Part shown: piece after piece, positions 1 through 64,000 of the stretch
How the letters are laid out: every line of letters begins with the position of its first letter
How positions within the stretch are numbered: position 1 is the stretch's first letter
Assembly (NCBI RefSeq): GCF_015840715.1
Contig: NZ_CP060397.1
Coordinates: forward strand, 1,818,686-1,882,685
Source of the DNA: Synechococcus sp. CBW1004
GTDB taxonomy: Bacteria > Cyanobacteriota > Cyanobacteriia > PCC-6307 > Cyanobiaceae
Direction: 5' to 3'
DNA length: 64,000 nt
Made by a program: the position numbers and the translations under genes
The notes under the pieces: generated by a model
Database searches by the model: none
What the model was told of the DNA's origin: nothing
The model's input: only the letters and a program-made list of their open reading frames with translations

Positions 1-104
1 TCAACGCCGTGGCCACCAAGGTCGCCGTCGGCATCAACGAGGTGCCCTCCGGCCTGGCCCGCGCTCTCAAGCAGGTGTCCGAAGGCGAAGGTCAGGCCTC
101 CTGA
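1..104 (+). CDS. rplJ: 50S ribosomal protein L10, C-terminal end (partial)
   Basis: The window opens inside a frame that reads through 33 codons and stops at TGA 102-104. The tail ([20 protein letters not shown]...) matches the C-terminal helix of cyanobacterial L10, the part that carries the L7/L12 dimers on the ribosomal stalk. The next gene, 57 bp downstream on the same strand, is rplL, which is the universal rplJ-rplL order. The start lies outside the window. Identity rests on a short tail plus this context. Confidence 0.85.
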
Positions 105-161
105 GGCCGCACCCCGGTGCTTCGACGCTTTTTTCATCCGATCTGTTGCTGAATCTCAACC

Positions 162-545
162 ATGTCCGCTACCACTGATCAGATCCTCGATCAACTCAAG
201 ACCCTTTCGCTGCTGGAAGCTTCCGAGCTCGTCAAGCAGATCGAAGAGGCCTTCGGTGTCTCCGCCGCCGCTTCCGCCGGTGTGGTGATGGCCGCCGCCC
301 CCGCCGCTGCCGCTGAGGCCGCTGAGGAGAAGACCGAATTCGACGTCGTGCTCGAGAGCTTCGACGCCGCCGCCAAGATCAAGGTCCTCAAGGCCGTCCG
401 CGAGGCCACCGGCCTGGGTCTGGGCGAAGCCAAGGCCCTCGTCGAGGCTGCTCCCAAGGCCGTCAAGGAAGGCGTCAGCAAGGCCGACGCCGAAACCCTC
501 AAGAAGGCCATCGAAGAGGCCGGCGGCAAGGTCACCATCAAGTGA
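162..545 (+). CDS. rplL: 50S ribosomal protein L7/L12
   Basis: This 127-residue protein has normal length for L7/L12. An N-terminal dimerisation helix (about 1-35) is followed by an Ala-rich hinge (about 36-55) and the C-terminal domain with [12 protein letters not shown] and [22 protein letters not shown], the surface that contacts elongation factors. It forms the ribosomal stalk with L10, whose gene end lies just upstream. Expression is expected from the rplJL transcript, which ends at a strong terminator 40 bp after the stop codon. Confidence 0.99.
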
Positions 546-584
546 ACTGTGCCCGATCGCTGCGGCGATCACGGTTTCAAGGCC

Positions 585-612
585 AGCGGCCCCTGCGGGG
601 GCCGCTTTTTTC
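585..612 (+). terminator. Rho-independent terminator of the rplJ-rplL operon
   Basis: A GC-rich inverted repeat (AGCGGCCCC, loop TGC, GGGGCCGCT) is followed directly by a run of T. It lies 40 bp after the rplL stop codon and is the end of the ribosomal protein transcript. Confidence 0.9.
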
Positions 613-674
613 ATGTCTTCCGCGTGGGTCAGCGGTCGCCCGTGTCAGTGCCGCCGCCATTGTTCGTTCAGGCA

Positions 675-1445
675 TCATTCGGCGCAGAAGCGCACCTGCA
701 GCCCCAGGCGATCCAGGGGCTGCCTGAGTTCGGCTGGATCGAAGGGCGGCGGGGCCGCAGCGGCCATGCCCCGCAGCACCGGCATCGGCGTCTCCATTCC
801 ATCGACCCGGATCTCCAGTGCCCGCAGCCGGCGGCGACCGATCAGATCCGCGAGGGGTTGCACCTGCCGCAATGCGTCCTCATAGGCCTGGCGCAGGAGC
901 GCCTGGCGCACCCGGCCGTCCTCGCTCCGGTCGGCTTCGGTGCCGACCGGCGCCAGCCGCACGCCCGGGAGCGCACCCACCGTGCGGATCAGCGCCTGCA
1001 GGCGGGAGGGGGCCAGGCTGCCGCTCACCTGCAGGGTGGCCTGCACCGCGGCCGGGCGCTCCCGGCTCGCCGGCCGTTGCCAGGTGGAGGGGGAGGTGAC
1101 GCGCAGGTCCGTCACCTGGAGCTGCTGCAGGGCGGAGCGCACAGCGGCCAGCCGCTGCTGCAGCAGGCCGAGGGCCTGATCGGCAGTGGCGGCCTCGGCC
1201 TCCAGGTTCAGGGATGCCTTGAGGGAGGCGGTGGACCGGCGTGTCTCCGCCTGCCCGCGTGCCTCCAGCAGGGTGCCCGCGCAGCTCAGCTGCACCTGGC
1301 CCTCGGCCAGGGCCCTGCTGCCGGCGAGGCTGGGCGCCAGCAGCAGGGCGGAAAGCACGGCCAGATGCCGCCAGCCCTGCGTCCGGGGAGCCGGCTGGCC
1401 GGGAAGGGCAGCCCTGCGGCTCGGCCGTTCGGGCGCCTCCGGCAT
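675..1445 (-). CDS. SIMPL (DUF541) domain-containing exported protein
   Basis: A protein of about 256 residues. It starts with a basic stretch and a hydrophobic segment (LAVLSALLLAPSLAG, about residues 26-42), ending in ALA, which looks like a signal peptide. The mature part has SIMPL/DUF541 features: an early G-x-G-E-like strand (LLEARGQAET), a helical A/Q-rich region, the RLQALIRTVGALPGVRLAPV strand-helix, and a QAYEDALRQVQPLADLIGRR helix near the end. SIMPL proteins are periplasmic or envelope oligomers of unclear function. The start at 1445 was chosen because upstream in-frame codons encode low-complexity sequence; 1481 is an alternative. It is divergent from the mechanosensitive channel gene. 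Confidence 0.75.
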   Translation of the reverse strand: MPEAPERPSRRAALPGQPAPRTQGWRHLAVLSALLLAPSLAGSRALAEGQVQLSCAGTLLEARGQAETRRSTASLKASLNLEAEAATADQALGLLQQRLAAVRSALQQLQVTDLRVTSPSTWQRPASRERPAAVQATLQVSGSLAPSRLQALIRTVGALPGVRLAPVGTEADRSEDGRVRQALLRQAYEDALRQVQPLADLIGRRRLRALEIRVDGMETPMPVLRGMAAAAPPPFDPAELRQPLDRLGLQVRFCAE

Positions 1446-1599
1446 CGCGAGGTGGCGGACACGGCCAGCGTTGTCGTCCATCGGGCTGGGGGCTGCGGCT
1501 CCGCTCCAGGTTGGCCCGGCCACGCCCGCACGACCAGATCGAACCGCGCGCTGCCGGGGCGCCGGCAGGATGGGGCGGTCGCCGCGGGACCGCTCCAGG

Positions 1600-3093
1600 A
1601 TGGGTGCGCTGCAGATCGGGCTCACGGCCCTGGCAGGGGCGGTTCTGCTGGTGTTCACGGCACTGGTCTGTCGTTCCCGCAGACTGCCGTCCCCGCCGTT
1701 GCGTCTGGGCCTGGTGGCGCTGGCCAGCTGGCTGTTGGTGGCCCTGGTGCCTGCGGCCCTGGTGCCGCTTCCCTATCGCCTCTGGCTGCAGATCAGCGAC
1801 GACCTGCTGTTCAGCTTCGCCGCCATCCGCCTGCTCATCTGGGCCTTGCTGGAGATCCCGGGCAGCTTGCGCTGGTGGCCGTCGCCGCCGGATCTGGTCA
1901 TCCAGCTGCTGTCGCTGGGGGGCTGGGCTGCGGCGACGGTCTTGGTGGTGCGCCAGACCGCCCGTTTCGATCTGATCAACCTGGTGGCCACCTCCGCCGT
2001 GCTCACCGCCGTGATCGGCCTGGCGGGGCAGGAGGCACTCAAGGATCTGTTCTCCGGTCTGGAGCTGAGGCTGGCGGACGACTTCGGCCTCGGCGACTGG
2101 CTGGAGCTCTCCGATGGACGGCACGGCATCGTCGTGGGCTTCAGCTGGCGCGAGACGCGTCTGCGCACGGTCGACGACTTCCTGCTGCTGGTGCCCAACA
2201 GTGAGATCACCGCTGCGGTTCTCACCAACCGCTCGAGCTTCGGAGCCTGCTGCGATCGCTTCGAGGTTGGCCTCGACTACGACTTCCCCCCCGGCAGGGC
2301 CCTGGCGCTGCTGCAGCAGGTGGTGCAGCAGCATCCGCTGGTGCTGGCCGATCCGCAGCCTCTCATCCGCGTCAAGGGCTTTCTCGACAGTTCGATCAGC
2401 TACGAGCTGCAGGTGTGGCAGAAGACCGTGGGGGAACGGGCCCGTCTGCAGCTGCGCAGCGAGCTCCTCCAGCAGATCTGGTATAGCGTCCATCGCCAGG
2501 GCCAGTCGTTCCCCTTCCCGGTGCGCGAGATGCGGCCGCGCCGCTCGGCGCTGCCATCGGAGCTGCTTCAACAGCCCACCCTGGAGGCCTGTCGCCTCGC
2601 CCTGGCCTCGGTGCCGATGTTCGCCGATCTGAGTGAGGAGGAGCTGCAACTGTTGGTGGCCGACAGCGGGCTGCTCACCTATGGGCCAGGCGAGGCGGTG
2701 GTGCGCGAGGGGGCCGAAGGGCAGTCCCTGTTCTGCCTCCTGCGCGGCCATGTGGAGGTGGTCAAGCAGCTCGAGGACGGCAGCCACGTGCGCGTGAGCG
2801 AGCTGCAGGCAGGCAATGTCTTCGGGGAGATGACGTTGTTTCTCGATGCTCCTCGCAGCGCCACGGTGCGCACCCTTGAGGAGTGCCAGTTGCTGCGCGT
2901 GGGCCGGCCGGCGGTGCGTCGTCTCCTGGACCTGAACCCGGCGCTCCTGGAGCGCCTCGCCGCCCTGGTGGATGCCCGTCAGGCGGAGCTCGCCCAGCTC
3001 GGGCGCGGGCAGGATCATGAACGCTCGCAGGGATTGCTCGAGACGATGCGACGCCTGTTCGGTGTCGTCAGCGGTGCCGCCGGCCTGGAGTGA
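1600..3093 (+). CDS. MscS-family mechanosensitive channel with C-terminal cyclic-nucleotide-binding domain
   Basis: About 497 residues. The N-terminal 135 residues contain four hydrophobic spans. These lead into the MscS pore and beta domain: GLAGQEALKDLFSGLEL (about 140-157), the DWLEL and GIVVGFSWRETRLRT strands, and VPNSEIT (about 196-203). From about residue 340 follows a cyclic-nucleotide-binding domain, with PMFADLSEEELQLL, GPGEAVVREG and the phosphate-binding cassette FGEMTLFLDAPRSATV including its Arg. It is an inner-membrane ion channel, probably for osmotic release, with gating modulated by cAMP or cGMP. A CHASE2-cyclase gene is 3.6 kb away. The start at 1600 begins just before the first membrane span; 1570 is an in-frame alternative. 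Confidence 0.88.
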   Translation: MGALQIGLTALAGAVLLVFTALVCRSRRLPSPPLRLGLVALASWLLVALVPAALVPLPYRLWLQISDDLLFSFAAIRLLIWALLEIPGSLRWWPSPPDLVIQLLSLGGWAAATVLVVRQTARFDLINLVATSAVLTAVIGLAGQEALKDLFSGLELRLADDFGLGDWLELSDGRHGIVVGFSWRETRLRTVDDFLLLVPNSEITAAVLTNRSSFGACCDRFEVGLDYDFPPGRALALLQQVVQQHPLVLADPQPLIRVKGFLDSSISYELQVWQKTVGERARLQLRSELLQQIWYSVHRQGQSFPFPVREMRPRRSALPSELLQQPTLEACRLALASVPMFADLSEEELQLLVADSGLLTYGPGEAVVREGAEGQSLFCLLRGHVEVVKQLEDGSHVRVSELQAGNVFGEMTLFLDAPRSATVRTLEECQLLRVGRPAVRRLLDLNPALLERLAALVDARQAELAQLGRGQDHERSQGLLETMRRLFGVVSGAAGLE

Positions 3094-3202
3094 ATCCCTG
3101 TGGAGGACGGGCCGAAGCGGCGTGCGCCTGAATCTGTCGAGAGGCCGGGCAGGCGGGTGACACCCCGCCCGCATGTTGTCTCGGCTCAGATCGCAGCGAC
3201 GA

Positions 3203-3571
3203 TCATTCCTCTTCGTCGATGGAGCCGGCGGGGATCAGGCGGATCTGCTTGCGACCCAGCTTGATCTCGAACTCGTCACCGGGCTTGAGATCAAGAAGCG
3301 CCGTGTAGGCCTTGCCGACCAGCAGGTTGCCATTGCCCTGAACGGTGGCCACGTAGCTGAGTTTGCGGCCACCCTTGCCATTGCCGGTGGCAGCGCCATC
3401 GCCGAGGCTGACGCCCTTGGCCTCCAGAAGTGCCTCATAGAACGCGGTGAAGTTCAGTCGCTCGGTGCCGTCCTTCTTGGTGCTGACGTAGCCGCAACCG
3501 CGAACGAGCTCGGATTTGGAGACATCACCGAGTTCCTTGACCTTGGCCAGCAGATCCGAACCTTTGAGCAT
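3203..3571 (-). CDS. Cyanobacterial AbrB-family transcriptional regulator (cyAbrB)
   Basis: The 122-residue protein is a typical cyAbrB. It has the conserved N-terminal part (LLAKVKELGDVSKSELVRGCGYVSTKKDG), the central LNFTAFYEALLEAKGV, and a C-terminal AbrB-like swapped-hairpin DNA-binding part (YVATVQGNGNLLVGKAYT... LKPGDEFEIKLGRKQIRL). In cyanobacteria these proteins act as broad regulators of carbon and nitrogen genes and of hydrogenase. The ATG at 3571 aligns with the family start (MLxGSDLLAKV); an in-frame TTG seven codons upstream is less likely. A TAGAAT -10-like hexamer (3601-3606, minus strand) lies about 30 bp upstream of the ATG. Confidence 0.95.
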   Translation of the reverse strand: MLKGSDLLAKVKELGDVSKSELVRGCGYVSTKKDGTERLNFTAFYEALLEAKGVSLGDGAATGNGKGGRKLSYVATVQGNGNLLVGKAYTALLDLKPGDEFEIKLGRKQIRLIPAGSIDEEE

Positions 3572-3908
3572 GGTGAAGAGGGAGGTAATCAATCCACTCT
3601 ATTCTATGGCCATGACAAGCGTTCATGTGGCGAAGCCCCAGAAAACCAATCGTGTTTTCAGGCAGGGCCTCATTGAATCGCGGTTCACCCTGCTGCCGCA
3701 GGCCGCTGGATGTGCCGGCAGCAAGGGGATCTGACGTCCGGATGTTGGGCGTTGTGTTGCCAGTCTCCCCCTGTTTCTGCGGCCGGCTCGCTGACTGCGC
3801 GGTGCATCCATTGCGCGGCACTGCTGCCGCGGTGGTGGCGCAAGTTTCCCCGTTGCTGGCTGTGTTCGAGCCGGCACACCGCGCCGGCGCCGCGTTGCGG
3901 ACGGCGGT
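3572..3908. other. Intergenic region between cyAbrB and alaS
   Basis: This 337-bp stretch is less GC-biased near 3580-3660. It probably holds the cyAbrB promoter on the minus strand (TAGAAT at 3606-3601, without a convincing -35). The rest, near 3690-3908, holds only short overlapping frames without recognisable protein features. I see no clear terminator for alaS here. Confidence 0.5.
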
Positions 3909-6581
<2,673 letters not shown>

Positions 6582-6720
6582 GGTGAGTCGGAGCGGTACG
6601 GGCCTTGAAGGGGCATGATCGCGCAACGGCTTCGGCCGGCCGAGCGCGGATCGCTCTCGCCAGGGGCCTGCCGTTGTCTTCACCCGTGGCATTCATCTGT
6701 TCCTGAGGGAGTGCGGGCGA

Positions 6721-8670
6721 TCACCCACAGGCGGCTGCGTGACCACAGCCAGCCTCCGGATCCGCGCCGTCCTCGGGCGTCTCAGCGCCGGCTGCCACGG
6801 CCGTGAACACCTCGATCTCCCCGAGGCCCTTCACCGGCTGGGCACCCAGACTGCGCAGGCCGATGCCGGCGCAGCCGGACACCAGAGCAGCCGTGGCGCC
6901 ATCGAGGCAGACCGGCACCTTCAGTTGACGCGTCAGCCCCTCCAGCCGGCTGGCCCGGTTGACGGTGTCGCCGATCACCGTGAACTCGAGCCTCTGGGGG
7001 CTGCCGATCTGACCGGCCACCACCGGGCCGCTGGCCAGTCCGACCCCATTGGCCAACGGTGTGAACGGCTCGTCCTGGTTCTGCAGCCGCCATTCGTCGT
7101 TGAGTCGCTGCAGCCGCCCGGCTATCGCCAGGGCGCACTGCACGGCGGTCTGTGCCTCCCGGGCGGGACCGCGCCCCACCGGCGAGCCGAAGACGGCCAT
7201 CACCGCATCGCCGATGAACTTGTCGACCGTGCCGCCGTGGGCGCTGATCACCTCGACCATGGCGCCCAGATAGCTGTTCAGCTGGCGCACGTGCAGTTCG
7301 CTCTGGCCGGCCTCACTGCGGCGGCGCGTCAGCTGAGTGAAGCCCTGCAGATCGCAGAACAGCACCGTCACCTCCAGGGTGCGGCCCCGCAGGATGCCAC
7401 GGGCGGATTCCGGGTCGGCCAGGATCTCGGCCACGACGCTCGGGGCCACATACCGCTCGAAGGTGTTGCGCAGGCGCCGCCGCTCCTTGCCCTCCAGGAG
7501 ATAGGCGTGGCCGCCGTAGAGGAGCCCCAGCAGCACCAGGGCACTCGCGGGGGCCAGCAGCGGAATCCAGCGGTGCGCCATCTGCAGCGCCAGCACGGCG
7601 GCCGTCAGCTGCAGCGCCAGCACGATCGCGAGCGTTCCGAGGCGCCAGGGCAGGGAGCGACGCCGCAGGGCCAGGAGCGCCGCCAGCAGGGGTACCGCCA
7701 GCGCCAGGAGTGCCCGTGCCGCGGCCTCCTGCGGCCAGCTGGCCAGGCCGTCGCCCTGCAGCGAGTTGGCTGTCGCCGTGGCCAGCAGTTCCAGACCCGG
7801 CAGCGGCCCGAAGGCGGTGGCCAGCCGGTCGCCCTGCAGGGGGCCCACCACCACGAGGGCCCCGTTGAGAGAAGGGCGCAGCGGATGGTCGCGCCAGCGC
7901 AGCGGATCGAGCACCTCCCAGGCCGGCAGCCGCGGAAAAGTCCCGTCCGGGCCGTACACGTTGAGGCCCATGCGGGCGTCGTCCTGGCGGGAGCGCAGGC
8001 CGGCCCGTCGCAGCAGCGTCGTCGACAGGGCCGCTGGGGCGTTGACACCCTGGGACCGCAGCAGGCCACCGCTGTAGGCCTCCGGATGGGGCAGCGGCCT
8101 CCCTGGCGAGGCCGGGAGCGTGTTGGTCAGTCCCACGGCGGCGGAGCCACCCACGGCCTCCAGGAAGGGCTCCGGTTCCACCAGGGTGAGGCCGCCGGCG
8201 CCGCGGCTGTCCTCGGGCTCCAGCATCTCGCCGGCCAGCGCCACGCGGCCGCGGCGCAGCAGGGCGGCCATGGCGGCGTCGTCGCCAGGTCCCTCGGCGC
8301 TCTCGCCTTCGAACACGACGTTGATCGCCACGGCGGCGGCGCCGGCCTCCAGCAGGCGTTGGGCGATCACCCCATAGGCCGAGCGGGGCCATGGCAGGGT
8401 GTCGAGCCCGCGGGCCCAGAGGGGAATCACGGCCTCCGGTCCGGCCTCCGCGAACCAGGTGGCCTGCTGCAGGCTGGCGTCATCCACCGGCACCATCACC
8501 ACCCGGCGGGGTGGGCGGCGCGGCCCGCGCCAGAGCAGCAACTGGGTTTCGAGGTTCTGCTCCCACAGCCGCCAGCGCGGTCCGGGCCACCCGGCGCTCA
8601 GCCCGGCCCAGAGCGCCACCACGGTCGAGAGCAGTGCCAGCCCCCTGCTGTGGTCGAGGCGAAGAGCCAT
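6721..8670 (-). CDS. CHASE2-domain adenylate/guanylate cyclase
   Basis: A 649-residue sensor cyclase. An N-terminal membrane segment (about 8-25) precedes an extracytoplasmic CHASE2 domain (about 40-300, with VVMVPVDDASLQQ and the WPRSAYGVIAQRLLEAGA region). Three hydrophobic spans follow (about 315-395), then a class III nucleotide cyclase domain (about 430-610) with the metal site VTVLFCDLQGFTQLT, the glycine loop VDKFIGDAVMAVFGSP and TVIGDTVNRASRLEGL. It should make cAMP or cGMP in response to an envelope signal. The FecR-like gene ends 20 bp upstream on the same strand, so the two are very likely co-transcribed, a pairing common in cyanobacteria. The MscS channel with a nucleotide-binding domain nearby is a plausible effector, by inference only. 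Confidence 0.93.
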   Translation of the reverse strand: MALRLDHSRGLALLSTVVALWAGLSAGWPGPRWRLWEQNLETQLLLWRGPRRPPRRVVMVPVDDASLQQATWFAEAGPEAVIPLWARGLDTLPWPRSAYGVIAQRLLEAGAAAVAINVVFEGESAEGPGDDAAMAALLRRGRVALAGEMLEPEDSRGAGGLTLVEPEPFLEAVGGSAAVGLTNTLPASPGRPLPHPEAYSGGLLRSQGVNAPAALSTTLLRRAGLRSRQDDARMGLNVYGPDGTFPRLPAWEVLDPLRWRDHPLRPSLNGALVVVGPLQGDRLATAFGPLPGLELLATATANSLQGDGLASWPQEAAARALLALAVPLLAALLALRRRSLPWRLGTLAIVLALQLTAAVLALQMAHRWIPLLAPASALVLLGLLYGGHAYLLEGKERRRLRNTFERYVAPSVVAEILADPESARGILRGRTLEVTVLFCDLQGFTQLTRRRSEAGQSELHVRQLNSYLGAMVEVISAHGGTVDKFIGDAVMAVFGSPVGRGPAREAQTAVQCALAIAGRLQRLNDEWRLQNQDEPFTPLANGVGLASGPVVAGQIGSPQRLEFTVIGDTVNRASRLEGLTRQLKVPVCLDGATAALVSGCAGIGLRSLGAQPVKGLGEIEVFTAVAAGAETPEDGADPEAGCGHAAACG

Positions 8671-8690
8671 TCAGGGCGGGGTGGCGGGGA

Positions 8691-9449
8691 TCAGAACAGG
8701 CCGAAGCGCGGGATCGAGGGGAGCGCCGGGCCGGCGGGCGGCCGCGGTGTGACGGGCAGCGTCACGCCAGGAACGGAGGTGCGGATGTAGCTCTCCAGCG
8801 AACGGAAGCCGGGCAGCTGCGTCCGGAAGCCCGAGAACAGCGGGCCGTTGAGGAGGCTTGTGTAGTCGGAGGCGGACAGGCGAAGCAGGGACAGCACCAC
8901 TCCCACCGGTGACAGCCGCAGCCTGTTGCCCGCTTCGACGGTGGTGGCGGGGGCGCCCGTGGGCTCGCCGTCGCGCAGGGGCTCCACCTCCACGGATCCC
9001 TCCAGCACCGAGATCTCGGAGGTGCCGTCCTCCTGCACGTCCACCACGTAGTTGGTGCCGCGGACGCTCAGGCGCGCCGATCGGGTGCAGCCGTTCTGCT
9101 TGCCGGACACCAGGATCTGCCCTTTCTCCACCAGGAAGCAGCTGCTGCCCAGCCGCAGCATCGAGAAGCGGTTGAGTCGGCCGCCGGCGCCGCTGCTGAA
9201 GGCCAGCTGGCCGCGGCTGTCGCGGGTGCTCACCACCTCCGGGGCGGAGGCTCGCGCCTTCACCCGGGCCTGCTTCTGGTTGATGTAGAGCTCGTTGCCA
9301 TCGAGGATCTCGACGATGGTGGCGCTTTCGGCGGCCAGCGCCGCCTGGGGCAGAAGCGTGGCGGCTCCCAGCAGCAGGGCAGCGGCCAGTGGGGTGCTGG
9401 CGAGCGTGGTGGCGGCCGGCGCCATGGCAGCAGCGCAGAGGTGCAGCAT
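8691..9449 (-). CDS. FecR-domain exported protein
   Basis: About 252 residues. The N-terminus is a likely signal peptide (hydrophobic Ala/Leu-rich stretch ending LPQAALAAES, about residues 10-42). The middle has FecR-family features: LGSSCFLVEKGQILVSG, SARLSVRGTNYVVDVQEDGTSEISVLEGSVEV, then TTVEAGNRLRLSPVG. FecR-like domains in cyanobacteria often sit beside CHASE2 cyclases and are thought to sense or bind at the envelope. The stop is 20 bp before the cyclase ATG, which indicates an operon. The start could also be the ATG at 9425, eight codons in. Confidence 0.85.
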   Translation of the reverse strand: MLHLCAAAMAPAATTLASTPLAAALLLGAATLLPQAALAAESATIVEILDGNELYINQKQARVKARASAPEVVSTRDSRGQLAFSSGAGGRLNRFSMLRLGSSCFLVEKGQILVSGKQNGCTRSARLSVRGTNYVVDVQEDGTSEISVLEGSVEVEPLRDGEPTGAPATTVEAGNRLRLSPVGVVLSLLRLSASDYTSLLNGPLFSGFRTQLPGFRSLESYIRTSVPGVTLPVTPRPPAGPALPSIPRFGLF

Positions 9450-9617
9450 TCTGAACCGGACGGCCGGATCCGGCTGTTGCGTTCCTGACGGTGGTGTGCG
9501 CCTGCAGGGCCTCGTTCCGTGCCGGATCGACACCACGCCCGGAGACGCTCCGCGTCGACCCGGGCCTCCGATCGGCCCTGACCCGGCATGATCGCCGCCA
9601 CAGCGAGGTGGTGTTCC

Positions 9618-10073
9618 GTGTCGTCCAGCCCGGCTGCTCAGGCCTCCCGCGCCCGCATGCGTCTGGTGTCCGTCAGCTGGGCTCTGTCGGCGGCCGTGGT
9701 GGCGGGGTTGGTGGCCTTCACCCTGGCTCGCTGGCAGGCTGCGGCAGCCCTGGAGCCCGCCCTGCGCGCTGCCGGCTGCGGCTTTTTCTATGGCCTGCTG
9801 GCCTTCCATCTCCAGCGGGTCGATCCTGATGACAGCCACCTGCAGGCGGGCCTGGTGGGGGCCGTCTGCGCCCTGCGCAGCCTCGGAACCTCGCCGTTGT
9901 CCGCCTCCCTGAACGAGCTGCTGGCGCCCCCGCTGTCGGTGGTCACCCTGGCGTCGCGCCTGCTCTCGGCGATGATGGGGCTGTTCAGTGGTTGGCTGCC
10001 CCTGTGGCTGCCGCTGATGGCCAGCGCCCTGCTGCTGCTCGGAATCCAGCGGTGGCTGCCGTCGCGGGCGTGA
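9618..10073 (+). CDS. Small membrane protein of unknown function
   Basis: About 151 residues with at least two hydrophobic spans: one near the N-terminus (SWALSAAVVAGLVAFTLARW), one at the C-terminus (LFSGWLPLWLPLMASALLLLGI), and a weaker one between (GCGFFYGLLAF). No known domain is recognised. The GTG at 9618 was preferred because GAGGTGG lies at proper spacing upstream; ATGs at 9588 and 9657 are alternatives. It is divergent from the FecR-cyclase operon and 85 bp upstream of the SNF2 helicase, with which it may share a transcript. Confidence 0.7.
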   Translation: MSSSPAAQASRARMRLVSVSWALSAAVVAGLVAFTLARWQAAAALEPALRAAGCGFFYGLLAFHLQRVDPDDSHLQAGLVGAVCALRSLGTSPLSASLNELLAPPLSVVTLASRLLSAMMGLFSGWLPLWLPLMASALLLLGIQRWLPSRA

Positions 10074-10158
10074 CTCCGGCCCTGTGCCTTCCCCCCCAAC
10101 CCTGCGGCTCTTCCGTCCCTCCGGGGGTGAGGACACCGCCAGGCCCTCCCCAGCATCC

Positions 10159-13100
10159 ATGAGCCTGCTGCACGCCACCTGGCTGTTTCCTCCTGAAGGG
10201 TCCGGGGGACGCCTGCTGCTGTGGGCCGACACCTGGAGGGCCGTGGATCCGGTGCGCCCTTCCGGCAGCGTCGCGCCCCCCCACCCGTTCAGCCTCAGCG
10301 AAGACGATCTGGCGGTCTGGCTGGATGATCACGGCCTCTGGTCAGAGGCGCTGCGACCGGCAAGGGCGTCGCTCACCCTGCCCAGCCGCAGCCAGGCCGC
10401 ACGGGGTGGCCGCGGTGGCGCCGGCGTCTGGAGCGGCCTGCCCCTGCAGGCGGGTGAGCCTGTGCCGAAGCAGACGCAGTGGTGGCCCTGGCTGGTGGAT
10501 GGCCTGGCACTGGAGCCCGGTGCGGCGGCGGAATGGCTGAGCACCCTTCCGCTTTCAGGCGACCATCCCGACCTGGCGGAGGACCTGCGCTGGTGGACCC
10601 ATCTGCAGCGCTGGGCCCTGAGCCTGATCGCCCGCGGCCGCTGGCTGCCGCTGGTGGAGGAGGGACGCGCCCGCTGGATCCCGCTGATCAATCGCGAGGG
10701 AGACCGGCGACGGCTGGAGGAGCTGGCCAGCCGGCTGCCCCAGGTGGCCTGCTGCGCCCTCGCGGTACAGCCCTATGGCGAGGCGCCGCTCACCTGCCGG
10801 CGCCCCGGCAGCGGCCGGTTGCGGGTGGCGAGCCTGCTGGAGGCGCTGCTCGACGGCCAGCTGCGCGCCGGGTTCCGTCCCTCCGACGCTGATCTCGATC
10901 CGCTGCTGGTGGCCTGGCAGCACGGCCTGGCTCCCGGCAAGGGGAGCCTCGAGCTCGATGAGGAGGAGCTCGAACGTCTCGAGATCGCCACCCATCACTG
11001 GCGTGAAGCGGTGGCCGGCCGGGTGGCTCCGGCGCGGGCCTGCCTGGAGCTGTTCACACCGCCCGGCGATGAGGAGCTGTGGGAGCTGCGCTTCGCGCTG
11101 CAGGCTGAGGCCGATCCCAGCCTGAGGGTGCCGGCCGGCGTGGTGTGGGCACGCGGCGATGCGCCGCTGCAGCTCGGTGAGGTGGAGGTGCAGCAGCCCG
11201 GAGAGCTGCTGCTGGAGGGTCTGGGCCGCGCCCTGCAGGTGTTCGAGCCGCTGGGGCGGGGCCTCGATGCGTCGGCACCGGAGGCGATGCAGCTGACGCC
11301 GGCCGAGGCTTTCGTGCTGGTGCGCACGGCCGCCGCCCAGCTGCGCGATGTGGGCGTGGGGGTGATCCTGCCGGCGAGCCTCAGCGGCGGCCTGGCAAGC
11401 CGCCTGGGCCTGGCGATCAAGGCGGAGCTGCCGGCCCGCTCGCGCGGCTTCAGCCTCGGCGAGAGCCTCGAGTCCAGCTGGGAGCTGATGATCGGTGGTG
11501 TCACGCTGACCGTGAAGGATCTCGAGCGGCTGCAGGCCAAGCGCAGCCCGCTGGTGCAGCACAAGGGCGTCTGGATCGAGCTGCGCCCCAACGACCTCAG
11601 GAACGCCGAGCGCTTCACCGTCGCCTCGCCCACGCTCAGCCTCGATGAGGCGCTGCGTCTCACCGCCAACGACGGCGAGACGCTGATGCGGCTGCCGGTG
11701 CACCGCTTCGATCCGGGGCCGCGGCTGCGGGCGGTGCTGGAGCAGTACCACCAGCAGAAGGCCCCCGATCCCCTGCCGGCACCCGAGGGATTTGCCGGCC
11801 AGCTGCGCCCCTATCAGGAGCGGGGCCTGGGTTGGCTGGCGTTCCTGCATCGCTTCGACCAGGGCGCCTGCCTGGCGGACGACATGGGTCTGGGCAAGAC
11901 GATCCAGCTGTTGGCCTTCCTGCAGCACCTCAAGGCCGAGCAGGAGCTGAAGCGGCCGGTGCTGCTGGTGGCGCCCACCTCGGTGCTCACCAACTGGAAG
12001 CGGGAGGCGGCGGCGTTCACGCCGGAGCTGGTGGTGCGCGAGCACTACGGGCCAAGGCGTCCCTCCACCGAGGCGGCCATGAAGAAGGCGCTCGCGGGTG
12101 TCGATCTGGTGCTGACCAGTTATGGCCTGCTGCAGCGCGACAGCGAGCTGCTGGAGACCACCGACTGGCAGGGGGTGGTGATCGATGAGGCCCAGGCGAT
12201 CAAGAATCCCGTGGCGAAGCAGTCGATGGCGGCCCGCGACCTCGGCAGGCCGGGGCGCAATGGACGCTTCCGCATCGCCCTCACCGGCACGCCGGTGGAG
12301 AACCGGGTGAGTGAGCTGTGGGCGCTGATGGATTTCCTCAATCCGAAGGTGCTGGGCGATGAGCCCTTCTTCCGCCAGCGCTATCGCCTGCCGATCGAGC
12401 GCTACGGCGACATGAGCTCGCTGCGCGATCTCAAGGCACGGGTGGGTCCGTTCATCCTGCGGCGCCTGAAGACCGATCGCTCGATCATCTCGGATCTGCC
12501 CGAGAAGGTGGAGCTGCGCGAGTGGGTGGGTCTCTCGGGCGAGCAGGTGAAGCTCTACAGGCGCACCGTGGAGGAGAGCCTCGAGGCGATCGCCAGGGCG
12601 CCGCTGGGCCAGAAGCATGGACAGGTGCTGGCGCTGCTCACGAAGCTGAAGCAGATCTGCAACCACCCGGCCCTGGCTCTCAAGCAGGAACCACAGGACG
12701 GCGATGCGGCCTTCTTCCGGGAGTTCGCAGGCCGCAGCGCCAAGGTGCAGCGGCTCGACGAGATTCTCGAGGAGGTGATCGAGGCGGGCGACCGGGCTCT
12801 GCTGTTCACCCAGTTCGCCGAATGGGGGCACCTGCTCAAGGCACATCTGGAGCGCCGCTGGAAGCAGGAGGTTCCGTTCCTGTACGGCAATACCAGCAAG
12901 AGCGAGCGCCAGGCGATGGTCGATCGTTTCCAGGAGGACCCGCGCGGCCCGCAGCTGTTCCTGCTGTCACTCAAGGCGGGTGGTGTGGGCCTGAACCTCA
13001 CCCGCGCCAGCCACGTGTTCCACGTGGATCGCTGGTGGAACCCGGCGGTTGAGAATCAGGCGACGGACCGCGCCTACCGCATCGGCCAGCAGAACCGCGT

Positions 13101-13266
13101 CATGGTGCACAAGTTCATCACCAGCGGCTCGGTGGAGGAGCGCATCGACCGCATGATCCACGAGAAGTCGAAGCTCGCCGAGGACATCGTCGGCAGCGGC
13201 GAGGACTGGCTGGGCGGTCTGGAGATGGGGCAGCTCAGGGAGCTGGTGGCGCTGAATGAGGAGTGA
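10159..13266 (+). CDS. SNF2-family DEAD/DEAH-box helicase/ATPase
   Basis: About 1,035 residues. The N-terminal half (1-540) is the extension found in bacterial SNF2 proteins, with TPAEAFVLVRTAAAQL and a later KGVWIEL strand. The Rad54-like ATPase follows: LRPYQERGLGWLAFL, Walker A DDMGLGKT (about 574-581), APTSVLTNWK, the DEAQ box VVIDEAQAIKNP (about 675), LTGTPVENR, LKQICNHP, then LFTQFAEW, LSLKAGGVGLNLTRA and DRAYRIGQ. It is a double-stranded DNA translocase, probably acting in repair or transcription-complex remodelling. A SWIM zinc-finger gene follows 447 bp downstream, a known partner of bacterial SNF2 ATPases. The start MSLLHATWLFP was chosen over the ATG-less extension to 10084. Confidence 0.95.
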   Translation: MSLLHATWLFPPEGSGGRLLLWADTWRAVDPVRPSGSVAPPHPFSLSEDDLAVWLDDHGLWSEALRPARASLTLPSRSQAARGGRGGAGVWSGLPLQAGEPVPKQTQWWPWLVDGLALEPGAAAEWLSTLPLSGDHPDLAEDLRWWTHLQRWALSLIARGRWLPLVEEGRARWIPLINREGDRRRLEELASRLPQVACCALAVQPYGEAPLTCRRPGSGRLRVASLLEALLDGQLRAGFRPSDADLDPLLVAWQHGLAPGKGSLELDEEELERLEIATHHWREAVAGRVAPARACLELFTPPGDEELWELRFALQAEADPSLRVPAGVVWARGDAPLQLGEVEVQQPGELLLEGLGRALQVFEPLGRGLDASAPEAMQLTPAEAFVLVRTAAAQLRDVGVGVILPASLSGGLASRLGLAIKAELPARSRGFSLGESLESSWELMIGGVTLTVKDLERLQAKRSPLVQHKGVWIELRPNDLRNAERFTVASPTLSLDEALRLTANDGETLMRLPVHRFDPGPRLRAVLEQYHQQKAPDPLPAPEGFAGQLRPYQERGLGWLAFLHRFDQGACLADDMGLGKTIQLLAFLQHLKAEQELKRPVLLVAPTSVLTNWKREAAAFTPELVVREHYGPRRPSTEAAMKKALAGVDLVLTSYGLLQRDSELLETTDWQGVVIDEAQAIKNPVAKQSMAARDLGRPGRNGRFRIALTGTPVENRVSELWALMDFLNPKVLGDEPFFRQRYRLPIERYGDMSSLRDLKARVGPFILRRLKTDRSIISDLPEKVELREWVGLSGEQVKLYRRTVEESLEAIARAPLGQKHGQVLALLTKLKQICNHPALALKQEPQDGDAAFFREFAGRSAKVQRLDEILEEVIEAGDRALLFTQFAEWGHLLKAHLERRWKQEVPFLYGNTSKSERQAMVDRFQEDPRGPQLFLLSLKAGGVGLNLTRASHVFHVDRWWNPAVENQATDRAYRIGQQNRVMVHKFITSGSVEERIDRMIHEKSKLAEDIVGSGEDWLGGLEMGQLRELVALNEE

Positions 13267-13713
13267 GCGGCGTGCGGGCCCGGTGCCGCGGCGGCTCAAG
13301 GGCCCGACCCCCGCCGGATCCCCTGGGCAAGGCATGCCGTGCGCCGACCCGGGGCCTGCCGGTGCAGCCCCGATCTGCCTCAGGATGGCCGGCTGCAGCG
13401 CCTGTCTACCGAGCCATCTCTGATCGTCGCGCCACCCCGCTGGCCCACAACGCCGGGATCTCGGAGGGCACCTTCATCCGGCTCGAGGGCCAGGTCGACG
13501 GCGATGCAGCGGAGGCAGAGCGCCGCGCCAGGCCCCTGCAGGCCAGGCCCCCAGCAGGGAGCCCACCACCTGGGGGCTGTGCAGGGCGGCGTGCGGCAGC
13601 ACCCGATCGAGACACGACCCGGAGCAGGCGAGGCAGGCCAGCCGGCTGGCGCCATGGCCGTGCAGCAGGCCCGGGCCTGCGGACGGGGCAGAATGAGGTC
13701 CGGGAGATGTGCC
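13267..13713. other. Intergenic region with a possible decayed TniB-like fragment
   Basis: No intact gene is visible in this 447-bp stretch. In the + frame near 13404-13500 the conceptual translation (YRAISDRRATPLAHNAG followed by ISEGTFIRLEG, then DAAEAERRA) resembles the C-terminal part of TniB-type AAA transposition proteins, which carry an S-E-G-T-x-x-x-L motif followed by Ala-rich helix. It has no start codon, no Walker motifs and no partner genes, so at best it is a remnant. The remainder looks non-coding. Confidence 0.3.
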
Positions 13714-14616
13714 ATGACCGTCACTCCGGCGATCACCACCCAGCTGGGCGACCAGGGCCTGGGTCAGCAGCCCTGGTGGGTGCTGCAGTGGATGGAGCTG
13801 ATCAACGGCTACCGCTTCAAGAAGCGGCTGGAGCGTGCCTGGGAGTACGTGCGCTCCGGCAACGTGCTTTCGATCCGCTTTGAGGGGCGCCGGGTCCACG
13901 CCCGGGTGCAGGGCAGCGATCCCGATCCGTACAAGGTGAAGCTGTGGCTCGACGTGCTCAGCGATGAGGACTGGGGCTACGTGCTCGAGGCCCTCAGCCA
14001 GAAGGCCCGCTGGTCGGCGCAGCTGCTGGCCGGGATCATGCCGGAGGACATCGAGCGTGCCTTCGCGGCCAGTGGCCGCCGCCTCTTCCCGTTCAAGCTG
14101 CAGGAGGTGCGCAGCGAATGCAGCTGCCCCGACAAGGCGAACCCCTGCAAGCACGTCAGCGCCGTCTTCTATCTGATGGGCGATCGCTTCAGCGAGGACC
14201 CCTTCGTGCTGTTCCAGCTGCGCGGCCGCACCCGCAGTCAGCTGCTGGCCGAGCTGGCGGCCCGCCGGCGCGAGGGCGTCGAGCTCCCCGCCCAGCAGGC
14301 TCCGCACCCCCTGCATCCCGCCCTGGCGGACCCGGCCCGCTGGTGGCGCTACGACGCCCCGCTCGACGGCGATCTGGTGGTGATCACGCCGGCTCTGGAG
14401 GGGGAGTCGGGCCTCGATGGGGCCGGCCCCCTGCCACTGGCGGAGGATCCCCGTTTTCCGCAGGCCAATCGCCTGTTCCTGGAGCGTCTGCGCGAGCACG
14501 GCCAGCGCATGGCCCAGGCGGCCCTGGAGCGGGCGATGGCCGCTGGTGCTGAACCGAGCGAAGCCGATGCGGCGGCGGCCTCCGAGGCGGCTGCCGCTGG
14601 TGGGGATGCGGTGTGA
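13714..14616 (+). CDS. SWIM zinc-finger domain protein
   Basis: About 300 residues. The SWIM zinc-binding motif is complete: C136-x-C138-x6-C145-x-H147 within ECSCPDKANPCKHVSAVFYLMG. The N-terminal region (WELINGYRFKKRLERAWEYVRSGNVLSIRFEG) matches the conserved part found before bacterial SWIM domains, and the C-terminal 40 residues are Ala/Glu-rich and probably disordered. SWIM proteins bind DNA or proteins and in bacteria are often encoded beside SNF2 ATPases, as here. The start was set at the ATG at 13714 because upstream frame sequence is not conserved-looking. The stop overlaps the start of the next gene by four bases, so the two are translationally coupled. Confidence 0.9.
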   Translation: MTVTPAITTQLGDQGLGQQPWWVLQWMELINGYRFKKRLERAWEYVRSGNVLSIRFEGRRVHARVQGSDPDPYKVKLWLDVLSDEDWGYVLEALSQKARWSAQLLAGIMPEDIERAFAASGRRLFPFKLQEVRSECSCPDKANPCKHVSAVFYLMGDRFSEDPFVLFQLRGRTRSQLLAELAARRREGVELPAQQAPHPLHPALADPARWWRYDAPLDGDLVVITPALEGESGLDGAGPLPLAEDPRFPQANRLFLERLREHGQRMAQAALERAMAAGAEPSEADAAAASEAAAAGGDAV

Positions 14617-15170
14617 GCGCCGTGCCGACGGGCGGGCGTTCCACCTCAAGCGATGAGGTTCCGCCGCTGCAGGCCCTCCTGCAACCTCAGCCTCCCTGGC
14701 TCAGTCCACCGGTGCTGGAGCGGCTGGAGTGCCTGGAGCGCGGGCACCTCCAGGCCTTCGGCCGCCCCCTGCTGGCGGGCGATCCCGATCGGCCCCTCCG
14801 CCTGCGGGCCCAGGAGCTGTTCGCGGCCGCCGAGGTGGTGCTGGCCCACGACGGTGCCGATCCCGGGCTGGATCCGGGTCCGCGCCTCATCTATGCGAAC
14901 TGTGCCGCGTTGCGGCTGTGGCGCAGGCCCTGGGCCGAACTGGTGGGCATGCCCAGCCGTCTGACGGCGGAGCCCGCACAACGGTCATCCCGCTCCCAGG
15001 CGCTCACCCAGGCGCTGCGCAGCGGCGGCATCCGTGGCTACGCCGGCATCCGCATCGACAGCCAGGGCCGCCGCTTTCAGCTCAGCGGAGCGCGGATCTG
15101 GAGCCTGATCGGCGCGGACGGCACGACCTGCGGCCAGGCGGCGGCGTTCGAGAACTGGTGGTGGATCTGA
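14613..15170 (+). CDS. MEKHLA (PAS-like) domain protein
   Basis: 185 residues, starting with GTG in a GTGA overlap with the SWIM gene. The sequence reads like the MEKHLA domain, a PAS-related fold: HLQAFGRPLLAG, ELFAAAEVVLAHDG, PRLIYANCAALRLWRRPWAELVGMPSRLTAEP, then GYAGIRIDSQGRRFQLSGARIWSLIG. Stand-alone proteins of this family occur in cyanobacteria; the role is not known, though PAS-like folds usually bind a small ligand or mediate contacts. Coupling to the SWIM gene suggests a joint function with the SNF2/SWIM pair. Confidence 0.8.
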   Translation: MSAVPTGGRSTSSDEVPPLQALLQPQPPWLSPPVLERLECLERGHLQAFGRPLLAGDPDRPLRLRAQELFAAAEVVLAHDGADPGLDPGPRLIYANCAALRLWRRPWAELVGMPSRLTAEPAQRSSRSQALTQALRSGGIRGYAGIRIDSQGRRFQLSGARIWSLIGADGTTCGQAAAFENWWWI

Positions 15171-15384
15171 TCCGGCTCCGGTGGCGGCGGCGATCAGCAG
15201 TGCGGATGGCTGCCATTGCCGGCGGTGATCCCGGCGCCAGGGCGACTGGCCGGAAGCCTTGCGCCGCAGACTTTTTGGCGGAGGGCGCCGGCCCCGGCCG
15301 GGATCGGTGCCGCGGTCGCTGCGCCGGCCGCCCTTCAGGGGCTGTTCCTACAGTCCACTCCCCGGACGCAGGAGCAGGAAAGCC

Positions 15385-17154
15385 ATGACCGTCTCCCCCA
15401 GCCCGATGCCCGCCGCGCCCGCCAGCGGCCGCCTCAGCCTGCAGTGCCAGGACATCGCCGCGGACACCACCGCGATCCGCTCCCTGGACTGGGACCGCAG
15501 CCGTTTTGACATCGAGTTCGGCCTGCGCAACGGCACCACCTACAACAGCTTTCTGGTGCGCGGTGAGCGCACGGCGCTGATCGACACCAGCCATCTCAAG
15601 TTCGAAGGCACCTGGCTGCCGCTGCTGCAGGAGCAGATCGACCCCAAGGCGATCGATCACCTGATCGTCAGCCACACCGAACCGGATCATTCCGGCCTGA
15701 TCGGCCACCTGATCGATCTCAACCCCGAGATCGAGATCGTCGGCTCGAAGGTGGCGATCCAGTTCCTCGAGAACCAGGTGCACCGGCCATTCAGAAGCCG
15801 CGCCGTCAAGAGCGGAGAGGAGCTTGATCTGGGCGTCAACCCGGACAGCGGTGTGCAGCACCGCTTCGAATTCCTGAGCGCGCCGAACCTGCACTGGCCG
15901 GACACGATCTTCTCGTTCGACCATGGCACCGGCATCCTCTACACCTGCGATGCCTTCGGCCTGCACTACTGCAGCGACGAGCTGTTCGACAGCGATCCTG
16001 GCGCCATCGCTCCCGATTTCCGCTTCTACTACGAGTGCCTGATGGGCCCCAATGCCCGCAGCGTGCTGCAGGCGATGAAGCGCATGGACGCCCTGCCGCC
16101 GATCACCACGATCGCGGTGGGCCACGGGCCGCTGCTGCGTCATCACCTCAACCTCTGGACCGGCGACTACCGCAGCTGGAGCAGTGAGCGCAGCCAGGGT
16201 GAGGCCTATGCGGCGGTCTGCTATCTGAGCCAGTACGGCTTCTGCGACCGCCTCAGCCAGGCGATCGCCCGCGGCATCGGCAAGGCCGAGGCCCAGGTGC
16301 AGCTGGTGGATCTGCGCGCCACCGACGCCCAGGAGCTCAGCGCCCTGGTCGGTGAGGCCCGTGCCGTGGTGGTGCCCACCTGGCCCGCGGAGCCGGATGC
16401 CGAGCTGCAGGCCTCCATCGGCACCCTGCTCGCGGCGCTCAAGCCGAAGCAGTGGGTGGCGGTCTACGACGCCTACGGCGGCAACGACCAGCCGATCGAC
16501 ACCGTCGCCAGCCAGCTGCGCGGCCTGGGCCAGAAGCAGGCCTTCGCGCCGCTGCGCATCCGTCAGGTGCCCGGCGCCGCCGAGTATCAGCTCTGCGAGG
16601 AGGCCGGCACCGACCTGGGTCAGCTGCTCACCCGCGACAAGGCGATCGCGGCGATGAAATCGCTCGACGGCGATCTCGACAAGGCGCTCGGCCGCCTCTC
16701 CGGGGGCCTGTACGTCGTGACGGCCCGCCAGGGTGAGGGGGAGAGCGTCCGCAGCGGCGCCATGGTGGCCAGCTGGGTGAGCCAGGCCAGCTTCGATCCG
16801 CCCGGCATCACGATCGCCGTCGCCAAGGACCGGGCGATCGAATCGCTGCTGCAGGTGGGCGATCGCTTCGTGCTCAACATCCTGCGCGACGACAATCACC
16901 AGCCGCTGCTGCGCCATTTTCTGAAGCGCTTCCCGCCCGGGGCCGATCGCTTTGCCGGCGTCAACGTGCTCGATGGCGTCGCCAGCGGCGGACCGGTGCT
17001 CGGCGATGCCCTCGCCTTTCTGGGCTGTCGCGTCACCCAGCGGATGGAGGTGCCGGACCACTGGATCGTCTATGCCGAGGTGGAGCAGGGCAACGTCTCC
17101 GACGCCACCGCCCGCACCGCCGTGCACCACCGCAAGGTGGGCAACCATTACTGA
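15385..17154 (+). CDS. flv3: Flavodiiron protein Flv3-type (canonical diiron site)
   Basis: 589 residues in three parts: a metallo-beta-lactamase-like diiron domain (about 25-265), a flavodoxin domain (about 270-415, VCYLSQYGFCDRLSQAIARG) and a C-terminal flavin reductase domain (about 440-589, GAMVASWVSQASFDPPGITIAVAKDR), the cyanobacterial class C layout. The iron-ligand motif H-x-E-x-D-H is complete (H97, E99, D101, H102), as in Flv3 and Flv4. With Flv1 it reduces O2 to water with electrons from photosystem I, protecting it under fluctuating light. Its partner flv1 follows 160 bp downstream. GGAGCAGG sits upstream of the ATG. Confidence 0.93.
   Translation: MTVSPSPMPAAPASGRLSLQCQDIAADTTAIRSLDWDRSRFDIEFGLRNGTTYNSFLVRGERTALIDTSHLKFEGTWLPLLQEQIDPKAIDHLIVSHTEPDHSGLIGHLIDLNPEIEIVGSKVAIQFLENQVHRPFRSRAVKSGEELDLGVNPDSGVQHRFEFLSAPNLHWPDTIFSFDHGTGILYTCDAFGLHYCSDELFDSDPGAIAPDFRFYYECLMGPNARSVLQAMKRMDALPPITTIAVGHGPLLRHHLNLWTGDYRSWSSERSQGEAYAAVCYLSQYGFCDRLSQAIARGIGKAEAQVQLVDLRATDAQELSALVGEARAVVVPTWPAEPDAELQASIGTLLAALKPKQWVAVYDAYGGNDQPIDTVASQLRGLGQKQAFAPLRIRQVPGAAEYQLCEEAGTDLGQLLTRDKAIAAMKSLDGDLDKALGRLSGGLYVVTARQGEGESVRSGAMVASWVSQASFDPPGITIAVAKDRAIESLLQVGDRFVLNILRDDNHQPLLRHFLKRFPPGADRFAGVNVLDGVASGGPVLGDALAFLGCRVTQRMEVPDHWIVYAEVEQGNVSDATARTAVHHRKVGNHY
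16261..16268 (+). repeat. HIP1 octamer (example)
   Basis: GCGATCGC, the highly iterated palindrome of many cyanobacterial genomes, occurs here within flv3; another copy lies at 5569-5576 in alaS. Several more are scattered in the window, supporting a cyanobacterial source. Confidence 0.7.
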
Positions 17155-17182
17155 TGGCCGGCTGACTGATGACCGATCCGCA

Positions 17183-17260
17183 GTCCGCTGCTGACAGACC
17201 ACCCACCGCCACGGCCCGTTGTAGACGGGCCCCTACCTCCACCGTCCGCTGTTGACGGAC
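17183..17260 (+). repeat. Three tandem hairpins between flv3 and flv1
   Basis: Three units start at 17183, 17214 and 17244, a period of about 30-31 bp. Each has a 5-bp stem around a 7-nt loop. Unit 2 is GCCCG-TTGTAGA-CGGGC and unit 3 is GTCCG-CTGTTGA-CGGAC, so the second stem pair changes from C-G to T-A on both sides at once. Unit 1 (GTCCG-CTGCTGA-CAGAC) has one mismatch. Loops share the form YTGYWGA. The compensatory change suggests RNA structure that is maintained, perhaps a processing or stabilising element setting flv3:flv1 expression. Confidence 0.65.
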
Positions 17261-17314
17261 CCCCACCGACGTGGCCCGCGCCGCGCCCGGATCCTCCCCC
17301 CGACGGCTGACGCC

Positions 17315-19186
17315 ATGCCTGCCCTCAATCCCCCGGCCCCCCTCCAGGACGCGCCCACGGCCGGCGCCGGGTCGCCCGAGTCGGCTGGCCGCCGCGTCAT
17401 CGCCCTGCCGATCGAACCGGGCCTCGTCTGTCTGCGGGGCCTGAGCCCGCGGCGGCTGCGCTTCGAGGTGGAGTACGGCCTGGAGCGGGGCACCACCGCC
17501 AACAGCTTCCTGTTCGAGGGCGGCACGGCGGTGGATGGTCATCCGGTGCCGCCGGTGCTGATCCATCCGCCCGGCATGACCTACGCCGAGCCCTTCTTCG
17601 CCGCCCTGGCCGAGCGGGTGCCGGCGGATGCCGCCCTCAAGGTGGTGGTGGGCGTGGTCAACCCCAACCGGGTGGAGCTGCTGCGGGCGCTGGCCCAGCG
17701 CTGGCCGAACCTGGCGCTGGTGGCCTCCAATGCCGGCGCCAAGCTGCTGCGTGAGCTGTGGGACCAGCGCAAGCCGGTGGGCCCCGGCGAGTCCGAGCCG
17801 CCGCCGCTGCCGCCTTTGCCGGCCATCGATGTGGTGAAGCAGGACGTCTGCCGCCGCCTGGCCGGGGGCTTCAGCCTCTGCCTGATCCCGGCGCCCACCC
17901 CCCGCTGGCCGGGGGCGCTGATGGCGTTTGAGGAGAGCACCGGCCTGCTGATGAGCAGCAAGTTCTTCTCGGCCCACATCTGCGACGAGGCCTACGACGA
18001 GGCCAACCGCAGCAGCACCGAGGAGGACCGCCGCTGGTTCTACGACTGCCTGATGGCGCCGATGGCCCGCCAGGTGGAGATGGTGCTCGACAAGCTGGAC
18101 GAGCTGCCGATCCGCACGATCGCGCCGTTCCACGGGCCGGCGATCGCAGGCAGCTGGCGCAGCCTGGTGGCCGACTACCGCCGCTGGGGCGAGGGCCAGA
18201 ACCGCTCGCGTCTGTCGGTGGCGCTCCTGTATGCCAGCGCCTACGGCAACACCGCCGCCATCGCCGATGCCCTGGCCCGTGGCGTGTCGCGCACCGGCGT
18301 GCGGGTGGAGAGCCTCAACTGTGAGTTCGCCGAGCCCGAGCAGCTGCTGGCGGCCATCCGCGGTTGCGACGCCCTGTTGATCGGCTCGCCCACCCTCGGA
18401 GGGCATGCGCCCACACCGATCGTGTCGGCCCTGGGCACGGTGCTGGCCGAGGGCGACCGCAGCAAGCCCGTGGGGGTGTTCGGCAGCTTCGGCTGGAGCG
18501 GTGAGGCCCTCGATCTGCTGGAGGGCAAGCTGCGCGACGGTGGCTTCCGCTTCGCCTTCGAGCCCGTCAAGGTGAAGTTCAGCCCTGACGCCAGCCGCAT
18601 CCAGGCGCTTGAGGAGACCGGCACCGCCCTGGGCCGCCAGCTGCAGGCCGAGCAGCGCCGCAGCGAACGGCGCGCCGCCGGCGGATTGCAGGAGAGCCGC
18701 AGCGAACCGGCGATCCAGGCCCTCGGACGGGTGGTGGGCTCCCTGTGCGTGCTCACTGCCGTGCGTGGCGAGGGCGAGGGCCGCCTCAGCGGCGCCATGG
18801 TGGCCAGCTGGGTGAGCCAGGCCAGCTTCAGCCCGCCGGGGATCACCGTGGCCGTGGCGAAGGACCGGGCGGTGGAGACCCTGCTGCATGTGGGCGATGC
18901 CTTCGCTCTCAACGTGCTCGCCGAGGGGCGCCAGAGCGGGCCGATGAAGCGCTTCCTGCAGCCCTTCTCCCCCGGTGCCGACCGCTTCGCCGGCCTCGAG
19001 ATGGAGAGCGGTCCGGCCGGTCAGCCGATCCTGCCCGAGGCCCTGGCCTGGCTGGAGGCCACGGTGCAGCAGCGGATGGAATGCGGCGACCACTGGCTGA
19101 TCTATGCCCGGGTGGATCACGGCGGGCTGCTCGATGCCAGCGGGGTGACGGCGGTGCACCAGCGCCGCAGCGGCGCCAATTACTGA
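17315..19186 (+). CDS. flv1: Flavodiiron protein Flv1-type (degenerate diiron site)
   Basis: 623 residues with the same three-domain layout as the upstream gene: lactamase-like domain (about 35-295), flavodoxin domain (about 300-455, VALLYASAYGNTAAIADALARG) and flavin reductase domain (about 480-623). The iron-binding motif of Flv3 is replaced here by GVVNPNRVEL, with no His, Glu or Asp at the ligand positions. This loss is characteristic of Flv1 and Flv2 and is not a sign of a pseudogene; Flv1 works as the partner of Flv3 in a heteromer. An insertion around residues 150-175 is Pro-rich. The flv3-flv1 order and spacing point to co-transcription. Confidence 0.92.
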   Translation: MPALNPPAPLQDAPTAGAGSPESAGRRVIALPIEPGLVCLRGLSPRRLRFEVEYGLERGTTANSFLFEGGTAVDGHPVPPVLIHPPGMTYAEPFFAALAERVPADAALKVVVGVVNPNRVELLRALAQRWPNLALVASNAGAKLLRELWDQRKPVGPGESEPPPLPPLPAIDVVKQDVCRRLAGGFSLCLIPAPTPRWPGALMAFEESTGLLMSSKFFSAHICDEAYDEANRSSTEEDRRWFYDCLMAPMARQVEMVLDKLDELPIRTIAPFHGPAIAGSWRSLVADYRRWGEGQNRSRLSVALLYASAYGNTAAIADALARGVSRTGVRVESLNCEFAEPEQLLAAIRGCDALLIGSPTLGGHAPTPIVSALGTVLAEGDRSKPVGVFGSFGWSGEALDLLEGKLRDGGFRFAFEPVKVKFSPDASRIQALEETGTALGRQLQAEQRRSERRAAGGLQESRSEPAIQALGRVVGSLCVLTAVRGEGEGRLSGAMVASWVSQASFSPPGITVAVAKDRAVETLLHVGDAFALNVLAEGRQSGPMKRFLQPFSPGADRFAGLEMESGPAGQPILPEALAWLEATVQQRMECGDHWLIYARVDHGGLLDASGVTAVHQRRSGANY

Positions 19187-19220
19187 GCCACTGGCCGGAG
19201 CCGAGCCGGTTCCATCACGG

Positions 19221-19259
19221 GACGGGCCTGGGCCATCCCCGCAGCCGGGGCATCCCGTC
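19221..19259 (+). terminator. Terminator-like hairpin after flv1
   Basis: GACGGG pairs with CCCGTC, and an inner CCCC-GCAGCC-GGGG stem sits between them. There is no T run afterwards, so it may be a factor-dependent terminator or 3' stabiliser of the flv transcript. The right arm CATCCCGTCTGG recurs in the hairpin after the rubrerythrin gene. Confidence 0.35.
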
Positions 19260-19557
19260 TGGTCGATCGATCCGCCTGTCCTGGAATCGGGCCTGGGGGG
19301 AGCGGCTGGTGCTTGCGCGCCCCCCGCGCCTGCAGCTGTGGTTGAGACCGTCGTTCTGCCGGCGGCCCTCACGCGACCTCCCACGCAACGGAAGGCACCG
19401 CTCGCCTCCGGGATGGCGCCCATGGTGTGGGTCAGCAAGTGGTCCGTCGGTGGCAACCGCCTGGCGCCTGTCCTGGGTCGAGAGGGGCGGCGCTGCCGAT
19501 CGCCCCGTGGGTGGGACCTCGCGGTGCGGGCCGCCATGGCGGGTCGGCTGAGCGCCG

Positions 19558-19582
19558 CTAACTCATACTGACTCCGGGTTAG
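19558..19582 (+). promoter_or_regulatory. Inverted repeat CTAAC-N15-GTTAG upstream of rubrerythrin
   Basis: CTAAC (19558-19562) and GTTAG (19578-19582) form a perfect 5-bp dyad with 15 bp between. ATACTGACT lies inside it and a TAGGGT -10-like hexamer overlaps its right side. It lies about 115 bp upstream of the rubrerythrin ATG. The half sites loosely recall operators of oxidative-stress or Fe-S regulators, but I cannot assign a regulator. Confidence 0.35.
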
Positions 19583-19697
19583 TGCTAGGGTTCCGCCATC
19601 GCCGGCGCTCCTGTCCCTTCCGGCGGCTGGGGCCTGTCGCTCCGGTCCACTGGGGACGCGAGGCGCCGCTGAAGCCATCCCCTGCGCGGACATCCAC

Positions 19698-20414
19698 ATG
19701 GATCTCTCCAACCCAGCCACCCAGGCCAATCTCGAAGCCGCCTTCGGCGGCGAGAGCATGGCCAACCGCAAATATCTGTTCTTCGCCGATGTGGCCAAAC
19801 GTCTCGGCAATGCCGATCTGGCGAAGCTTTTCCGTGATACGGCCAACCAGGAGACCGAGCACGCCTTCGCCCACTTCCGCCTGCTCCACCCCGAGCTGGT
19901 GATCGACGATCCCGAGGCGCTGTCGCCTGAGCAGAAGCAGGCGGTGCTGGCCCGTTGCCTGCAGCTGGCGATTGAGGGCGAAACCTACGAGTACACCACC
20001 ATGTACCCGGAGTTCGCCGCTCAGGCCCGCAGTGACCGGGACGCCTCCGCCACGGCGGAGTTCGAGGAGCAGATCGCCGAATCCAAGGAGCATGCCGGCA
20101 TCTTCCGCAAGGCCGCCAGCAACTTCGGCTTCCTGGCGCCGATCGAGCAGCACCACGCCGAGCGCTATGGCGTCGCCCTGGAGGCCCTGCAGCAGGGCGG
20201 CCAGGCCGGTGAGGCGCCGGCGGCCGTGCCGGGCAAGTGGATCTGCAAGGTGTGCTCGATGATCTACGACCCGGCGGTGGGCGACCCTGATTCCGGCATC
20301 GCCCCGGGCACGCCCTTCGAGGCCATCCCCGATGACTGGGTCTGCCCGATCTGCCAGGCCCGCAAGTCGAGCTTCGTTCCTTATCGCGAGCCCGAGCTGC
20401 AGGCGGCTGCCTGA
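19698..20414 (+). CDS. Rubrerythrin
   Basis: 238 residues. The ferritin-like diiron domain (about 10-165) has the E-x-x-H motifs QETEH and ESKEH and the [14 protein letters not shown] helix. The C-terminal rubredoxin domain (about 180-232) binds iron with C183-x-x-C186 and C216-x-x-C219 (WICKVC ... WVCPIC). Rubrerythrin reduces hydrogen peroxide in the cytoplasm. Placement next to the two flavodiiron genes, all on one strand, makes a local O2 and peroxide defence block, though the 511-bp gap and its own dyad suggest a separate promoter. Confidence 0.95.
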
Positions 20415-20487
20415 CGTGATCTGGTAGCGGTCGATACGCTTCCCTGTGATCTTTCGGCTGCGGGGAAGTCGGCTCGCTTCGACTGTC

Positions 20488-20517
20488 GACGGGATGGCAA
20501 CTCTCTGTCATCCCGTC
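20488..20517 (+). terminator. Perfect 9-bp hairpin after rubrerythrin
   Basis: GACGGGATG (20488-20496) pairs perfectly with CATCCCGTC (20509-20517) around a 12-nt loop, 74 bp after the rubrerythrin stop. No T run follows. It is likely the 3' end structure of the rubrerythrin mRNA. The next 200 bp up to the following small gene show nothing else clear. Confidence 0.45.
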
Positions 20518-20744
20518 TGGACCTTGGATCAGCGATTCCTGGCCTGGCACTGAGTCGGGCGTGAAGAAATCGTGGCGATCGTTGTGTGATCGGGTCCCAT
20601 TCCTTAGAACATGCCGAGTCAGCGTGTTGCCCGGTCATGACGTCGCCCCTGCGAGGCCCTGTTCCCGATGGCCGGGCGAACGCTCCGGCCGCGGCGGCTC
20701 CACGGCGGCTGCCGCGGGCGTCAGCTCCGGGAGAGGAAGCCCTG

Positions 20745-20963
20745 ATGGCGGCGCTGGTCGCGGCCGGCGCCAGCCGCAGCGCCGTTCGCTATCGCGGCTT
20801 CGTGCTGCTGCCCCAGCCCGATCTGGGTTGGTTGGTGCGTCCGGAGCGCAGCCCGATGACGGTGCTGCCCTTCCGCACTCCCGCGATTTCGCTGTGTGAT
20901 GTCAAGGCGCTGGTGGACTGGCGCCTGGATGGGGCACCGCTGCAGCCTGGCCCGAGGCGCTGA
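20745..20963 (+). CDS. Small conserved cyanobacterial protein of unknown function
   Basis: 72 residues, no known domain. The sequence (AVRYRGFVLLPQPDLGWLVRPERSPMTVLPFRTPAISLCDVKALVDWRL) looks like a folded mixed alpha/beta small protein; I recall similar short proteins in picocyanobacteria but cannot name a family. The ATG at 20745 is favoured by GGGAGAGGAAG at good spacing; the frame stays open upstream to an ATG at 20637, whose extra residues are Pro/Arg/Ala-rich. Confidence 0.65.
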   Translation: MAALVAAGASRSAVRYRGFVLLPQPDLGWLVRPERSPMTVLPFRTPAISLCDVKALVDWRLDGAPLQPGPRR

Positions 20964-21353
20964 TTCCTCCTCGGTTCGCGGATGGCTGCTCGGCTCACTG
21001 GTATCCGCTCGGTTCACAGTGCCGACCGTCGGGCCTCCGTCCTTCGATGGAGCTGGGCGGCAGGCGTTGAGGCGGCCCTGGCCTTCCGGGCTGCGGCGCT
21101 GAGATCAGGAAAGCGCTGTCCGTAGAGCGCTGTCCGTGCTGCGGTCGGCGTGATCGCCACGGCGGCCGGGCCGCTCGGTCGGAGCGCGCCGCGCTGATGA
21201 GGGTCTCCATTGGCTCCCAGGGCAGCCACGGCAGCCGGTGGAGGGTCGCCCGTCGTCCTCCAAAGAGCAAAGGGGCAGGCCAGGCATGTCCTGCTCTGGT
21301 CCTGCCCTGCTTCGCAGGAGTGAGGCCAGGCCTGTCGTCTGTCCCTGGAGGTG
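20964..21353. other. Non-coding stretch before the small minus-strand gene
   Basis: About 390 bp with only overlapping short frames on both strands, none with recognisable features. A near repeat (GGAAAGCGCTGTCCGTAGAGCGCTGTCCGTG, two copies of GCGCTGTCCGT 15 bp apart at about 21114-21138) is the only structure noticed. Confidence 0.4.
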
Positions 21354-21545
21354 TCAGGCCGCCTGGGGCGGGGTGGGATGGGAGCCACCGCCGGCCTGGA
21401 AGGGCAGCACAAGGGTCGCCCAGCGCTCGGGGCGCTGCGGGCGGCTGCGGCGGGGGAGCCTCACCCCGAAGGGCACGCGCACCACGTTGGTGCCCTCCAC
21501 GCGCACGCTGTTGATGGAAGCCTCAATCGGGCCGTTGCCGTCCAT
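21354..21545 (-). CDS. Small hypothetical protein downstream of gcvP
   Basis: 63 residues: MDGNGPIEASINSVRVEG, then TNVVRVPFGVRLPRR, ending in a Pro/Gly-rich tail. Codon use (third-position G/C, no rare codons) fits the genome, and the first 45 residues look like real protein with beta-strand character rather than shadow sequence. It lies 234 bp downstream of gcvP on the same strand. An in-frame TTG at 21554 is an alternative start. No family recognised. Confidence 0.5.
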   Translation of the reverse strand: MDGNGPIEASINSVRVEGTNVVRVPFGVRLPRRSRPQRPERWATLVLPFQAGGGSHPTPPQAA

Positions 21546-21778
21546 GGTCCCCAAATGATGAATGGCAGAGTCCTGCCGCGGATTGCTGTCGTCACCCGTC
21601 CGAGATCAGGTCAACCGATTGCTGTGGGAACGGCCAGAGAAGCGCGCTTCGCTGATGTGTTCCGCCGCTTCGATTGGCGCCGATGGCGGATGTCTGAAGC
21701 CCTTGAGCCGAGCGGCTCGTGTGCAGCAGGCACCGCAATGATGCGCCATGCGTGGCGTAAATGGTAATGGCGTGAGCC

Positions 21779-24766
21779 TCAGGCGGCCACTTCCGCAACC
21801 GGCATGGCGGTGGCCAGCTCCTCCACCGACGGGCAGGTGCACACCAGATGGCGATCGCCATAGGCGTTGTCGATGCGCGCCACCGCCGGCCAGAACTTGT
21901 CGGATCGCTGCGATTCGCCCGCCGGATAGGCGGCCTCGCTGCGGCTGTAGGGCCGCTCCCATGCATCGGCGGTGACGGCCGCCAGCGTGTGCGGCGCCCG
22001 CTTGAGCGGATTGTCGAGCGCGTCGCAGCGGCCCTCCTCGATCGCCCGCGCCTCCGATCGGATGCCCTCCATGGCGGCGCAGAACCGATCGATCTCGGCC
22101 AGGCTCTCGCTCTCGGTGGGCTCCACCATCACCGTGCCCGCCACCGGCCAGCTCACGGTGGGGGCATGGAAGCCGTAGTCCATCAGCCTCTTGGCCAGGT
22201 CGTCCACCTCCAGGCCGCAGCTGCGCTTGAGCGGCCGCAGATCGAGGATGCATTCGTGGGCCACCCAGCCACCGGCACCGCGATAGAGCACCGGGTAGTG
22301 GGGCTCCAGCCGCCGGGCGATCACGTTGGCCGCCAGCAGCGCCGTCTGGCTGGCCAGCCGCAGCCCGGGGCCACCCATCAGGCGGATGTACATCCAGCTG
22401 ATCGGCAGGATGCCGGCGCTCCCCAGCGGCGCGGCCGACACCGGCCCGACGGGTGGGTCGCCATCGGCTGCAGCCGAGGCCAGGGGATGCCCCGGCAGGA
22501 AGGGCACCAGATGCTCCGCCACCGCGATCGGCCCCACGCCCGGTCCGCCGCCGCCGTGGGGGATGCAGAAGGTCTTGTGCAGGTTCAGATGGCAGACGTC
22601 GGCCCCATACAGGCCCGGCTTGCACAGGCCCACCTGGGCGTTGAGGTTGGCCCCGTCGAGGTACACCTGGCCCCCCTGGGCGTGTACCAGGTCGCAGATG
22701 CGGCGGATCTGCGGTTCGAACACGCCGTGGGTGGAGGGATAGGTGACCATCAGCGCCGCCAGCCGCCCGGCGTGCTCGCGGGCACGGGCTTCGAGATCAC
22801 TCAGGTCGATGTTGCCCTGGTCGTCGCAGGCCACCGGCACCACCTGCAGGCCGGCCATCACGGCGCTGGCGGGATTGGTGCCGTGGGCGCTGGTGGGGAT
22901 CAGGCAGACCGTGCGGTGCCCCTCGCCGCGGCTGCGATGCCACGCCCGGATCGCGAGCAGGCCGGCGTATTCCCCCTGGGAGCCCGCATTGGGCTGCAGG
23001 GACACGCCGGTGAAGCCGGTGAGGGCCGCCAGCCAGGCCTCCAGATCGGCCGCCAGCCGCCCGTAGCCGCTGCAGCGCTCCGCCGGGGCGAACGGATGCA
23101 GGCGGCTGAACGCCGGCCAGCTCACCGGCGCCAGCTCGCAGGCGGCGTTGAGCTTCATCGTGCAGCTGCCGAGCGGGATCATCCCGTGCACCAGGGACAG
23201 GTCCTTGCTGGCCAGGCGCTGGATGTAGCGCAGCAGCTCGGTTTCGCTGCGGTGGCGGTGGAACACCTCCTGACGCAGCCAGGGCTCGCGGCGCTGTGGC
23301 AGGGCACCCCAGGCCTGGGCCGCCAGGGTGCGGGGCTGGGCGGCACTGTTTTTGAGCGCGTCGCGCAGCACCGCGATGGCGGCGTCGAGGCCTGCCGGAG
23401 CCGTGTCGGCGAGCAGCAGCCGCACCAGGGTCTCCAGTTCGGCCGGCCCGCTGCGCTCATCGAGGCTGATCGCCAGAGCCTCCGACGCCCCCTCGCCGCG
23501 TACGCCATGGCGCAGCAGCAGGTCGGCGGCATCGGCCCGTGCCACCAGTTCCCGCGCCCGCGCCGAGCGCACCACCACGGTGTCGAAACCGGGGCCGGGA
23601 TCCACCGCCAGGCCGCCGGCCGCCAGGGCCGCCGCCAGGGCCTGGCGCAGCTGCAGGATTCGCCCGGCGATCGCCTCCAGCCCCTCGGGGCCGTGGTGCA
23701 CGGCGTAGAAGCCGGCCATCACCGCGAGCAGCACCTGGGCGGTGCAGATGTTGCTGGTGGCCTTGTCGCGGCGGATGTGCTGTTCGCGGGTCTGCAGCGC
23801 CAGCCGCAGGGCCTCGTTGCCCTCGGCGTCGCGGGAGACACCCACCAGACGGCCGGGGATCTGGCGGCGGTAGTCCTCGCGGGTGGCGAAGAAGGCGGCG
23901 TGGGGGCCGCCGAAACCCAGGGGCACGCCGTAGCGCTGCAGGCTGCCGACGGCGATGTCCACGCCCAGATGGCCGACGGGGGCCAGCAGCACCTGGGCCA
24001 GGGGATCGATCGCGGCGGTGCTGATCACGCCGGTGGCCTGGCAGGCGGCCAGCAGGGGCGCCGGATCCCAGAGGCGCCCGGCGGTGCCGGGCAGCTGCAG
24101 CAGCAGGCCGAAGGCGTCCGCGGGCAGAACGTCCTCAGGGCTGGCCCCTGCCGCCAGGGCAGCGGCCAGGGCCTCGGCATCGATCGGACTGAGCATCAGT
24201 CCCAGCGGCTCGGCCCGGGTTTGGAGCACAGCCAGGGTCTGGGGCAGCACCTCCCGATCCACCAGGAACGTGCGCGTTGCCCCTCGCCGGCAGACCGCCC
24301 GCGCCAGGGCCATCGCCTCGGCGGCGGCGGTGCCCTCATCGAGCAGCGAGGCGTTGGCGATCGGCAGGCCGGTGAGCTCGCTGATCAGGGTCTGGAAATT
24401 GAGCAGGGCCTCCAGCCGTCCCTGGGCGATCTCGGCCTGGTAGGGGGTGTAGGCGGTGTACCAGCAGGGGTTCTCGAGCACGTGGCGCTGGATCAGAGCC
24501 GGCGTGACGGTGTCGTGGTAACCCAGGCCGATCAGGGCGCGGCCGGGGCGGTTGGCGGCGGCGATGCTCGCCAGCTCCTCGAGGGCGTCGTCTTCGCTGC
24601 AGCTCTGCGGCAGGCCGCTGACCGCCTGCTCCGCCGGCAGCAGGATGTCGGCGGGCACCACGGCCGCGCTCAGCGCCTCGAGGCTCTCGAGCCCCAGTTC
24701 CGCCAGCATCTGTTCGCGGTCGGCCTGATCCGGTCCGAGATGGCGGATCGGGAACAGGGCGCTCAC
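21779..24766 (-). CDS. gcvP: Glycine dehydrogenase (decarboxylating), P protein
   Basis: 995 residues, the length of single-chain P protein. It starts with [17 protein letters not shown] and has [31 protein letters not shown], then [17 protein letters not shown]. The PLP-binding lysine is in [16 protein letters not shown] (about residue 731). It decarboxylates glycine and passes the aminomethyl group to the lipoyl arm of GcvH, central to photorespiratory glycine recycling in cyanobacteria. The start is GTG at 24766. GcvH is encoded 236 bp upstream on the same strand, so the order is gcvH-gcvP; gcvT is not in the window. Confidence 0.98.
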
Positions 24767-25001
24767 GCGGGACCGGGCAAGGGGTCGCGGGATCCTAAGG
24801 ACGTTGCGGCGGTCGACGGCCGCGGGTGGCGTCCTGGAAGGTGCTCCCCTTCACCTCTCGGCCTGAAGGAATCGCGGCCTGAAGGAACGGGGGCCACGCC
24901 GTTCGGGCCGCGACCATGAAGGCGTGGTGCACCGCTGTCACCGGAGGGCCTGTTGTACGCGGAGCCGCGGACTGCCCGCTGCCGGCCGCCGCAGGGAGAC
25001 C

Positions 25002-25391
25002 TCAGGTTCCTTCCACCTTGGTGCGGTAGGTGTCGGCGTCCATCAGAGCTTCGGCGGCGTTCGCCTCGCCGGGACGCACCAGCAGCAGCCAGCCCTCGCC
25101 GTAGGGGTCGTTCTGCAGGGTCTCGGGGTCGCTGAGCACCCCCTCGTTGCGGGCCTCCACCACGCCGCTCACCGGCGCCATCAGATCCTCGACCGCCTTC
25201 ACCGATTCGACGCTGCCGAAGCTCTGGCCGGCCGTGATCGTGGCGCCCACCTCCGGCAGCTCCACGAACACGATGTCCCCGAGCTGGTCGACCGCGAAGG
25301 CGCTGATGCCGATGCGCAGGGTCTCGCCCTGAGTGCGCACGTATTCATGACTGTCGGCGTAGCGGCAGTCGTCGGGGAAGGAGAGGGCCAT
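25002..25391 (-). CDS. gcvH: Glycine cleavage system H protein
   Basis: 129 residues, normal for GcvH. The lipoyl-attachment region is [21 protein letters not shown], with the Lys of SVKAVEDL as the lipoylated residue (about 64). Preceding strands [22 protein letters not shown] are typical. It shuttles the aminomethyl and electrons between the P, T and L proteins. It is followed on the same strand by gcvP. Confidence 0.98.
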
Positions 25392-25543
25392 GGCCAGACC
25401 GGCAGCGGCGGCAGCCTATCGGGTCCGGTCGGGACCGACAGCATTGAGCCGAGGTCCGGTCTTGGTGGAATCGTCAGTCCCGGTCAGAATGGAGTTTTCA
25501 CGGTACGGGGGTGCATGCCCAGAATCGCCTATTTCTTTGGCAT

Positions 25544-25552
25544 CTCTATCTA
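25544..25552 (+). repeat. Left copy of IS target-site duplication
   Basis: CTCTATCTA directly precedes the left IS end and matches 27311-27319. The last six bases (TATCTA) are the duplication if the terminal inverted repeats are taken at equal length; up to nine bases match. Confidence 0.75.
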
Positions 25553-27313
25553 GGGCGTGCTGAGAATCCCAGACCCACTGCCCCGCAGTTGATTCCAACA
25601 GGAATCTCATGATAGGATGGCCTGTAATCAGCCATTCCTGGCCTAGAAGAACCTGCTGACACGCAAATGTACGTTTTTCAGCACACCGGTCAGCTGTCGA
25701 TTGAGGAGTTTCACTCGCCCTTTGGCGGGAAGCTCGATCCCAACAACCGCTGGGTTCTGCTCCACAAGTTGATTCCGTGGATTCAACTGGAAAGCCACTA
25801 CGCGCCCCAGTTCAGCGCCAAGACAGGAGCCCCAGCCAAGCCCTTCCAGATGGCGTTCGGTGCGCTCTACATCCAACGACGATTGGGAGTGACGGATCGA
25901 GAGACGGTGGAGCTGATCACGGAATCACCCTATCTGCAATTTTTCATTGGCTTGAGCGGTTACCAGCCCCTGCCGCCGTTTGACGCCTCCATGATGGTGC
26001 ACTTTCGCAAGCGAATTGGCCCTGAGCTGATCAAGGTCTGCAATGCTATGACCAAGGCCAACGGGATCGCAATGATTCAGGAGATGCTCGCTACTTGCGA
26101 GCAGGAAGACGGCATGACTGCAGAGGATCACAAGCAGCTTGCGGCCATTGAGGAAGAGCTGGGGGTGAAGCCAGCATCGCTCGATCCTGGCAGCAACTGG
26201 GGAACTCTGATCCTTGATGCAACCTGCGTGCCTGATGACATCCCCTACCCAGTGGACTTGAGGCTGCTTGCTGAGTCCCGGGACACAACGGAGAAGGTCA
26301 TTGACGAGTTGTTCAAGCAGTTACAGGGCAAGATTCCCCGCAAGCCGCGCTGCAATAGCGTAAAAGCTCATAACCTATTCCTGGTTATCATCAAAAAGAA
26401 AAAGCCAAGCCGTGAGGAGATCCGGGAGGCGAAACGCTTCCAGCTCAACGAGATCAGCCGTAATCTCAGAGCAATTGACGGCATGATCTATTGCGGTGCA
26501 GAGCTTTCGGGGCTTGGTTCACAGCTGTACCGCAAGCTGCTGATCGCCAGTGAAGTCGCCCGGCAGCAACAGGAGATGTATAACGCTGACAGCCGGCGCA
26601 TCGATGACAGGATCGTGAATCTGATGAAGCCACATGTAAGACCGATCGTGCGAGGCAAGGCGGGCAAGAAAACCGAGTTCGGGGCCAAGATTTCAATTTC
26701 TGATGACAATGGCTTTGTCGATGTGGATCGGATCAGCTGGGACAACTACAATGAAGCCAACGATCTGATCACACGTGCCGAGCAATACAAGGAAGAGCGA
26801 GGATACTACCCGGCCCGGATCTGTGCCGATTCAATCTATATGACATCTGGAAGCAAGAAGTTCTGTGAGGCTAATAAAATCAGACTCAGCGGCCGCCCAC
26901 GCAAGAAGCAGGTCGAAGCCGAGGTGCAGACAGCAGAGCAGCAAGAGCTGTTCAAATCAGACATGAGAAAGCGTTCCGTGATCGAGGGAAGAATCGGGAC
27001 GGGCAAGCGGAAATACGGACTGGATCGAATCCTAACCAAGTTGGTTGAAACATCAAGAACAGTGATCACGATGGCGTTCTTTGTCATGAATGTCGAGAAG
27101 ATCATGAGGCTACTGCGCCTCTTGTTCGCTATTTTTGTCTCTGTGTACATCCTGATGCTTGGTTTGTGCACTGTCCGGTGCCGTCCAGCGCTTCTGTGGG
27201 CTGCTTAGTCAGCTTCCAGGAGTAAAACTGCGGTCACCACTGCTCGGGCGTGCGGGCCAAGAGATCCGCCTTTGACGCGCCGGAAAAGCCCACAATCGAA
27301 ATTCAGCAAGCTC
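25553..27313 (+). mobile_element. IS5/IS1182-like insertion sequence, about 1.76 kb
   Basis: The element holds one intact transposase gene. Its left end GGGCGTGCTGAGAATC and the inverted right end GAGCTTGCTGAATTTC match at 11 of 16 positions, including the block TGCTGA. Flanks carry the duplicated TATCTA (up to CTCTATCTA). Base composition is clearly lower in GC than both sides, and codon use differs, so it came from elsewhere. It splits the DUF4160 gene after codon 12. The right boundary is 27310 if the duplication is nine bases. Confidence 0.85.
25667..27208 (+). CDS. DDE transposase of the IS5/IS1182 group
   Basis: 513 residues, apparently full length. The N-terminal DUF772/InsH-like part includes FQMAFGALYIQRRLGVTDRE and PFDASMMVHFRKRIG. 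The DDE core is visible as D184 (TLILDATCVPDD), D388 (YPARICADSIYM) and E440 (VIEGRIGTGKRKYG). A long insertion rich in charged residues lies between the first two acidic residues, as in the larger members of this group. It catalyses cut-and-paste movement of its own element. The last 20 residues after the MRLLRLLFAIF segment are hydrophobic and may be non-family sequence. Lower GC than the host genome. Confidence 0.93.
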   Translation: MYVFQHTGQLSIEEFHSPFGGKLDPNNRWVLLHKLIPWIQLESHYAPQFSAKTGAPAKPFQMAFGALYIQRRLGVTDRETVELITESPYLQFFIGLSGYQPLPPFDASMMVHFRKRIGPELIKVCNAMTKANGIAMIQEMLATCEQEDGMTAEDHKQLAAIEEELGVKPASLDPGSNWGTLILDATCVPDDIPYPVDLRLLAESRDTTEKVIDELFKQLQGKIPRKPRCNSVKAHNLFLVIIKKKKPSREEIREAKRFQLNEISRNLRAIDGMIYCGAELSGLGSQLYRKLLIASEVARQQQEMYNADSRRIDDRIVNLMKPHVRPIVRGKAGKKTEFGAKISISDDNGFVDVDRISWDNYNEANDLITRAEQYKEERGYYPARICADSIYMTSGSKKFCEANKIRLSGRPRKKQVEAEVQTAEQQELFKSDMRKRSVIEGRIGTGKRKYGLDRILTKLVETSRTVITMAFFVMNVEKIMRLLRLLFAIFVSVYILMLGLCTVRCRPALLWAA

Positions 27314-27319
27314 TATCTA
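27311..27319 (+). repeat. Right copy of IS target-site duplication
   Basis: CTCTATCTA, matching 25544-25552; immediately after it the DUF4160 reading frame resumes. Confidence 0.75.
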
Positions 27320-27492
27320 TATGTATCTGGACGATCATGGCTGTCCGCACTGCCATGCAATGTATGGAGACTACGCAGGCGCTTATTCTATTGAGGACGC
27401 TCAGAGGATGGCCGGATTGATGCCGCCGCAGCAGGAAAAGAAGATTCGCGAGTTCATCCTCGCCAACCGCGATGACTTGATGGAGAAGTGGC

Positions 27493-27822
27493 ATGAACTC
27501 TCCGACTGATTTTTCCTGGCCGAAGGTCGTTGAGGTCGAGCCTCTGGGTGAGAAACGCCTGCGCGTGCGTTTCGCTTCTGGCGCTCAGCTGCTGCTCGAT
27601 CTCGGTGATCTGATCGAGCGTCGCGAGGCTTACTGGAGACTCCGTCATTCCCGTTATTTCCACCAGGTGGCGATCGATCCGCTCGGTGGCTTGTGCTGGC
27701 CGGAAGGAGAAGACCTTGCCCCCGATGGCCTCGAGCGTTACGCGACGCACGCCTCTCCAGGCGAAGCCGCTCAGGACGGCCCGGAGCCTGGTGGTGACGG
27801 GGAAGACGCAGCGCCGATCTGA
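27493..27822 (+). CDS. DUF2442 domain protein
   Basis: 109 residues. The first 80 follow the DUF2442 pattern: WPKVVEVEPLGEKRLRVRF, then G.....DL.DLI, YWRLRHSRYFHQVAIDPLGGLCWPEGEDLAPDGL. The last 25 residues are acidic and low-complexity. The ATG overlaps the end of the DUF4160 remnant by 17 bp, the standard coupled arrangement of these two families. With DUF4160 disrupted this gene may now lack its own promoter or its partner; it could also be read from the IS. The proposed toxin-antitoxin role is inference. Confidence 0.85.
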   Translation: MNSPTDFSWPKVVEVEPLGEKRLRVRFASGAQLLLDLGDLIERREAYWRLRHSRYFHQVAIDPLGGLCWPEGEDLAPDGLERYATHASPGEAAQDGPEPGGDGEDAAPI

Positions 27823-27843
27823 ACGGATGGTCATCCGGCCTGC

Positions 27844-29157
27844 TCAGCTACCCTCCAGCGCCGCCAGGGCCTTCTCCAGGGCCAGGGCGACGTGGGCGTG
27901 GTGGGTGCCGCCCTGCACATAGAGCACGTAGGGCTCGCGCAGCGGCCCGTCGGCGGAGAACTCACTGGTGCTGCCGTCGATGAAGCTGCCCCCCGCCATC
28001 ACCAGTTCGCTGGCGTAGCCGGGCATCGGCGCCGGCACCGGATCGAGGTACGACCCCACCGGCGAGCAGCTCTGGAAGGCGCGGCAGACGGTCTTGATCC
28101 GCTCCGGCGAGCCCAGGCGCACCGCCTGGATCACATCGCTGCGGGGGCCGCCCGGCAGAGGGTTCACCGCATAGCCCAGGTCGTGGAACACCTGCGCCAC
28201 CAGCTCGGCGCCGATCAGGGCCTCGGCCACCATCTGCGGCGCCAGAAACAGCCCCTGGAACAGCAGCCGGTTCAGATCGAAGCTGGTGCCCCCCTCGCTG
28301 CCGATGCCCGGCGCCGTCAGCCGGCAGCAGGCCTGCTCCACCAGCTCCGCCCGGCCGGCGACGTAACCGCCGGTGGGGGCGATCGTGCCGCCCAGATTCT
28401 TGATCAGCGAGCCGGCGATCAGGTCGGCGCCCACCGCCGTGGGCTCCTGCTCCTCCACCAGCTCGCCGTAGCAGTTGTCGACGAACACCAGGCACTCCGG
28501 CCGGACTGCCTTGACCCGCTCCACCAGGGCTCCGATCTCGGCCACCGACAGGGAGGGGCGCCAGCTGTAGCCGCAGCTGCGCTGGATCAGCACCATCCGC
28601 GTCGGCACCGCCAGCGCTGCGTCGATCCGCTCCAGATCCACCCGGCCCGCCGCCGTGAGCCGCAGTTCGTCGTAGGTGATGCCGAACTCGGCCAGGGAGC
28701 CCTGCCCTGTGCCGCGCAGGCCGATCACCTCCTCGAGGGTGTCGTAGGGCCGGCCGGTCAGCGCCAGCAGGCGATCACCCGGACGCAGCACGCCATACAG
28801 GGCCGCGGCGATGGCGTGGGTGCCGCTGACGAACTGCAGCCGCACGGCCGCCGCTTCGGCCTCCAGCACCTGCGCGAAGACGCGATCGAGGGTCTCTCGG
28901 CCCAGGTCACCGTGGCCGTAGCCGCTCACGGAGGCGAAGTGGTGCACCCCCACCCGCTCGGCGGCGAAGGCCGCCAGCACCCGCTCCAGACGCTGGCGCA
29001 CGGCCGTGGTGCGGGCGGCCGCCAGCGGGGCGATCGCCTGCAGCGCCCTGGCCACCCGCTCGGCGGCCTCCCCGCTGCAGGTGGCGACGCCTGCCGTCTG
29101 TTGGAAGGGGGAATCTGCGCTGGAGAGAGACAGGAGAGGCAGGCCGGCTGGAGCCAT
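27844..29157 (-). CDS. Methionine gamma-lyase family (aluminium-resistance-type) PLP protein
   Basis: 437 residues, normal for this COG4100-type family. PLP enzyme features: FVSGTHAIAAALYGVLRPGD, GITYDELRLTA, IQRSCGYSWRPSL, VFVDNCYGELVEEQEP, and the Schiff-base lysine in SLIKNLGGTIAPTGGYVAGR (about residue 253). The name aluminium resistance is historical; the substrate is not known, probably a sulfur amino acid derivative. The ATG at 29157 was chosen because the upstream frame has low-complexity sequence. It converges with the DUF2442 gene, 21 bp between stops, and is divergent from the first desaturase. Confidence 0.9.
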   Translation of the reverse strand: MAPAGLPLLSLSSADSPFQQTAGVATCSGEAAERVARALQAIAPLAAARTTAVRQRLERVLAAFAAERVGVHHFASVSGYGHGDLGRETLDRVFAQVLEAEAAAVRLQFVSGTHAIAAALYGVLRPGDRLLALTGRPYDTLEEVIGLRGTGQGSLAEFGITYDELRLTAAGRVDLERIDAALAVPTRMVLIQRSCGYSWRPSLSVAEIGALVERVKAVRPECLVFVDNCYGELVEEQEPTAVGADLIAGSLIKNLGGTIAPTGGYVAGRAELVEQACCRLTAPGIGSEGGTSFDLNRLLFQGLFLAPQMVAEALIGAELVAQVFHDLGYAVNPLPGGPRSDVIQAVRLGSPERIKTVCRAFQSCSPVGSYLDPVPAPMPGYASELVMAGGSFIDGSTSEFSADGPLREPYVLYVQGGTHHAHVALALEKALAALEGS

Positions 29158-29367
29158 CGTGCCCGGCGGCGCTCCACTCCCCGGCGCTGATCGGCAAGGG
29201 CCCCCGCCGTGCCTGCGGGCCGGCGCGCAGGCGCATCCGGCCACCCTGCTGCAGCGCGCTCAGCCGCCCTGAGGTCGGTGACAGCACGTTGAGACGGCCG
29301 TGGAACCTCCCGGGGGCCTTGCTGTCCCACCGCTAGATTCCTGCGTCGCCTTCCGCCGCTGAACGCC

Positions 29368-30339
29368 TTGCCCGTTCGTCCGCCAGCCGACCCCGATGCG
29401 GCGGCCCGCGACATCCTCCGGATTCCCCATCCCGGCGAACCGCTCGAATCCGCCCCGTCCGTGCGGCGGGAGCGAGCCCTGCGTGAGGGAATGAGCGTGG
29501 CGCGGCAGCCCCTGCCGCCCCGCCAGCGCAAGATCAAGCTCGGCACCACGGGCTTCATGCTGGCGATCCACATCGGCGCCGTGGCCGCCCTGCTGCCCAT
29601 GTACCGCAGCTGGCAGGGCCTGGCTGTTCTGGCGGTCCTCTACTGGATGACGGTGCTGGGGGTCACCCTCGGCCTGCATCGGCTGGTGGCCCACCGCGGC
29701 TTCGAGGCGCCCCGCTGGCTGGAGCGGCTGCTGGTGCTGATGGGCACCCTGGCCTGCCAGAGCGGTCCGATCGAATGGGTGGGGCTGCATCGCCATCACC
29801 ATCTGTTCTCCGATCAGCCCAACGATCACCACGACGCTGCCCGCGGCCTGTGGTGGGCCCACAGCGAGTGGATGCTGCACGACATCCCGGCCCTGCGCGA
29901 GATCCACCGCTTCACCGGCGACCTGGAGCGCGATCCTTTCTATCGCTGGCTGGATCGCTGGTTCCTGCTGCTGCAGATCCCCCTGGGGCTGATGCTCTAC
30001 GCCTATGGCGAAGCCGCCGGGGTGCATGGCGGCGGCCTGGGCCTGGTGCTGTGGGGCATTCCCCTGCGCCTGGTGCTCGTCTACCACGTCACCTGGCTGG
30101 TGAATTCGGCCACCCACGCCTTCGGCTACCGCAACTTCGACTGCCCCGATCGCTCCCGCAACTGCTGGTGGGTGGCGCTGCTCACCTTCGGCGAGGGCTG
30201 GCACAACAACCACCACGCCCATCCCGCCAGCGCCCGCCACGGGCTGCGCTGGTACGAGTTCGACATCACCTGGCAGCACATCCGCCTGCTGCGCGCCCTG
30301 GGCCTGGCCCGGCGCCTGCGGGTGGCGCGGCTGCCGTGA
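29368..30339 (+). CDS. Fatty acid desaturase, DesC-like (copy 1)
   Basis: Up to 323 residues. Three histidine boxes are complete: HRLVAHR, HRHHH and HNNHH, with hydrophobic pairs between ([39 protein letters not shown]). This is the membrane diiron acyl-lipid or acyl-CoA delta-9 desaturase family; products adjust membrane fluidity to temperature. The start is uncertain: TTG at 29368 gives an N-terminal extension like that of its paralogue, while ATG at 29491 removes it. The paralogue lies at 32322 in the same direction with two unrelated genes between. Confidence 0.92.
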   Translation: MPVRPPADPDAAARDILRIPHPGEPLESAPSVRRERALREGMSVARQPLPPRQRKIKLGTTGFMLAIHIGAVAALLPMYRSWQGLAVLAVLYWMTVLGVTLGLHRLVAHRGFEAPRWLERLLVLMGTLACQSGPIEWVGLHRHHHLFSDQPNDHHDAARGLWWAHSEWMLHDIPALREIHRFTGDLERDPFYRWLDRWFLLLQIPLGLMLYAYGEAAGVHGGGLGLVLWGIPLRLVLVYHVTWLVNSATHAFGYRNFDCPDRSRNCWWVALLTFGEGWHNNHHAHPASARHGLRWYEFDITWQHIRLLRALGLARRLRVARLP

Positions 30340-30425
30340 GCGGTGCGGGCTCCCTGCCATCGTGCAAGCTGTCCCACGCCTGCAGCCCCTTCGCTCAGCG
30401 GGCAGCTCTTCTGTGATCAACGGCC

Positions 30426-31253
30426 ATGGAACGCTGGGAATACCAGGTGGTCCACCTCAACGTCGAAGGAGGCCAGACGCCTCCAGCCGGTGGCCCGGCC
30501 CGCCAGGGGCCTCCAGCCCCGCAGCAGCGACCCGAAGCCGTGTTCTCGAAGGAATATCTCGAGAAGGAATTCCCCGGTTTCTACAGCTCCCAGCCAGGCG
30601 GCGGCTCGGCCCAGGCCAAGGATCATCCCGCCAATCAGCTGCGGACCTTTCTCAACAATCAGGGCCAGCAGGGTTGGCAGCTGCTGGGCTTCTTCCCGGT
30701 GGGCCAGCTGACGATGATCATCTTCCGTCGGCCGCAGCGCACCTCCCCCTCCGTTGGCACTGCCACCTCCGTCGGCGCCTCCCCCGAACGGCGCGACGGT
30801 GCTCCCCTGCCGCCGGCTCCCGAAGTCGCCACCGCGCCAGCTTCTCCCGAGGCGGCAGCCCCCGCGCCCCCGCCGAGCGCGCCACCACAACCATCGACTG
30901 AGCTGCTTGCGCGCATCCTCGAGCGACTTGAGGCGCTCGAGCGCCGCCTGCCGGCTGCCTCCTCGTCCACGGCGGAGCCGGATCCCTGGGCCGATCTGGA
31001 GGACGGCGCGATCCTGCCGCCCCAGCGCTGGGGCGAGCTCGAGGACCAGCCGCGCCTGTCGACGCCGGCGGCGGCCCGTGCCCTGGGCTTCCGCAGCGCG
31101 GCCAGCCTGCTCAACCTGGCCGCCCGCAACGGCTACCGCCAGGGCCTGGTCAAGCGGGGTCTCGCATCCACGCTGGCGGTCTACATGGGCAGCGAGACGA
31201 GCGGCCGTGGCGACCGCCATGTCTGGGTGGTGCTGCCGATCCCGGACAGCTGA
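30426..31253 (+). CDS. DUF4177-like N-terminal domain protein, cyanobacterial
   Basis: 275 residues of unknown function. The N-terminus (MERWEYQVVHLNVEG) and later LRTFLNNQGQQGWQLLGFFPVGQLTMIIFRRP follow the DUF4177 pattern of strands and the GW(E/Q)L motif, interrupted by a Gln/Pro-rich insert. A Pro/Ala linker (about 105-160) and a short coiled stretch (LLARILERLEALERRL) lead to a C-terminal part (AAARALGFRSAASLLNLAARNGYRQGLVKRG) that looks helix-turn-helix-like. Predicted cytoplasmic. Confidence 0.7.
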   Translation: MERWEYQVVHLNVEGGQTPPAGGPARQGPPAPQQRPEAVFSKEYLEKEFPGFYSSQPGGGSAQAKDHPANQLRTFLNNQGQQGWQLLGFFPVGQLTMIIFRRPQRTSPSVGTATSVGASPERRDGAPLPPAPEVATAPASPEAAAPAPPPSAPPQPSTELLARILERLEALERRLPAASSSTAEPDPWADLEDGAILPPQRWGELEDQPRLSTPAAARALGFRSAASLLNLAARNGYRQGLVKRGLASTLAVYMGSETSGRGDRHVWVVLPIPDS

Positions 31254-31336
31254 GCAGCGACCACGTCCTTCCCGGGATCCGTGCCTGACGCCGTTGCTGA
31301 TCCCGCCGACTGCCGACCGCCGACTGGCGGCTCCGG

Positions 31337-32146
31337 TCAGGGGAGGGCGTTCCCCACGCCGGCCTCGCCGGCCGCCACCTCCTGGAGCTGGCTGCGGATG
31401 GCGCTGGCCAGATCTCCGGCGCCGTTGCCGGCCAGGCGGCTGGCCTGCCGCCGCAGCAGGGCCAGGAACGGATCGGGGGCCAGCTCGGCCGTGCCGGGGC
31501 CGCCCAGGGTGGCGAGGGTGCGGCGCAGGTCGGGCAGTTCGCCGTCGAGCTCGCCTGCGCTGTACTCCCGCTGGCCGGCCATCACCTCCGCGAACCGTTC
31601 ACGGCGCGCGCGGCGGGCCACCGGATAGGCGGCCATCACCGTGTCGCGGCACTGGCGCCAGGGGCGTCCGGCGGTGAACAGGGCCGCCAGGGCCGCCGAG
31701 AGGGCCGGCGCCTCGCTCTCGCTGATGTGCAGGTCGAAGGCCGGGGGGGCGGGGCGCAGGCCCACGAACAGCTCCAGCAGATCGCCGCTTCCGAGCACCG
31801 TGTCATCGGCGTCGCGCACCGGCAGGGCGGAGGACTGCAGCGCCTCGATCAGCTCCGGATGGCCCGCCAGCAGGGTGGTGGCCCGTTCGGGGCTGAGCCG
31901 CCCGTCCGGGGCCTCCCGGGCCAGCCACAGGTTGATGCTCCCCAGGGCCAGGAAGACCTCCGGTCCGGGCGAGGCGAGCTTGCCGTTGCGCAGCATCGAC
32001 AGCTGGGAGTTGTGCACGCGGCCGCAGTCGAGGGCCTCGGCCAGCGCCGGCAGGATCCGCTGCGACCAGCCATTGCGGGCATGCCACACCCGGATCAGAT
32101 GGGCGAAGGCGACGCGGCCGCTCTCGACGGAGTTTCGGTAACCCAT
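31337..32146 (-). CDS. Hypothetical protein with HTH-like N-terminal region
   Basis: 269 residues from ATG 32146. The N-terminal third (LIRVWHARNGWSQRILPALAEALDC, then VHNSQLSMLRNGKLASPGPEVFLALGSIN) resembles an XRE-like helix-turn-helix core; the rest is helical and has no family I recognise. Conserved-looking, with codon use like the genome. It is divergent from the second desaturase with 175 bp between, where a perfect palindrome lies, so local regulation is possible but unproven. Confidence 0.65.
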   Translation of the reverse strand: MGYRNSVESGRVAFAHLIRVWHARNGWSQRILPALAEALDCGRVHNSQLSMLRNGKLASPGPEVFLALGSINLWLAREAPDGRLSPERATTLLAGHPELIEALQSSALPVRDADDTVLGSGDLLELFVGLRPAPPAFDLHISESEAPALSAALAALFTAGRPWRQCRDTVMAAYPVARRARRERFAEVMAGQREYSAGELDGELPDLRRTLATLGGPGTAELAPDPFLALLRRQASRLAGNGAGDLASAIRSQLQEVAAGEAGVGNALP

Positions 32147-32284
32147 GCCCTCCCGCGGACGGTGTGAATGGCGCTGTGAGCGATGCAGTGAGCGACCCGC
32201 TCGCGATCCGGACCGGAGGTGCGTTCGGAGGGGGATCCGATCCGAAACCCGTGCGACCGGGTTGCCTTGATCAGAATTCGTATT

Positions 32285-32298
32285 GCTACGATCGTAGC
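32285..32298 (+). promoter_or_regulatory. 14-bp perfect palindrome upstream of desaturase copy 2
   Basis: GCTACGATCGTAGC is its own reverse complement and lies 24 bp before the desaturase ATG, in an AT-richer patch of the divergent intergenic region. It could be an operator for the desaturase or the HTH-like gene. Confidence 0.4.
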
Positions 32299-32321
32299 GT
32301 TCGATCCGGAGCCGGTCCGTC

Positions 32322-33302
32322 ATGGCCGCCACACCTTCCTCCCGCCCAGCGCGCCCCGGCGGGCTGCATGCACAGCACACCCGTCGCTGCGCCACCATCA
32401 ACACCGGCGCCGACTCCCTGCGTCGGGCCCAGTCCTTGCATCGGCCCCGTCACGGGGAGATGGCCGTGGCGCCGCAGAAGGGTCGCAACTGGGGCGTCAT
32501 CGCCTTCATGGCGGCCATTCACGTGCTGGCGGTGGTGGCCCTGCTGCCGCAGTTCTGGAGTCTTCCCGCCGTCGCCACCCTGCTGATCCTCTACTGGGTC
32601 ACCGCCTGCCTCGGCGTCACCATCGGCTACCACCGCCTGCTCAGCCACCGCGCCTTCCGGCTGCCCCAGTGGCTGGAGCGCTTCTTCGCCACCTGCGGCG
32701 CCCTCAGCTGCCAGCACGGTCCGATCGACTGGGTGGGGCTGCACCGCCACCACCACAAGTTCTCCGATACGGATGCCGATCACCACGACAGCAACAAGGG
32801 CTTCTGGTGGAGCCACATGGGCTGGATGCTCGAGGCGGTGCCCGCCCTGGCCTCGGTGCCCCGTCTCACCGGTGATCTGGCCGCCGATCCCTACTACCGC
32901 TGGCTGAACAAGTGGTTCCTGGTGCTGCAGCTGCCCCTCGCCGCCCTGCTGTTCTGGATCGGCACCGTCACCGGCGCCGGCGGCTGGGCCCTCGTCCTCT
33001 GGGGCATCCCGCTGCGTCTGGTGCTCGTCTATCACGTCACCTGGCTGGTGAACTCGGCCACCCACTGCTGGGGTGAAGCCGTGCACGACAGCGGTGACAA
33101 GTCGCGCAACAACCTCTGGGTCGCCCTGTTCACCTTCGGCGAGGGCTGGCACAACAACCACCACGCCTACCCCCACTCCGCCCGCCACGGCTTCGGCCCC
33201 GGTCAGATCGACCTCACCTGGCAGCACATCCGTCTGCTGCGCGCCCTCGGCCTCGCCACCCAGGTCCGCCTGCCGCGGGCCGCGGCTCGGCCCATGTCGT
33301 AG
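32322..33302 (+). CDS. Fatty acid desaturase, DesC-like (copy 2)
   Basis: 326 residues, closely related to the gene at 29368. Histidine boxes HRLLSHR, HRHHH and HNNHH are complete. The two share long identical stretches such as [22 protein letters not shown] and [12 protein letters not shown]-type ends, and the region LLRALGLA near the C-terminus. It should be a membrane delta-9-type acyl-lipid desaturase. The first 46 residues are Ser/Arg/Thr-rich; an internal ATG at 32460 ([12 protein letters not shown]) is an alternative. rplI follows 44 bp downstream. Confidence 0.93.
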
Positions 33303-33346
33303 GTTGGCCGATCGGATTTCATACCCGGCGAACGGTTCGGACAGTC

Positions 33347-33805
33347 ATGGCCAAGCGTGTACAGGTGGTGCTCAATGAGGACGTGCTGAGCCTCGGCAAG
33401 GACGGCGATCTCGTCGAGGTCGCCCCCGGCTACGCCCGCAACTTCCTCGTCCCCACCGGCAAGGCTGTGCCGGTCACTGCGGCGGTCCTCCGCCAGGTGG
33501 AGCACCGCCGCGCCAAGGAGGCCGAGCGTCAGGCCGCCCTCAAGGCCGAAGCCGAAGCCTTCCGCACGGCTCTGGCCACCATCGGCCGCTTCACCGTCAA
33601 GAAGCAGACCGGCGGCGATGACGTCCTCTTCGGCACCGTCACCAACGGCGACGTCGCCGAGGCGATCGAAGCGGCCACCAAGAAGGAGGTCGACCGCCGC
33701 GACATCCTCGTCCCCGAAATCCACCGCACCGGCGCCTACAAGGTGCAGATCAAGCTCCACCCCGAAGTCACCGCCGAGATCAACCTCGAAGTCGTCAGCT
33801 ACTGA
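33347..33805 (+). CDS. rplI: 50S ribosomal protein L9
   Basis: 152 residues, normal for bL9. N-terminal RNA-binding domain [32 protein letters not shown], long connecting helix (about 45-80), C-terminal domain with [44 protein letters not shown]. It is followed by a strong terminator and then dnaB, the common rplI-dnaB order, which here is on separate transcripts at least in part. Confidence 0.99.
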
Positions 33806-33833
33806 CCCCCCCCTACGGGGGGTTCGCATTGGG

Positions 33834-33871
33834 GGGCTGCAGCCGGAGGGTTCCGGAGGCAGCCCTTTTTT
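33834..33871 (+). terminator. Rho-independent terminator after rplI
   Basis: GGGCTGC (33834-33840) pairs with GCAGCCC (33859-33865), with an inner CCGGA/TCCGG stem, and six T follow. It sits 29 bp after the rplI stop. From here to the dnaB start at 34169 (about 300 bp) I see no gene, only GC-rich non-coding sequence that must hold the dnaB promoter. Confidence 0.88.
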
Positions 33872-34168
33872 GTGGGGTTTCGGAGGCCCCTGTCGGGCGC
33901 TGCGGCCATGGGGTGATGGCCCGCCGGGGCCTCCCGCTCACGGCTTCGGGCTGGAGGCGCGAGCGGCGGCCAGGCGGGCGGCATGGTCCAGCAGTGGTGC
34001 CTGTGTCAATGCCGCACACCAGATGTGGTGGTCTCCCCCTGGCGATCCGCCCCACCCGCGGCGATGATGGATCTCCCCTCCCGCACGCGGCCACCCCCTG
34101 GCGCCACCGCCTCCCGCCACGGCCGCCACAGTGGAGCCCTGTCCCTTTGCCCCCGTTGAGGTTCTGCC

Positions 34169-35626
34169 ATGGTGAGCGTCCCCCTGGCCGGCGGCTCCTC
34201 CACCTCCGAGCTGGAACCGGGTGGCGCTCCCGGCGGGCCTGCCGGCGGCAGTGCATCGGCGGGAGGGCGTCGGGGTCGCCGCTCCCAGGACGCCGCCGAG
34301 TTCGAGGCGCTCAGCGATGCGGTGCCGCCTCAGAACATGGAGGCCGAGGAGGCGGTGCTGGGCGGCATCCTGCTCGATCCCGAGGCCATCGGCCGCGTCG
34401 CCGACGTGCTCCAGCCCGAGGCCTTCTATCTCGGCGCCCACCGCGAGATCTATCGCACCGCCCTGATGCTGCACAGCCAGGGCAAGCCCACCGATCTCAC
34501 CGCCATGTGCGCCTGGCTGGCGGACACGGGCCATCTCGAGAAGGTGGGCGGCTCGGCGCGGCTGGTGGAGCTGGTGGAGCGCACCCTCACCACCGCCTCG
34601 ATCGACCAGGTGGCGCGCCTGGTGATGGACAAGTACCTGCGCCGCCAGCTGATCCGTTCCGGCAACGAGGTGATCCGGCTCGGCTTCGATCAGAGCAAGC
34701 CGATGGAGCAGGTGCTCGATGAGGCCGAGCAGACGATCTTCGCGATCAGCCAGGAGAAGCCCTCCACCGGCCTCACCCCCACCGCCGAGATCCTCACCAG
34801 CACCTTCGAGGAGATCGAGAGCCGCTCGCTGGGCACGGCCGTCGCCGGCATCCCGGTCAACTTCTACGACCTCGACGCCATGACCCAGGGGCTGCAGCGC
34901 AGCGATCTGATCATCGTCGCCGGCCGCCCGGCCATGGGCAAGACGGCCATCACCCTCAACCTGGCCAAGAACGTCGCCCAGCTGCACGGGCTGCCGGTGT
35001 GCCTGTTCTCACTGGAGATGAGCAAGGAGCAGCTCACCTATCGGCTGCTGGCGATGGAGACGGGCATCGAGAGCGGCCGCCTGCGCACCGGCAGGCTGCA
35101 GCAGGAGGAGTGGCCGCTGTTGGGGCAGGGCATCAACAGCCTCGGCCAGCTGCCGATCTTCATCGACGACAAGCCCAACTCCGGTGTGCTCGAGATGCGC
35201 TCGCTCTGCCGCCGCCTGATGGCCGAAAGCGGCAAGGAGCTGGGTCTGGTGGTGATCGACTACCTGCAGCTGATGGAGGGCAGCGGCAGCGACAACCGTG
35301 TGCAGGAGCTCTCGCGCATCACCCGCGGCCTCAAGCAGATGGCACGCGAGCTCAACGTGCCGGTGGTGGCCCTCTCCCAGCTCAGCCGTGGCGTCGAGGC
35401 GCGCACCAACAAGCGGCCGATGCTCTCCGATCTGCGGGAATCCGGCTCGATCGAGCAGGACGCCGACCTGGTGCTGATGATCTACCGCGACGAGTACTAC
35501 AACCCTGAGACGCCCGATCGCGGCATCACCGAGGTGATCGTCACCAAGCACCGCAACGGCCCGGTGGGCACCTGCAAGCTGCTGTTCGAGCCCCAGTTCA
35601 CCCGCTTCCGCAACCTGGCCGCCTGA
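34169..35626 (+). CDS. dnaB: Replicative DNA helicase
   Basis: 485 residues with no intein. A Gly/Ser-rich N-terminal tail (1-45) is followed by the DnaB N-terminal domain (VPPQNMEAEEAVLGGILLDPEAIGRV, about 52-155) and the RecA-like C-terminal domain with Walker A GRPAMGKTA (about 252), LFSLEMSKEQL, VVIDYLQLMEGS and LSDLRESGSIEQDADLVLMIYRDEYY. It unwinds DNA ahead of the replication fork as a hexamer. Expected to bind DnaG and the clamp loader. The long low-complexity N-terminal tail is typical of GC-rich cyanobacterial DnaB. Confidence 0.98.
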   Translation: MVSVPLAGGSSTSELEPGGAPGGPAGGSASAGGRRGRRSQDAAEFEALSDAVPPQNMEAEEAVLGGILLDPEAIGRVADVLQPEAFYLGAHREIYRTALMLHSQGKPTDLTAMCAWLADTGHLEKVGGSARLVELVERTLTTASIDQVARLVMDKYLRRQLIRSGNEVIRLGFDQSKPMEQVLDEAEQTIFAISQEKPSTGLTPTAEILTSTFEEIESRSLGTAVAGIPVNFYDLDAMTQGLQRSDLIIVAGRPAMGKTAITLNLAKNVAQLHGLPVCLFSLEMSKEQLTYRLLAMETGIESGRLRTGRLQQEEWPLLGQGINSLGQLPIFIDDKPNSGVLEMRSLCRRLMAESGKELGLVVIDYLQLMEGSGSDNRVQELSRITRGLKQMARELNVPVVALSQLSRGVEARTNKRPMLSDLRESGSIEQDADLVLMIYRDEYYNPETPDRGITEVIVTKHRNGPVGTCKLLFEPQFTRFRNLAA

Positions 35627-35634
35627 CCAACAGC

Positions 35635-35666
35635 CTTGCGGCGTGAGCAACTGTCTTGCGGCGTGA
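35635..35666 (+). repeat. Two 12-bp direct repeats between dnaB and mnmG
   Basis: CTTGCGGCGTGA occurs at 35635-35646 and 35655-35666, 20 bp apart, directly after the dnaB stop. It may be a small slippage duplication. Confidence 0.6.
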
Positions 35667-35725
35667 AGCCCGCTCCCACTTCCGCAGGCGGCGAGTGCGT
35701 GGCGGTCGGCTCCTAGCGTGACTCC

Positions 35726-37690
35726 ATGGTTGACACTGCACCTCCCAGCGAATCCTTCGACGTGATCGTCGTCGGCGGCGGCCATGCCGGCTGTGAGGCG
35801 GCGCTGACCGCCGCGCGACTGGGCCTCAGCACGGCGCTGTTCGCTCTCAACCTCGACCGCATCGCCTGGCAGCCCTGCAACCCGGCCGTCGGCGGTCCGG
35901 CCAAGAGCCAGCTGGTGCATGAGGTGGACGCCCTCGGTGGTGTGATCGGCCGCCTCGCCGATGCCACCGCTCTGCAGAAGCGCATCCTCAATGCCAGTCG
36001 CGGCCCGGCGGTGTGGGCCCTGCGCGCCCAGACGGACAAGCGCCAGTACGCCCGCCAGATGCTGCAGCTGCTGCAGCACACCCCCAACCTGGCCCTGCGC
36101 GAGGCGATGGTCACCGGCCTGGTGATCGAGGGCGACGCCGATGGCGGCGGTGACAGCTGGCAGCCCGCCCACGGCCCTGCCGCGCGAGTCTGCGGGGTGC
36201 GCACCTACTTCGGGGGTGTCTACGGCGCCCGTGCCGTGATTCTCACCACCGGCACCTTTCTGGGTGGACGGATCTGGGTGGGCGATCGCTCCCTGCCGGC
36301 CGGCCGCGCCGGTGAACCGGCCGCCGAAGGCCTCACCGAGGCCCTGCGTCAGCTCGGGTTCCGGCTGGATCGCCTCAAGACCGGCACCCCCGCCCGTGTC
36401 GACCGCCGCAGCATCGCGCTCGATCAGCTTGAGGAGCAGCCCAGCGACGCCCACCACCGCTATTTCTCCTTCGATCCGGCCGCCTGGGCAAGTGGCGAGC
36501 CGATGAGCTGCCACATCACCCGCACCACCGCCTCCACCCATCAGCTGATCCGGGACAACCTGCATCTCACGCCGATCTACGGCGGCCATCTCGACAGCAA
36601 GGGCCCGCGCTACTGCCCCTCGATCGAGGACAAGATCGTGCGCTTCGCGGATAAGGACTCGCACCAGATCTTCCTCGAGCCCGAAGGGCGTGACACCCCC
36701 GAGATCTATGTGCAGGGCTTCTCCACCGGCCTACCTGAAAACCTGCAGCTCGCCTTGCTGCGTACGCTGCCGGGCCTGGAGGCCTGCGTGATGCTGCGCC
36801 CGGCCTATGCGGTCGACTACGACTATCTGCCGGCCACCCAGCTGCGTCCTTCGCTCGAGACGCGTCGCGTCGCCGGCCTGTTCAGCGCCGGTCAGCTCAA
36901 CGGCACCACCGGCTATGAGGAGGCCGCCGCCCAGGGCCTGGTGGCCGGCCTCAACGCCGCCCGCCTGCTGCGGGGGCAGGAGCCGGTGCACTTCCCCCGG
37001 GAGGGGAGCTACATCGGCACCCTGATCGATGATCTGATCAGCCGTGATCTGCGCGAGCCCTACCGGGTGCTCACCAGCCGCAGCGAATACCGCCTGGTGC
37101 TGCGCGGGGATAACGCCGATCGGCGCCTCACCCCTCTGGGCCATGAGCTGGGGCTGATCGACGAGCGCCGCTGGCAGATCTATCAGGACAAGCAGGAGCG
37201 GATCGAGGCGGAGAAACGCCGTCTCGAGACCGTGCGCCTCAAGGTGAGCGATGCCGCCGCCCCTGCCGTGGTGGCCGAAACGGGCGCCGCCATCAAGGGG
37301 TCGATCACGCTGGCGGACCTGCTGCGCCGTCCCGGCTTCCACCACGGCGATCTGGTGCGCCATGGCCTTGCCGATGCCGCGCTCCCTGCCGATGTGTGTG
37401 AAGGCGCTGAGATCGATATCCGCTACAGCGGCTACCTGGCCCGCCAGCAGCAGCAGATCGAGCAGGTGCGCCGCCAGCAGGGCCTGGCCATTCCCGCCGG
37501 CCTGGATTACGCCGCCATCGCCACCCTTTCGGCGGAGGCACGCGAGAAGCTGGCGGCGATCCAGCCGCTCACACTCGGGCAGGCGTCCCGCATTCCCGGC
37601 GTCAGCCCCGCCGACGTGCAGGCCCTGCTGCTGTGGCTTGAGCTGCGCCGCCGTCGTGAGGCCGTGCCCGCTGCGGTCCCCGGGCTCTGA
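35726..37690 (+). CDS. mnmG: tRNA uridine-5-carboxymethylaminomethyl modification enzyme
   Basis: 654 residues, normal for MnmG/GidA. FAD-binding motif [17 protein letters not shown] at residue 9, then [59 protein letters not shown], and the C-terminal helical domain with [27 protein letters not shown] and [13 protein letters not shown]. With MnmE it modifies the wobble uridine of certain tRNAs. It starts 99 bp after dnaB on the same strand. Confidence 0.98.
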
Positions 37691-37743
37691 ACACCGCCTG
37701 CTGCCAGTACAGTTCGCCATCCCCTGAGCCCTCAGGACCGCAG

Positions 37744-38751
37744 GTGAGTGCCTCCGCCCCCGGCCCCCCGCATCGCTCCGGCGAAGGTCGTCCCCTGCGC
37801 GGCATCCCGCGTTCACGTGCCTTCTGGGAGCTGAAGGCCGAGCAGATGATGAACCGGATCTTCGATCCGGAAGACCCGATCGACCTGGCCGTCGAGCATC
37901 TGCCGCAGGACGAGACCACCCTCCCCACCTCGCTTCAGGATGATGAGGCGGCAGCGCGTGGCTTCCAGGCCGGTCAGGCCGCCGCCGGGTCAGAGTTGCC
38001 CCGGAGTGCGCCGCCGCCGCCGCCACCAGGCCTGCCCTCCCGCCAGCGCGATCCTCTGCGCTCCGGCCGCGGTCGGCGTGCCACGACCCGTTCCACCGCC
38101 TCCACCGCCTCAGCCCGTGTCGCCGGCCGGCCCGATGAGCGGCTCCTGCTGATCGGAGCCCTCTGCGGTGTCTGCCTGGTGAGCCTGGGTGGTTCGCTGC
38201 TCTATTTCCGTTTCTGGAATCGCCTGCAGCTGAATCTGGCTCAGGAGCGCAACCTGTTGCTGCTGGAGCGGCTGCGGAATCTGGGGCCTGCCAATCCCCC
38301 TCCCGTCTCCGGTCCGGAGCCGGCCGCTCCGACCCTGCCGGGGCCCGCCGCCCAGACCGCCGCCGGCGCCGAGGGCCTGCCGCCGCCTCCCCCGCAGGAA
38401 GCCTGGATCGAGCAGCTCTCCTCGCTGCCTTCGCCCGCTCCGACTCCGCCCCGGGTCCTCACCGTGCCCGTCAGCCCGAGCCTCGCAGCCACGTCTGCAC
38501 CCCCCGCGCGGGTGGCGGCGGCTTCGACGCGTCCGGCGGCCCCCCTGCCCCAGCTGGTCGGTGTGGTGGCCGGAGCCGGCCGTGCACCCTCCGCCATCTT
38601 CCTGGTCGGGGGCAGCTCGATGAGCGTGGGCAGCGGTGAGCTGATCGGCTCCACGGGCTGGCGTCTGCGCAGTGCCGAGGGGGAGACCGCTCTGCTGGAA
38701 CGCGACGGTGAACTGCGCCAGGTCTCGATCGCCAGCGGCAACGGCTTCTGA
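37744..38751 (+). CDS. Single-span membrane protein of unknown function
   Basis: 335 residues starting with GTG 37744, 53 bp after mnmG. N-terminal cytoplasmic part (FWELKAEQMMNRIFDPEDPIDLAVEHL), one membrane span (LLLIGALCGVCLVSLGGSLLYF, about 138-160), a long Pro/Ala-rich periplasmic linker (about 185-275) and a compact C-terminal domain (PLPQLVGVVAGAGRAPSAIFLVGG ... GSTGWRLRSAEGETALLERDGELRQVSI). The tail resembles the small beta domains of secretion or pilus assembly proteins such as PilP or GspC, but the match is by pattern only. Confidence 0.75.
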   Translation: MSASAPGPPHRSGEGRPLRGIPRSRAFWELKAEQMMNRIFDPEDPIDLAVEHLPQDETTLPTSLQDDEAAARGFQAGQAAAGSELPRSAPPPPPPGLPSRQRDPLRSGRGRRATTRSTASTASARVAGRPDERLLLIGALCGVCLVSLGGSLLYFRFWNRLQLNLAQERNLLLLERLRNLGPANPPPVSGPEPAAPTLPGPAAQTAAGAEGLPPPPPQEAWIEQLSSLPSPAPTPPRVLTVPVSPSLAATSAPPARVAAASTRPAAPLPQLVGVVAGAGRAPSAIFLVGGSSMSVGSGELIGSTGWRLRSAEGETALLERDGELRQVSIASGNGF

Positions 38752-38791
38752 TCCCGTCTTCCTAGGCTCGATCCCCACCAGGACAGCCTCC

Positions 38792-39448
38792 TTGCCGACG
38801 CCCCTCCCACCTGCCGTCCCGACGGCCCCTGTGCAGGGAGATGGGGCCGGAGCATCCCTGCTGCCCTCCCCCTGGCCCCTCTGGCAGGCGCCCTTCGCCG
38901 AGGTGCAGGACGCCACCGCCGGCCGGCAGCTCAGCGGTGCCTGGAAGCTGCTGCTGCTCGGCGATGGCAGCCCCACCCGTCACCTGCAGCTGCTCACCGG
39001 CATGCCCGTGGAGGTGGAGCTGATCGCCATGGGGCCCGACCGCTGTGCCGTCGAGGAACCGCCGGCACCGGCCGAGGTGGGGGAGCTGCAGGCGCCGCTG
39101 CTGCGCCGTCAGGTGTGGCTCAACTGCGGCAACCTCAGCCTCGGCTGGGCTGAGAGCTGGTGGAACCTCGAGGAGGCTGAGCGCCATCTGTGCGACCGTC
39201 GCCAGCCCATCTGGCGCAGCCTCACCACCGGTCGGGCCGAGCTGTTCCGCGAGGTGGACGGCCTCGGCCAGGTGCGCGCTCCCTGGCTGTCGGAGCGCTT
39301 CGGCTGTCCGGGCCCCTTCTGGAGCCGTCACTACCGCTTCTTCCGCAATGGGCGGGAGCTGACCGTGATCCGCGAGGTGTTCTCCCCCGCGCTGGAAACG
39401 TGGCTGGGACCGGCGATCGGTCGGGAGCCCCCGACATCGATGTCATGA
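38792..39448 (+). CDS. Chorismate lyase, Ycf21/DUF98 type
   Basis: About 218 residues from a TTG start at 38792, with AGGA upstream; no suitable ATG lies between the upstream gene and the conserved region. Conserved features: DATAGRQLSGAWKLLLLGDGSPTRHLQLLTG, RRQVWLNCGN, SWWNLEEAERHL, PIWRSLTTGRAELFREVDGL and the end GPFWSRHYRFFRNGRELTVIREVFSP. This is the cyanobacterial and plastid Ycf21 family of 4-hydroxybenzoate-forming chorismate lyases, first step toward plastoquinone. A frame start at 38672 would overlap the preceding gene by 80 bp and is rejected. Confidence 0.88.
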   Translation: MPTPLPPAVPTAPVQGDGAGASLLPSPWPLWQAPFAEVQDATAGRQLSGAWKLLLLGDGSPTRHLQLLTGMPVEVELIAMGPDRCAVEEPPAPAEVGELQAPLLRRQVWLNCGNLSLGWAESWWNLEEAERHLCDRRQPIWRSLTTGRAELFREVDGLGQVRAPWLSERFGCPGPFWSRHYRFFRNGRELTVIREVFSPALETWLGPAIGREPPTSMS

Positions 39449-39451
39449 CAT
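39440..39451 (+). repeat. 12-bp palindrome at the chorismate lyase stop
   Basis: ATGTCATGACAT is a perfect palindrome spanning the stop codon (39446-39448), followed by ATTTCATGAA. It may be an operator for the next gene, whose ATG is 96 bp downstream; TTGACGG and ATTGACGG at 39488-39502 offer -35-like sequence. Confidence 0.3.
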
Positions 39452-39546
39452 TTCATGAAGTCGGTAACAGCGTGTCGCGGTTTGCTCTTGACGGATTGAC
39501 GGGCTCTATGAGCTAGCCAGCATGCGGGCACAGATCTCCACGGTCC

Positions 39547-40143
39547 ATGTCCCGTCCAGCAGCCAGGGCTCAGGCTCCAGGTCCCACCCGCCGGCCCCGT
39601 CCCGCCTCGCCGCCGCCCCGTAACCTCTCGGCCCTGCCCGCCACCCCGTTGCCCGCTCCAGCGAACGACTGGCTGAGCCTCACCGAGCTGGGCCGCCTTT
39701 ACGGCATCTCCGCTGTCCAGACCGGCAGGCTCCTCGTGCTCGCCGGCCTGCGCAGCCGGGAGGGCGAGCCGACCGCCCGCGCCCTGGGCGAGGGAATCGC
39801 TCTCTGCCCACACCCCGGTGACCACCACCAGGCCCTGTGGAGCCGGGTCGGCTGTGCCGCTCCCCTGGAGCGCCAGGGCCTGGAACTGCAGCAGCAGCGC
39901 AGCCTGGTGGGCCTGTGGGCCGATCTGCTCAGCGCTCTGCAGCAGGGGTCTCCTTCGATCTGCGTCTCCGCGGAGGAGATGGCCGACGACATGCCTCAGG
40001 AACTGGTGCGCCCCGTCAACCGCGAACTGCGGCAGCGGGGCTGCAGCTTTCAGGTGCGGCGTCTCAGGACAGGCGCAGCGCTTCGGCCTGCTTGCTCGCC
40101 TGCTCCAGCAGCTGACGCAGGCGCTCCTCGTCCGTGTGACTGA
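39547..40143 (+). CDS. Hypothetical protein with HTH-like region
   Basis: 198 residues. A basic Pro-rich N-terminus (1-40) precedes a helix-turn-helix-like part (DWLSLTELGRLYGISAVQTGRLLVLAGLR). The middle is helical, and SAEEMADDMPQELVRPVNRELRQRG suggests a second folded helix pair. No family assigned. The last 80 bp overlap the convergent DUF1269 gene, and the C-terminal 27 residues encoded there look non-conserved, so the frame may have been extended by stop-codon loss. Confidence 0.6.
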   Translation: MSRPAARAQAPGPTRRPRPASPPPRNLSALPATPLPAPANDWLSLTELGRLYGISAVQTGRLLVLAGLRSREGEPTARALGEGIALCPHPGDHHQALWSRVGCAAPLERQGLELQQQRSLVGLWADLLSALQQGSPSICVSAEEMADDMPQELVRPVNRELRQRGCSFQVRRLRTGAALRPACSPAPAADAGAPRPCD

Positions 40144-40585
40144 GGTTGGTGCGCAGCAGCTTCGCGTGAGGAGCATGGGAGCGCAGGCGTTCGATCACCC
40201 GATCGGGCGTCGCGTCGCGCAGCAGCACGAACAGGGCTGCGGTGCCCTCCGGCAGAGTCTCGCCCACCTCGCGCATGAAGCCGTCGTTGATGCCCAGGTC
40301 CGAGAGGGAGCCTGAAGCTGCGCCGATCCCGGCACCCACCGCCGCACCCAGCAGCGGGTTGAGGAAGAGCAGGCCCACCAGCGATCCCCAGAAGCCGCCA
40401 CCCAGGGCGCCGGCCGTGGTGAGGTTGAGGGCCTGCCGCAGGTGCACCTGGCCGCCGCGGTCGCGCTCGACGACCACCGCATCCTCCAGGGAGATCAGCT
40501 GTTCGCGCTGGATGTCCACCAGGTCGCGGCGCACCTGCTCCGCTTCGTCCGCCGTGGGGAAGCCCACCACCACAAGGCTGCTCAT
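40064..40585 (-). CDS. DUF1269-type membrane protein
   Basis: 173 residues. The N-terminal part (SSLVVVGFPTADEAEQVRRDLVDIQREQLISLEDAVVVERD) and the glycine-rich membrane region (TTAGALGGGFWGSLVGLLFLNPLLGAAVGAGIGAASGSL, about 60-98) followed by DLGINDGFMREVGETLPEGTAALFVLL fit the DUF1269 family. These are small inner-membrane or membrane-associated proteins of unknown role, often stress-induced. The start is ATG 40585. It overlaps the convergent upstream gene by 80 bp. Confidence 0.9.
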   Translation of the reverse strand: MSSLVVVGFPTADEAEQVRRDLVDIQREQLISLEDAVVVERDRGGQVHLRQALNLTTAGALGGGFWGSLVGLLFLNPLLGAAVGAGIGAASGSLSDLGINDGFMREVGETLPEGTAALFVLLRDATPDRVIERLRSHAPHAKLLRTNLSHTDEERLRQLLEQASKQAEALRLS

Positions 40586-40667
40586 CGTGATCCGCAGATG
40601 GATGCGGTCAGGTTAGGGGTGCGGCTCGGATCGGATGCCGCCCGCCCCCTGCGGCCGGTCCCGGCCA

Positions 40668-41408
40668 TCAGCGTCGGCGGCTTGAGCGTGGCAGGGGGCG
40701 GGCGGCGCCGGAGGGGGGCTCGCCGTCCGCGTCCCGCTCCCGGCCGCTGCGCTGCGTCAGCTCCTCCTGCAGGGGATCGGGACGGCGCAGTGGCGCGCTC
40801 GGGCGCTGCCAGCGGGGCACACTGAACACCTCGTCATCGGGCCAGTCCTGGGCTGCGCCACTGCCGCTGTCGCTTCGGTCCGGATCTGCTGCAGCCGCTG
40901 GCCTGATGCGGTCTTGCTCCGCACCGACATCCCGTTCGGTGGCGGTCTCCACAGGCCGGGCGGCCGCCATGGATCCTCGCCTGGAGATCGCCTGCAGCGG
41001 CTGGCGGCGGGGGCGATCACTGCGCCCGCTGCTGCGACCACCGGTGCGCTCCCGCTCCTGGGGCAGGACGTCTCTGGCGGGTGCGGGTGGCTCGCTGCGC
41101 CGCCGCTCGCTCTCCTGCCAGGGCTCCGGCCAGTCGTCGCTGTCATCCAGCAGCCAGTCGAGACGGTTCTCCACCCAGCGACCCAGCCCGTCGAAGCCGC
41201 CGCGGCTTCCCGGTCGTCCCTCCGATCTGCGGTTGCCCTGGCGTGCGCCCGGCCGACTTCCGGAGACGCCCTCCACCAGCTGGCGGCCGGTGCTCATCCA
41301 GCGATCGAGGCGCTGCTCCAGGGGTTCCCCATCGCGCATGGAGCGGCGTTCGGTGGGAGGAAGCGGCGAGCGCGGATCCCGGCGCCGGCCGCCATCAAAC
41401 GAATCCAT
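40668..41408 (-). CDS. Arg/Ser-rich disordered hypothetical protein
   Basis: 246 residues, strongly enriched in Arg, Ser, Pro and acidic residues, probably largely unstructured. One conserved-looking block is LEQRLDRWMSTGRQLVEGVSG and GLGRWVENRLDWLLDD(S)DDWPEPW, which are predicted helices. Such proteins occur in picocyanobacteria and are sometimes labelled RNA helicase, but I see no helicase motif. Function unknown; nucleic-acid binding through Arg-rich segments is possible. Confidence 0.65.
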   Translation of the reverse strand: MDSFDGGRRRDPRSPLPPTERRSMRDGEPLEQRLDRWMSTGRQLVEGVSGSRPGARQGNRRSEGRPGSRGGFDGLGRWVENRLDWLLDDSDDWPEPWQESERRRSEPPAPARDVLPQERERTGGRSSGRSDRPRRQPLQAISRRGSMAAARPVETATERDVGAEQDRIRPAAAADPDRSDSGSGAAQDWPDDEVFSVPRWQRPSAPLRRPDPLQEELTQRSGRERDADGEPPSGAARPLPRSSRRR

Positions 41409-41461
41409 CGGCCAACCCTACCGAGCCTGCTCGCCTGCCAGCCTTCTGCAACCGATGGGCC

Positions 41462-41557
41462 TCATCGCCGGCGCCGGGCCAGCCAGCGCTCGCGGCCCAT
41501 CCCCACCAGCGCAATGGTGAGTCCGCCCCATTCCAGGGTCCAGAGAAAGGTGGCCAT
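41462..41557 (-). CDS. Very small single-span membrane protein (31 residues)
   Basis: A 32-codon frame from ATG 41557 to TGA 41462 encodes MATFLWTLEWGGLTIALVGM followed by GRERWLARRRR: one amphipathic or membrane helix and a basic tail, the layout of many small cyanobacterial thylakoid or plasma-membrane proteins. It sits alone between two minus-strand genes. I could not match it to a known photosystem or NDH subunit. Support is only compositional. Confidence 0.4.
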   Translation of the reverse strand: MATFLWTLEWGGLTIALVGMGRERWLARRRR

Positions 41558-41686
41558 GGCCGCCGTCGGATCGCCGGACCCTACGCCTGCCCCCCGCCCA
41601 TCGGCCCATCCCGGCCAGGACGGGGCCCCGCGGCCACTGGCTGATCGCTGGGCCGGGTCAGCCAGACGCGGGGAGATGGGCGGCGG

Positions 41687-44917
<3,231 letters not shown>

Positions 44918-45167
44918 GCCCCCGGGGCCTCCCGGTGCCCTGCGGGTTGAGCCCGGCCACTCCGCTGAGCGTGCAGCCGCTGGCTGGATGGTGGCTCCAG
45001 GGCTGCGGCGGTGGACGTGCTGGCCCCATCGCTGGCGCCACCGTGCCTGAGCCCCGTGGCCTGAGCCCTTCGCCAGTCTCTGCCGGTCGCTCCTCTGGTG
45101 TGGTCAGGGCTTCAGCTGTGGTCGGGTGGGCGACCGATCGCGGCTGGTCGGCGCTGCAGCGGGGGCC

Positions 45168-45173
45168 TATAAC
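45168..45173 (+). promoter_or_regulatory. Probable -10 element of the devBCA operon
   Basis: TATAAC lies 27 bp before the devB ATG in very GC-rich sequence. No good -35 is seen, so assignment is tentative. The 280-bp region between ligA and devB otherwise shows no gene. Confidence 0.4.
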
Positions 45174-45199
45174 CCAGGTTCGCCCTGGCCGCCTGCGGG

Positions 45200-46333
45200 A
45201 TGAGCTCGCCCCCCTCGATGCCGGAGCCCTCGGCCCCGGCAGCCCCTCCGCCGGGGCCTCTGCAGACGCGACGCCCCTCCCGGCTGGCGGCGCTGATCGC
45301 CCTGTTGGTGGTGGTTGCCGGCGGTGGCGGTGCCTGGTGGCTGCACACCCAGCGGCAGGAGCGCCAGCGTCAGGCCACGCCGCCGGCGCTGCTGCCCCGC
45401 CGCATCGCCGCCCTGGGGCGGATCGAGCCCCTCGACGGGGTGGTGAAGCTGTCAGTGCCGAGCAGCCTGGCCAATGATCCGGTCAGCCGCATCCTGGTGA
45501 AGGATGGCGAGCAGGTGACGAAGGGGCAGCCGCTGGCGATCCTCGAGAGCGCCGCCTCGCTCGAGCAGGCCGTGCGCCAGTCCGAGGCGGCGATCGCCAC
45601 CGCTGAGCGCCGCATCACCAGCCAGGACAGCGTGATCGAGAAGAGCCGCGCCCAGCTGGCCCAGGCGGAAGTGGAGCTGCGCCGCTATAGCTCCCTCTAT
45701 GCCAGCGGTGCCAGCAGCGCCGAGGAGCGCGACCGGCGCCAGACCCTCGCCAGCACCACCCGCGCCAACCTCGATCAGGCCCTCTCCGACCGGGCCACCC
45801 TGGCGGCGGAGCTGGAGGAGAAGAAGGCGGATCTGGCCCGCAACCGCAGTGAACGGGCGAAGGCCACGATCCTGGCGCCGTTCAGCGGCACGGTGTTCAA
45901 GGTCTATGCCCATCCCGGCGACAAGGTGGGCGATGACGGCATCCTCGACATCGGTGACAGCAGCCGCATGGGGGTGATCGCCGAGGTGTATCAGACCGAC
46001 CGCCCCGGCATCGCCCTGGGGCAGAAGGCGGTGATCACGGCCGAGGGCTTCCCGGACAAGCAGATGAGCGGCACTGTGGTGGAGATCGCCCGCCAGGTGA
46101 GCCGCCAGACGGTGTTCACCGGTGAGGCGGGTGAAAACCTCGACCGACGGGTGGTGGAGGTGAAGATCGGCCTGGGCCCTCAGGCCACCGCCATCGCCAG
46201 CACCATCAACTATCTGCAGGTGAATGTGCTGTTCGAGCCCCTCACCGAAGCCCAGAAGCAGCAGCAGCGCCAGCGCCAGGAAGCGTTGATCCGCCAGCAG
46301 ACCGGCGGTGCTGCCCCGCCTCCGCCCCGCTGA
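45200..46333 (+). CDS. devB: ABC exporter membrane fusion protein, DevB-type
   Basis: 377 residues. Cytoplasmic Pro-rich start, one membrane span (LAALIALLVVVAGGGGAWWL, about 29-48), lipoyl-like halves (RILVKDGEQVTKGQPLAILES and AKATILAPFSGTVFKVYAHPGDKVG), a coiled-coil hairpin between (about 120-215) and a C-terminal beta domain (GLGPQATAIASTINYLQVNVLFEP). DevB joins the DevCA transporter to an outer-membrane TolC. In filamentous relatives the complex exports heterocyst glycolipids; in unicellular species the cargo is unknown. The gene order devB-devC-devA is as expected. Confidence 0.92.
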   Translation: MSSPPSMPEPSAPAAPPPGPLQTRRPSRLAALIALLVVVAGGGGAWWLHTQRQERQRQATPPALLPRRIAALGRIEPLDGVVKLSVPSSLANDPVSRILVKDGEQVTKGQPLAILESAASLEQAVRQSEAAIATAERRITSQDSVIEKSRAQLAQAEVELRRYSSLYASGASSAEERDRRQTLASTTRANLDQALSDRATLAAELEEKKADLARNRSERAKATILAPFSGTVFKVYAHPGDKVGDDGILDIGDSSRMGVIAEVYQTDRPGIALGQKAVITAEGFPDKQMSGTVVEIARQVSRQTVFTGEAGENLDRRVVEVKIGLGPQATAIASTINYLQVNVLFEPLTEAQKQQQRQRQEALIRQQTGGAAPPPPR

Positions 46334-46400
46334 GGTCACCGATGGACCACCGGCCACGCCACCGAGACGCCCATGGGGAGCAGCCGATGAGGGCCTGTCG

Positions 46401-47561
46401 ATGAATGCCCTGCGTCGCACCCCCCTGGCCTGGCGCCAGGTGATCCACCGACCGATGCGCCTGGTGGCGGCCCTGGCAGGCGTGAGCTTCGCCAATGTGC
46501 TGGTGTTCTTCCAGATGGGCCTCTCAGGCGGTCTGTACGACAGCCAGAAGCGACCGCTGCAACGCATCAACGGCGAGCTGGTGATGGTGAGCCGCCGCTA
46601 TCTCTATCTCGGCGAGCAGCTCAATTTTCCCCGCGCCCGCCTCAGCCAGGCCCTCGGTATTCAGGGGGTGAAGGCGGTCACGCCGCTGTATCTCGGGCTG
46701 GCGGAATGGATCAACCGCGACACGCGCCAGCAGAAGCAGGCGATGATCTTCGGGCTCACCCCCGAGAACCCGGCGCTGCGCATTCCGGAGCTGGAGGCCA
46801 ACCCCCTGCTGCTGCAGCGCTCCGATGCGGTGTTGTTCGACAGCCGCTCCAAGAAGGTGGCAGGGCCGGTGGCGACGATGGTCGGCAGCGGTGAGATCTA
46901 TCAGACCGAACTGCGTGGCACCCGGGCGGTGGTGACCGGCCTGTTCACGATGGGTGTCACCTTCGCCGCCGACATCAACCTGCTGACGTCGGCCACCAAC
47001 TTCAAGAACTACTTCCCGGATCAGAGCGCCGACGACATCCAGATGGGGGTGATTCAGCTCGAACCCGGCGTCGATCCACGGCGGGTGCAGGCGACGCTGC
47101 AGAGTTTTCTGGGCTCCTCAGTGAAGGTGCTGACGATCCCTGAGCTGGAGAAGGCGGAGGTGAATTACTGGCAGCGCAACACCTCGTTCGGCATCATCTT
47201 CGGCCTGGGTGTGCTGGTGGGGCTGGTAGTGGGCGGCATCATCGTCTATCAGATTCTCTATTCCGATGTCACCGATCATCTGGCCGAATACGCCACGCTC
47301 AAGGCGATGGGCTACGACGATGGCTTCGTGGTGGCGATCATCCTGCAGGAATCGCTGATCCTCGCGGTGCTTGCCTTCGGCCCCAGCCTGCTGCTGTCGC
47401 TGGGCCTCTATGGCTTTCTCGCCCGCTCCACCTCGCTGATGGTGGTGATGACGGCCCAGCGGGCGGTGCTGGTGTTCGTGTTCACCCTGGTGATGTGCTC
47501 CCTCTCCGGCTGGCTGGCCACCGCCAAGCTGCGCCGCCTCGATCCGGCGGAGATCTTCTGA
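46401..47561 (+). CDS. devC: ABC exporter permease, DevC-type
   Basis: 386 residues, FtsX/MacB-like layout. First span near 20-40 (LVAALAGVSFANVLVFFQMGLSGGLYDSQ), a periplasmic domain (about 45-265) with NGELVMVSRRYLYLGEQLNFP, and three C-terminal spans (FGIIFGLGVLVGLVVGGIIVYQILYSDV, VVAIILQESLILAVLAFG, VLVFVFTLVMCSLSG) ending LRRLDPAEIF. It is the membrane subunit of the devBCA exporter. The stop overlaps the devA start (TGATG), so the pair is translationally coupled. Confidence 0.94.
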   Translation: MNALRRTPLAWRQVIHRPMRLVAALAGVSFANVLVFFQMGLSGGLYDSQKRPLQRINGELVMVSRRYLYLGEQLNFPRARLSQALGIQGVKAVTPLYLGLAEWINRDTRQQKQAMIFGLTPENPALRIPELEANPLLLQRSDAVLFDSRSKKVAGPVATMVGSGEIYQTELRGTRAVVTGLFTMGVTFAADINLLTSATNFKNYFPDQSADDIQMGVIQLEPGVDPRRVQATLQSFLGSSVKVLTIPELEKAEVNYWQRNTSFGIIFGLGVLVGLVVGGIIVYQILYSDVTDHLAEYATLKAMGYDDGFVVAIILQESLILAVLAFGPSLLLSLGLYGFLARSTSLMVVMTAQRAVLVFVFTLVMCSLSGWLATAKLRRLDPAEIF

Positions 47562-48400
47562 TGGCGCCTGAGCCGCTGCCGCCACTGGAAACCGCCGGCT
47601 CCGGGCCCGCCCCAGAGCCGGCGGGAACCGGCCCACAGGCTCCACCACCTGACGCTGCCCGTTTTTCGCATGAAAACGCGGGCGGAGTGACGGCTGCCAG
47701 CCTGGAAGCAGCCGAGCCCCTGGTCACGGTCAGCGGCCTCGACCACTGGTTCTTCGAGGGGGGGATGCCGAAGCAGGTGCTGCGCGAGGTGAATCTCTGC
47801 CTGCATCCCGGCGAGATCCTGATCCTCACCGGCCCGTCGGGCTCCGGCAAGACCACCCTGCTCACCATGCTCGGGGGCCTGCGCGCCGCCCAGTGCGGCA
47901 GCCTGCGCATCCTCGGATCGGAGCTGCTGCATGCCGATCCGCCCACGCTCACGCGCCTGCGCCGCCAGGTGGGTTTCATCTTCCAGGCCCACAACCTGAT
48001 GCCTTATCTCAATGCGCTGGAAAATGTGCGGATCGGGCTGGAGGTGCGCAGCGACTGGCTGGAGCGGGGCCGCCCGGCCATGGATGCCTGCGCCGCCGCG
48101 ATGCTGGGCCGGGTGGGACTGGCCGACCGGATCAGCTACTACCCCGAGAAGCTCTCCGGCGGCCAGAAGCAGCGGGTGGCGATCGCCCGGGCGCTGGCCC
48201 CGGTGCCGCGCCTGCTGCTGGCCGATGAACCCACCGCGGCCCTCGATCGCGAATCCGGGCGGGATGTGGTGGAGCTGTTCCGCGCCCTGGCCAATGAGAG
48301 CGGCGCCGGCATCGTGATGGTGACGCACGACAACAAGATTCTCGACATCGCCGACCGGATCATCAACCTCGATGGTGGGCGCCTGGTGGAGCAGAGCTGA
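47561..48400 (+). CDS. devA: ABC exporter ATP-binding protein, DevA-type
   Basis: 279 residues. A 45-residue Pro/Ala-rich N-terminal tail, then the ABC core: VSGLDHWFFEGGMPKQVL, Walker A TGPSGSGKTT (about 93), Q-loop FIFQAHNLMPYLNALENV, signature LSGGQKQRVAIARAL, Walker B LLLADEPTAALD and switch VTHDNKILDIADRIINLDGG. The FEGG and HNL motifs are typical of DevA. It powers the DevBC exporter and begins in the last base of devC. Confidence 0.95.
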   Translation: MAPEPLPPLETAGSGPAPEPAGTGPQAPPPDAARFSHENAGGVTAASLEAAEPLVTVSGLDHWFFEGGMPKQVLREVNLCLHPGEILILTGPSGSGKTTLLTMLGGLRAAQCGSLRILGSELLHADPPTLTRLRRQVGFIFQAHNLMPYLNALENVRIGLEVRSDWLERGRPAMDACAAAMLGRVGLADRISYYPEKLSGGQKQRVAIARALAPVPRLLLADEPTAALDRESGRDVVELFRALANESGAGIVMVTHDNKILDIADRIINLDGGRLVEQS

Positions 48401-48510
48401 GCATCGTCAGGGTGTGGGCCCGATGCAGATGCGCTGCAGCGGGCGCTGGATCTTCGGCTGGGCATGGTGCCACGGGCTTCTTACCCTGCTCCCACATGGG
48501 TGGCGCATTG

Positions 48511-49593
48511 ATGACGACCCCTCGCCGCAGGCCGTCGTTGCAGCCGATGCCGCAGGAGAAGCTGTTCACCGCACCGGGCACACCCGTGTTTGTCGGTCAA
48601 CGGCGCAGCGAACAGGCGCGGCTGGATCTGTTTCTCTATGACGCCGAGACCGTGGCGGAGATCAGCCCGGCCACGCTGGAGGACTGTCGTGGTGCCCGCA
48701 GTCGCCCCGGGTTGTTGTGGATCAATGTCAGCGCCGTGCATGACATGGCGCTGCTCCAGGCGCTGGGGGAGGAGTTCGCCCTGCATCCGCTGACGCTGGA
48801 GGACATCGCCAACACCTCGCACCGGCCGAAATGGGAGGAGTTTCCCGACTATGGATTCCTGGCGATGAAGATGGTGCACCGTCAGGGCCATGGTCGCGGC
48901 GTGACGGTGGAGCACGTGAGTGTGATTCTGGGTGATGGTTTCGTGCTCTCCTTCCTGGAGGACAGCGGTGATGTCTTCGAGGCGGTGCGTCAGCGCATCC
49001 GGCGCGGTGCGGGCCGTATCCGGGCGTTGGGAGCGGATTATCTGGCCTTCAGCCTGATGGATGCGGTGGTCGATCATTACTTCCTCGCCATCGAGTCGAT
49101 CGGTGAATGGGTGCAGCACTTTGAGGACCGGCTCCTCTCCAATGCCATGCAGCCGGAGATCGGTGGGCTGTATCGCTTCAAGCGGGAACTGCTGGAGGTG
49201 CGCCGTGCTGTCTGGCCGCTGCGCGAGGTGATCTCGGCGATCAACCGCAGTGAGTCGCCGCTGCTGAAGAAGGAGAACAGGGTGTTCTGGCGCGATCTCT
49301 ATGACCACGCCGTGCAGGTGATGGACATGGTGGAGAATGCCCGTGAGTCGCTGGCGAGCATGCACGACACCTATCTCTCCAGCCTCAGCAACCGCATGAA
49401 TGAGGTGATGAAGATTCTGACGATCATCTCGACGATCTTCATTCCTCTCACCTTCATCGCTGGCATCTATGGCATGAACTTCAAGCACATGCCGGAGCTG
49501 GAGTGGAGGGATGGATATTTTCTCATTCTCGCCCTGATGGGCGTCATCGCCGTGTCGCTGGTCGTGTATTTCCGCCGTCAGCGCTGGCTCTGA
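48511..49593 (+). CDS. corA: Magnesium/cobalt transporter CorA
   Basis: 360 residues. Soluble N-terminal funnel with LLWINVSAVHDMALLQALGEEFALHPLTLEDIANTSHRPK, the long stalk helix (MDMVENARESLASMHDTYLSSLSNRMNEVMKILT) and two C-terminal spans around the signature YGMNFKHMPEL (about 318-322). It forms a pentameric Mg2+ channel in the inner membrane. The ATG at 48511 gives the family start; upstream ATGs at 48412 and 48496 add unconserved residues. The stop overlaps the convergent next gene by 16 bp. Confidence 0.97.
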   Translation: MTTPRRRPSLQPMPQEKLFTAPGTPVFVGQRRSEQARLDLFLYDAETVAEISPATLEDCRGARSRPGLLWINVSAVHDMALLQALGEEFALHPLTLEDIANTSHRPKWEEFPDYGFLAMKMVHRQGHGRGVTVEHVSVILGDGFVLSFLEDSGDVFEAVRQRIRRGAGRIRALGADYLAFSLMDAVVDHYFLAIESIGEWVQHFEDRLLSNAMQPEIGGLYRFKRELLEVRRAVWPLREVISAINRSESPLLKKENRVFWRDLYDHAVQVMDMVENARESLASMHDTYLSSLSNRMNEVMKILTIISTIFIPLTFIAGIYGMNFKHMPELEWRDGYFLILALMGVIAVSLVVYFRRQRWL

Positions 49594-50027
49594 GCCGGCT
49601 TTGTGCTGCACTGCATCGTGGCGGCGGCATGGGCTCCCAGCGTCCAGCTGGCCTGCTCGCCCTTGATCCAGAACTCCTGGCTGCCTGCGGCGTAGCGGCT
49701 GCCGCTGGCGGACAGTCGCCGGGGCAGACGCGTGGCCGTCTCGCCCACCAGCAGGATCACCTCGCTGGGGTCGCGGTTGAAGAACAGGGCGGTGAGCTCG
49801 ACGGCGTCGAATCGACCGCGGCACAGGTAGCTGGCGCGGATTGCCTGCTCCGCCTCAGGGGCGGGGGCGGCACGAAGGGGCATCGCTGCTCCCAGCAGGC
49901 TCATTGCCAGAACCATCAGGGCTGGCCCCGCCTGCCAACGAGACGTTGCTGCGGCTCGACGGGATCGCGAGCCGCCCGCTGTTGCCCCAATCCTGCAGCG
50001 GCAGCCTGGGCGGGATGGCGCGGGCAT
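49578..50027 (-). CDS. MliC-like (membrane-bound lysozyme inhibitor) exported protein
   Basis: 149 residues. A basic start (CRCR, SRSRR) and hydrophobic segment (ALMVLAMSLLGAAMPL) make a signal peptide, then YLCRGRFDAVELTALFF, VILLVGETATRLPRRLSASGSRYAAGSQEFWIKGEQASWTLG and a final C. This is the MliC pattern, with the SxSGxRY and FWxKG motifs and two Cys that could form a disulfide. MliC proteins inhibit C-type lysozymes in the periplasm; in a cyanobacterium the target is unknown. The ATG at 50027 has a strong AGGAGG eight bases upstream. Confidence 0.82.
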   Translation of the reverse strand: MPAPSRPGCRCRIGATAGGSRSRRAAATSRWQAGPALMVLAMSLLGAAMPLRAAPAPEAEQAIRASYLCRGRFDAVELTALFFNRDPSEVILLVGETATRLPRRLSASGSRYAAGSQEFWIKGEQASWTLGAHAAATMQCSTKPAQSQR

Positions 50028-50237
50028 CGGAGGGCCCTCCTGGGTGATCGGCGGACTCCAGCCTGCTGCCGGCCCAGGCCCCTGCCATCCTGCGGGCGCC
50101 TGTTCTGTCATGGCTCGGGGTTGGGCGGGCCACCCCGCGGCAGGCTGTTGCGGTGCTTCGGCCTGCGGCCCGGGAGCGCGCCGGCCGCTGCCGCTGGTGG
50201 GGGCGCCAGGATTGATGCCTACCTGTTCCAGGCATTG

Positions 50238-50402
50238 ATGGACCTGCAGCCACCTTCCATCCCCGCCGGCATCCGCAGCGCCTGCGGCCGGGCCAAGTAC
50301 CTCGAGCTGGCCTCCCGTCCCGGCCTCCTGGCCCGTCTGCGGCTGGCCTGGTTCGTGGCGATCGCCACCCTGCGGGATCGAAGTCTGCCGGTGCCGGAGT
50401 GA
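50238..50402 (+). CDS. Candidate small protein (54 residues)
   Basis: From ATG 50238: MDLQPPSIPAGIRSACGRAK, then YLELASRPGLLARLRLAWFVAIATLRDRS ending in PE. The sequence has a helical basic middle and a hydrophobic AWFVAIATL stretch, and codon use fits the genome. It lies between two minus-strand genes. No family recognised; support is compositional only. Confidence 0.4.
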   Translation: MDLQPPSIPAGIRSACGRAKYLELASRPGLLARLRLAWFVAIATLRDRSLPVPE

Positions 50403-50444
50403 GCGATGCCAGGGCTGATCTCGACCACCTTCTGAGCCAGCCCC

Positions 50445-51059
50445 TCAGGGGCTTCCGGGAGGGGTGAGCGCCCGCTGCGCCGCCCTTCCCACCAGCCACA
50501 CGCTGGCCACCGTGGCCAGCAGGCCGACGATGCGCAGGGTCCACGTTCCTGCATCGGCCTCGCCGCTGAGCACCTCCCCGAAGCGAGCCACATCACCCGC
50601 GAGGGCCCCGAGGCCGCAGAACAGGATCGTGCCCGGCAGGATGCCGATCAGGCCGATGTTGTAGTCCCGCAGGCTGACGTCGCTGAGGCCATAGGCCAGG
50701 TTGAGCAGCGAGAACGGGAACGCCGGCGACAGGCGGGTGAGCAGCACCAGCTTCAGGCCCTCGCGGCTGACGCCCTGCTCGATCGCCAGCAGCTTCGGGG
50801 TGCGCTGCAGCTGCCGCCGGGCCCAGTCGCGCAGCCAGTGGCGCCCGAGCAGGAAGGCCGCCTCTGCCCCCAGGCAGGCGCCCAGGAACACGATCAGGCT
50901 GCCCCACCAGGTGCCGTAGAGGGCGCCCGCCAGCATCGAGGCCCAGACCCCCGGCAGCAGCAGCGTCACCCACAGGGCATAGAGAGGCACGAACAGCACC
51001 GCGCCGGCGGGGCTCTGCAGCATCGGCAGAAGCGTCTGGGCGAGGGGGGCGAGATTCAT
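50445..51059 (-). CDS. TVP38/TMEM64 (DedA-like VTT domain) membrane protein
   Basis: 204 residues with about five hydrophobic spans. The VTT domain is clear: LLLPGVWASMLAGALYGTWWGSLIVFLGACLGAEAAFLLGR (about 32-72), then LVLLTRLSPAFPFSLLNLAYGLSDVSLRDYNIGLIGILPGT (about 105-146). These proteins are related to eukaryotic lipid scramblases and transport or flip lipids; the substrate is not known here. Confidence 0.93.
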   Translation of the reverse strand: MNLAPLAQTLLPMLQSPAGAVLFVPLYALWVTLLLPGVWASMLAGALYGTWWGSLIVFLGACLGAEAAFLLGRHWLRDWARRQLQRTPKLLAIEQGVSREGLKLVLLTRLSPAFPFSLLNLAYGLSDVSLRDYNIGLIGILPGTILFCGLGALAGDVARFGEVLSGEADAGTWTLRIVGLLATVASVWLVGRAAQRALTPPGSP

Positions 51060-51160
51060 GGTGGTGGGCGCAGGGGACGATGCTGGCCCGTCATGGGGGT
51101 GCGTCGTTGCTCTGTTGAAGAGCTGACCCGGCTCTGAGCTGCCTCAACCCGACGCCAGGC

Positions 51161-51979
51161 TCAGCTCGAGGCCGACGTGTAATGCCGCAGCGCGAAGCGC
51201 CAGAAGGCCCTGCACAGCGTCAGGCTGACGGCCGCCACCAGCAGCGCCAGGGCGATCCAGCCGGGGGTGGCGCGCCCCAGGATCGCCTCGGCCGGCACGG
51301 TGGTGAGGAAGGCGATCGGCAGCACCAGGGTGAACACGAGCCTGAGGGTGGGTGGATAGGCGCTGAGCGGGAAGCGGCCGGCGGTGAGGGCGGCACGCAG
51401 CACCTCAGTGGCGTTCCAGGTCTTCACGAACCAGATGCTGGTGGTGGCCAGCAGGAACCAGAGGGCGTACAGGATCGCGACTCCGGTGAGCAGCATCAGC
51501 CCGGCCAGCAGCCAGGCCAGGGGATCGGCGGGGGCGCCGGCGCGCGGCGCGGCCCAGGCGATCAGACCCAGCCCCAGGGCCATCTCGCCCAGCCCCGCCG
51601 GCGCCAGGGTGCGCAGCGACAGCCAGAACTGGCTGTCGACCGGCTTGAGCAGCACGAAATCGAGCGTGCCCTCGCGCACAAGGGTGACGATCGCCCCCAG
51701 GTTGGGCCGCAGCCAGGTGCTGGCGACACCATCGAGCAGGGTGTAGAGCCCCTGCACCACCAGGGCCGCCTCCCAGCTCCAGCCCCCCAGCCTTGCCGCC
51801 GCGGCGCCCGCCTCCGGTTTCGGGAAGAACAACGACAGCAGCAGCAGGCTGCCGGCCAGGTTGGCGACCATCGCCAGCAGCTCGATCCAGACATTGGCCT
51901 GATACTCCAGCTGCCCGGCCAGGGCGGTGCCCCAGAAGCGTCGCAGCGTCAGCAGGTAGTGCCGGATGGGCCTGTCCAT
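51161..51979 (-). CDS. ABC-2 type transporter permease (second subunit)
   Basis: 272 residues with six hydrophobic spans: LLAMVANLAGSLLLLSLFF, a middle pair around EMALGLGLIAWAA and LLAGLMLLTGVAILYALWFLL, and LVLPIAFLTTVPAEAILG, ALALLVAAVSLTLC. The motifs LEYQANVWIELL, REGTLDFVLLKPVDSQFW and PLSAYP fit the COG3694 permease family. Its ATG shares one base with the stop of the preceding gene (TGATG), the third of a coupled three-gene set with the ATPase and first permease. Confidence 0.93.
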   Translation of the reverse strand: MDRPIRHYLLTLRRFWGTALAGQLEYQANVWIELLAMVANLAGSLLLLSLFFPKPEAGAAAARLGGWSWEAALVVQGLYTLLDGVASTWLRPNLGAIVTLVREGTLDFVLLKPVDSQFWLSLRTLAPAGLGEMALGLGLIAWAAPRAGAPADPLAWLLAGLMLLTGVAILYALWFLLATTSIWFVKTWNATEVLRAALTAGRFPLSAYPPTLRLVFTLVLPIAFLTTVPAEAILGRATPGWIALALLVAAVSLTLCRAFWRFALRHYTSASS

Positions 51980-52809
51980 CAGGCCCCCATCGCCGTGTAG
52001 CGGCGCACGCCGGCCCGCCAGAGCAGCAGCGCCAGGGGAAGCAGCAGGGCGATCCACAGGAGTTGCCCCGCGAAACCGGCGGCCAACGGCACGGGCAGCC
52101 CTGCCAGAAGCCGCGCCGGAAAATCGATCAGATAAGGAAACGGCGTGCGCCAGGCCCAGGAACGCAGCGGCTCCGGGAAGGCCGCCAGGGGCGCCAGCAG
52201 CCCCGACAGAAACAGGTAGGGGACGAACAGCAGCCGCTCCAGCGCGCTCGCCTTCTCGCTCCAGAAGCACAGAGCCGCGATCAGGCTCTGCAGCAGGAAG
52301 GCGATCGTGAACGCCAGCAGCGTCGCCAGCCAGGCCAGCAGGAAGGCGCCCGGGGAGGGCAGCCAGAACGAGCCGGGATTCACCAGGAAGAACAGGGCGG
52401 CGATGGCGGCGGCGAAGGGCAGCCGCGTCAGCTGTTCGGACAGGTGAGCCGCCACGTAGCGCCAGAGCGGATGCAGGGGCTGCAGCAGGTAGGGCGACAG
52501 GCGCCCCAGCAGGGCGTCCTCCTCGAAGGCGAACACCACCCATACCACCGAGAACTGGCGCACCAGGTAGGCGCTGAGGAAGTAGTGGCCGAGCTGGGCG
52601 CCGTTCAGCCCCAGCGCCGCTCCCGCCGGCGCCTGGCTCCAGAGGGCCAGCATGATGAACGGCAGCAGCCCCGACAGGGCCCACAGGGCGATCTCGGCCC
52701 GGTACTCGAGCATCAGGGCGTACTGGCTGCCCAGCAGCGCCCGTGCCACCGCTGGCCTCAGGCCGCCGCGGCGCCGGCGTTCCTGCAGCGCCCCAGCGTC
52801 CCGCCTCAC
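51979..52809 (-). CDS. ABC-2 type transporter permease (first subunit)
   Basis: 276 residues from a GTG that overlaps the ATPase stop by four bases. Six spans, with the ALMLEYRAEIALWALSGLLPFIMLALWS start and LLQSLIAALCFWSEKASALERLLFVPYLFLSG and PFPYLIDFPARLLAG motifs, typical of COG4587. It pairs with the following permease and the upstream ATPase to form a three-part exporter whose cargo is not known. Confidence 0.93.
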   Translation of the reverse strand: MRRDAGALQERRRRGGLRPAVARALLGSQYALMLEYRAEIALWALSGLLPFIMLALWSQAPAGAALGLNGAQLGHYFLSAYLVRQFSVVWVVFAFEEDALLGRLSPYLLQPLHPLWRYVAAHLSEQLTRLPFAAAIAALFFLVNPGSFWLPSPGAFLLAWLATLLAFTIAFLLQSLIAALCFWSEKASALERLLFVPYLFLSGLLAPLAAFPEPLRSWAWRTPFPYLIDFPARLLAGLPVPLAAGFAGQLLWIALLLPLALLLWRAGVRRYTAMGA

Positions 52810-53915
52810 AGGCCCCCCTGGCGGAACAGGCCGCCGATCAGCTCTTCGATCGGCGGATCGTTCACCTCCAGATCGCGCACGTCGAAGCGGGCCAGTAGCT
52901 GGCCCACCACCTCGGTGAGCTGCGCTCGCGGCACCAGCAGGCGCACGGCGCGGCCGTCGCAGGCCTCCAGTTCGCCGTAGCCGGCGAAGGCCTCGGCCGC
53001 CAGCGGCTCGGCCAGCTCCAGACGCACCTGCCGGCAGGGTGCCAGCCGCGCGGAGAGGGCATCGAGCGGCCCGTCGTGGAACAGCGCCCCCTGATGGATC
53101 AGCAGCACCCGCGGGCAGAGCGCCGTGATGTCGGCCATGTAGTGGCTGGTGAGCAGCACCGTGGCGCCGGTGCGGCGGTTGTAGTCGGCCAGAAACGTGC
53201 GCACCCGTGCCTGGGCGTTCACATCCAGCCCCAGGGTGGGTTCATCGAGGAAGAGCACCGCCGGCTCATGCAGCAGGGCGGCGAGCAGCTCCGCCTTCAT
53301 CCGCTGCCCCAGCGACAGCTTGCGCACCGGCCGGGTGAGCTCCTCGCCCAGTTCGAGCATCTCCGCCAGCTCGCCGATGCGGCGCCGCGCCACGCCGTCG
53401 CTGAGGCCGTAGACGGCGGCGTTCACCCGCAGCGAGTCGAGCGGCGGCAGATCCCAGATCAGCTGCTGCTTCTGGCCCATCACCAGGGTGATCTGGCGCA
53501 GGAATGCCTCCTGCCGCCGCTGCGGAACAAGGCCTGCCACCCGCACCCGGCCGGCGGTGGGATGGATCAGGCCGCAGAGCATCTTGAGGGTGGTGGTCTT
53601 GCCGGCGCCGTTGGCCCCCAGGAAGCCCACCATCTCACCGGGGCGGATCGTGAAGCTGACATCGCGCACCGCCTGCACGTCGCGCGTGCGGCGGCGCAGG
53701 AAGTGCCGCACAGTGCCGGCCAGGCCGGGCTGCTTGTCGGCCACCCGATAGGTCTTGCCCAGCCCCTGCACGTCGATGATCGCCGGTGAGGCACCACTGT
53801 CCGGGGCGCCACTCTCTGCAGCGGTGCGGTCTGCGGCGCTGCGGTCCGCAGCGCCATCGGCAGCGAGATGCAGCGGTGGGGCCTGCGGCATGGGAGGGCA
53901 GCGGGGCGGAGCCAT
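52806..53915 (-). CDS. ABC transporter ATP-binding protein (COG4586 type)
   Basis: About 369 residues. A 38-residue Ala/Asp-rich start precedes IDVQGLGKTYRV, Walker A GANGAGKTTTLKML (about 90), Q-loop LVMGQKQQLIWDLPPLDSL, signature LSLGQRMKAELLAALLHEP, Walker B VLFLDEPTLGLD and switch LLTSHYMADI. A C-terminal domain of about 100 residues (RQVRLELAEPLAAEAFAGYGEL) follows, as usual in this type. The start at 53915 was chosen from several in-frame ATGs; 53891 is another. The three genes run ATPase, permease, permease with overlapping ends. Confidence 0.92.
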   Translation of the reverse strand: MAPPRCPPMPQAPPLHLAADGAADRSAADRTAAESGAPDSGASPAIIDVQGLGKTYRVADKQPGLAGTVRHFLRRRTRDVQAVRDVSFTIRPGEMVGFLGANGAGKTTTLKMLCGLIHPTAGRVRVAGLVPQRRQEAFLRQITLVMGQKQQLIWDLPPLDSLRVNAAVYGLSDGVARRRIGELAEMLELGEELTRPVRKLSLGQRMKAELLAALLHEPAVLFLDEPTLGLDVNAQARVRTFLADYNRRTGATVLLTSHYMADITALCPRVLLIHQGALFHDGPLDALSARLAPCRQVRLELAEPLAAEAFAGYGELEACDGRAVRLLVPRAQLTEVVGQLLARFDVRDLEVNDPPIEELIGGLFRQGGL

Positions 53916-53988
53916 CGTTTCAGCCTGGCGGCCGGCGAAGGTTGCTGTGTCTCCACGGTGCCAGGATTCGGCAGCACCGGATGTTGCG

Positions 53989-54510
53989 ATGGCCCAGCGC
54001 CCCCGAGGCATGCGCACGGTGGCCTCTTCCCCCGAGGGACCAGAGGCGCAGCTCGTCGAGAAGCTGCAGCGCATCGAGGCGCTGTACGCCAGAGCCGGCA
54101 CCGATGGCGAGCGGGTGGCGGCCGCACGGGCGCGCGAGCGGATTCAGGCCCGTCTGGAGCAGCTGGCTGCTGACGAACCCCCGATCGAATACCGCTTCAC
54201 CCTCGCGGATCAGTGGTCGCGGCATCTGTTCGTGGCTCTGCTGCGCCGCTATGGGGTCTCGCCCTACCGCTATCGCCGTCAGCGTCGTACCACCGTGATG
54301 GCTCGCCTCAGCCGCAGCTTCGTGGACGACACGCTCTGGCCGGAGTTCCTCGAGCTGCAATCCACACTGTCGGCCTACTTCGACGCGCTGACTGACCGGG
54401 TGATCGAGCAGGCCCTGGAGGTGAAGGCCGGTGAGGCCGAGGAGCGGGGAGACGAGCAGGCTGCGGCACCACGGTTGCAGCCAGTGGATCACCAGGGCTC
54501 GCTGCTGTAG
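53989..54510 (+). CDS. Hypothetical protein, DUF2786-like helix then basic domain
   Basis: 173 residues. The N-terminal region (LVEKLQRIEALYARAGTDGERVAAARARERIQARLEQL) has the rhythm of the DUF2786 helical pair, with its A..A..R pattern. A second part (EYRFTLADQWSRHLFVALLRRYGVSPYRYRRQRRTTVMARLSRSFVDDTLWPEFLELQSTLSAYF) is basic then helical. Function unknown, predicted cytoplasmic. Starts at ATG 53989 or 54010. Divergent from the ABC ATPase gene with 73 bp between. Confidence 0.75.
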   Translation: MAQRPRGMRTVASSPEGPEAQLVEKLQRIEALYARAGTDGERVAAARARERIQARLEQLAADEPPIEYRFTLADQWSRHLFVALLRRYGVSPYRYRRQRRTTVMARLSRSFVDDTLWPEFLELQSTLSAYFDALTDRVIEQALEVKAGEAEERGDEQAAAPRLQPVDHQGSLL

Positions 54511-54691
54511 TCAGCCTGGCCGGCCCGCTGCATCAGCACCGCCATCCCTCTCCGACGACAGGCGGTTGCCGATACATTTGTTCCCGTTCTGCATCATGCT
54601 GAAACCCTGCTCTTTGACCTGCACTGCGTCATGACCCATTGGGATGAAGCTGCGTGGTTTTCTCTGCGGCTGAGCAGCGACTTCGGCACCC

Positions 54692-55525
54692 ATGCTTGAT
54701 CCAGATCGTCTGCGTGTCGCGGACTTCTACGAATGGCTGGGCTGTCAGACGATCGCCGCTGCCCAACTGGGCTGCAATCAATCCACGGTGAGCCGTCGAT
54801 GCCGTGAGGCCAGGCAGCTGGCCACCGGGCACAGCAGCGTCGCGCAGAAGGACTTCCTCTGTCTGGAGCGCGCCGTGCATCAGCGCTGGCGTTTCGCCAG
54901 GGCGAGGGAGCTGCGTCTGCATGGCTACCGCTGGATCCAGCCGCTGCTGCGCGGCAACCTGCCGGAATCCTGGCGGCTCAATCCAGCCGAAGTGTCGGTC
55001 ACGCCGGTCTGTCCGCTCCAGCTGCTCGGCGATCACGTCATCGACGCCCTCCTGGCGCCCTGGCCCGTGGTCGCCGGCCTGGATCGTCGTCGCTTCGCCC
55101 TGTTCCCCGTCTACTCCACGCCCATGCTGCTGCTGGCACCGGCGGCAGGCTCCCTGGCCCTTCAAACGGGCCTGGGCCATGCCGAGATCGCCGGCTCCAG
55201 CCAGCTGCGGAGGTTGCCCTTCGTGCCGCCATCGGCCTGGGATTGCACGCAGCAACTGGATGGGCAACTGTTCGGCACGGCGGCCACTCCCAGCGAGGAG
55301 ACGCTGGTGGAGAGCCGTTACTGGGGGATGGCGCTGACGCCGCTGATCCGCACCGATCTGGTGGCGCTGCCCTATGAGATCCCCATCGGTTACGGCGAGT
55401 TCCTCGTCTGCCTGCAGGACTGGTCCGGGCATGGGCAGATGGAGCGGCTGTTGTCGGCGATCCGCTGGGTGATGGCCTTCGAAAGCAGGGATCGTCCTCG
55501 GCTGGAGATGCTTGCCGTCGCCTGA
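54692..55525 (+). CDS. Helix-turn-helix protein, LysR-like DNA-binding region
   Basis: 277 residues. The N-terminus FYEWLGCQTIAAAQLGCNQSTVSRRCREARQL (about 12-43) is a helix-turn-helix of the LysR or transposase-like type. The rest (about 95-270) has alternating strands and helices (PVYSTPMLLLAPAAGSLAL, TDLVALPYEIPIGYGEFLVCLQDW) that could be a ligand-binding domain reduced from the LysR form. It is next to the giant phosphatase-like gene and converges with it, so a regulatory link is possible but not shown. Confidence 0.7.
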   Translation: MLDPDRLRVADFYEWLGCQTIAAAQLGCNQSTVSRRCREARQLATGHSSVAQKDFLCLERAVHQRWRFARARELRLHGYRWIQPLLRGNLPESWRLNPAEVSVTPVCPLQLLGDHVIDALLAPWPVVAGLDRRRFALFPVYSTPMLLLAPAAGSLALQTGLGHAEIAGSSQLRRLPFVPPSAWDCTQQLDGQLFGTAATPSEETLVESRYWGMALTPLIRTDLVALPYEIPIGYGEFLVCLQDWSGHGQMERLLSAIRWVMAFESRDRPRLEMLAVA

Positions 55526-55633
55526 GCGGCCCTTGCCGGAGAGGTGCCTCAGAGCGGGGGTGGCGGCAGCGCCTGCAGATCCTCACTGCCCTTCGGCAGG
55601 ACAGGCTGGTGGCATCGAAGGGTCAACAGGCAA

Positions 55634-55663
55634 CAAAAAAAGGCCCCCTGACCAGGGGGCCTT
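55634..55663 (-). terminator. Rho-independent terminator of the giant gene
   Basis: On the minus strand, GGCCCCCTGG-TC-AGGGGGCC is followed by eight T. It lies 34 bp after the stop codon of the giant gene and may serve the convergent HTH gene too, as the A/T tracts are partly symmetric. Confidence 0.9.
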
Positions 55664-55696
55664 CGGAGAACTTCCAGTGTCAGAAGTGGGGTTTGC

Positions 55697-58600
55697 TCAG
55701 CCGGAGATGAGATCGAAGATGAGATCGACGATCAGGTCGTCGTGATCCTTGTCGCCACCCCCGAAGAGATCTTCAAAGCCCACCTTGTTAGGGGCGAGAA
55801 ACTTGAAGTGGTTGTAGCCATCGTCATTCGCCGCAGCGAAGCTGAAGAAGGTCTGGTTCGTGGTCAGCACGGTGCCATAGAGGGCGACGAGACCCTGATT
55901 GACCTCGTTGAACACGATCGCTTCCGAGGCCGATTGATCATCGGCACGCGACAGCTCGGTGTCGCTGACGCGGTTGCTCTCTGCAAGTGCAGCGGCTGCA
56001 TAGCCGGCATCGCCGGGCTTGTAGATGACTCCCGAAACAGCATCGCGAACATCGCCATTCTCGTTGAGAACCCTGTAGAAGCCGACACGAGAGCTGAAGT
56101 CGGCCTCTCGGGAGGCTGTGGCCTCGGCAGCCACGGCGCTGAAGCCCGTGGAAGCCAGATCGAGCAGGAAGGGGACATCCGGCCCCTGGTAGGCATCGAT
56201 GCCGGTGATGGCGTCGCTGTTCTGGGCCAGATTGCTGACGCGCAGAATCTGCCCACCCTCGACCAGGTTCTGGTCGTCGATGGAGCCTCCCTTGACCCCG
56301 TGGGCCTGGACGGTGAAGAAGAAGTCTGTGCCCGGAGTGTTTCCGTAGAGCGCGGAGACATCGATGATGCCGCTGCTCTCCCAGGCGCCGAGACTGCCGG
56401 CTTCCGTATCGGTCTGGCCGGCGGGGAGTGCGGCATCGCGGTTCATGACGAGGATGCGCTCGGCGTCACCGGAGGTGGCATTCACCTTCCAGATGGAGGC
56501 TTCCTTGCCCTCAAAGGGAGTGGAGCGATCTTCATTGACATAGATTTTGCCGTCAGCGGACCAGGCCAGGTTGTCCGGGCTGCGTACGCCCAGCTGCTGA
56601 TTGTCAGCAGCGTCACCGTCGTAGAGGTGCTTGAGGAGAGCAGTTGCCGGAGCGGTGCCATCGGCATTGAAGCTGACATCGAGAGTCCAGACCGAGCCGA
56701 ACTTGTCATCACCGGCCCTGTCATTCTTCCCGCCACCGGTGGTGTTGAAGGCGATCTGGCTGGGGTCGTTGGGGTTGAAATCCACGTCTTCCACCCGGTA
56801 GCCCATGAAGCCACCCCCGTTGAACACCTCGGTGCGGAGGGTGGGGGCGAGCTTGTAGCCCTGGTCGTCGTAGCCAGGCTGGCCGGCTTTGCTCACATCC
56901 TGAGCATCGATGGCCACCCAGGTGCCTGCATCGGTGCCACCTTCTGCCAGGCCATCCTCATTGCGAACGCCCGTCGTCGATTTCCAGTAGAAGAGCTGGC
57001 CGCCCACCAGGCCGTTGCGCTCGAGGACATTGCCATCGGCCTTCTTGGTGCCGACATAGAGATAGAGGGGAGCGCCTTCTCCGGCGGGACCGTCGTCACC
57101 GAGGAAGTAGGCCACGGTGTCGGTGCTGCCGGTGTCGACCATGGCGGCCGATTCCCAGCCGCCATAGGCCAGGTCGGGAGCGGCCCAGAGCTCACCCTCG
57201 TTGACATCGAGGATCCACATGGTGCCGTTGGTGAATTCCTCCCCCAGCAGGAACAGGCGATCGGCGGCCCCCTTGCCGGGCCCGAAGGTGTTTGCTTCCA
57301 CCAGGTTGGCGGAGCAGAAGCGGTTCAGGCCACCGACCGAGATGCCGGGACCGCGCACCTGAGCCTCGTCGGTGACGAGATCGCCGTTGCGGTCGTAGAT
57401 GGTGTCGTAGGCGAGGCCGCCACTGACCACCTGGCCGGCGTTGTTGACCTCGATGAAGTTGATGCGTGCGCCCTTGAGCTCGGCCCCACTGGCGAGCAGA
57501 TAGCTGTAGCCCTTGTCGTTGCCGATCTCGCTGTTGATCAGGATGCGGATGGTGTCGTCATCGACCCGATAGGCGCCCAGGCCATCGGGGATGCCGGTGG
57601 CCGTGAAGCCCGCGACGCTCTGACCGATGGTGTACAGGGACTCGACGGCATAACCAGGAGCGGAGGGCGTCATGAACGCCTCCACCGCCGGGGCAGCCGC
57701 AGAGGCGGCAACGATCTGCCCACCCTCGACCAGGTTCTGGTCGTCGATGGAGCCTCCCTTGACCCCGTGGGCCTGGACGGTGAAGAAGAAGTCTGTGCCC
57801 GGAGTGTTTCCGTAGAGCGCGGAGACATCGATGATGCCGCTGCTCTCCCAGGCGCCGAGACTGCCGGCTTCCGTATCGGTCTGGCCGGCGGGGAGTGCGG
57901 CATCGCGGTTCATGACGAGGATGCGCTCGGCGTCACCGGAGGTGGCATTCACCTTCCAGATGGAGGCTTCCTTGCCCTCAAAGGGAGTGGAGCGATCTTC
58001 ATTGACATAGATTTTGCCGTCAGCGGACCAGGCCAGGTTGTCCGGGCTGCGTACGCCCAGCTGCTGATTGTCAGCAGCGTCACCGTCGTAGAGGTGCTTG
58101 AGGAGAGCAGTTGCCGGAGCGGTGCCATCGGCATTGAAGCTGACATCGAGAGTCCAGACCGAGCCGAACTTGTCATCACCGGCCCTGTCATTCTTCCCGC
58201 CACCGGTGGTGTTGAAGGCGATCTGGCTGGGGTCGTTGGGGTTGAAATCCACGTCTTCCACCCGGTAGCCCATGAAGCCACCCCCGTTGAACACCTCGGT
58301 GCGGAGGGTGGGGGCGAGCTTGTAGCCCTGGTCGTCGTAGCCAGGCTGGCCGGCTTTGCTCACATCCTGAGCATCGATGGCCACCCAGGTGCCTGCATCG
58401 GTGCCACCTTCTGCCAGGCCATCCTCATTGCGAACGCCCGTCGTCGATTTCCAGTAGAAGAGCTGGCCGCCCACCAGGCCGTTGCGCTCGAGGACATTGC
58501 CATCGGCCTTCTTGGTGCCGACATAGAGATAGAGGGGAGCGCCTTCTCCGGCGGGACCGTCGTCACCGAGGAAGTAGGCCACGGTGTCGGTGCTGCCGGT

Positions 58601-61600
58601 GTCGACCATGGCGGCCGATTCCCAGCCGCCATAGGCCAGGTCGGGAGCGGCCCAGAGCTCACCCTCGTTGACATCGAGGATCCACATGGTGCCGTTGGTG
58701 AATTCCTCCCCCAGCAGGAACAGGCGATCGGCGGCCCCCTTGCCGGGCCCGAAGGTGTTTGCTTCCACCAGGTTGGCGGAGCAGAAGCGGTTCAGGCCAC
58801 CGACCGAGATGCCGGGACCGCGCACCTGAGCCTCGTCGGTGACGAGATCGCCGTTGCGGTCGTAGATGGTGTCGTAGGCGAGGCCGCCACTGACCACCTG
58901 GCCGGCGTTGTTGACCTCGATGAAGTTGATGCGTGCGCCCTTGAGCTCGGCCCCACTGGCGAGCAGATAGCTGTAGCCCTTGTCGTTGCCGATCTCGCTG
59001 TTGATCAGGATGCGGATGGTGTCGTCATCGACCCGATAGGCGCCCAGGCCATCGGGGATGCCGGTGATCCTGCCGGTATCACCACCCCCAATTGTGTAGA
59101 GCGCTTCGGTGCGGAAGCCGCTACCCGACACCGGCAGCATCATCTCGGGCAGTGTGCCGCCGTTGAACTGGTTCTGGTCAGCGGCGGAGCGCACATCGCC
59201 GAAGCGGAAGAACTCGAGTGTGCCTGAGACTTCATTGGCGACCATCAGATAGCCGGTGCCTGACTGGTCGTCACGGATGAACTTCACACCCTCCGGTGAG
59301 ATCGAGGACTGTGACTGAAGCGCCTGCACATAGACCGGCTGGTAGGGATCGGTGATGTCATAGGCCAACACGGTTGAGGTGGTGCCCCGTTCAAGGCCCA
59401 TGAAGGCATAGCGGCGCCCGTTGATCACCTGGGTGGTCACCATCTCGGGCTCGGTGCCCTTGTCGTCGCTGCGGCCTTCGTCGTAGATGCCAAGCTGCTT
59501 GGCGATTTCTTCCAGCTGGTTCCCCGAATCAAAGATCAGATTCTGGTTCTGGTCGTAGATGCGGAAGCTGCGGCTGCCGAAGGCATAGGCCTGGTCGAGC
59601 ACACCATCCCCGTCATAATCACCATCGGTGTTCGACAGATTCAGACGGCTGCCGAGGTTGGCGGTGTCGGCGCCATTGAGACTCCCGGCCCGGGTCTTGT
59701 CGGGGGTGCTGATGCTGTTGGGATCATCGCCAGCGCGATCGTCTCCTTCGCCCACCACGATGATGAAGGTCTCGCCGCCCTGGCTGAAGGCATCAAGGCC
59801 GTCGGCCATGGTGAGGCCGTACAGCTTGCGGACGGCGATGTCATCCGTCTGGCCGTCCCTGTCGTTCGTGTCGATCGGGGTCGGAATGAAGCGCACTTCG
59901 GTGAGGACGTTGTCGGCGCGATCGGCCACCTTGATGAAGTCGTTGTCGAAGCCGAACACGAGCGAGCCATCGGGCTTGAGGGCGAGCCCTTCGGCCTTGT
60001 CGAAGGCAGGATCCGCTCCGCGGACGCTGGGGAGATTGAACAGCTCCTCGCGGCGTGCCATCTGAATGCCCTGGCTGTCCAGCAGATCGGCGATGCTGCC
60101 GAATGGCGTGGTCTTGAGGTCCACCAGCTCCGGTTGGGTGCTTCCACCCAGCACATCAGCCCAGTTTTTGCCGTTCTGGGCCAGCGTGTAATCGAGAGTG
60201 TCTGTGGCGCCTTTGAGATTGATTTCCGTGATCGACTTGTTCGCCGTGGCGCCGAGTTCACTGTCGCGCTCAATGACGAGAAACACATCGCGCTCGGCGT
60301 CATAGACCGCATCACCGATCTTGTCCTGACCGGCCTCGATCGGCAGCAGGCTCAGGTATTCGTGCACAGGCTCGCCGCTCAGGGGGTTGATGGCGAGGAT
60401 GCGGATGAATTCCTTGTTGTTGTAGCCATCCGGGCGCAGAGGGCTCTGTACGAAGGCGTAGAGCAGGCCATCGTTGGGATTGAAGGCCATCCCCTCGAAG
60501 CCGCGGTTCGCCTGGCGATCGCCGTAAACCGCCGGCAGCGAGAAGGTGGTGTAGCCAGCCACATCACCGCGGCCTGCGGCGTAATCGCTGGGATTGAAAA
60601 CAGTGTTGCTGGCAACGAAGCGCTGGATCAGGTTGCCCGTGCTTGCATCGAACAGAGCCACCTGAGGGCGGTATTCGTCGGAGACGGCGAATACCGGATT
60701 GCCGCCATTGAGACCGGGCAGCGTGAATGCGTTGATCGACTCGGTGTCCAGGCCGAAGGCATCCCAGCCCACCTGTTCGTAGACGTTGTACTGGTTGGGG
60801 TCACCGGCGATGCCGTTGCCGGCCGTCTTCAGAGCGAAGGCCTTGTCGTCGGTGCCGGGCAGTTCGCCGATGCCGGTGGCCAGACGGAAGCCGCCGTTGC
60901 CGTCGGGCACTTTCAGGCTGATGGTGTCGACCACCGTGACAACGCCGTCGTTGTTGGCCAGGCGGTAGACCGTCGGCGCGAAGTCGGGATCGTCGAAGAT
61001 CTTCTCGCCTCTGTTCGGATCGTTCGGGTTGTCATTGGGGCGATCGCCGATGTTCGCGGCCTGGGGGCCGCGATCGCTGATCGTGAGGTAAAACTCGCTT
61101 GTTCCCTCTTTGCCCTCGTACCACAGACCGGAGAGGCCGCCGGCGATCACTTCACCGGCCTCAACGGTTCCGTTGCCATTGAAATCGGGGCGGGTGCCGG
61201 TGTAGGCGAGATCAAAGGCGTAGTTGCTGGCCTCGGGGGTGCCGCGGCTCCAGTCCTTGATCCCGAGACTCCAGATGTCGCTGAGCTTGCCGCTGGCCAG
61301 ATCCACCTCGGCGATGGCGTTGTTCTCCTGCAATGTCACGTAGGCCTTGTTGCCCACGATTGCGATGGCTTCCGGCTCAAAATCCTGGGCGGCGGTGGCT
61401 CCGGGAGTGCCTTCATTCAGGCGGATGCCCAGCAGACCCAGCTTCACCTTCTGATTGTTGTAGGCCTCAAAGCCCAGCGTGGTGACAGCAAAACCATTGG
61501 CGTCGGTGGTGGCTGCCGTGAAGCTGCTCACGTCGATCAGGGAGATCGAACCCACCGCATCGGTGGTGGTGCTGTCGATCGCTTCGCCTTCGTTGGCCAC

Positions 61601-61978
61601 CACAAGCCTGGTGCCGGCGGCATTGAATGCCACCGAATCCGGCAGGGCACCCACCTTCACCTCCCCGAGTGCCGTGAGGGTCGTCTGTTCACCGGTGCCG
61701 GACAGGCGCAGGAACAGGATGCTGCCTTCCTCGGCCTTGTCAGTCGGGTTCACCAGGGCCACCGCCACCAGATCACCGCTCACGGCAACGCTCTGGGCGG
61801 CAGCGGGAAGCGCGAACGCGCTCAGCAGCTGTGGATTGCTGATGGAGCTGAGGTTGACAAGTCGCAGGCTGTTGTCGCCACCGGTGACCAGGGCAACGGC
61901 ATGCTCTGAAGAGAACGTGGCGATTTCTGCTCCACCCAGATCGATGCTGGAGAGAGGGCCTGTGGTCAGCGCAGACAT
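55697..61978 (-). CDS. Giant secreted phosphatase/phytase-like protein with duplicated PhoX-type module
   Basis: 2,093 residues. Part 1 (about 1-180) is the first half of a choice-of-anchor-I propeller (SVAVSGDLVAVALVNP, LPDSVAFNAAGTRLVVANEGEA). Part 2 (about 255-800) is an esterase-like phytase domain (YEGKEGTSEFYLTISDRGPQ, GFEGMAFNPNDGLLYAFVQ, KAEGLALKPDGSLVFGFDND). Part 3 (about 860-955) looks like the propeller's other half (TEPEMVTTQVINGRRYAFMGLER, SPEGVKFI). Parts 4 and 5 (about 971-1422 and 1460-1911) are two identical PhoX/DUF839-like modules, each with GLNRFCSANLVEANTF and NRDGDxx-like Asp-rich loops. A C-terminal DUF4114 domain (DDGYNHFKF, VGFEDLFGGGDKDHDDLIVDL) ends the chain. Calcium-binding Asp-rich loops occur (DFNGNGTVEAGEV, DGDYDGDGVLD). 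No N-terminal signal peptide is present, which with DUF4114 points to type I secretion. Likely role: hydrolysis of organic phosphate outside the cell, probably under Pho control. Confidence 0.88.
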   Translation of the reverse strand: MSALTTGPLSSIDLGGAEIATFSSEHAVALVTGGDNSLRLVNLSSISNPQLLSAFALPAAAQSVAVSGDLVAVALVNPTDKAEEGSILFLRLSGTGEQTTLTALGEVKVGALPDSVAFNAAGTRLVVANEGEAIDSTTTDAVGSISLIDVSSFTAATTDANGFAVTTLGFEAYNNQKVKLGLLGIRLNEGTPGATAAQDFEPEAIAIVGNKAYVTLQENNAIAEVDLASGKLSDIWSLGIKDWSRGTPEASNYAFDLAYTGTRPDFNGNGTVEAGEVIAGGLSGLWYEGKEGTSEFYLTISDRGPQAANIGDRPNDNPNDPNRGEKIFDDPDFAPTVYRLANNDGVVTVVDTISLKVPDGNGGFRLATGIGELPGTDDKAFALKTAGNGIAGDPNQYNVYEQVGWDAFGLDTESINAFTLPGLNGGNPVFAVSDEYRPQVALFDASTGNLIQRFVASNTVFNPSDYAAGRGDVAGYTTFSLPAVYGDRQANRGFEGMAFNPNDGLLYAFVQSPLRPDGYNNKEFIRILAINPLSGEPVHEYLSLLPIEAGQDKIGDAVYDAERDVFLVIERDSELGATANKSITEINLKGATDTLDYTLAQNGKNWADVLGGSTQPELVDLKTTPFGSIADLLDSQGIQMARREELFNLPSVRGADPAFDKAEGLALKPDGSLVFGFDNDFIKVADRADNVLTEVRFIPTPIDTNDRDGQTDDIAVRKLYGLTMADGLDAFSQGGETFIIVVGEGDDRAGDDPNSISTPDKTRAGSLNGADTANLGSRLNLSNTDGDYDGDGVLDQAYAFGSRSFRIYDQNQNLIFDSGNQLEEIAKQLGIYDEGRSDDKGTEPEMVTTQVINGRRYAFMGLERGTTSTVLAYDITDPYQPVYVQALQSQSSISPEGVKFIRDDQSGTGYLMVANEVSGTLEFFRFGDVRSAADQNQFNGGTLPEMMLPVSGSGFRTEALYTIGGGDTGRITGIPDGLGAYRVDDDTIRILINSEIGNDKGYSYLLASGAELKGARINFIEVNNAGQVVSGGLAYDTIYDRNGDLVTDEAQVRGPGISVGGLNRFCSANLVEANTFGPGKGAADRLFLLGEEFTNGTMWILDVNEGELWAAPDLAYGGWESAAMVDTGSTDTVAYFLGDDGPAGEGAPLYLYVGTKKADGNVLERNGLVGGQLFYWKSTTGVRNEDGLAEGGTDAGTWVAIDAQDVSKAGQPGYDDQGYKLAPTLRTEVFNGGGFMGYRVEDVDFNPNDPSQIAFNTTGGGKNDRAGDDKFGSVWTLDVSFNADGTAPATALLKHLYDGDAADNQQLGVRSPDNLAWSADGKIYVNEDRSTPFEGKEASIWKVNATSGDAERILVMNRDAALPAGQTDTEAGSLGAWESSGIIDVSALYGNTPGTDFFFTVQAHGVKGGSIDDQNLVEGGQIVAASAAAPAVEAFMTPSAPGYAVESLYTIGQSVAGFTATGIPDGLGAYRVDDDTIRILINSEIGNDKGYSYLLASGAELKGARINFIEVNNAGQVVSGGLAYDTIYDRNGDLVTDEAQVRGPGISVGGLNRFCSANLVEANTFGPGKGAADRLFLLGEEFTNGTMWILDVNEGELWAAPDLAYGGWESAAMVDTGSTDTVAYFLGDDGPAGEGAPLYLYVGTKKADGNVLERNGLVGGQLFYWKSTTGVRNEDGLAEGGTDAGTWVAIDAQDVSKAGQPGYDDQGYKLAPTLRTEVFNGGGFMGYRVEDVDFNPNDPSQIAFNTTGGGKNDRAGDDKFGSVWTLDVSFNADGTAPATALLKHLYDGDAADNQQLGVRSPDNLAWSADGKIYVNEDRSTPFEGKEASIWKVNATSGDAERILVMNRDAALPAGQTDTEAGSLGAWESSGIIDVSALYGNTPGTDFFFTVQAHGVKGGSIDDQNLVEGGQILRVSNLAQNSDAITGIDAYQGPDVPFLLDLASTGFSAVAAEATASREADFSSRVGFYRVLNENGDVRDAVSGVIYKPGDAGYAAAALAESNRVSDTELSRADDQSASEAIVFNEVNQGLVALYGTVLTTNQTFFSFAAANDDGYNHFKFLAPNKVGFEDLFGGGDKDHDDLIVDLIFDLISG
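56248..57599 (-). repeat. 1,352-bp direct repeat, copy coding the second PhoX-like module
   Basis: This block matches 57715-59066 with a constant offset of 1,467 bp. Translations in the sense frame and in other frames are identical across both copies, so the DNA is identical or nearly so. It codes residues about 1460-1911. A 115-bp unique spacer (57600-57714) separates the copies. Confidence 0.92.
57715..59066 (-). repeat. 1,352-bp direct repeat, copy coding the first PhoX-like module
   Basis: The partner of 56248-57599, coding residues about 971-1422. Identity ends abruptly on both sides (at the codons after GGQI and before TGIPDG), as expected for a recent in-frame tandem duplication. Confidence 0.92.
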
Positions 61979-62079
61979 GCCGGATTGAGCAAATCTCTTT
62001 CAGGCTGCCGAGCGCTGCGCCGCATGCATGACTGCCCCGACACCAGCACGATGTGTCGGGCGGCACCACGCCATGTCCG

Positions 62080-62109
62080 TGGTTATCGGGGGATTAACTT
62101 CCGGCTAAC
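62080..62109 (-). promoter_or_regulatory. Pho-box-like triple repeat upstream of the giant gene
   Basis: On the minus strand three octamers, GTTAGCCG, GTTAATCC and GATAACCA, are separated by 3 bp each (GAA, CCC), an exact 11-bp period. Cyanobacterial PhoB (SphR) sites are such direct repeats of PyTTAAPyPy(T/A) with 3-bp gaps. The cores match loosely, two of three well. The site lies 102-131 bp upstream of the ATG at 61978. It suggests induction by phosphate shortage. Confidence 0.5.
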
Positions 62110-62166
62110 GATTGATTTGGTCTGGGAGAGTTCATCGCATGTGGCTTCACCTGTCTTGTCCTTTCT

Positions 62167-62778
62167 TCACGCATCGGTGTTGCTGCGAAGCGGTTGCATT
62201 CCAATGTTGAAGCTGATGCAGATTCTTGGTTTGCTGCTGCAGCTTCGCTCAACCTCGTGCCAGAGCCAGCCCGGAAACAGCAGCAGCAGGCCTGGCCGGG
62301 GTTGACGCAGCACACGCCCGCAGGCATAGCCAGCCGCAGGATCGCGCAGGGGTGGGAGCAGCACCTGGGCCCCGGCGCGAGGATCCAGCAGGGCAATGGC
62401 GCCGCTGCCTTCCGGAGCGGTGAGATACAGCACGCCGCTGAACAGGCTGTTGGGATGCAGGTGGGCCCGGACCGAATGCCCTTCCCGGTTCACCATGGCC
62501 CAGGCGTTGTTGAAGCAGGGGCTGGCTCGGCCTGTATCCCAGCCGATGCTCTCCATCGCCTGCTGGGTGCAGCCCGCGATCCATCGGAACAGACGGTTCA
62601 GCTCCGGATCCTTCAGCAGATCGGTCTGGCTGTGCCACCCTCCCTGATTGGTGAGCGTCAGGCCGCTGGCGTCGTTGCACTCGAGGCGGAGAATGTGTTC
62701 GCTCCAGGTGAGCAGCTGATCCCGGTCCGGATAGTCGAAACTCCAGAGTGGAGTCGCGAACAGTGCTGTTGCCTCCAT
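62167..62778 (-). CDS. TIGR02466-type putative 2-oxoglutarate/Fe(II) oxygenase
   Basis: 203 residues from ATG 62778. Family features: ATALFATPLWSFDYPD, GGWHSQTDLLKDPEL, FNNAWAMVNREGHSVRAHLHPNSLFSGVLYL (first His of the iron site), and the end LLLLFPGWLWHEVERS...PRICISFNIG with the second His. Originally described as a phage-related family, it has the double-stranded beta-helix of Fe(II)-dependent oxygenases. The substrate is unknown. It lies upstream of the giant gene on the same strand with 188 bp between, which contain the Pho-box-like repeats. Confidence 0.85.
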   Translation of the reverse strand: MEATALFATPLWSFDYPDRDQLLTWSEHILRLECNDASGLTLTNQGGWHSQTDLLKDPELNRLFRWIAGCTQQAMESIGWDTGRASPCFNNAWAMVNREGHSVRAHLHPNSLFSGVLYLTAPEGSGAIALLDPRAGAQVLLPPLRDPAAGYACGRVLRQPRPGLLLLFPGWLWHEVERSCSSKPRICISFNIGMQPLRSNTDA

Positions 62779-62862
62779 GGTCTGCCTGGCCGTGGGAGAG
62801 CTGTCGCTCGCGCTGACTGCCGGATCAATCTGGCAGGCCGCTCCCATGGCGCCGTCCCCGCT

Positions 62863-63234
62863 TCATCCGCGTGATCCCAGCGTTCTCAGATCCACGCTGC
62901 CGCAGTAGAGGCAGCGCTGACGGTTGCCCATGTTCTCCCGTCCGCACTGACCGCAGCGCAGGGATGGCGGACGGGCCTGGCGGCCATCGGCGACGCCGTC
63001 CTTGCGATCGATCGCTTCGGCGATGGCGAGCAGCTTCTCCTGGCTGAGCAGCCCCTGGGCTTCCAGCAGTTGCACCATCGCCTGCAGCAGCAGGGCCAGG
63101 CGTTGCTGGCGCCCATCGAGTTTCTCCAGCAGCCTGGCCAGGTTGGCCGCGTCGAGGTGGCTGGCGAAGTCGACCGGCAGGGCCGCGTCGTGAAGGTCGA
63201 GCCAGTCAGCCAGGGTGTTGTTGGAGGGCTCCAT
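62863..63234 (-). CDS. Zinc-ribbon protein of unknown function
   Basis: 123 residues. N-terminal helices (NTLADWLDLHDAALPVDFASHLDAANLARLLEKLDGRQQRLALLLQAMVQLLEAQGLL) and a C-terminal zinc ribbon, RCGQCGRENMGNRQRCLYCGS, with the four Cys of a C-x-x-C ... C-x-x-C knuckle. Similar two-part proteins occur in cyanobacteria. A role in DNA or RNA binding is possible, not shown. ATG 63234 chosen; the frame continues 14 codons upstream. Confidence 0.75.
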   Translation of the reverse strand: MEPSNNTLADWLDLHDAALPVDFASHLDAANLARLLEKLDGRQQRLALLLQAMVQLLEAQGLLSQEKLLAIAEAIDRKDGVADGRQARPPSLRCGQCGRENMGNRQRCLYCGSVDLRTLGSRG

Positions 63235-63324
63235 GGCGTTCGAACACTGCCGCTGCCCCCATGCTGTTGCCACCACCCCGGCTTGACCAGAACCGCAGTC
63301 GGGCGATGGGCGATTCGGAGCCGT

Positions 63325-64000
63325 TCAGTGCACTGGATCGGTGTGGACGCCATCGAGCACGCCGCGCACCAGACGGTTGCGGCCCGCGTGTTTGGCGGCA
63401 TAGAGGCAGTCGTCCGCCAGCTGCAGCAGGGCGTCCAGATCCACCTCGCTGCCGGGCCTGGGTGTCCAGCTGACCAGCCCGAGGCTGATCGTGAGCCCGC
63501 GGCCGTTGACGGGGGCCGGATGCTTGATGGCCGCTTCCTCCACGGCATGGCGCATCTGCTCGCCGACCACGGCGGCCTGTGTCGCGGAGGTGTCCGCCAG
63601 CACCACGCCGAACTCCTCGCCGCCCAGCCTGGCCACCATGCAGTTCGGCTGGGGCAGCTCCTGATGCAGCAGGCCGGCGACACGGCTCAGGCAGGCATCG
63701 CCATAGGCATGACCGAGGCCATCGTTGACGCGTTTGAACCGATCCACGTCGATCAGCAGCAGCGCGAGGGGCCTGCCGCTCGTGGTGGCGGCGACGGCCT
63801 CGGCACGGATGCGTGAATCGAAACTGCGCCGGTTCGGCAACTCGGTGAGGGGATCGAGCAGGGCGAGCCGGCTGACCCGTTCACACTCGAAGGCGTGAAA
63901 CAGCAGGCTCAGAAGATTGCTGAGGGACTCGATCTGCTCCACCCGCGCATCATCGAAGTGCCCGGAGCCGCGCAGGCAGATCGAGAGCACCGGGATCGAA
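63325..64000 (-). CDS. GGDEF diguanylate cyclase (N-terminus cut by window edge)
   Basis: At least 225 residues; the frame continues past 64000. The last 170 residues are a GGDEF domain: LALLDPLTELPNRRSFDSRI, LLIDVDRFKRVNDGLGHAYGDACL, the active-site motif RLGGEEFGVV (GGEEF variant, active), and ISLGLVSW. The visible start (PVLSICLRGSGHFDDARVEQIESLSNLLSLLFHAFECERVSRL) suggests a GAF-like or coiled sensor before it. It should make cyclic di-GMP, controlling motility or attachment. An I-site RxxD is not visible. Confidence 0.93.
   Translation of the reverse strand, partial: SIPVLSICLRGSGHFDDARVEQIESLSNLLSLLFHAFECERVSRLALLDPLTELPNRRSFDSRIRAEAVAATTSGRPLALLLIDVDRFKRVNDGLGHAYGDACLSRVAGLLHQELPQPNCMVARLGGEEFGVVLADTSATQAAVVGEQMRHAVEEAAIKHPAPVNGRGLTISLGLVSWTPRPGSEVDLDALLQLADDCLYAAKHAGRNRLVRGVLDGVHTDPVH

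What the first reader, a model, noticed from the sequence alone, without database searches (positions are those of the whole stretch)
55697..61978. A 2,093-residue exoenzyme combining phytase-like and twin PhoX-like modules
The domain order is unusual: a choice-of-anchor-I propeller seems split by an inserted phytase-like esterase domain, followed by two PhoX/DUF839-like modules and a DUF4114 end. Known phosphatases of cyanobacteria usually carry one of these activities. A single secreted chain that could release phosphate from both phytate-like esters and simple monoesters would be notable. It has no N-terminal signal peptide, so type I secretion is implied.
Basis: partly seen in the sequence, partly recalled or inferred. 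Interest (0 to 1): 0.75.

Follow-up and report, generated by a model that had tools for sequence, protein, structure and literature searches.

The report
Phosphate-starvation multi-phosphatase with twin modules
A picocyanobacterium (Cyanobium) encodes one giant, probably exported phosphate-scavenging protein with a phytase-like domain inserted in a propeller and two PhoX-type phosphatase modules that are letter-for-letter identical over 1,353 bases; it is one member of a mix-and-match family of fused phosphatases, and its substrates are still untested.

Summary
The 2,093-aa ORF is real and its domain reading mostly holds. Residues 1-245 and 701-935 are two halves of one choice-of-anchor-I (CAI) propeller, split by a Pfam 'phytase-like' (PF13449) insert: five relatives have the propeller without the insert, and the model superposes on single seven-bladed propellers from residue 6 to 926. 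Two PhoX-like modules follow. Their predicted fold matches Pseudomonas fluorescens PhoX far better than anything else by Foldseek, and PhoX residues E273, D292, R385 and E387 are conserved; the protein's only two cysteines sit where the PhoX iron ligand is expected, one per module. The modules share an exact 1,353-bp DNA repeat (0 of 248 fourfold codons differ; 46% of sites differ from the orthologue) although their first ~32 residues have diverged, pointing to gene conversion or unequal crossover. And a tandem Pho box lies 131 bp upstream, one of four pattern hits in the genome, recurring in both orthologues. Relatives shuffle the same parts with 5'-nucleotidase, PhoD, GDPD and nested PhoX modules. 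Best reading: a Pho-regulated, exported multi-phosphoesterase. Phytate activity and type I export remain inferences.

The parts
55697..61978 (-). gene for the 2,093-aa multi-domain protein (calculated 221 kDa, pI 4.2)
61244..61978 (-). aa 1-245, first half of the choice-of-anchor-I seven-bladed propeller
   Evidence: PF22494 profile 58-235; A1; model
59879..61243 (-). aa 246-700, inserted phytase-like (PF13449) domain; Pfam core aa 280-681
   Evidence: 104.6 bits; absent from the CAI domain of L053, L054, L062, L063, L064
59174..59878 (-). aa 701-935, second half of the CAI propeller
   Evidence: PF22494 profile 252-487; NF038117 336.7 bits in two stretches
57707..59161 (-). PhoX-like module 1, aa 940-1424
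56246..57706 (-). PhoX-like module 2, aa 1425-1911
57714..59066 (-). exact repeat, copy 1 (1,353 bp)
56247..57599 (-). exact repeat, copy 2 (1,353 bp), identical to copy 1
58781..58783 (-). Cys1066 codon, module 1; one of only two Cys in the protein; proposed equivalent of PhoX Cys179
   Evidence: column near-invariant; equivalence inferred from motif order
57314..57316 (-). Cys1555 codon, module 2; the other Cys
55700..56245 (-). C-terminal tail aa 1912-2093 with DUF4114-like end (aa 2039-2086)
   Evidence: 25.2 bits, under the cut-off of 27; same tail in two other proteins of this genome scores above it
62080..62109 (-). predicted Pho box, three 8-bp units at 11-bp period, 131 to 102 bp upstream of the ATG

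Best explanation
This is a phosphate-starvation-induced, exported multi-domain phosphoesterase. A CAI propeller carries a phytase-like hydrolase domain in one loop. It is followed by two catalytically competent PhoX/Psip1-type modules (Ca/Fe propellers that cleave phosphomonoesters) and by a DUF4114-type tail that probably serves export or surface attachment. Under low phosphate, PhoB binds the upstream Pho box and the protein is made, exported without a Sec/Tat signal (probably type I), and releases Pi from organic phosphate outside the inner membrane for Pst uptake. The twin modules arose by duplication and were recently homogenised by gene conversion or unequal crossover. Shown computationally: domain composition, insertion, PhoX fold and active-site motifs, exact repeat, Pho-box match. 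Inferred: induction, export route, substrates, activity.
For: PhoX fold: AlphaFold2 model pLDDT 86.5, pTM 0.91; Foldseek puts PfPhoX first at 7.4e-17 against 5.7e-6 for the first unrelated fold; VIA Z 24.2, rmsd 3.9, 405 residues aligned (other propellers tie in Z but align only about 240-300 residues). A profile of the modules finds PfPhoX in the PDB at 9e-5, aligning E273, D292, R385 and E387, and matches the genome's own PhoX at 2.6e-5. The protein's only Cys are C1066 and C1555, one at the same place in each module, in a near-invariant column. Insertion. Regulation: best Pho-box score in the 64-kb window; one of four hits in 3.67 Mb, two others overlapping in the gap between a PstS-like gene and a Crp-type plus PhoB-type regulator pair; orthologues G032 and G028 carry their own box 136 bp upstream, 0 of 500 shuffles as good for all three. 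Repeat: 0 of 248 fourfold codons differ, against 100 of 216 sites to the orthologue. Literature: the Nodularia 'atypical alkaline phosphatase (esterase-like activity of phytase family protein)' is strongly induced by P limitation, with a DUF4114 gene beside it (PMC9846622).
Against: No expression, secretion or activity data. PhoX identity at sequence level is low (14-18% in the structure alignments). Equivalence of the module Cys and Glu-Glu to PhoX C179/E194 was not produced by any alignment tool (searches fail there). The DUF4114 match is below its cut-off. The Pho box has 2 mismatches of 18 scored positions, and the backwards control pattern also gives one hit. The CAI domain has no known activity of its own. 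The 100% identity could be slightly inflated by read polishing.
Confidence: 0.68

Rival explanations
1. The PhoX-like and phytase-like modules are mainly binding or structural propellers (substrate capture, adhesion, Ca-dependent surface layer) with little or no catalysis.
For: Beta-propellers are often non-catalytic; unrelated lactonase, DFPase and NHL propellers tie with PhoX in VIA Z; PhoX Pfam score per module is only 31.8 bits; PF13449 activity is a family name.
Against: Active-site motifs, not only the fold, are kept across diverse relatives; the only two Cys of 2,093 residues lie at the proposed iron-ligand place; relatives join the same modules to PhoD, GDPD and 5'-nucleotidase; Pho box upstream.
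Confidence: 0.15
2. The two modules are a very recent simple tandem duplication with no lasting role; identity reflects age alone and copy number drifts neutrally.
For: Exact 1,353-bp identity; other tandem pairs at 93% (G117), 86% over 209 bp (G174) and 74% (L144) suggest duplications of different ages.
Against: The N-terminal ~32 residues of the two modules are diverged, so a simple copy of the whole module does not fit; contigs of several draft relatives end inside this module, as repeats would cause.
Confidence: 0.3
3. The exact repeat is an assembly or polishing artefact and the gene has one module or two diverged ones.
For: Identical copies are hard to polish independently (general knowledge; nothing in the data points to it).
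Against: Single 3.67-Mb contig; the copies have different flanks and a diverged module start between them, all in one frame; short-read errors collapse repeats rather than create them.
Confidence: 0.05

Closest known systems
Atypical alkaline phosphatase PhoA(aty) of cyanobacteria (PCC 7942 type; PMC4548154, PMC9846622)
   Same: CAI propeller with or without a phytase-like insert; P-limitation induced in Nodularia; an S. elongatus-like genome carries 5'-nucleotidase + uninterrupted CAI in a 1,378-aa ORF, and CAI rings in the named S. elongatus control
   Different: here no 5'-nucleotidase half; two PhoX-like modules and a DUF4114-like tail instead. That the 1,378-aa ORF is the published PhoA(aty) was not proven here.
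PhoX of Pseudomonas fluorescens (3zwu, 4a9v)
   Same: fold, order of active-site motifs, conserved E273, D292, R385, E387
   Different: very low identity, shorter, duplicated, fused, no Tat signal; the genome also has an ordinary PhoX at C1:3579308 (284.5 bits)
Psip1 of marine picocyanobacteria (PMC11098088)
   Same: PhoX-like active site on a distant propeller in a picocyanobacterium, without a signal peptide in Synechococcus
   Different: direct sequence relation was not tested here; Psip1 is described as a separate phosphatase, not as a CAI/phytase-like fusion
CAI + single PhoX-like proteins (~1,050-1,150 aa) of Cyanobium/Synechococcus
   Same: same CAI and module, about 38-49% identity
   Different: no phytase-like insert, one module, no DUF4114-like tail

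Membership tests
choice-of-anchor I (PF22494 / NF038117) | curated score reached over the whole propeller | tested here: met
   151.8 bits (cut-off 32) and 336.7 bits (cut-off 300), two stretches
Phytase-like PF13449 | curated score reached over the full profile | tested here: met
   104.6 bits (cut-off 27.6), profile 4-284 of 284
Phytase-like PF13449 | hydrolysis of phytate | not testable with these tools
   name only; needs assay
PhoX (PF05787) | curated score reached | tested here: met
   49.7 bits, 31.8 per copy (cut-off 24), partial profile 240-451
PhoX (PF05787) | PhoX fold | tested here: met
PhoX (PF05787) | active-site residues E273, D292, R385, E387 | tested here: met
   profile alignment; E1120, D1139, R1239, E1241 and the same in copy 2
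PhoX (PF05787) | Cys179 and Glu194 metal ligands | tested here: inconclusive
   near-invariant Cys and Glu-Glu in the right order, but no alignment joined them
PhoX (PF05787) | Tat signal peptide | tested here: not met
   modules are internal; protein starts directly in CAI, frame opens about 7 codons before ATG
DUF4114 (PF13448) | curated score reached | tested here: not met
   25.2 bits against 27; kinship with tails that pass
PhoA(aty) | CAI plus 5'-nucleotidase in one chain | tested here: not met
   no 5_nucleotid_C match
Pho regulon member | tandem Pho box upstream | tested here: met
Pho regulon member | induction by phosphate starvation | not testable with these tools
   needs expression data
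Psip1 | sequence homology to Psip1 | not tested
   no Psip1 sequence was fetched
Type I secretion substrate | C-terminal export signal used by an ABC/HlyD/TolC system | not testable with these tools
   HlyD-type adaptor present at 328.8 bits; signal not demonstrable

The most novel reading that the evidence does not exclude
Aquatic bacteria, notably Cyanobium-type picocyanobacteria, build giant exported phosphatases from an interchangeable kit (CAI, phytase-like, 5'-nucleotidase, PhoD, GDPD, PhoX-like) by inserting domains into propeller loops, and repeatedly amplify PhoX-like modules in tandem and keep them identical by gene conversion, raising the number of active sites per exported chain.
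Probability: 0.45. Interest if true: 0.65.

Novelty: new variant of a known kind. Interest (0 to 1): 0.52.

Why it matters
Alkaline-phosphatase surveys usually count phoA, phoD and phoX as separate genes. If single exported chains carry several different phosphoesterases with variable numbers of identical PhoX modules, such surveys undercount and mislabel organic-phosphorus use, and short-read assemblies would tend to break or collapse these genes. The nested domains and homogenised copies also make a clean case for testing how multi-enzyme chains evolve under phosphate limitation.

Tried and rejected
(1) Phmmer of the single module, and of the CAI/phytase half, against the PDB gave only chance hits; profiles were needed. 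(3) Psip1 membership was considered; no Psip1 sequence was fetched, so it stays untested. (4) MAFFT and hhalign against the genome's own PhoX did not align the Cys and Glu-Glu region; that equivalence is inference. (5) PhoD was sought in the own genome and not found, so the PhoD fusions belong to relatives only. (6) Another source for the repeat in the genome: none beyond the two copies, only 34-50-base matches. (7) The stricter Pho-box pattern with a leading pyrimidine misses this gene's box at 3 mismatches; the TTAAYY form finds it. That form was chosen after seeing the box, so the orthologue test is the more independent one. (8) L144, titled Candidatus Planktophila, has 35% GC and a weak Por_Secre_tail match (25.7 bits, cut-off 27) and may be a misbinned Bacteroidota contig; it is not used as evidence for an actinobacterial host. 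(9) Foldseek of the 945-residue N-terminal model gave multi-propeller hits at very low TM-scores; only the VIA superposition was used.
Full report
OBSERVATION. The ORF is as described: 55697-61978 on the minus strand, 2,093 aa from ATG. Pfam and NCBIfam confirm choice-of-anchor I in two stretches, a full-length phytase-like domain at 280-681, two PhoX matches and a sub-threshold DUF4114 end. The genome is one 3.67-Mb contig. The genus is Cyanobium: contigs tagged 'same genus' have the same lengths as named Cyanobium records (G029:C41, 347,883 bases, Cyanobium sp. FGCU6; G014:C30, 34,750 bases, Cyanobium sp. CACIAM 14).

THE INSERTION. The two CAI stretches match profile positions 58-235 and 252-487 of one family. 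Five relatives (L053, L054, L062, L063, L064) carry the same propeller with nothing at this place: in alignment A1 their chain runs directly from the window's residue ~244 to ~700. The predicted model of residues 1-945 (pLDDT 76.2, pTM 0.76) superposes on single seven-bladed propellers such as E. coli YncE over 288 residues at 2.1-2.2 A, with the aligned range running from residue 6 to 926. Coordinates were not inspected directly.

THE PhoX MODULES. The module model (pLDDT 86.5, pTM 0.91) finds P. fluorescens PhoX first in the PDB at 7.4e-17, about eleven orders of magnitude ahead of the first unrelated propeller, and aligns 405 residues at Z 24. A profile of 18 relatives finds PfPhoX by sequence at 9e-5; that alignment pairs the module's WE, D and RxE motifs with E273, D292, R385 and E387 (D292 and R385 are named as active-site residues in PMC11098088). 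The same motifs align with the genome's own ordinary PhoX. Both copies keep all of them: E1120, D1139, R1239, E1241 and E1609, D1628, R1728, E1730. The whole protein has only two cysteines, C1066 and C1555, one at the same site in each module, in a near-invariant FCSA motif. I take this as the equivalent of the PhoX iron ligand C179 (the ligand role is from memory), from motif order; no alignment proved it.

THE EXACT REPEAT. The modules are identical over 1,353 bp, period 1,467 bp, and occur nowhere else in the genome. None of 248 fourfold-degenerate codons differs between copies, whereas 100 of 216 such sites differ from the orthologue G032. Yet the first ~32 residues of the two modules have diverged, as has the linker. 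A fresh copy of the whole module would not look like this; recent homogenisation of two older modules by gene conversion or unequal crossover does. Tandem pairs recur independently: 93% DNA identity in G117, where the pair lies inside the phytase-like domain; 86% over 209 bp between two G174 contigs; 74% in L144. In eight draft relatives (G011, G015, G021, G028, G032, G034, G174, G193) contigs end inside this module type. The G032 contig ends within about 9 bp of where the window's two copies diverge, and two G028 contigs share an exact 143-bp end. The roughly thirty single-module CAI-PhoX genes in the same tables are nearly all intact. This is suggestive of repeats; strain mixture in metagenome bins could also cut contigs.

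REGULATION. A scan for three Pho-box units at 11-bp period puts its best score of the whole 64-kb window at 62109 (-), 131 bp upstream of the ATG. In the entire genome the pattern TTAAYY x3 with up to 2 mismatches has four hits: this one; two overlapping ones in the gap between a PstS-like gene and a Crp-type plus PhoB-type regulator pair (my reading of the ORFs); and one near genes of no evident link. The backwards control gives one hit. Orthologues G032 and G028 carry a different but equally good box 136 bp upstream; none of 500 shuffles reached it in any of the three. Most CAI-phytase relatives have weaker boxes.

RELATIVES AND WHAT THE KIT LOOKS LIKE. Close orthologues exist in two MAGs (71-88% by segment). 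In the same genus: CAI-phytase-like-CAI followed by 5'-nucleotidase (G022, G034, G035); PhoD followed by this PhoX-like module (G011); a PhoX-like module nested inside the phytase-like domain, itself inside CAI (G002, G010, G026, G030). Outside the genus: PhoX-CAI-phytase-like-CAI in a Xenococcaceae MAG (L118), GDPD-phytase-like-PhoX-RTX in Phormidesmis (L137), phytase-like-PhoX-PhoX in L144. An S. elongatus-like genome has 5'-nucleotidase plus uninterrupted CAI, 1,378 aa, consistent with the 'atypical alkaline phosphatase'; the identification with that published protein is from memory and literature, not proven here. In Nodularia the 'atypical alkaline phosphatase (esterase-like activity of phytase family protein)' is strongly induced by P limitation with a DUF4114 gene beside it (PMC9846622), and alkaline phosphatases and a phytase-like protein are found in Synechococcus exoproteomes (PMC4949707).

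MECHANISM AND VERDICT. Most likely, low phosphate activates PhoB, the gene is transcribed, the acidic 221-kDa chain is exported without Sec/Tat signal, folds outside with Ca, and its modules release Pi. Domain composition, insertion, PhoX fold, motifs, repeat and box are computational results; induction, export and activities are inferred. 'Phytase' should be read as a family name. The protein is a new variant of a known kind of cyanobacterial exo-phosphatase; the twin identical modules and the combinatorial family are the noteworthy part.

Noticed in passing
L048, L049, L050, L051 (G030, G002, G026, G010): A PhoX-like module is inserted inside the phytase-like domain, which is itself inserted inside the CAI propeller: a three-level nested domain arrangement.
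   Followed up: partly
L107:1628-9940 (-), G117: The nested PhoX-like module is duplicated in tandem, 93% DNA identity over 1,365 bp, plus a 5'-nucleotidase domain, in a 2,771-aa ORF.
   Followed up: partly
L042:2175-9206 (-), G022: Near a CAI-phytase-like-5'-nucleotidase gene lies a 2,344-aa ORF with endonuclease/exonuclease/phosphatase, PhoD and DUF4114 domains: another fused phosphatase.
   Followed up: partly
L042 9208-9818 and 12761-13371: A 611-bp stretch repeated at 95% identity at the ends of two neighbouring genes of the G022 phosphatase cluster.
   Followed up: no
L118:7953-12722 (+): Xenococcaceae MAG with the reverse order, PhoX-like first and then CAI-phytase-like-CAI.
   Followed up: no
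L144:5975-11524 (+): Contig titled Planktophila but 35% GC and with a weak Bacteroidota-type sorting-domain match; codes for phytase-like plus two PhoX-like modules (74% DNA identity); probably misbinned.
   Followed up: partly
G000:C1:3557517-3557556 (L169): Overlapping Pho boxes between a PstS-like gene and a Crp-type plus PhoB-type regulator pair.
   Followed up: partly
G000:C1:435733-436554: A second, stand-alone phytase-like protein (376-aa frame, 131.4 bits) in the same genome.
   Followed up: no
window 54692-55525 (+): Gene next to the phosphatase gene with no Pfam match at 0.001; its start reads like a DNA-binding helix-turn-helix region.
   Followed up: no
window 62167-62847 (-): Upstream neighbour is a putative 2OG-Fe(II) oxygenase (PF13759, 88.4 bits).
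   Followed up: no

Follow-up and report, generated by a model that had tools for sequence, protein, structure and literature searches.

Two identical PhoX-like modules in a single reading frame of Synechococcus sp. CBW1004, probably homogenised by intragenic recombination

The window, a 64,000-nucleotide stretch of the genome of Synechococcus sp. CBW1004 (NZ_CP060397.1, positions 1,818,686 to 1,882,685), contains one unbroken ORF of 2,093 residues, the parts of which are given in Table 1. The translated protein consists of a choice-of-anchor I domain carrying an inserted phytase-like domain, followed by two PhoX-like modules and a C-terminal DUF4114-like tail. The component domains are known, and their arrangement is unusual. 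No obvious N-terminal signal peptide was found in the 2,093-residue translation. Judged from its sequence the ORF encodes a large multi-domain phosphatase that is probably exported, both export and catalysis being predictions.

Table 1. Features of the two-module phosphatase gene and its upstream region; coordinates are positions in the window.
Feature	Coordinates	Strand	Residues	Basis or remark
Pho box TTAGCC-n5-TTAATC-n5-ATAACC	62081..62108	-		102 bp upstream of the ATG; sole match in 64 kb, expected 0.00
ORF, 2,093 aa: choice-of-anchor I / phytase-like / PhoX module 1 / PhoX module 2 / DUF4114-like tail	55697..61978	-		
Choice-of-anchor I domain, first part	61244..61798	-	61-245	Pfam PF22494
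Phytase-like domain, inserted in choice-of-anchor I	59936..61141	-	280-681	Pfam PF13449, E 1e-29
Choice-of-anchor I domain, second part	59231..59875	-	702-916	NCBIfam NF038117
Module 1 start, outside the identical block	59067..59143	-		Homologous to 57600-57676
Identical block, copy 1 (core of PhoX-like module 1)	57714..59066	-	~972-1421	Exact match; PhoX fold
Unique 114-bp stretch between the blocks	57600..57713	-		Linker and diverged module 2 start (57600-57676)
Identical block, copy 2 (core of PhoX-like module 2)	56247..57599	-	~1461-1910	Exact match
C-terminal DUF4114-like stretch	55721..55864	-	2039-2086	25.2 bits, just under the Pfam cut-off of 27

The two blocks were aligned base by base, as the original prediction had proposed, and matched letter for letter over 1,353 bp with zero mismatches. 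That prediction had placed identical blocks 1,467 bp apart, which was exactly the offset observed, and had given their length as 1,352 bp with a start (56248) that proved one base late. The offset corresponds to 489 codons within one ORF, so the reading frame is kept, as had been anticipated, and it was the sole offset between repeated 20-mers at 50-64 kb of the window. The expected lack of synonymous differences was also seen, with none of the 248 fourfold sites differing between the two cores. The description of the locus as a tandem duplication stood only in part: the repeat is real, but the unique linker and the diverged homologous module starts of approximately 25 codons make it other than a simple tandem. 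In the genome, which was assembled as a single contig of 3,672,318 bp with an estimated completeness of 99.98%, the block is present exactly twice, both this copy number and the base-level identity being taken from one assembly. By chance alone, exact repeats in a 3.67-Mb genome with this composition should reach approximately 23 bp, compared with 1,353 bp here. Further genomic DNA matches to the block (L003 and L004, 34-50 bp) were rejected as chance-level.

Elsewhere in the window, copies at 30030-30330 and 32978-33278, 2,948 bp apart and 80-88% identical, contain HNNHH motifs typical of fatty acid desaturases and are likely to be an ordinary paralog pair. A 202-bp direct repeat of 76% identity was found at 16682-16883 and 18717-18918, 2,035 bp apart.

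The nature of the repeated modules was examined using profile and fold comparisons. The ORF matched PF05787 in two stretches with a score of 49.7 bits against the curated Pfam cut-off of 24. A search of the PDB with the single module sequence gave no match, but a profile built from 23 related modules matched PhoX of Pseudomonas fluorescens (3zwu/4amf) with an E value of 5e-7. The AlphaFold model of the module had a pLDDT of 87.4, and when this model was submitted to Foldseek the first two matches were P. fluorescens PhoX with E values of 3e-15 and 5e-15. The best match in VIA was again P. fluorescens PhoX with a Z score of 24.1, a score without power to separate PhoX from other propellers (24.0), which are separated by aligned length, at 400 residues for PhoX compared to approximately 270 for generic propellers. 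Residues E273, D292, R385 and E387 of PhoX align with E181, D201, R300 and E302 of the module, all four being invariant in the 23-module alignment. Cys127, Glu152 and Glu153 of the module lie outside the aligned part of the profile match, and these are only tentatively taken to be the N-terminal ligands of a PhoX-type site. Each identical block is thus predicted, from the profiles and the model, to form the core of a PhoX-like β-propeller phosphatase module, and the earlier designation as a catalytic module appears right in kind.

The upstream region of the gene contains a Pho box in which three repeats resembling TTAACC are spaced 11 bp apart, with 3 mismatches in the 18 core bases (GTTAGCCG-gaa-GTTAATCC-ccc-GATAACCA including the linkers). 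This fits the published cyanobacterial Pho box recognised by SphR/PhoB, which has three or more 8-bp repeats similar to CTTAACCT separated by 3-bp linkers (PMC1906773). The Pho box is found at the same place upstream of the orthologues in the draft genomes G032 and G028, and no comparable box was found upstream of the genes of relatives G034, G386, G598, G638 and G694. Pho control is therefore proposed only for the window gene and these two closest relatives. The combination of PhoX-like modules and a conserved Pho box suggests that this is probably a phosphate-starvation-induced phosphatase gene.

Immediately 5' of the blocks, the two stretches of approximately 25 codons are homologous yet diverged, with 44% amino acid identity and 52% DNA identity between modules 1 and 2. 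The module 1 start (FRTEALYTIGGGDTG-RITG) is common to module 1 of G032 and G028, including a one-residue deletion, and is 79% identical to the module 1 starts of both, while the module 2 start (YAVESLYTIGQSVAGFTATG) is of a different type. On the 5' side the identity tract stops approximately 25 codons inside a longer homologous region, and on the 3' side it stops at the end of module homology. The window core differs from that of G032 at 100 of 215 fourfold sites (46.5%, dS approximately 0.94) and from that of G028 at 67 of 158; across the relatives sharing the module 1 start signature the cores differ at 42-47% of fourfold sites, and dS is approximately 0.9-1.1. The modules within this genome are more alike than orthologues, silent sites included (0/248 compared to 47% against G032). 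In the tree, window module 1 (W_M1) grouped with G032/G028 with support of 94/92, despite its identical core.

If one module had been duplicated in tandem very recently, and the linker and second start had arrived together with it or diverged fast, this would explain why all sites are identical and the frame preserved. The flanks of a fresh copy would be either identical or unrelated, so the homologous but diverged flanks disfavour a simple fresh duplication. Homologous starts of 44% identity are incompatible with a duplication lacking any difference in 1,353 bp, and the module 1 start is of the inherited type shared with G032 and G028. The diverged starts and identical cores indicate instead that two modules were present first, that the split from G032/G028 came next and that homogenisation of the core came last.

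The comparison of relatives for one or two modules, also proposed originally, gave a partial answer. One-module genes of the same type are present in G231 and G756, as would be expected if the window gene had recently been duplicated. In nine draft relatives (G032, G028, G021, G011, G034, G015, G406, G386 and G753) the contig breaks off within the module or no more than 4 bp past the block end. On the 5' side the contigs of G015, G011, G034, G386 and G406 end inside the module, and on the 3' side those of G011, G034, G021, G753 and G406 begin inside it. The contig of G032 stops 4 bp after the position matching the block end, and in G028 exactly 143 bp are shared between the end of one contig and the start of another. 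Contig sharing in G028 and G032 was considered as proof of two modules but carries less weight, since k-mer ends can be shared through strain mixtures as well. In G021 and G034 the 3'-side contigs start 120 and 123 bp ahead of the module end, which would fit a k-mer near 127 if the end of the shared stretch coincides with that of the module. One-module paralogs were cut in only 1 of 37 cases, a difference from the nine relatives with a Fisher P of 9e-9 (2e-7 against drafts only), the counts being our own tally of the places given above and the genomes not being independent samples.

The breaks look as collapsed near-identical repeats would and suggest that these relatives too have two modules, which speaks against a recent origin of the second module in the window; in part, the breaks may be due to strain mixtures in MAGs. 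The contig ends of G406 overlap by 210 bp at approximately 83% identity, a direct sign of two similar module copies. No contig with a module 2 start was found in G032 or G028, and we infer the two-module state of both from the contig breaks. Contiguous pairs in the distant relatives G598 and G638, which belong to other families, had 84% and 82% DNA identity with longest exact runs of 107 and 95 bp in a patchy pattern, and each pair grouped within its own genome in the tree. The module pairs of G694 and G724 are 70-72% identical. No relative was found with both modules fully assembled that was close enough to show homogenisation directly. Weighing the module starts and the relatives together, a very recent duplication is unlikely.

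The PhoX pair occurs in several fusion contexts among the relatives, and plasmid records contained distant relatives only, at 25-27%. Several relatives have giant modular proteins in which unrelated families of phosphatase are combined: L059/L060 of G011 has PhoD and PhoX in one chain, L062/L063 of G034 combines choice-of-anchor I, phytase-like, 5'-nucleotidase C and PhoX parts, and L121 of G598 contains GDPD, phytase-like, three PhoX stretches and RTX repeats in a single chain. On the minus strand of L066 (G043) a PhoX gene of another family seems interrupted, the module resuming in an ORF approximately 800 bp downstream, perhaps due to an insertion. At a contig edge in G028 (C130:8-310), a fragment that matches residues 1-101 of the window ORF at 68% possibly belongs to a second related gene.

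An assembly artefact, meaning either a spurious second copy or two similar copies equalised by short-read polishing, is at least as unlikely as the recent duplication: polishing of repeats with short reads can remove a few differences and could have done so here, but the genome is one near-complete contig, the frame is intact through both copies and the tail, and the unique linker and module 2 start belong to the second module and cannot be produced by duplicating module 1, making a gross artefact unlikely.

Of the origins offered in the original prediction, gene conversion is thus favoured over very recent duplication and gross artefact. We consider it likely that this is an older two-module phosphatase gene in which the 1,353-bp core was later homogenised by intragenic gene conversion or unequal exchange. 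The two-module layout would predate the split from the nearest relatives found, and intragenic recombination would recently have copied one core onto the other along 1,353 bp. The recombination, itself presumed, would have proceeded by gene conversion or by unequal crossing-over between chromosome copies; a conversion tract and multi-step expansion and contraction by unequal crossing-over leave the same trace. The same homogenisation probably happened repeatedly in related species. The presumed benefit would be that each secreted chain has two sites, both kept functional by selection.

More tentatively, the tandem PhoX modules in giant multi-phosphatase genes of Cyanobiaceae may be kept identical by recurrent intragenic conversion, with the repeat allowing in-frame change of module number; the two active sites would then evolve as one. 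RecA-dependent deletion between direct repeats is established, and a perfect in-frame direct repeat of 1.35 kb should recombine often to give an in-frame, one-module protein of 1,604 residues. The persistence of both copies despite this hints at selection for two sites. Gene conversion and the loss and gain of modules could be measured cleanly in a system such as this, where identical catalytic domains share one frame and have probably been homogenised on several occasions in related species. A further implication is that such phosphatase genes are systematically lost or broken when this group is assembled from short reads, and that counts of PhoX in MAGs and drafts are probably underestimates.

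Compared with the PhoX alkaline phosphatase of P. fluorescens (PF05787; PDB 3zwu/4a9v/4alf), the window module has the same predicted fold and aligned site residues but is only 14-18% identical, and the window protein joins two modules to choice-of-anchor I, phytase-like and DUF4114-like segments within a chain of 2,093 residues. A PhoX-like site on a β-propeller is likewise present in Psip1, a protein of marine picocyanobacteria (PMC11098088). D292 and R385 are named there as PhoX site residues; in Psip1 a lysine replaces R385 and D292 is absent, whereas the window module retains arginine and aspartate at these positions (PMC11098088). Psip1 is not described as tandem in that work, in contrast to the two modules of the window gene. 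The Cyanobiaceae proteins with choice-of-anchor I and a single PhoX (L068; ORFs of 1017-1150 residues in approximately 36 genomes) have the same choice-of-anchor I to PhoX order, but share approximately 45% module identity with the window protein, contain one module with no phytase-like insert reported and are not broken in assemblies. To our knowledge, concerted evolution in bacteria has been described mainly for separate gene copies. Duplicated prokaryotic genes evolving in concert are more alike within a genome than orthologues are, at synonymous sites as well (PMC6053082), and while those systems comprise whole separate genes such as tuf, the window gene holds two modules within one reading frame.

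Follow-up and report, generated by a model that had tools for sequence, protein, structure and literature searches.

The window analysed here is the whole stretch of 64,000 nucleotides. It contains on the minus strand a giant open reading frame of 2093 aa, separated by a gap of 188 bp from a 2OG-Fe(II) oxygenase-like gene upstream on the same strand. This gap carries an array of short direct repeats ahead of the giant gene, and the array is the subject of the present report (Table 1).

Table 1. Positions of the genes, domains and sequence elements considered, in window coordinates
Feature	Position	Strand	Remarks
Giant ORF, 2093 aa	55697..61978	-	choice-of-anchor I, interrupted by a phytase-like domain; then two PhoX-like modules and, at the C-terminus, a DUF4114-like region
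PhoX match (PF05787), aa 1120-1332	57983..58621	-	first of two modules; profile positions 240-451
Phytase-like domain (PF13449), aa 280-681	59936..61141	-	Pfam 104.6 bits, cut-off 27.6
Intergenic region	61979..62166	-	188 bp, from the 2OG-Fe(II) oxygenase-like gene (upstream, same strand) to the giant gene
GTG-N8-CAC palindrome	62053..62066	.	between the boxes and the giant gene; GTG-N8-CAC (L019) and GTG-N8-TAC (L018) at the aligned place
Pho box 3	62080..62087	-	GATAACCA; gene-proximal, end 101 bp from the ATG
Pho box 2	62091..62098	-	GTTAATCC; best single box, 6.9 bits
Pho box 1	62102..62109	-	GTTAGCCG
Weaker fourth box	62113..62120	-	CCAAATCA; distal, in register; four-box score 17.7, the best of the window

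Results

The first-pass annotation ascribed phosphate-releasing domains to the giant gene. At the level of family matches this holds, for the Phytase-like domain (104.6 bits) and for PhoX (49.7 bits, cut-off 24), the latter match covering only profile positions 240-451 of 515. Pfam places choice-of-anchor I in two stretches of the protein and PhoX also in two; the DUF4114 match is sub-threshold, and no signal peptide is visible by eye at the N-terminus. The structure model of one PhoX-like module is of low confidence (pLDDT 50.7); it matches PDB structures, many propeller proteins among them, with low TM-scores only, and we place no weight on these matches; a PDB sequence search returned no match. 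Compared with the genome's own PhoX (L084), the module gives a weak local profile match. We presume an enzyme activity of the giant protein from the family names.

A perfect direct repeat of 1353 bp (57714-59066 and 56247-57599) duplicates the PhoX-like module; it may originate from a recent duplication, gene conversion or an assembly error. The contigs of the closest orthologues stop near the end of the first module (L018) or inside it (L019), as repeats in these relatives would cause. In some other homologues (L029, 9855-11159; L063, 3304-4632) the PhoX-like stretch lies inside the N-terminal phytase-like/choice-of-anchor region and not after it, which may point to domain shuffling.

The array reads GTTAGCCG-gaa-GTTAATCC-ccc-GATAACCA on the minus strand, 5' to 3' from 62109 to 62080. 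These are three octamers on the gene's own strand with starts exactly 11 bp apart, and the array lies 101 bp upstream of the ATG of the ORF at 55697-61978. The octamers and their spacing are thus as first described. The cores had been given as TTA(A/G)(C/T)C-like, and this requires a correction, since the third one is ATAACC; also, a weaker fourth box, CCAAATCA (62120-62113), precedes the three in the same register, one step upstream.

The first-pass annotation compared the repeats to the PhoB boxes of cyanobacteria and proposed that they be scored by a matrix and sought upstream of orthologues. Our matrix was built from the 27 distinct three-box sites in Table 1 of Su et al. 2007 (PMC1906773). 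With this matrix the site ranks first in the 64-kb window, both strands considered, among two-, three- and four-box sites. Its score is 16.5 or 14.9 depending on whether the background is the window's own base composition or a rounded composition; the two values refer to one site. The score of 16.5 is near the bottom of the range of the 27 published sites (15.5-36.4), and it departs from the full published P-box at 7 positions. In sequence simulated at the window's size by a first-order Markov model, 0.025 sites reach this score (one over 40 simulations); mononucleotide shuffling of the 188-bp gap attains it in 19 of 4000 trials. Among the upstream regions of 46 ORFs in the window, that of the giant gene scores 14.9 and the runner-up 0.3. 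The same value of 14.9 is obtained at the 11-bp period, versus at most 1.9 when any other period between 7 and 15 is used. With three boxes the plus strand scores nearly as high as the minus strand (15.5 and 16.5), an effect of the almost palindromic TTAA core; in the four-box comparison the minus strand scores 17.7 and the plus strand 14.1. Taken together, three or more direct repeats of 8 bp, set apart by 3-bp linkers and ranking first in 64 kb, support the proposed likeness.

Similar boxes, GTTAATCG-gct-CTTATCCG-ctc-CATAACCT, precede the gene in both closest orthologues (L018 and L019, 82-83% identity); they end 107 bp before the ATG and score 21.3 versus 14.9 in the window. Aligned with these two sequences, the window is 63% identical over the 30-bp block and 78% over the 6-bp cores, whereas flanks of 60 columns reach 37% on the upstream and 42% on the downstream side. 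In all 12 more distant homologues from a genome-contig search, the best triple of the whole locus lies no farther than 300 bp from the start.

The latter test was extended to 32 loci, the window included, and 29 of them have their best locus-wide 11-bp triple no more than 300 bp from the chosen start (0.67 are expected from length alone). At periods from 8 to 15 other than 11, only 3-10 loci succeed, and with 20 column-permuted matrices 4-20 loci do. The failing loci are L059, L060 and L061, and the successes include weak scores, such as 4.3 (L058) and 8.1 (L066). Since the loci are interrelated, the first 15 representing about five sequence types, such counts are not counts of independent events. 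They cover the matches for which a locus was returned, after eight duplicate loci were dropped and L071, L073, L074 and L075 excluded as matches lacking the N-terminus. The starts were picked by hand from in-frame candidates, since the automatic ones (longest ORF or match start) missed some real starts; this choice made L057 a success, and also L068, L069 and L070 relative to one of the two automatic counts. Of 86 control ORF upstream regions in 14 of these loci, one attains 14.9, and it is located in the AT-richer L020.

Elsewhere in the genome, a pstS gene (PBP_like_2) is preceded at a distance of 53 bp by the similar boxes CTTGAGCA-agc-CTTAAACG-cct-CCTAACGA. The gene after it belongs to the CRP family and has four boxes ahead of it: CTTATCCC-cgc-CTTAACCA-cct-GTTGATCG-tgc-CTTGATTG. 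It is followed by the ORF at 3558316, which encodes a response regulator with RegX3 as its top PDB match, and by an ORF that looks histidine kinase-like by eye. The regulator, two genes after pstS, is of the SphR type and matches the PhoB model at 224 bits; this is under the NCBI equivalog cut-off of 296, which is passed by only 2 of 12 control genomes with a match. The PhoB model has 17 matches in the genome. No such boxes are present directly upstream of two further pstS-type genes or upstream of the classical PhoX gene (L084).

The literature core TTAAYY taken three times, with at most two mismatches, picks out only three separate places in the whole genome of 3.67 Mb: the window site, position 3557518 at the CRP-family gene, and the interior of a coding ORF near 2309086. 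With at most three mismatches there are 8 matches versus 7 for the reversed control, and a pattern fitted to the site gives 14 versus 18, again at most three mismatches, i.e., no excess in either case. We therefore draw no support from the genome-wide counts and use only the identity of the best places. The triple shifted to include the fourth box CCAAATCA was also recovered in these scans. One strong triple of this kind (26.2), at 3086-3115 of locus L079, lies within an AT-rich glycosyltransferase-like ORF of 653 aa, probably by chance.

Discussion

The SphR Pho boxes of Synechocystis PCC 6803, described for sphX, pstS and phoA-nucH, are built of at least three 8-bp repeats joined by 3-bp linkers and have the consensus CTTAACCT (PMC1906773). 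The window site resembles them in the 8-bp boxes, the 3-bp linkers, the TTAAYC core, the copy number of three or more and the position before phosphate-acquisition genes. It differs in having G for C/T at box position 1, one ATAACC and one TTAGCC core, GC-rich linkers and a lower matrix score. Table 1 of the same paper also gives predicted Pho boxes before alkaline phosphatase genes, namely phoA of PCC 7942 and SYNW2391-SYNW2390 of WH8102; the likeness concerns this arrangement. Our literature search, in which papers were mostly judged by title, found no title describing Pho boxes for the giant-gene family in Cyanobium.

Nodularia spumigena responds to phosphate depletion by strongly inducing NSP_RS03145, a phytase-like “atypical alkaline phosphatase”, with log2 values of 5.53 and 3.82 (PMC9846622). 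The giant protein shares with it a phytase-like domain by name only; the giant gene has boxes, whereas for strain CCY9414 the absence of a conserved P-box is reported (PMC9846622). A locus from a Nodularia-labelled MAG (L020, 7740-7940) nonetheless has four clear Pho boxes, then an AT-rich -10-like stretch, before a phytase-like homologue.

We believe that the repeats are very probably a binding site of SphR, the cyanobacterial PhoB; the observation itself is right, and this interpretation of it is well supported. Under phosphate scarcity an SphS-type kinase would phosphorylate the SphR-type regulator, which would bind the 11-bp repeats head to tail, one box per turn and on one face of the DNA. 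The bound regulator would recruit RNA polymerase and start transcription leftward into the giant gene, whose product would free phosphate from organic phosphorus. Exhaustion of phosphate is thus the probable signal that turns the giant gene on. Sites of this kind are well known: the switch is ordinary and the gene is unusual.

That the repeats are functionless, being AT-rich sequence met by chance within a GC-rich gap, is scarcely credible to us. Some shuffles of the gap do attain the score, as noted above; against chance stand the recurrence of the boxes before the homologues, in 29 of the 32 loci, and the similar boxes at pstS. Another regulator of the OmpR/PhoB class could use the repeats instead, e.g., RpaB at HLR1 sites, and the 17 matches of the PhoB model indicate that the genome has several such regulators. 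We regard this as very improbable, considering that the 11-bp period and the TTAAYC cores suit a Pho site, and that the HLR1 consensus fits the gap best with 6 mismatches, away from the boxes, and next best with 7 mismatches, overlapping the boxes on the other strand. The HLR1/RpaB, NtcA and CRP consensus patterns were all tried on the gap, and none fits the boxes.

The promoter presents more difficulty. In E. coli the -10 element is about 10 bp downstream of the Pho boxes (PMC1906773), and in L018 and L019 a TACAAT follows 6 bp after the last box. This hexamer is replaced at the aligned place in the window, and no sigma-70-type promoter match was found in the 188-bp gap (61979-62166), so the promoter of the window may be weak or start elsewhere. 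One could propose from this, and from the score of 14.9 below the orthologues' 21.3, that the site is decayed: used in an ancestor, with the adjacent promoter lost in this lineage and the gene now regulated weakly or differently. We consider this quite improbable, because the box cores are better kept than their flanks, and an obvious -10 at that place is also lacking by eye in other strong-box homologues and, within this genome, at pstS and the CRP-family gene. The rule is one for E. coli, and the missing -10 lowers confidence in the exact promoter and not in the box array.

A CRP-family regulator similar to PtrA could act together with the boxes or be the main control, which would place the gene in a second tier of the starvation response. 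Such a cascade is described for marine Synechococcus, where ptrA is under PhoBR and PtrA in turn controls phosphatases (PMC11098088). The CRP-family gene of the present genome adjoins the SphR-like regulator and is itself preceded by four boxes, and the palindrome downstream of the array (Table 1), aligned across the window, L018 and L019, is a possible CRP-family site. Nevertheless, only six bases of this palindrome are fixed, the DNA is GC-rich, and the three aligned sequences include two close relatives; the E. coli CRP consensus fits it with three mismatches. We presume that such control is decidedly unlikely and retain direct binding of SphR to the repeats as the preferred explanation.

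In a general biological context, we can outline a broader proposal, although it is unlikely to be correct in all its parts. Freshwater picocyanobacteria would possess a family of giant multi-domain enzymes for organic phosphorus, with no signal peptide visible by eye, wholly under direct SphR control. The 11-bp array would be kept while the box sequence, the distance to the gene and the -10 vary; the closest relatives would carry an additional CRP-family (PtrA-like) site, and a single promoter would thereby integrate starvation signals of the first and the second tier.

A search by the strict consensus would miss the window site, with its 7 departures from the full P-box; our observation extends the published description of cyanobacterial Pho boxes to a GC-rich genome. 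It also offers a likely trigger, phosphate starvation, for a huge gene of unproven function and for its homologues in freshwater picocyanobacteria.
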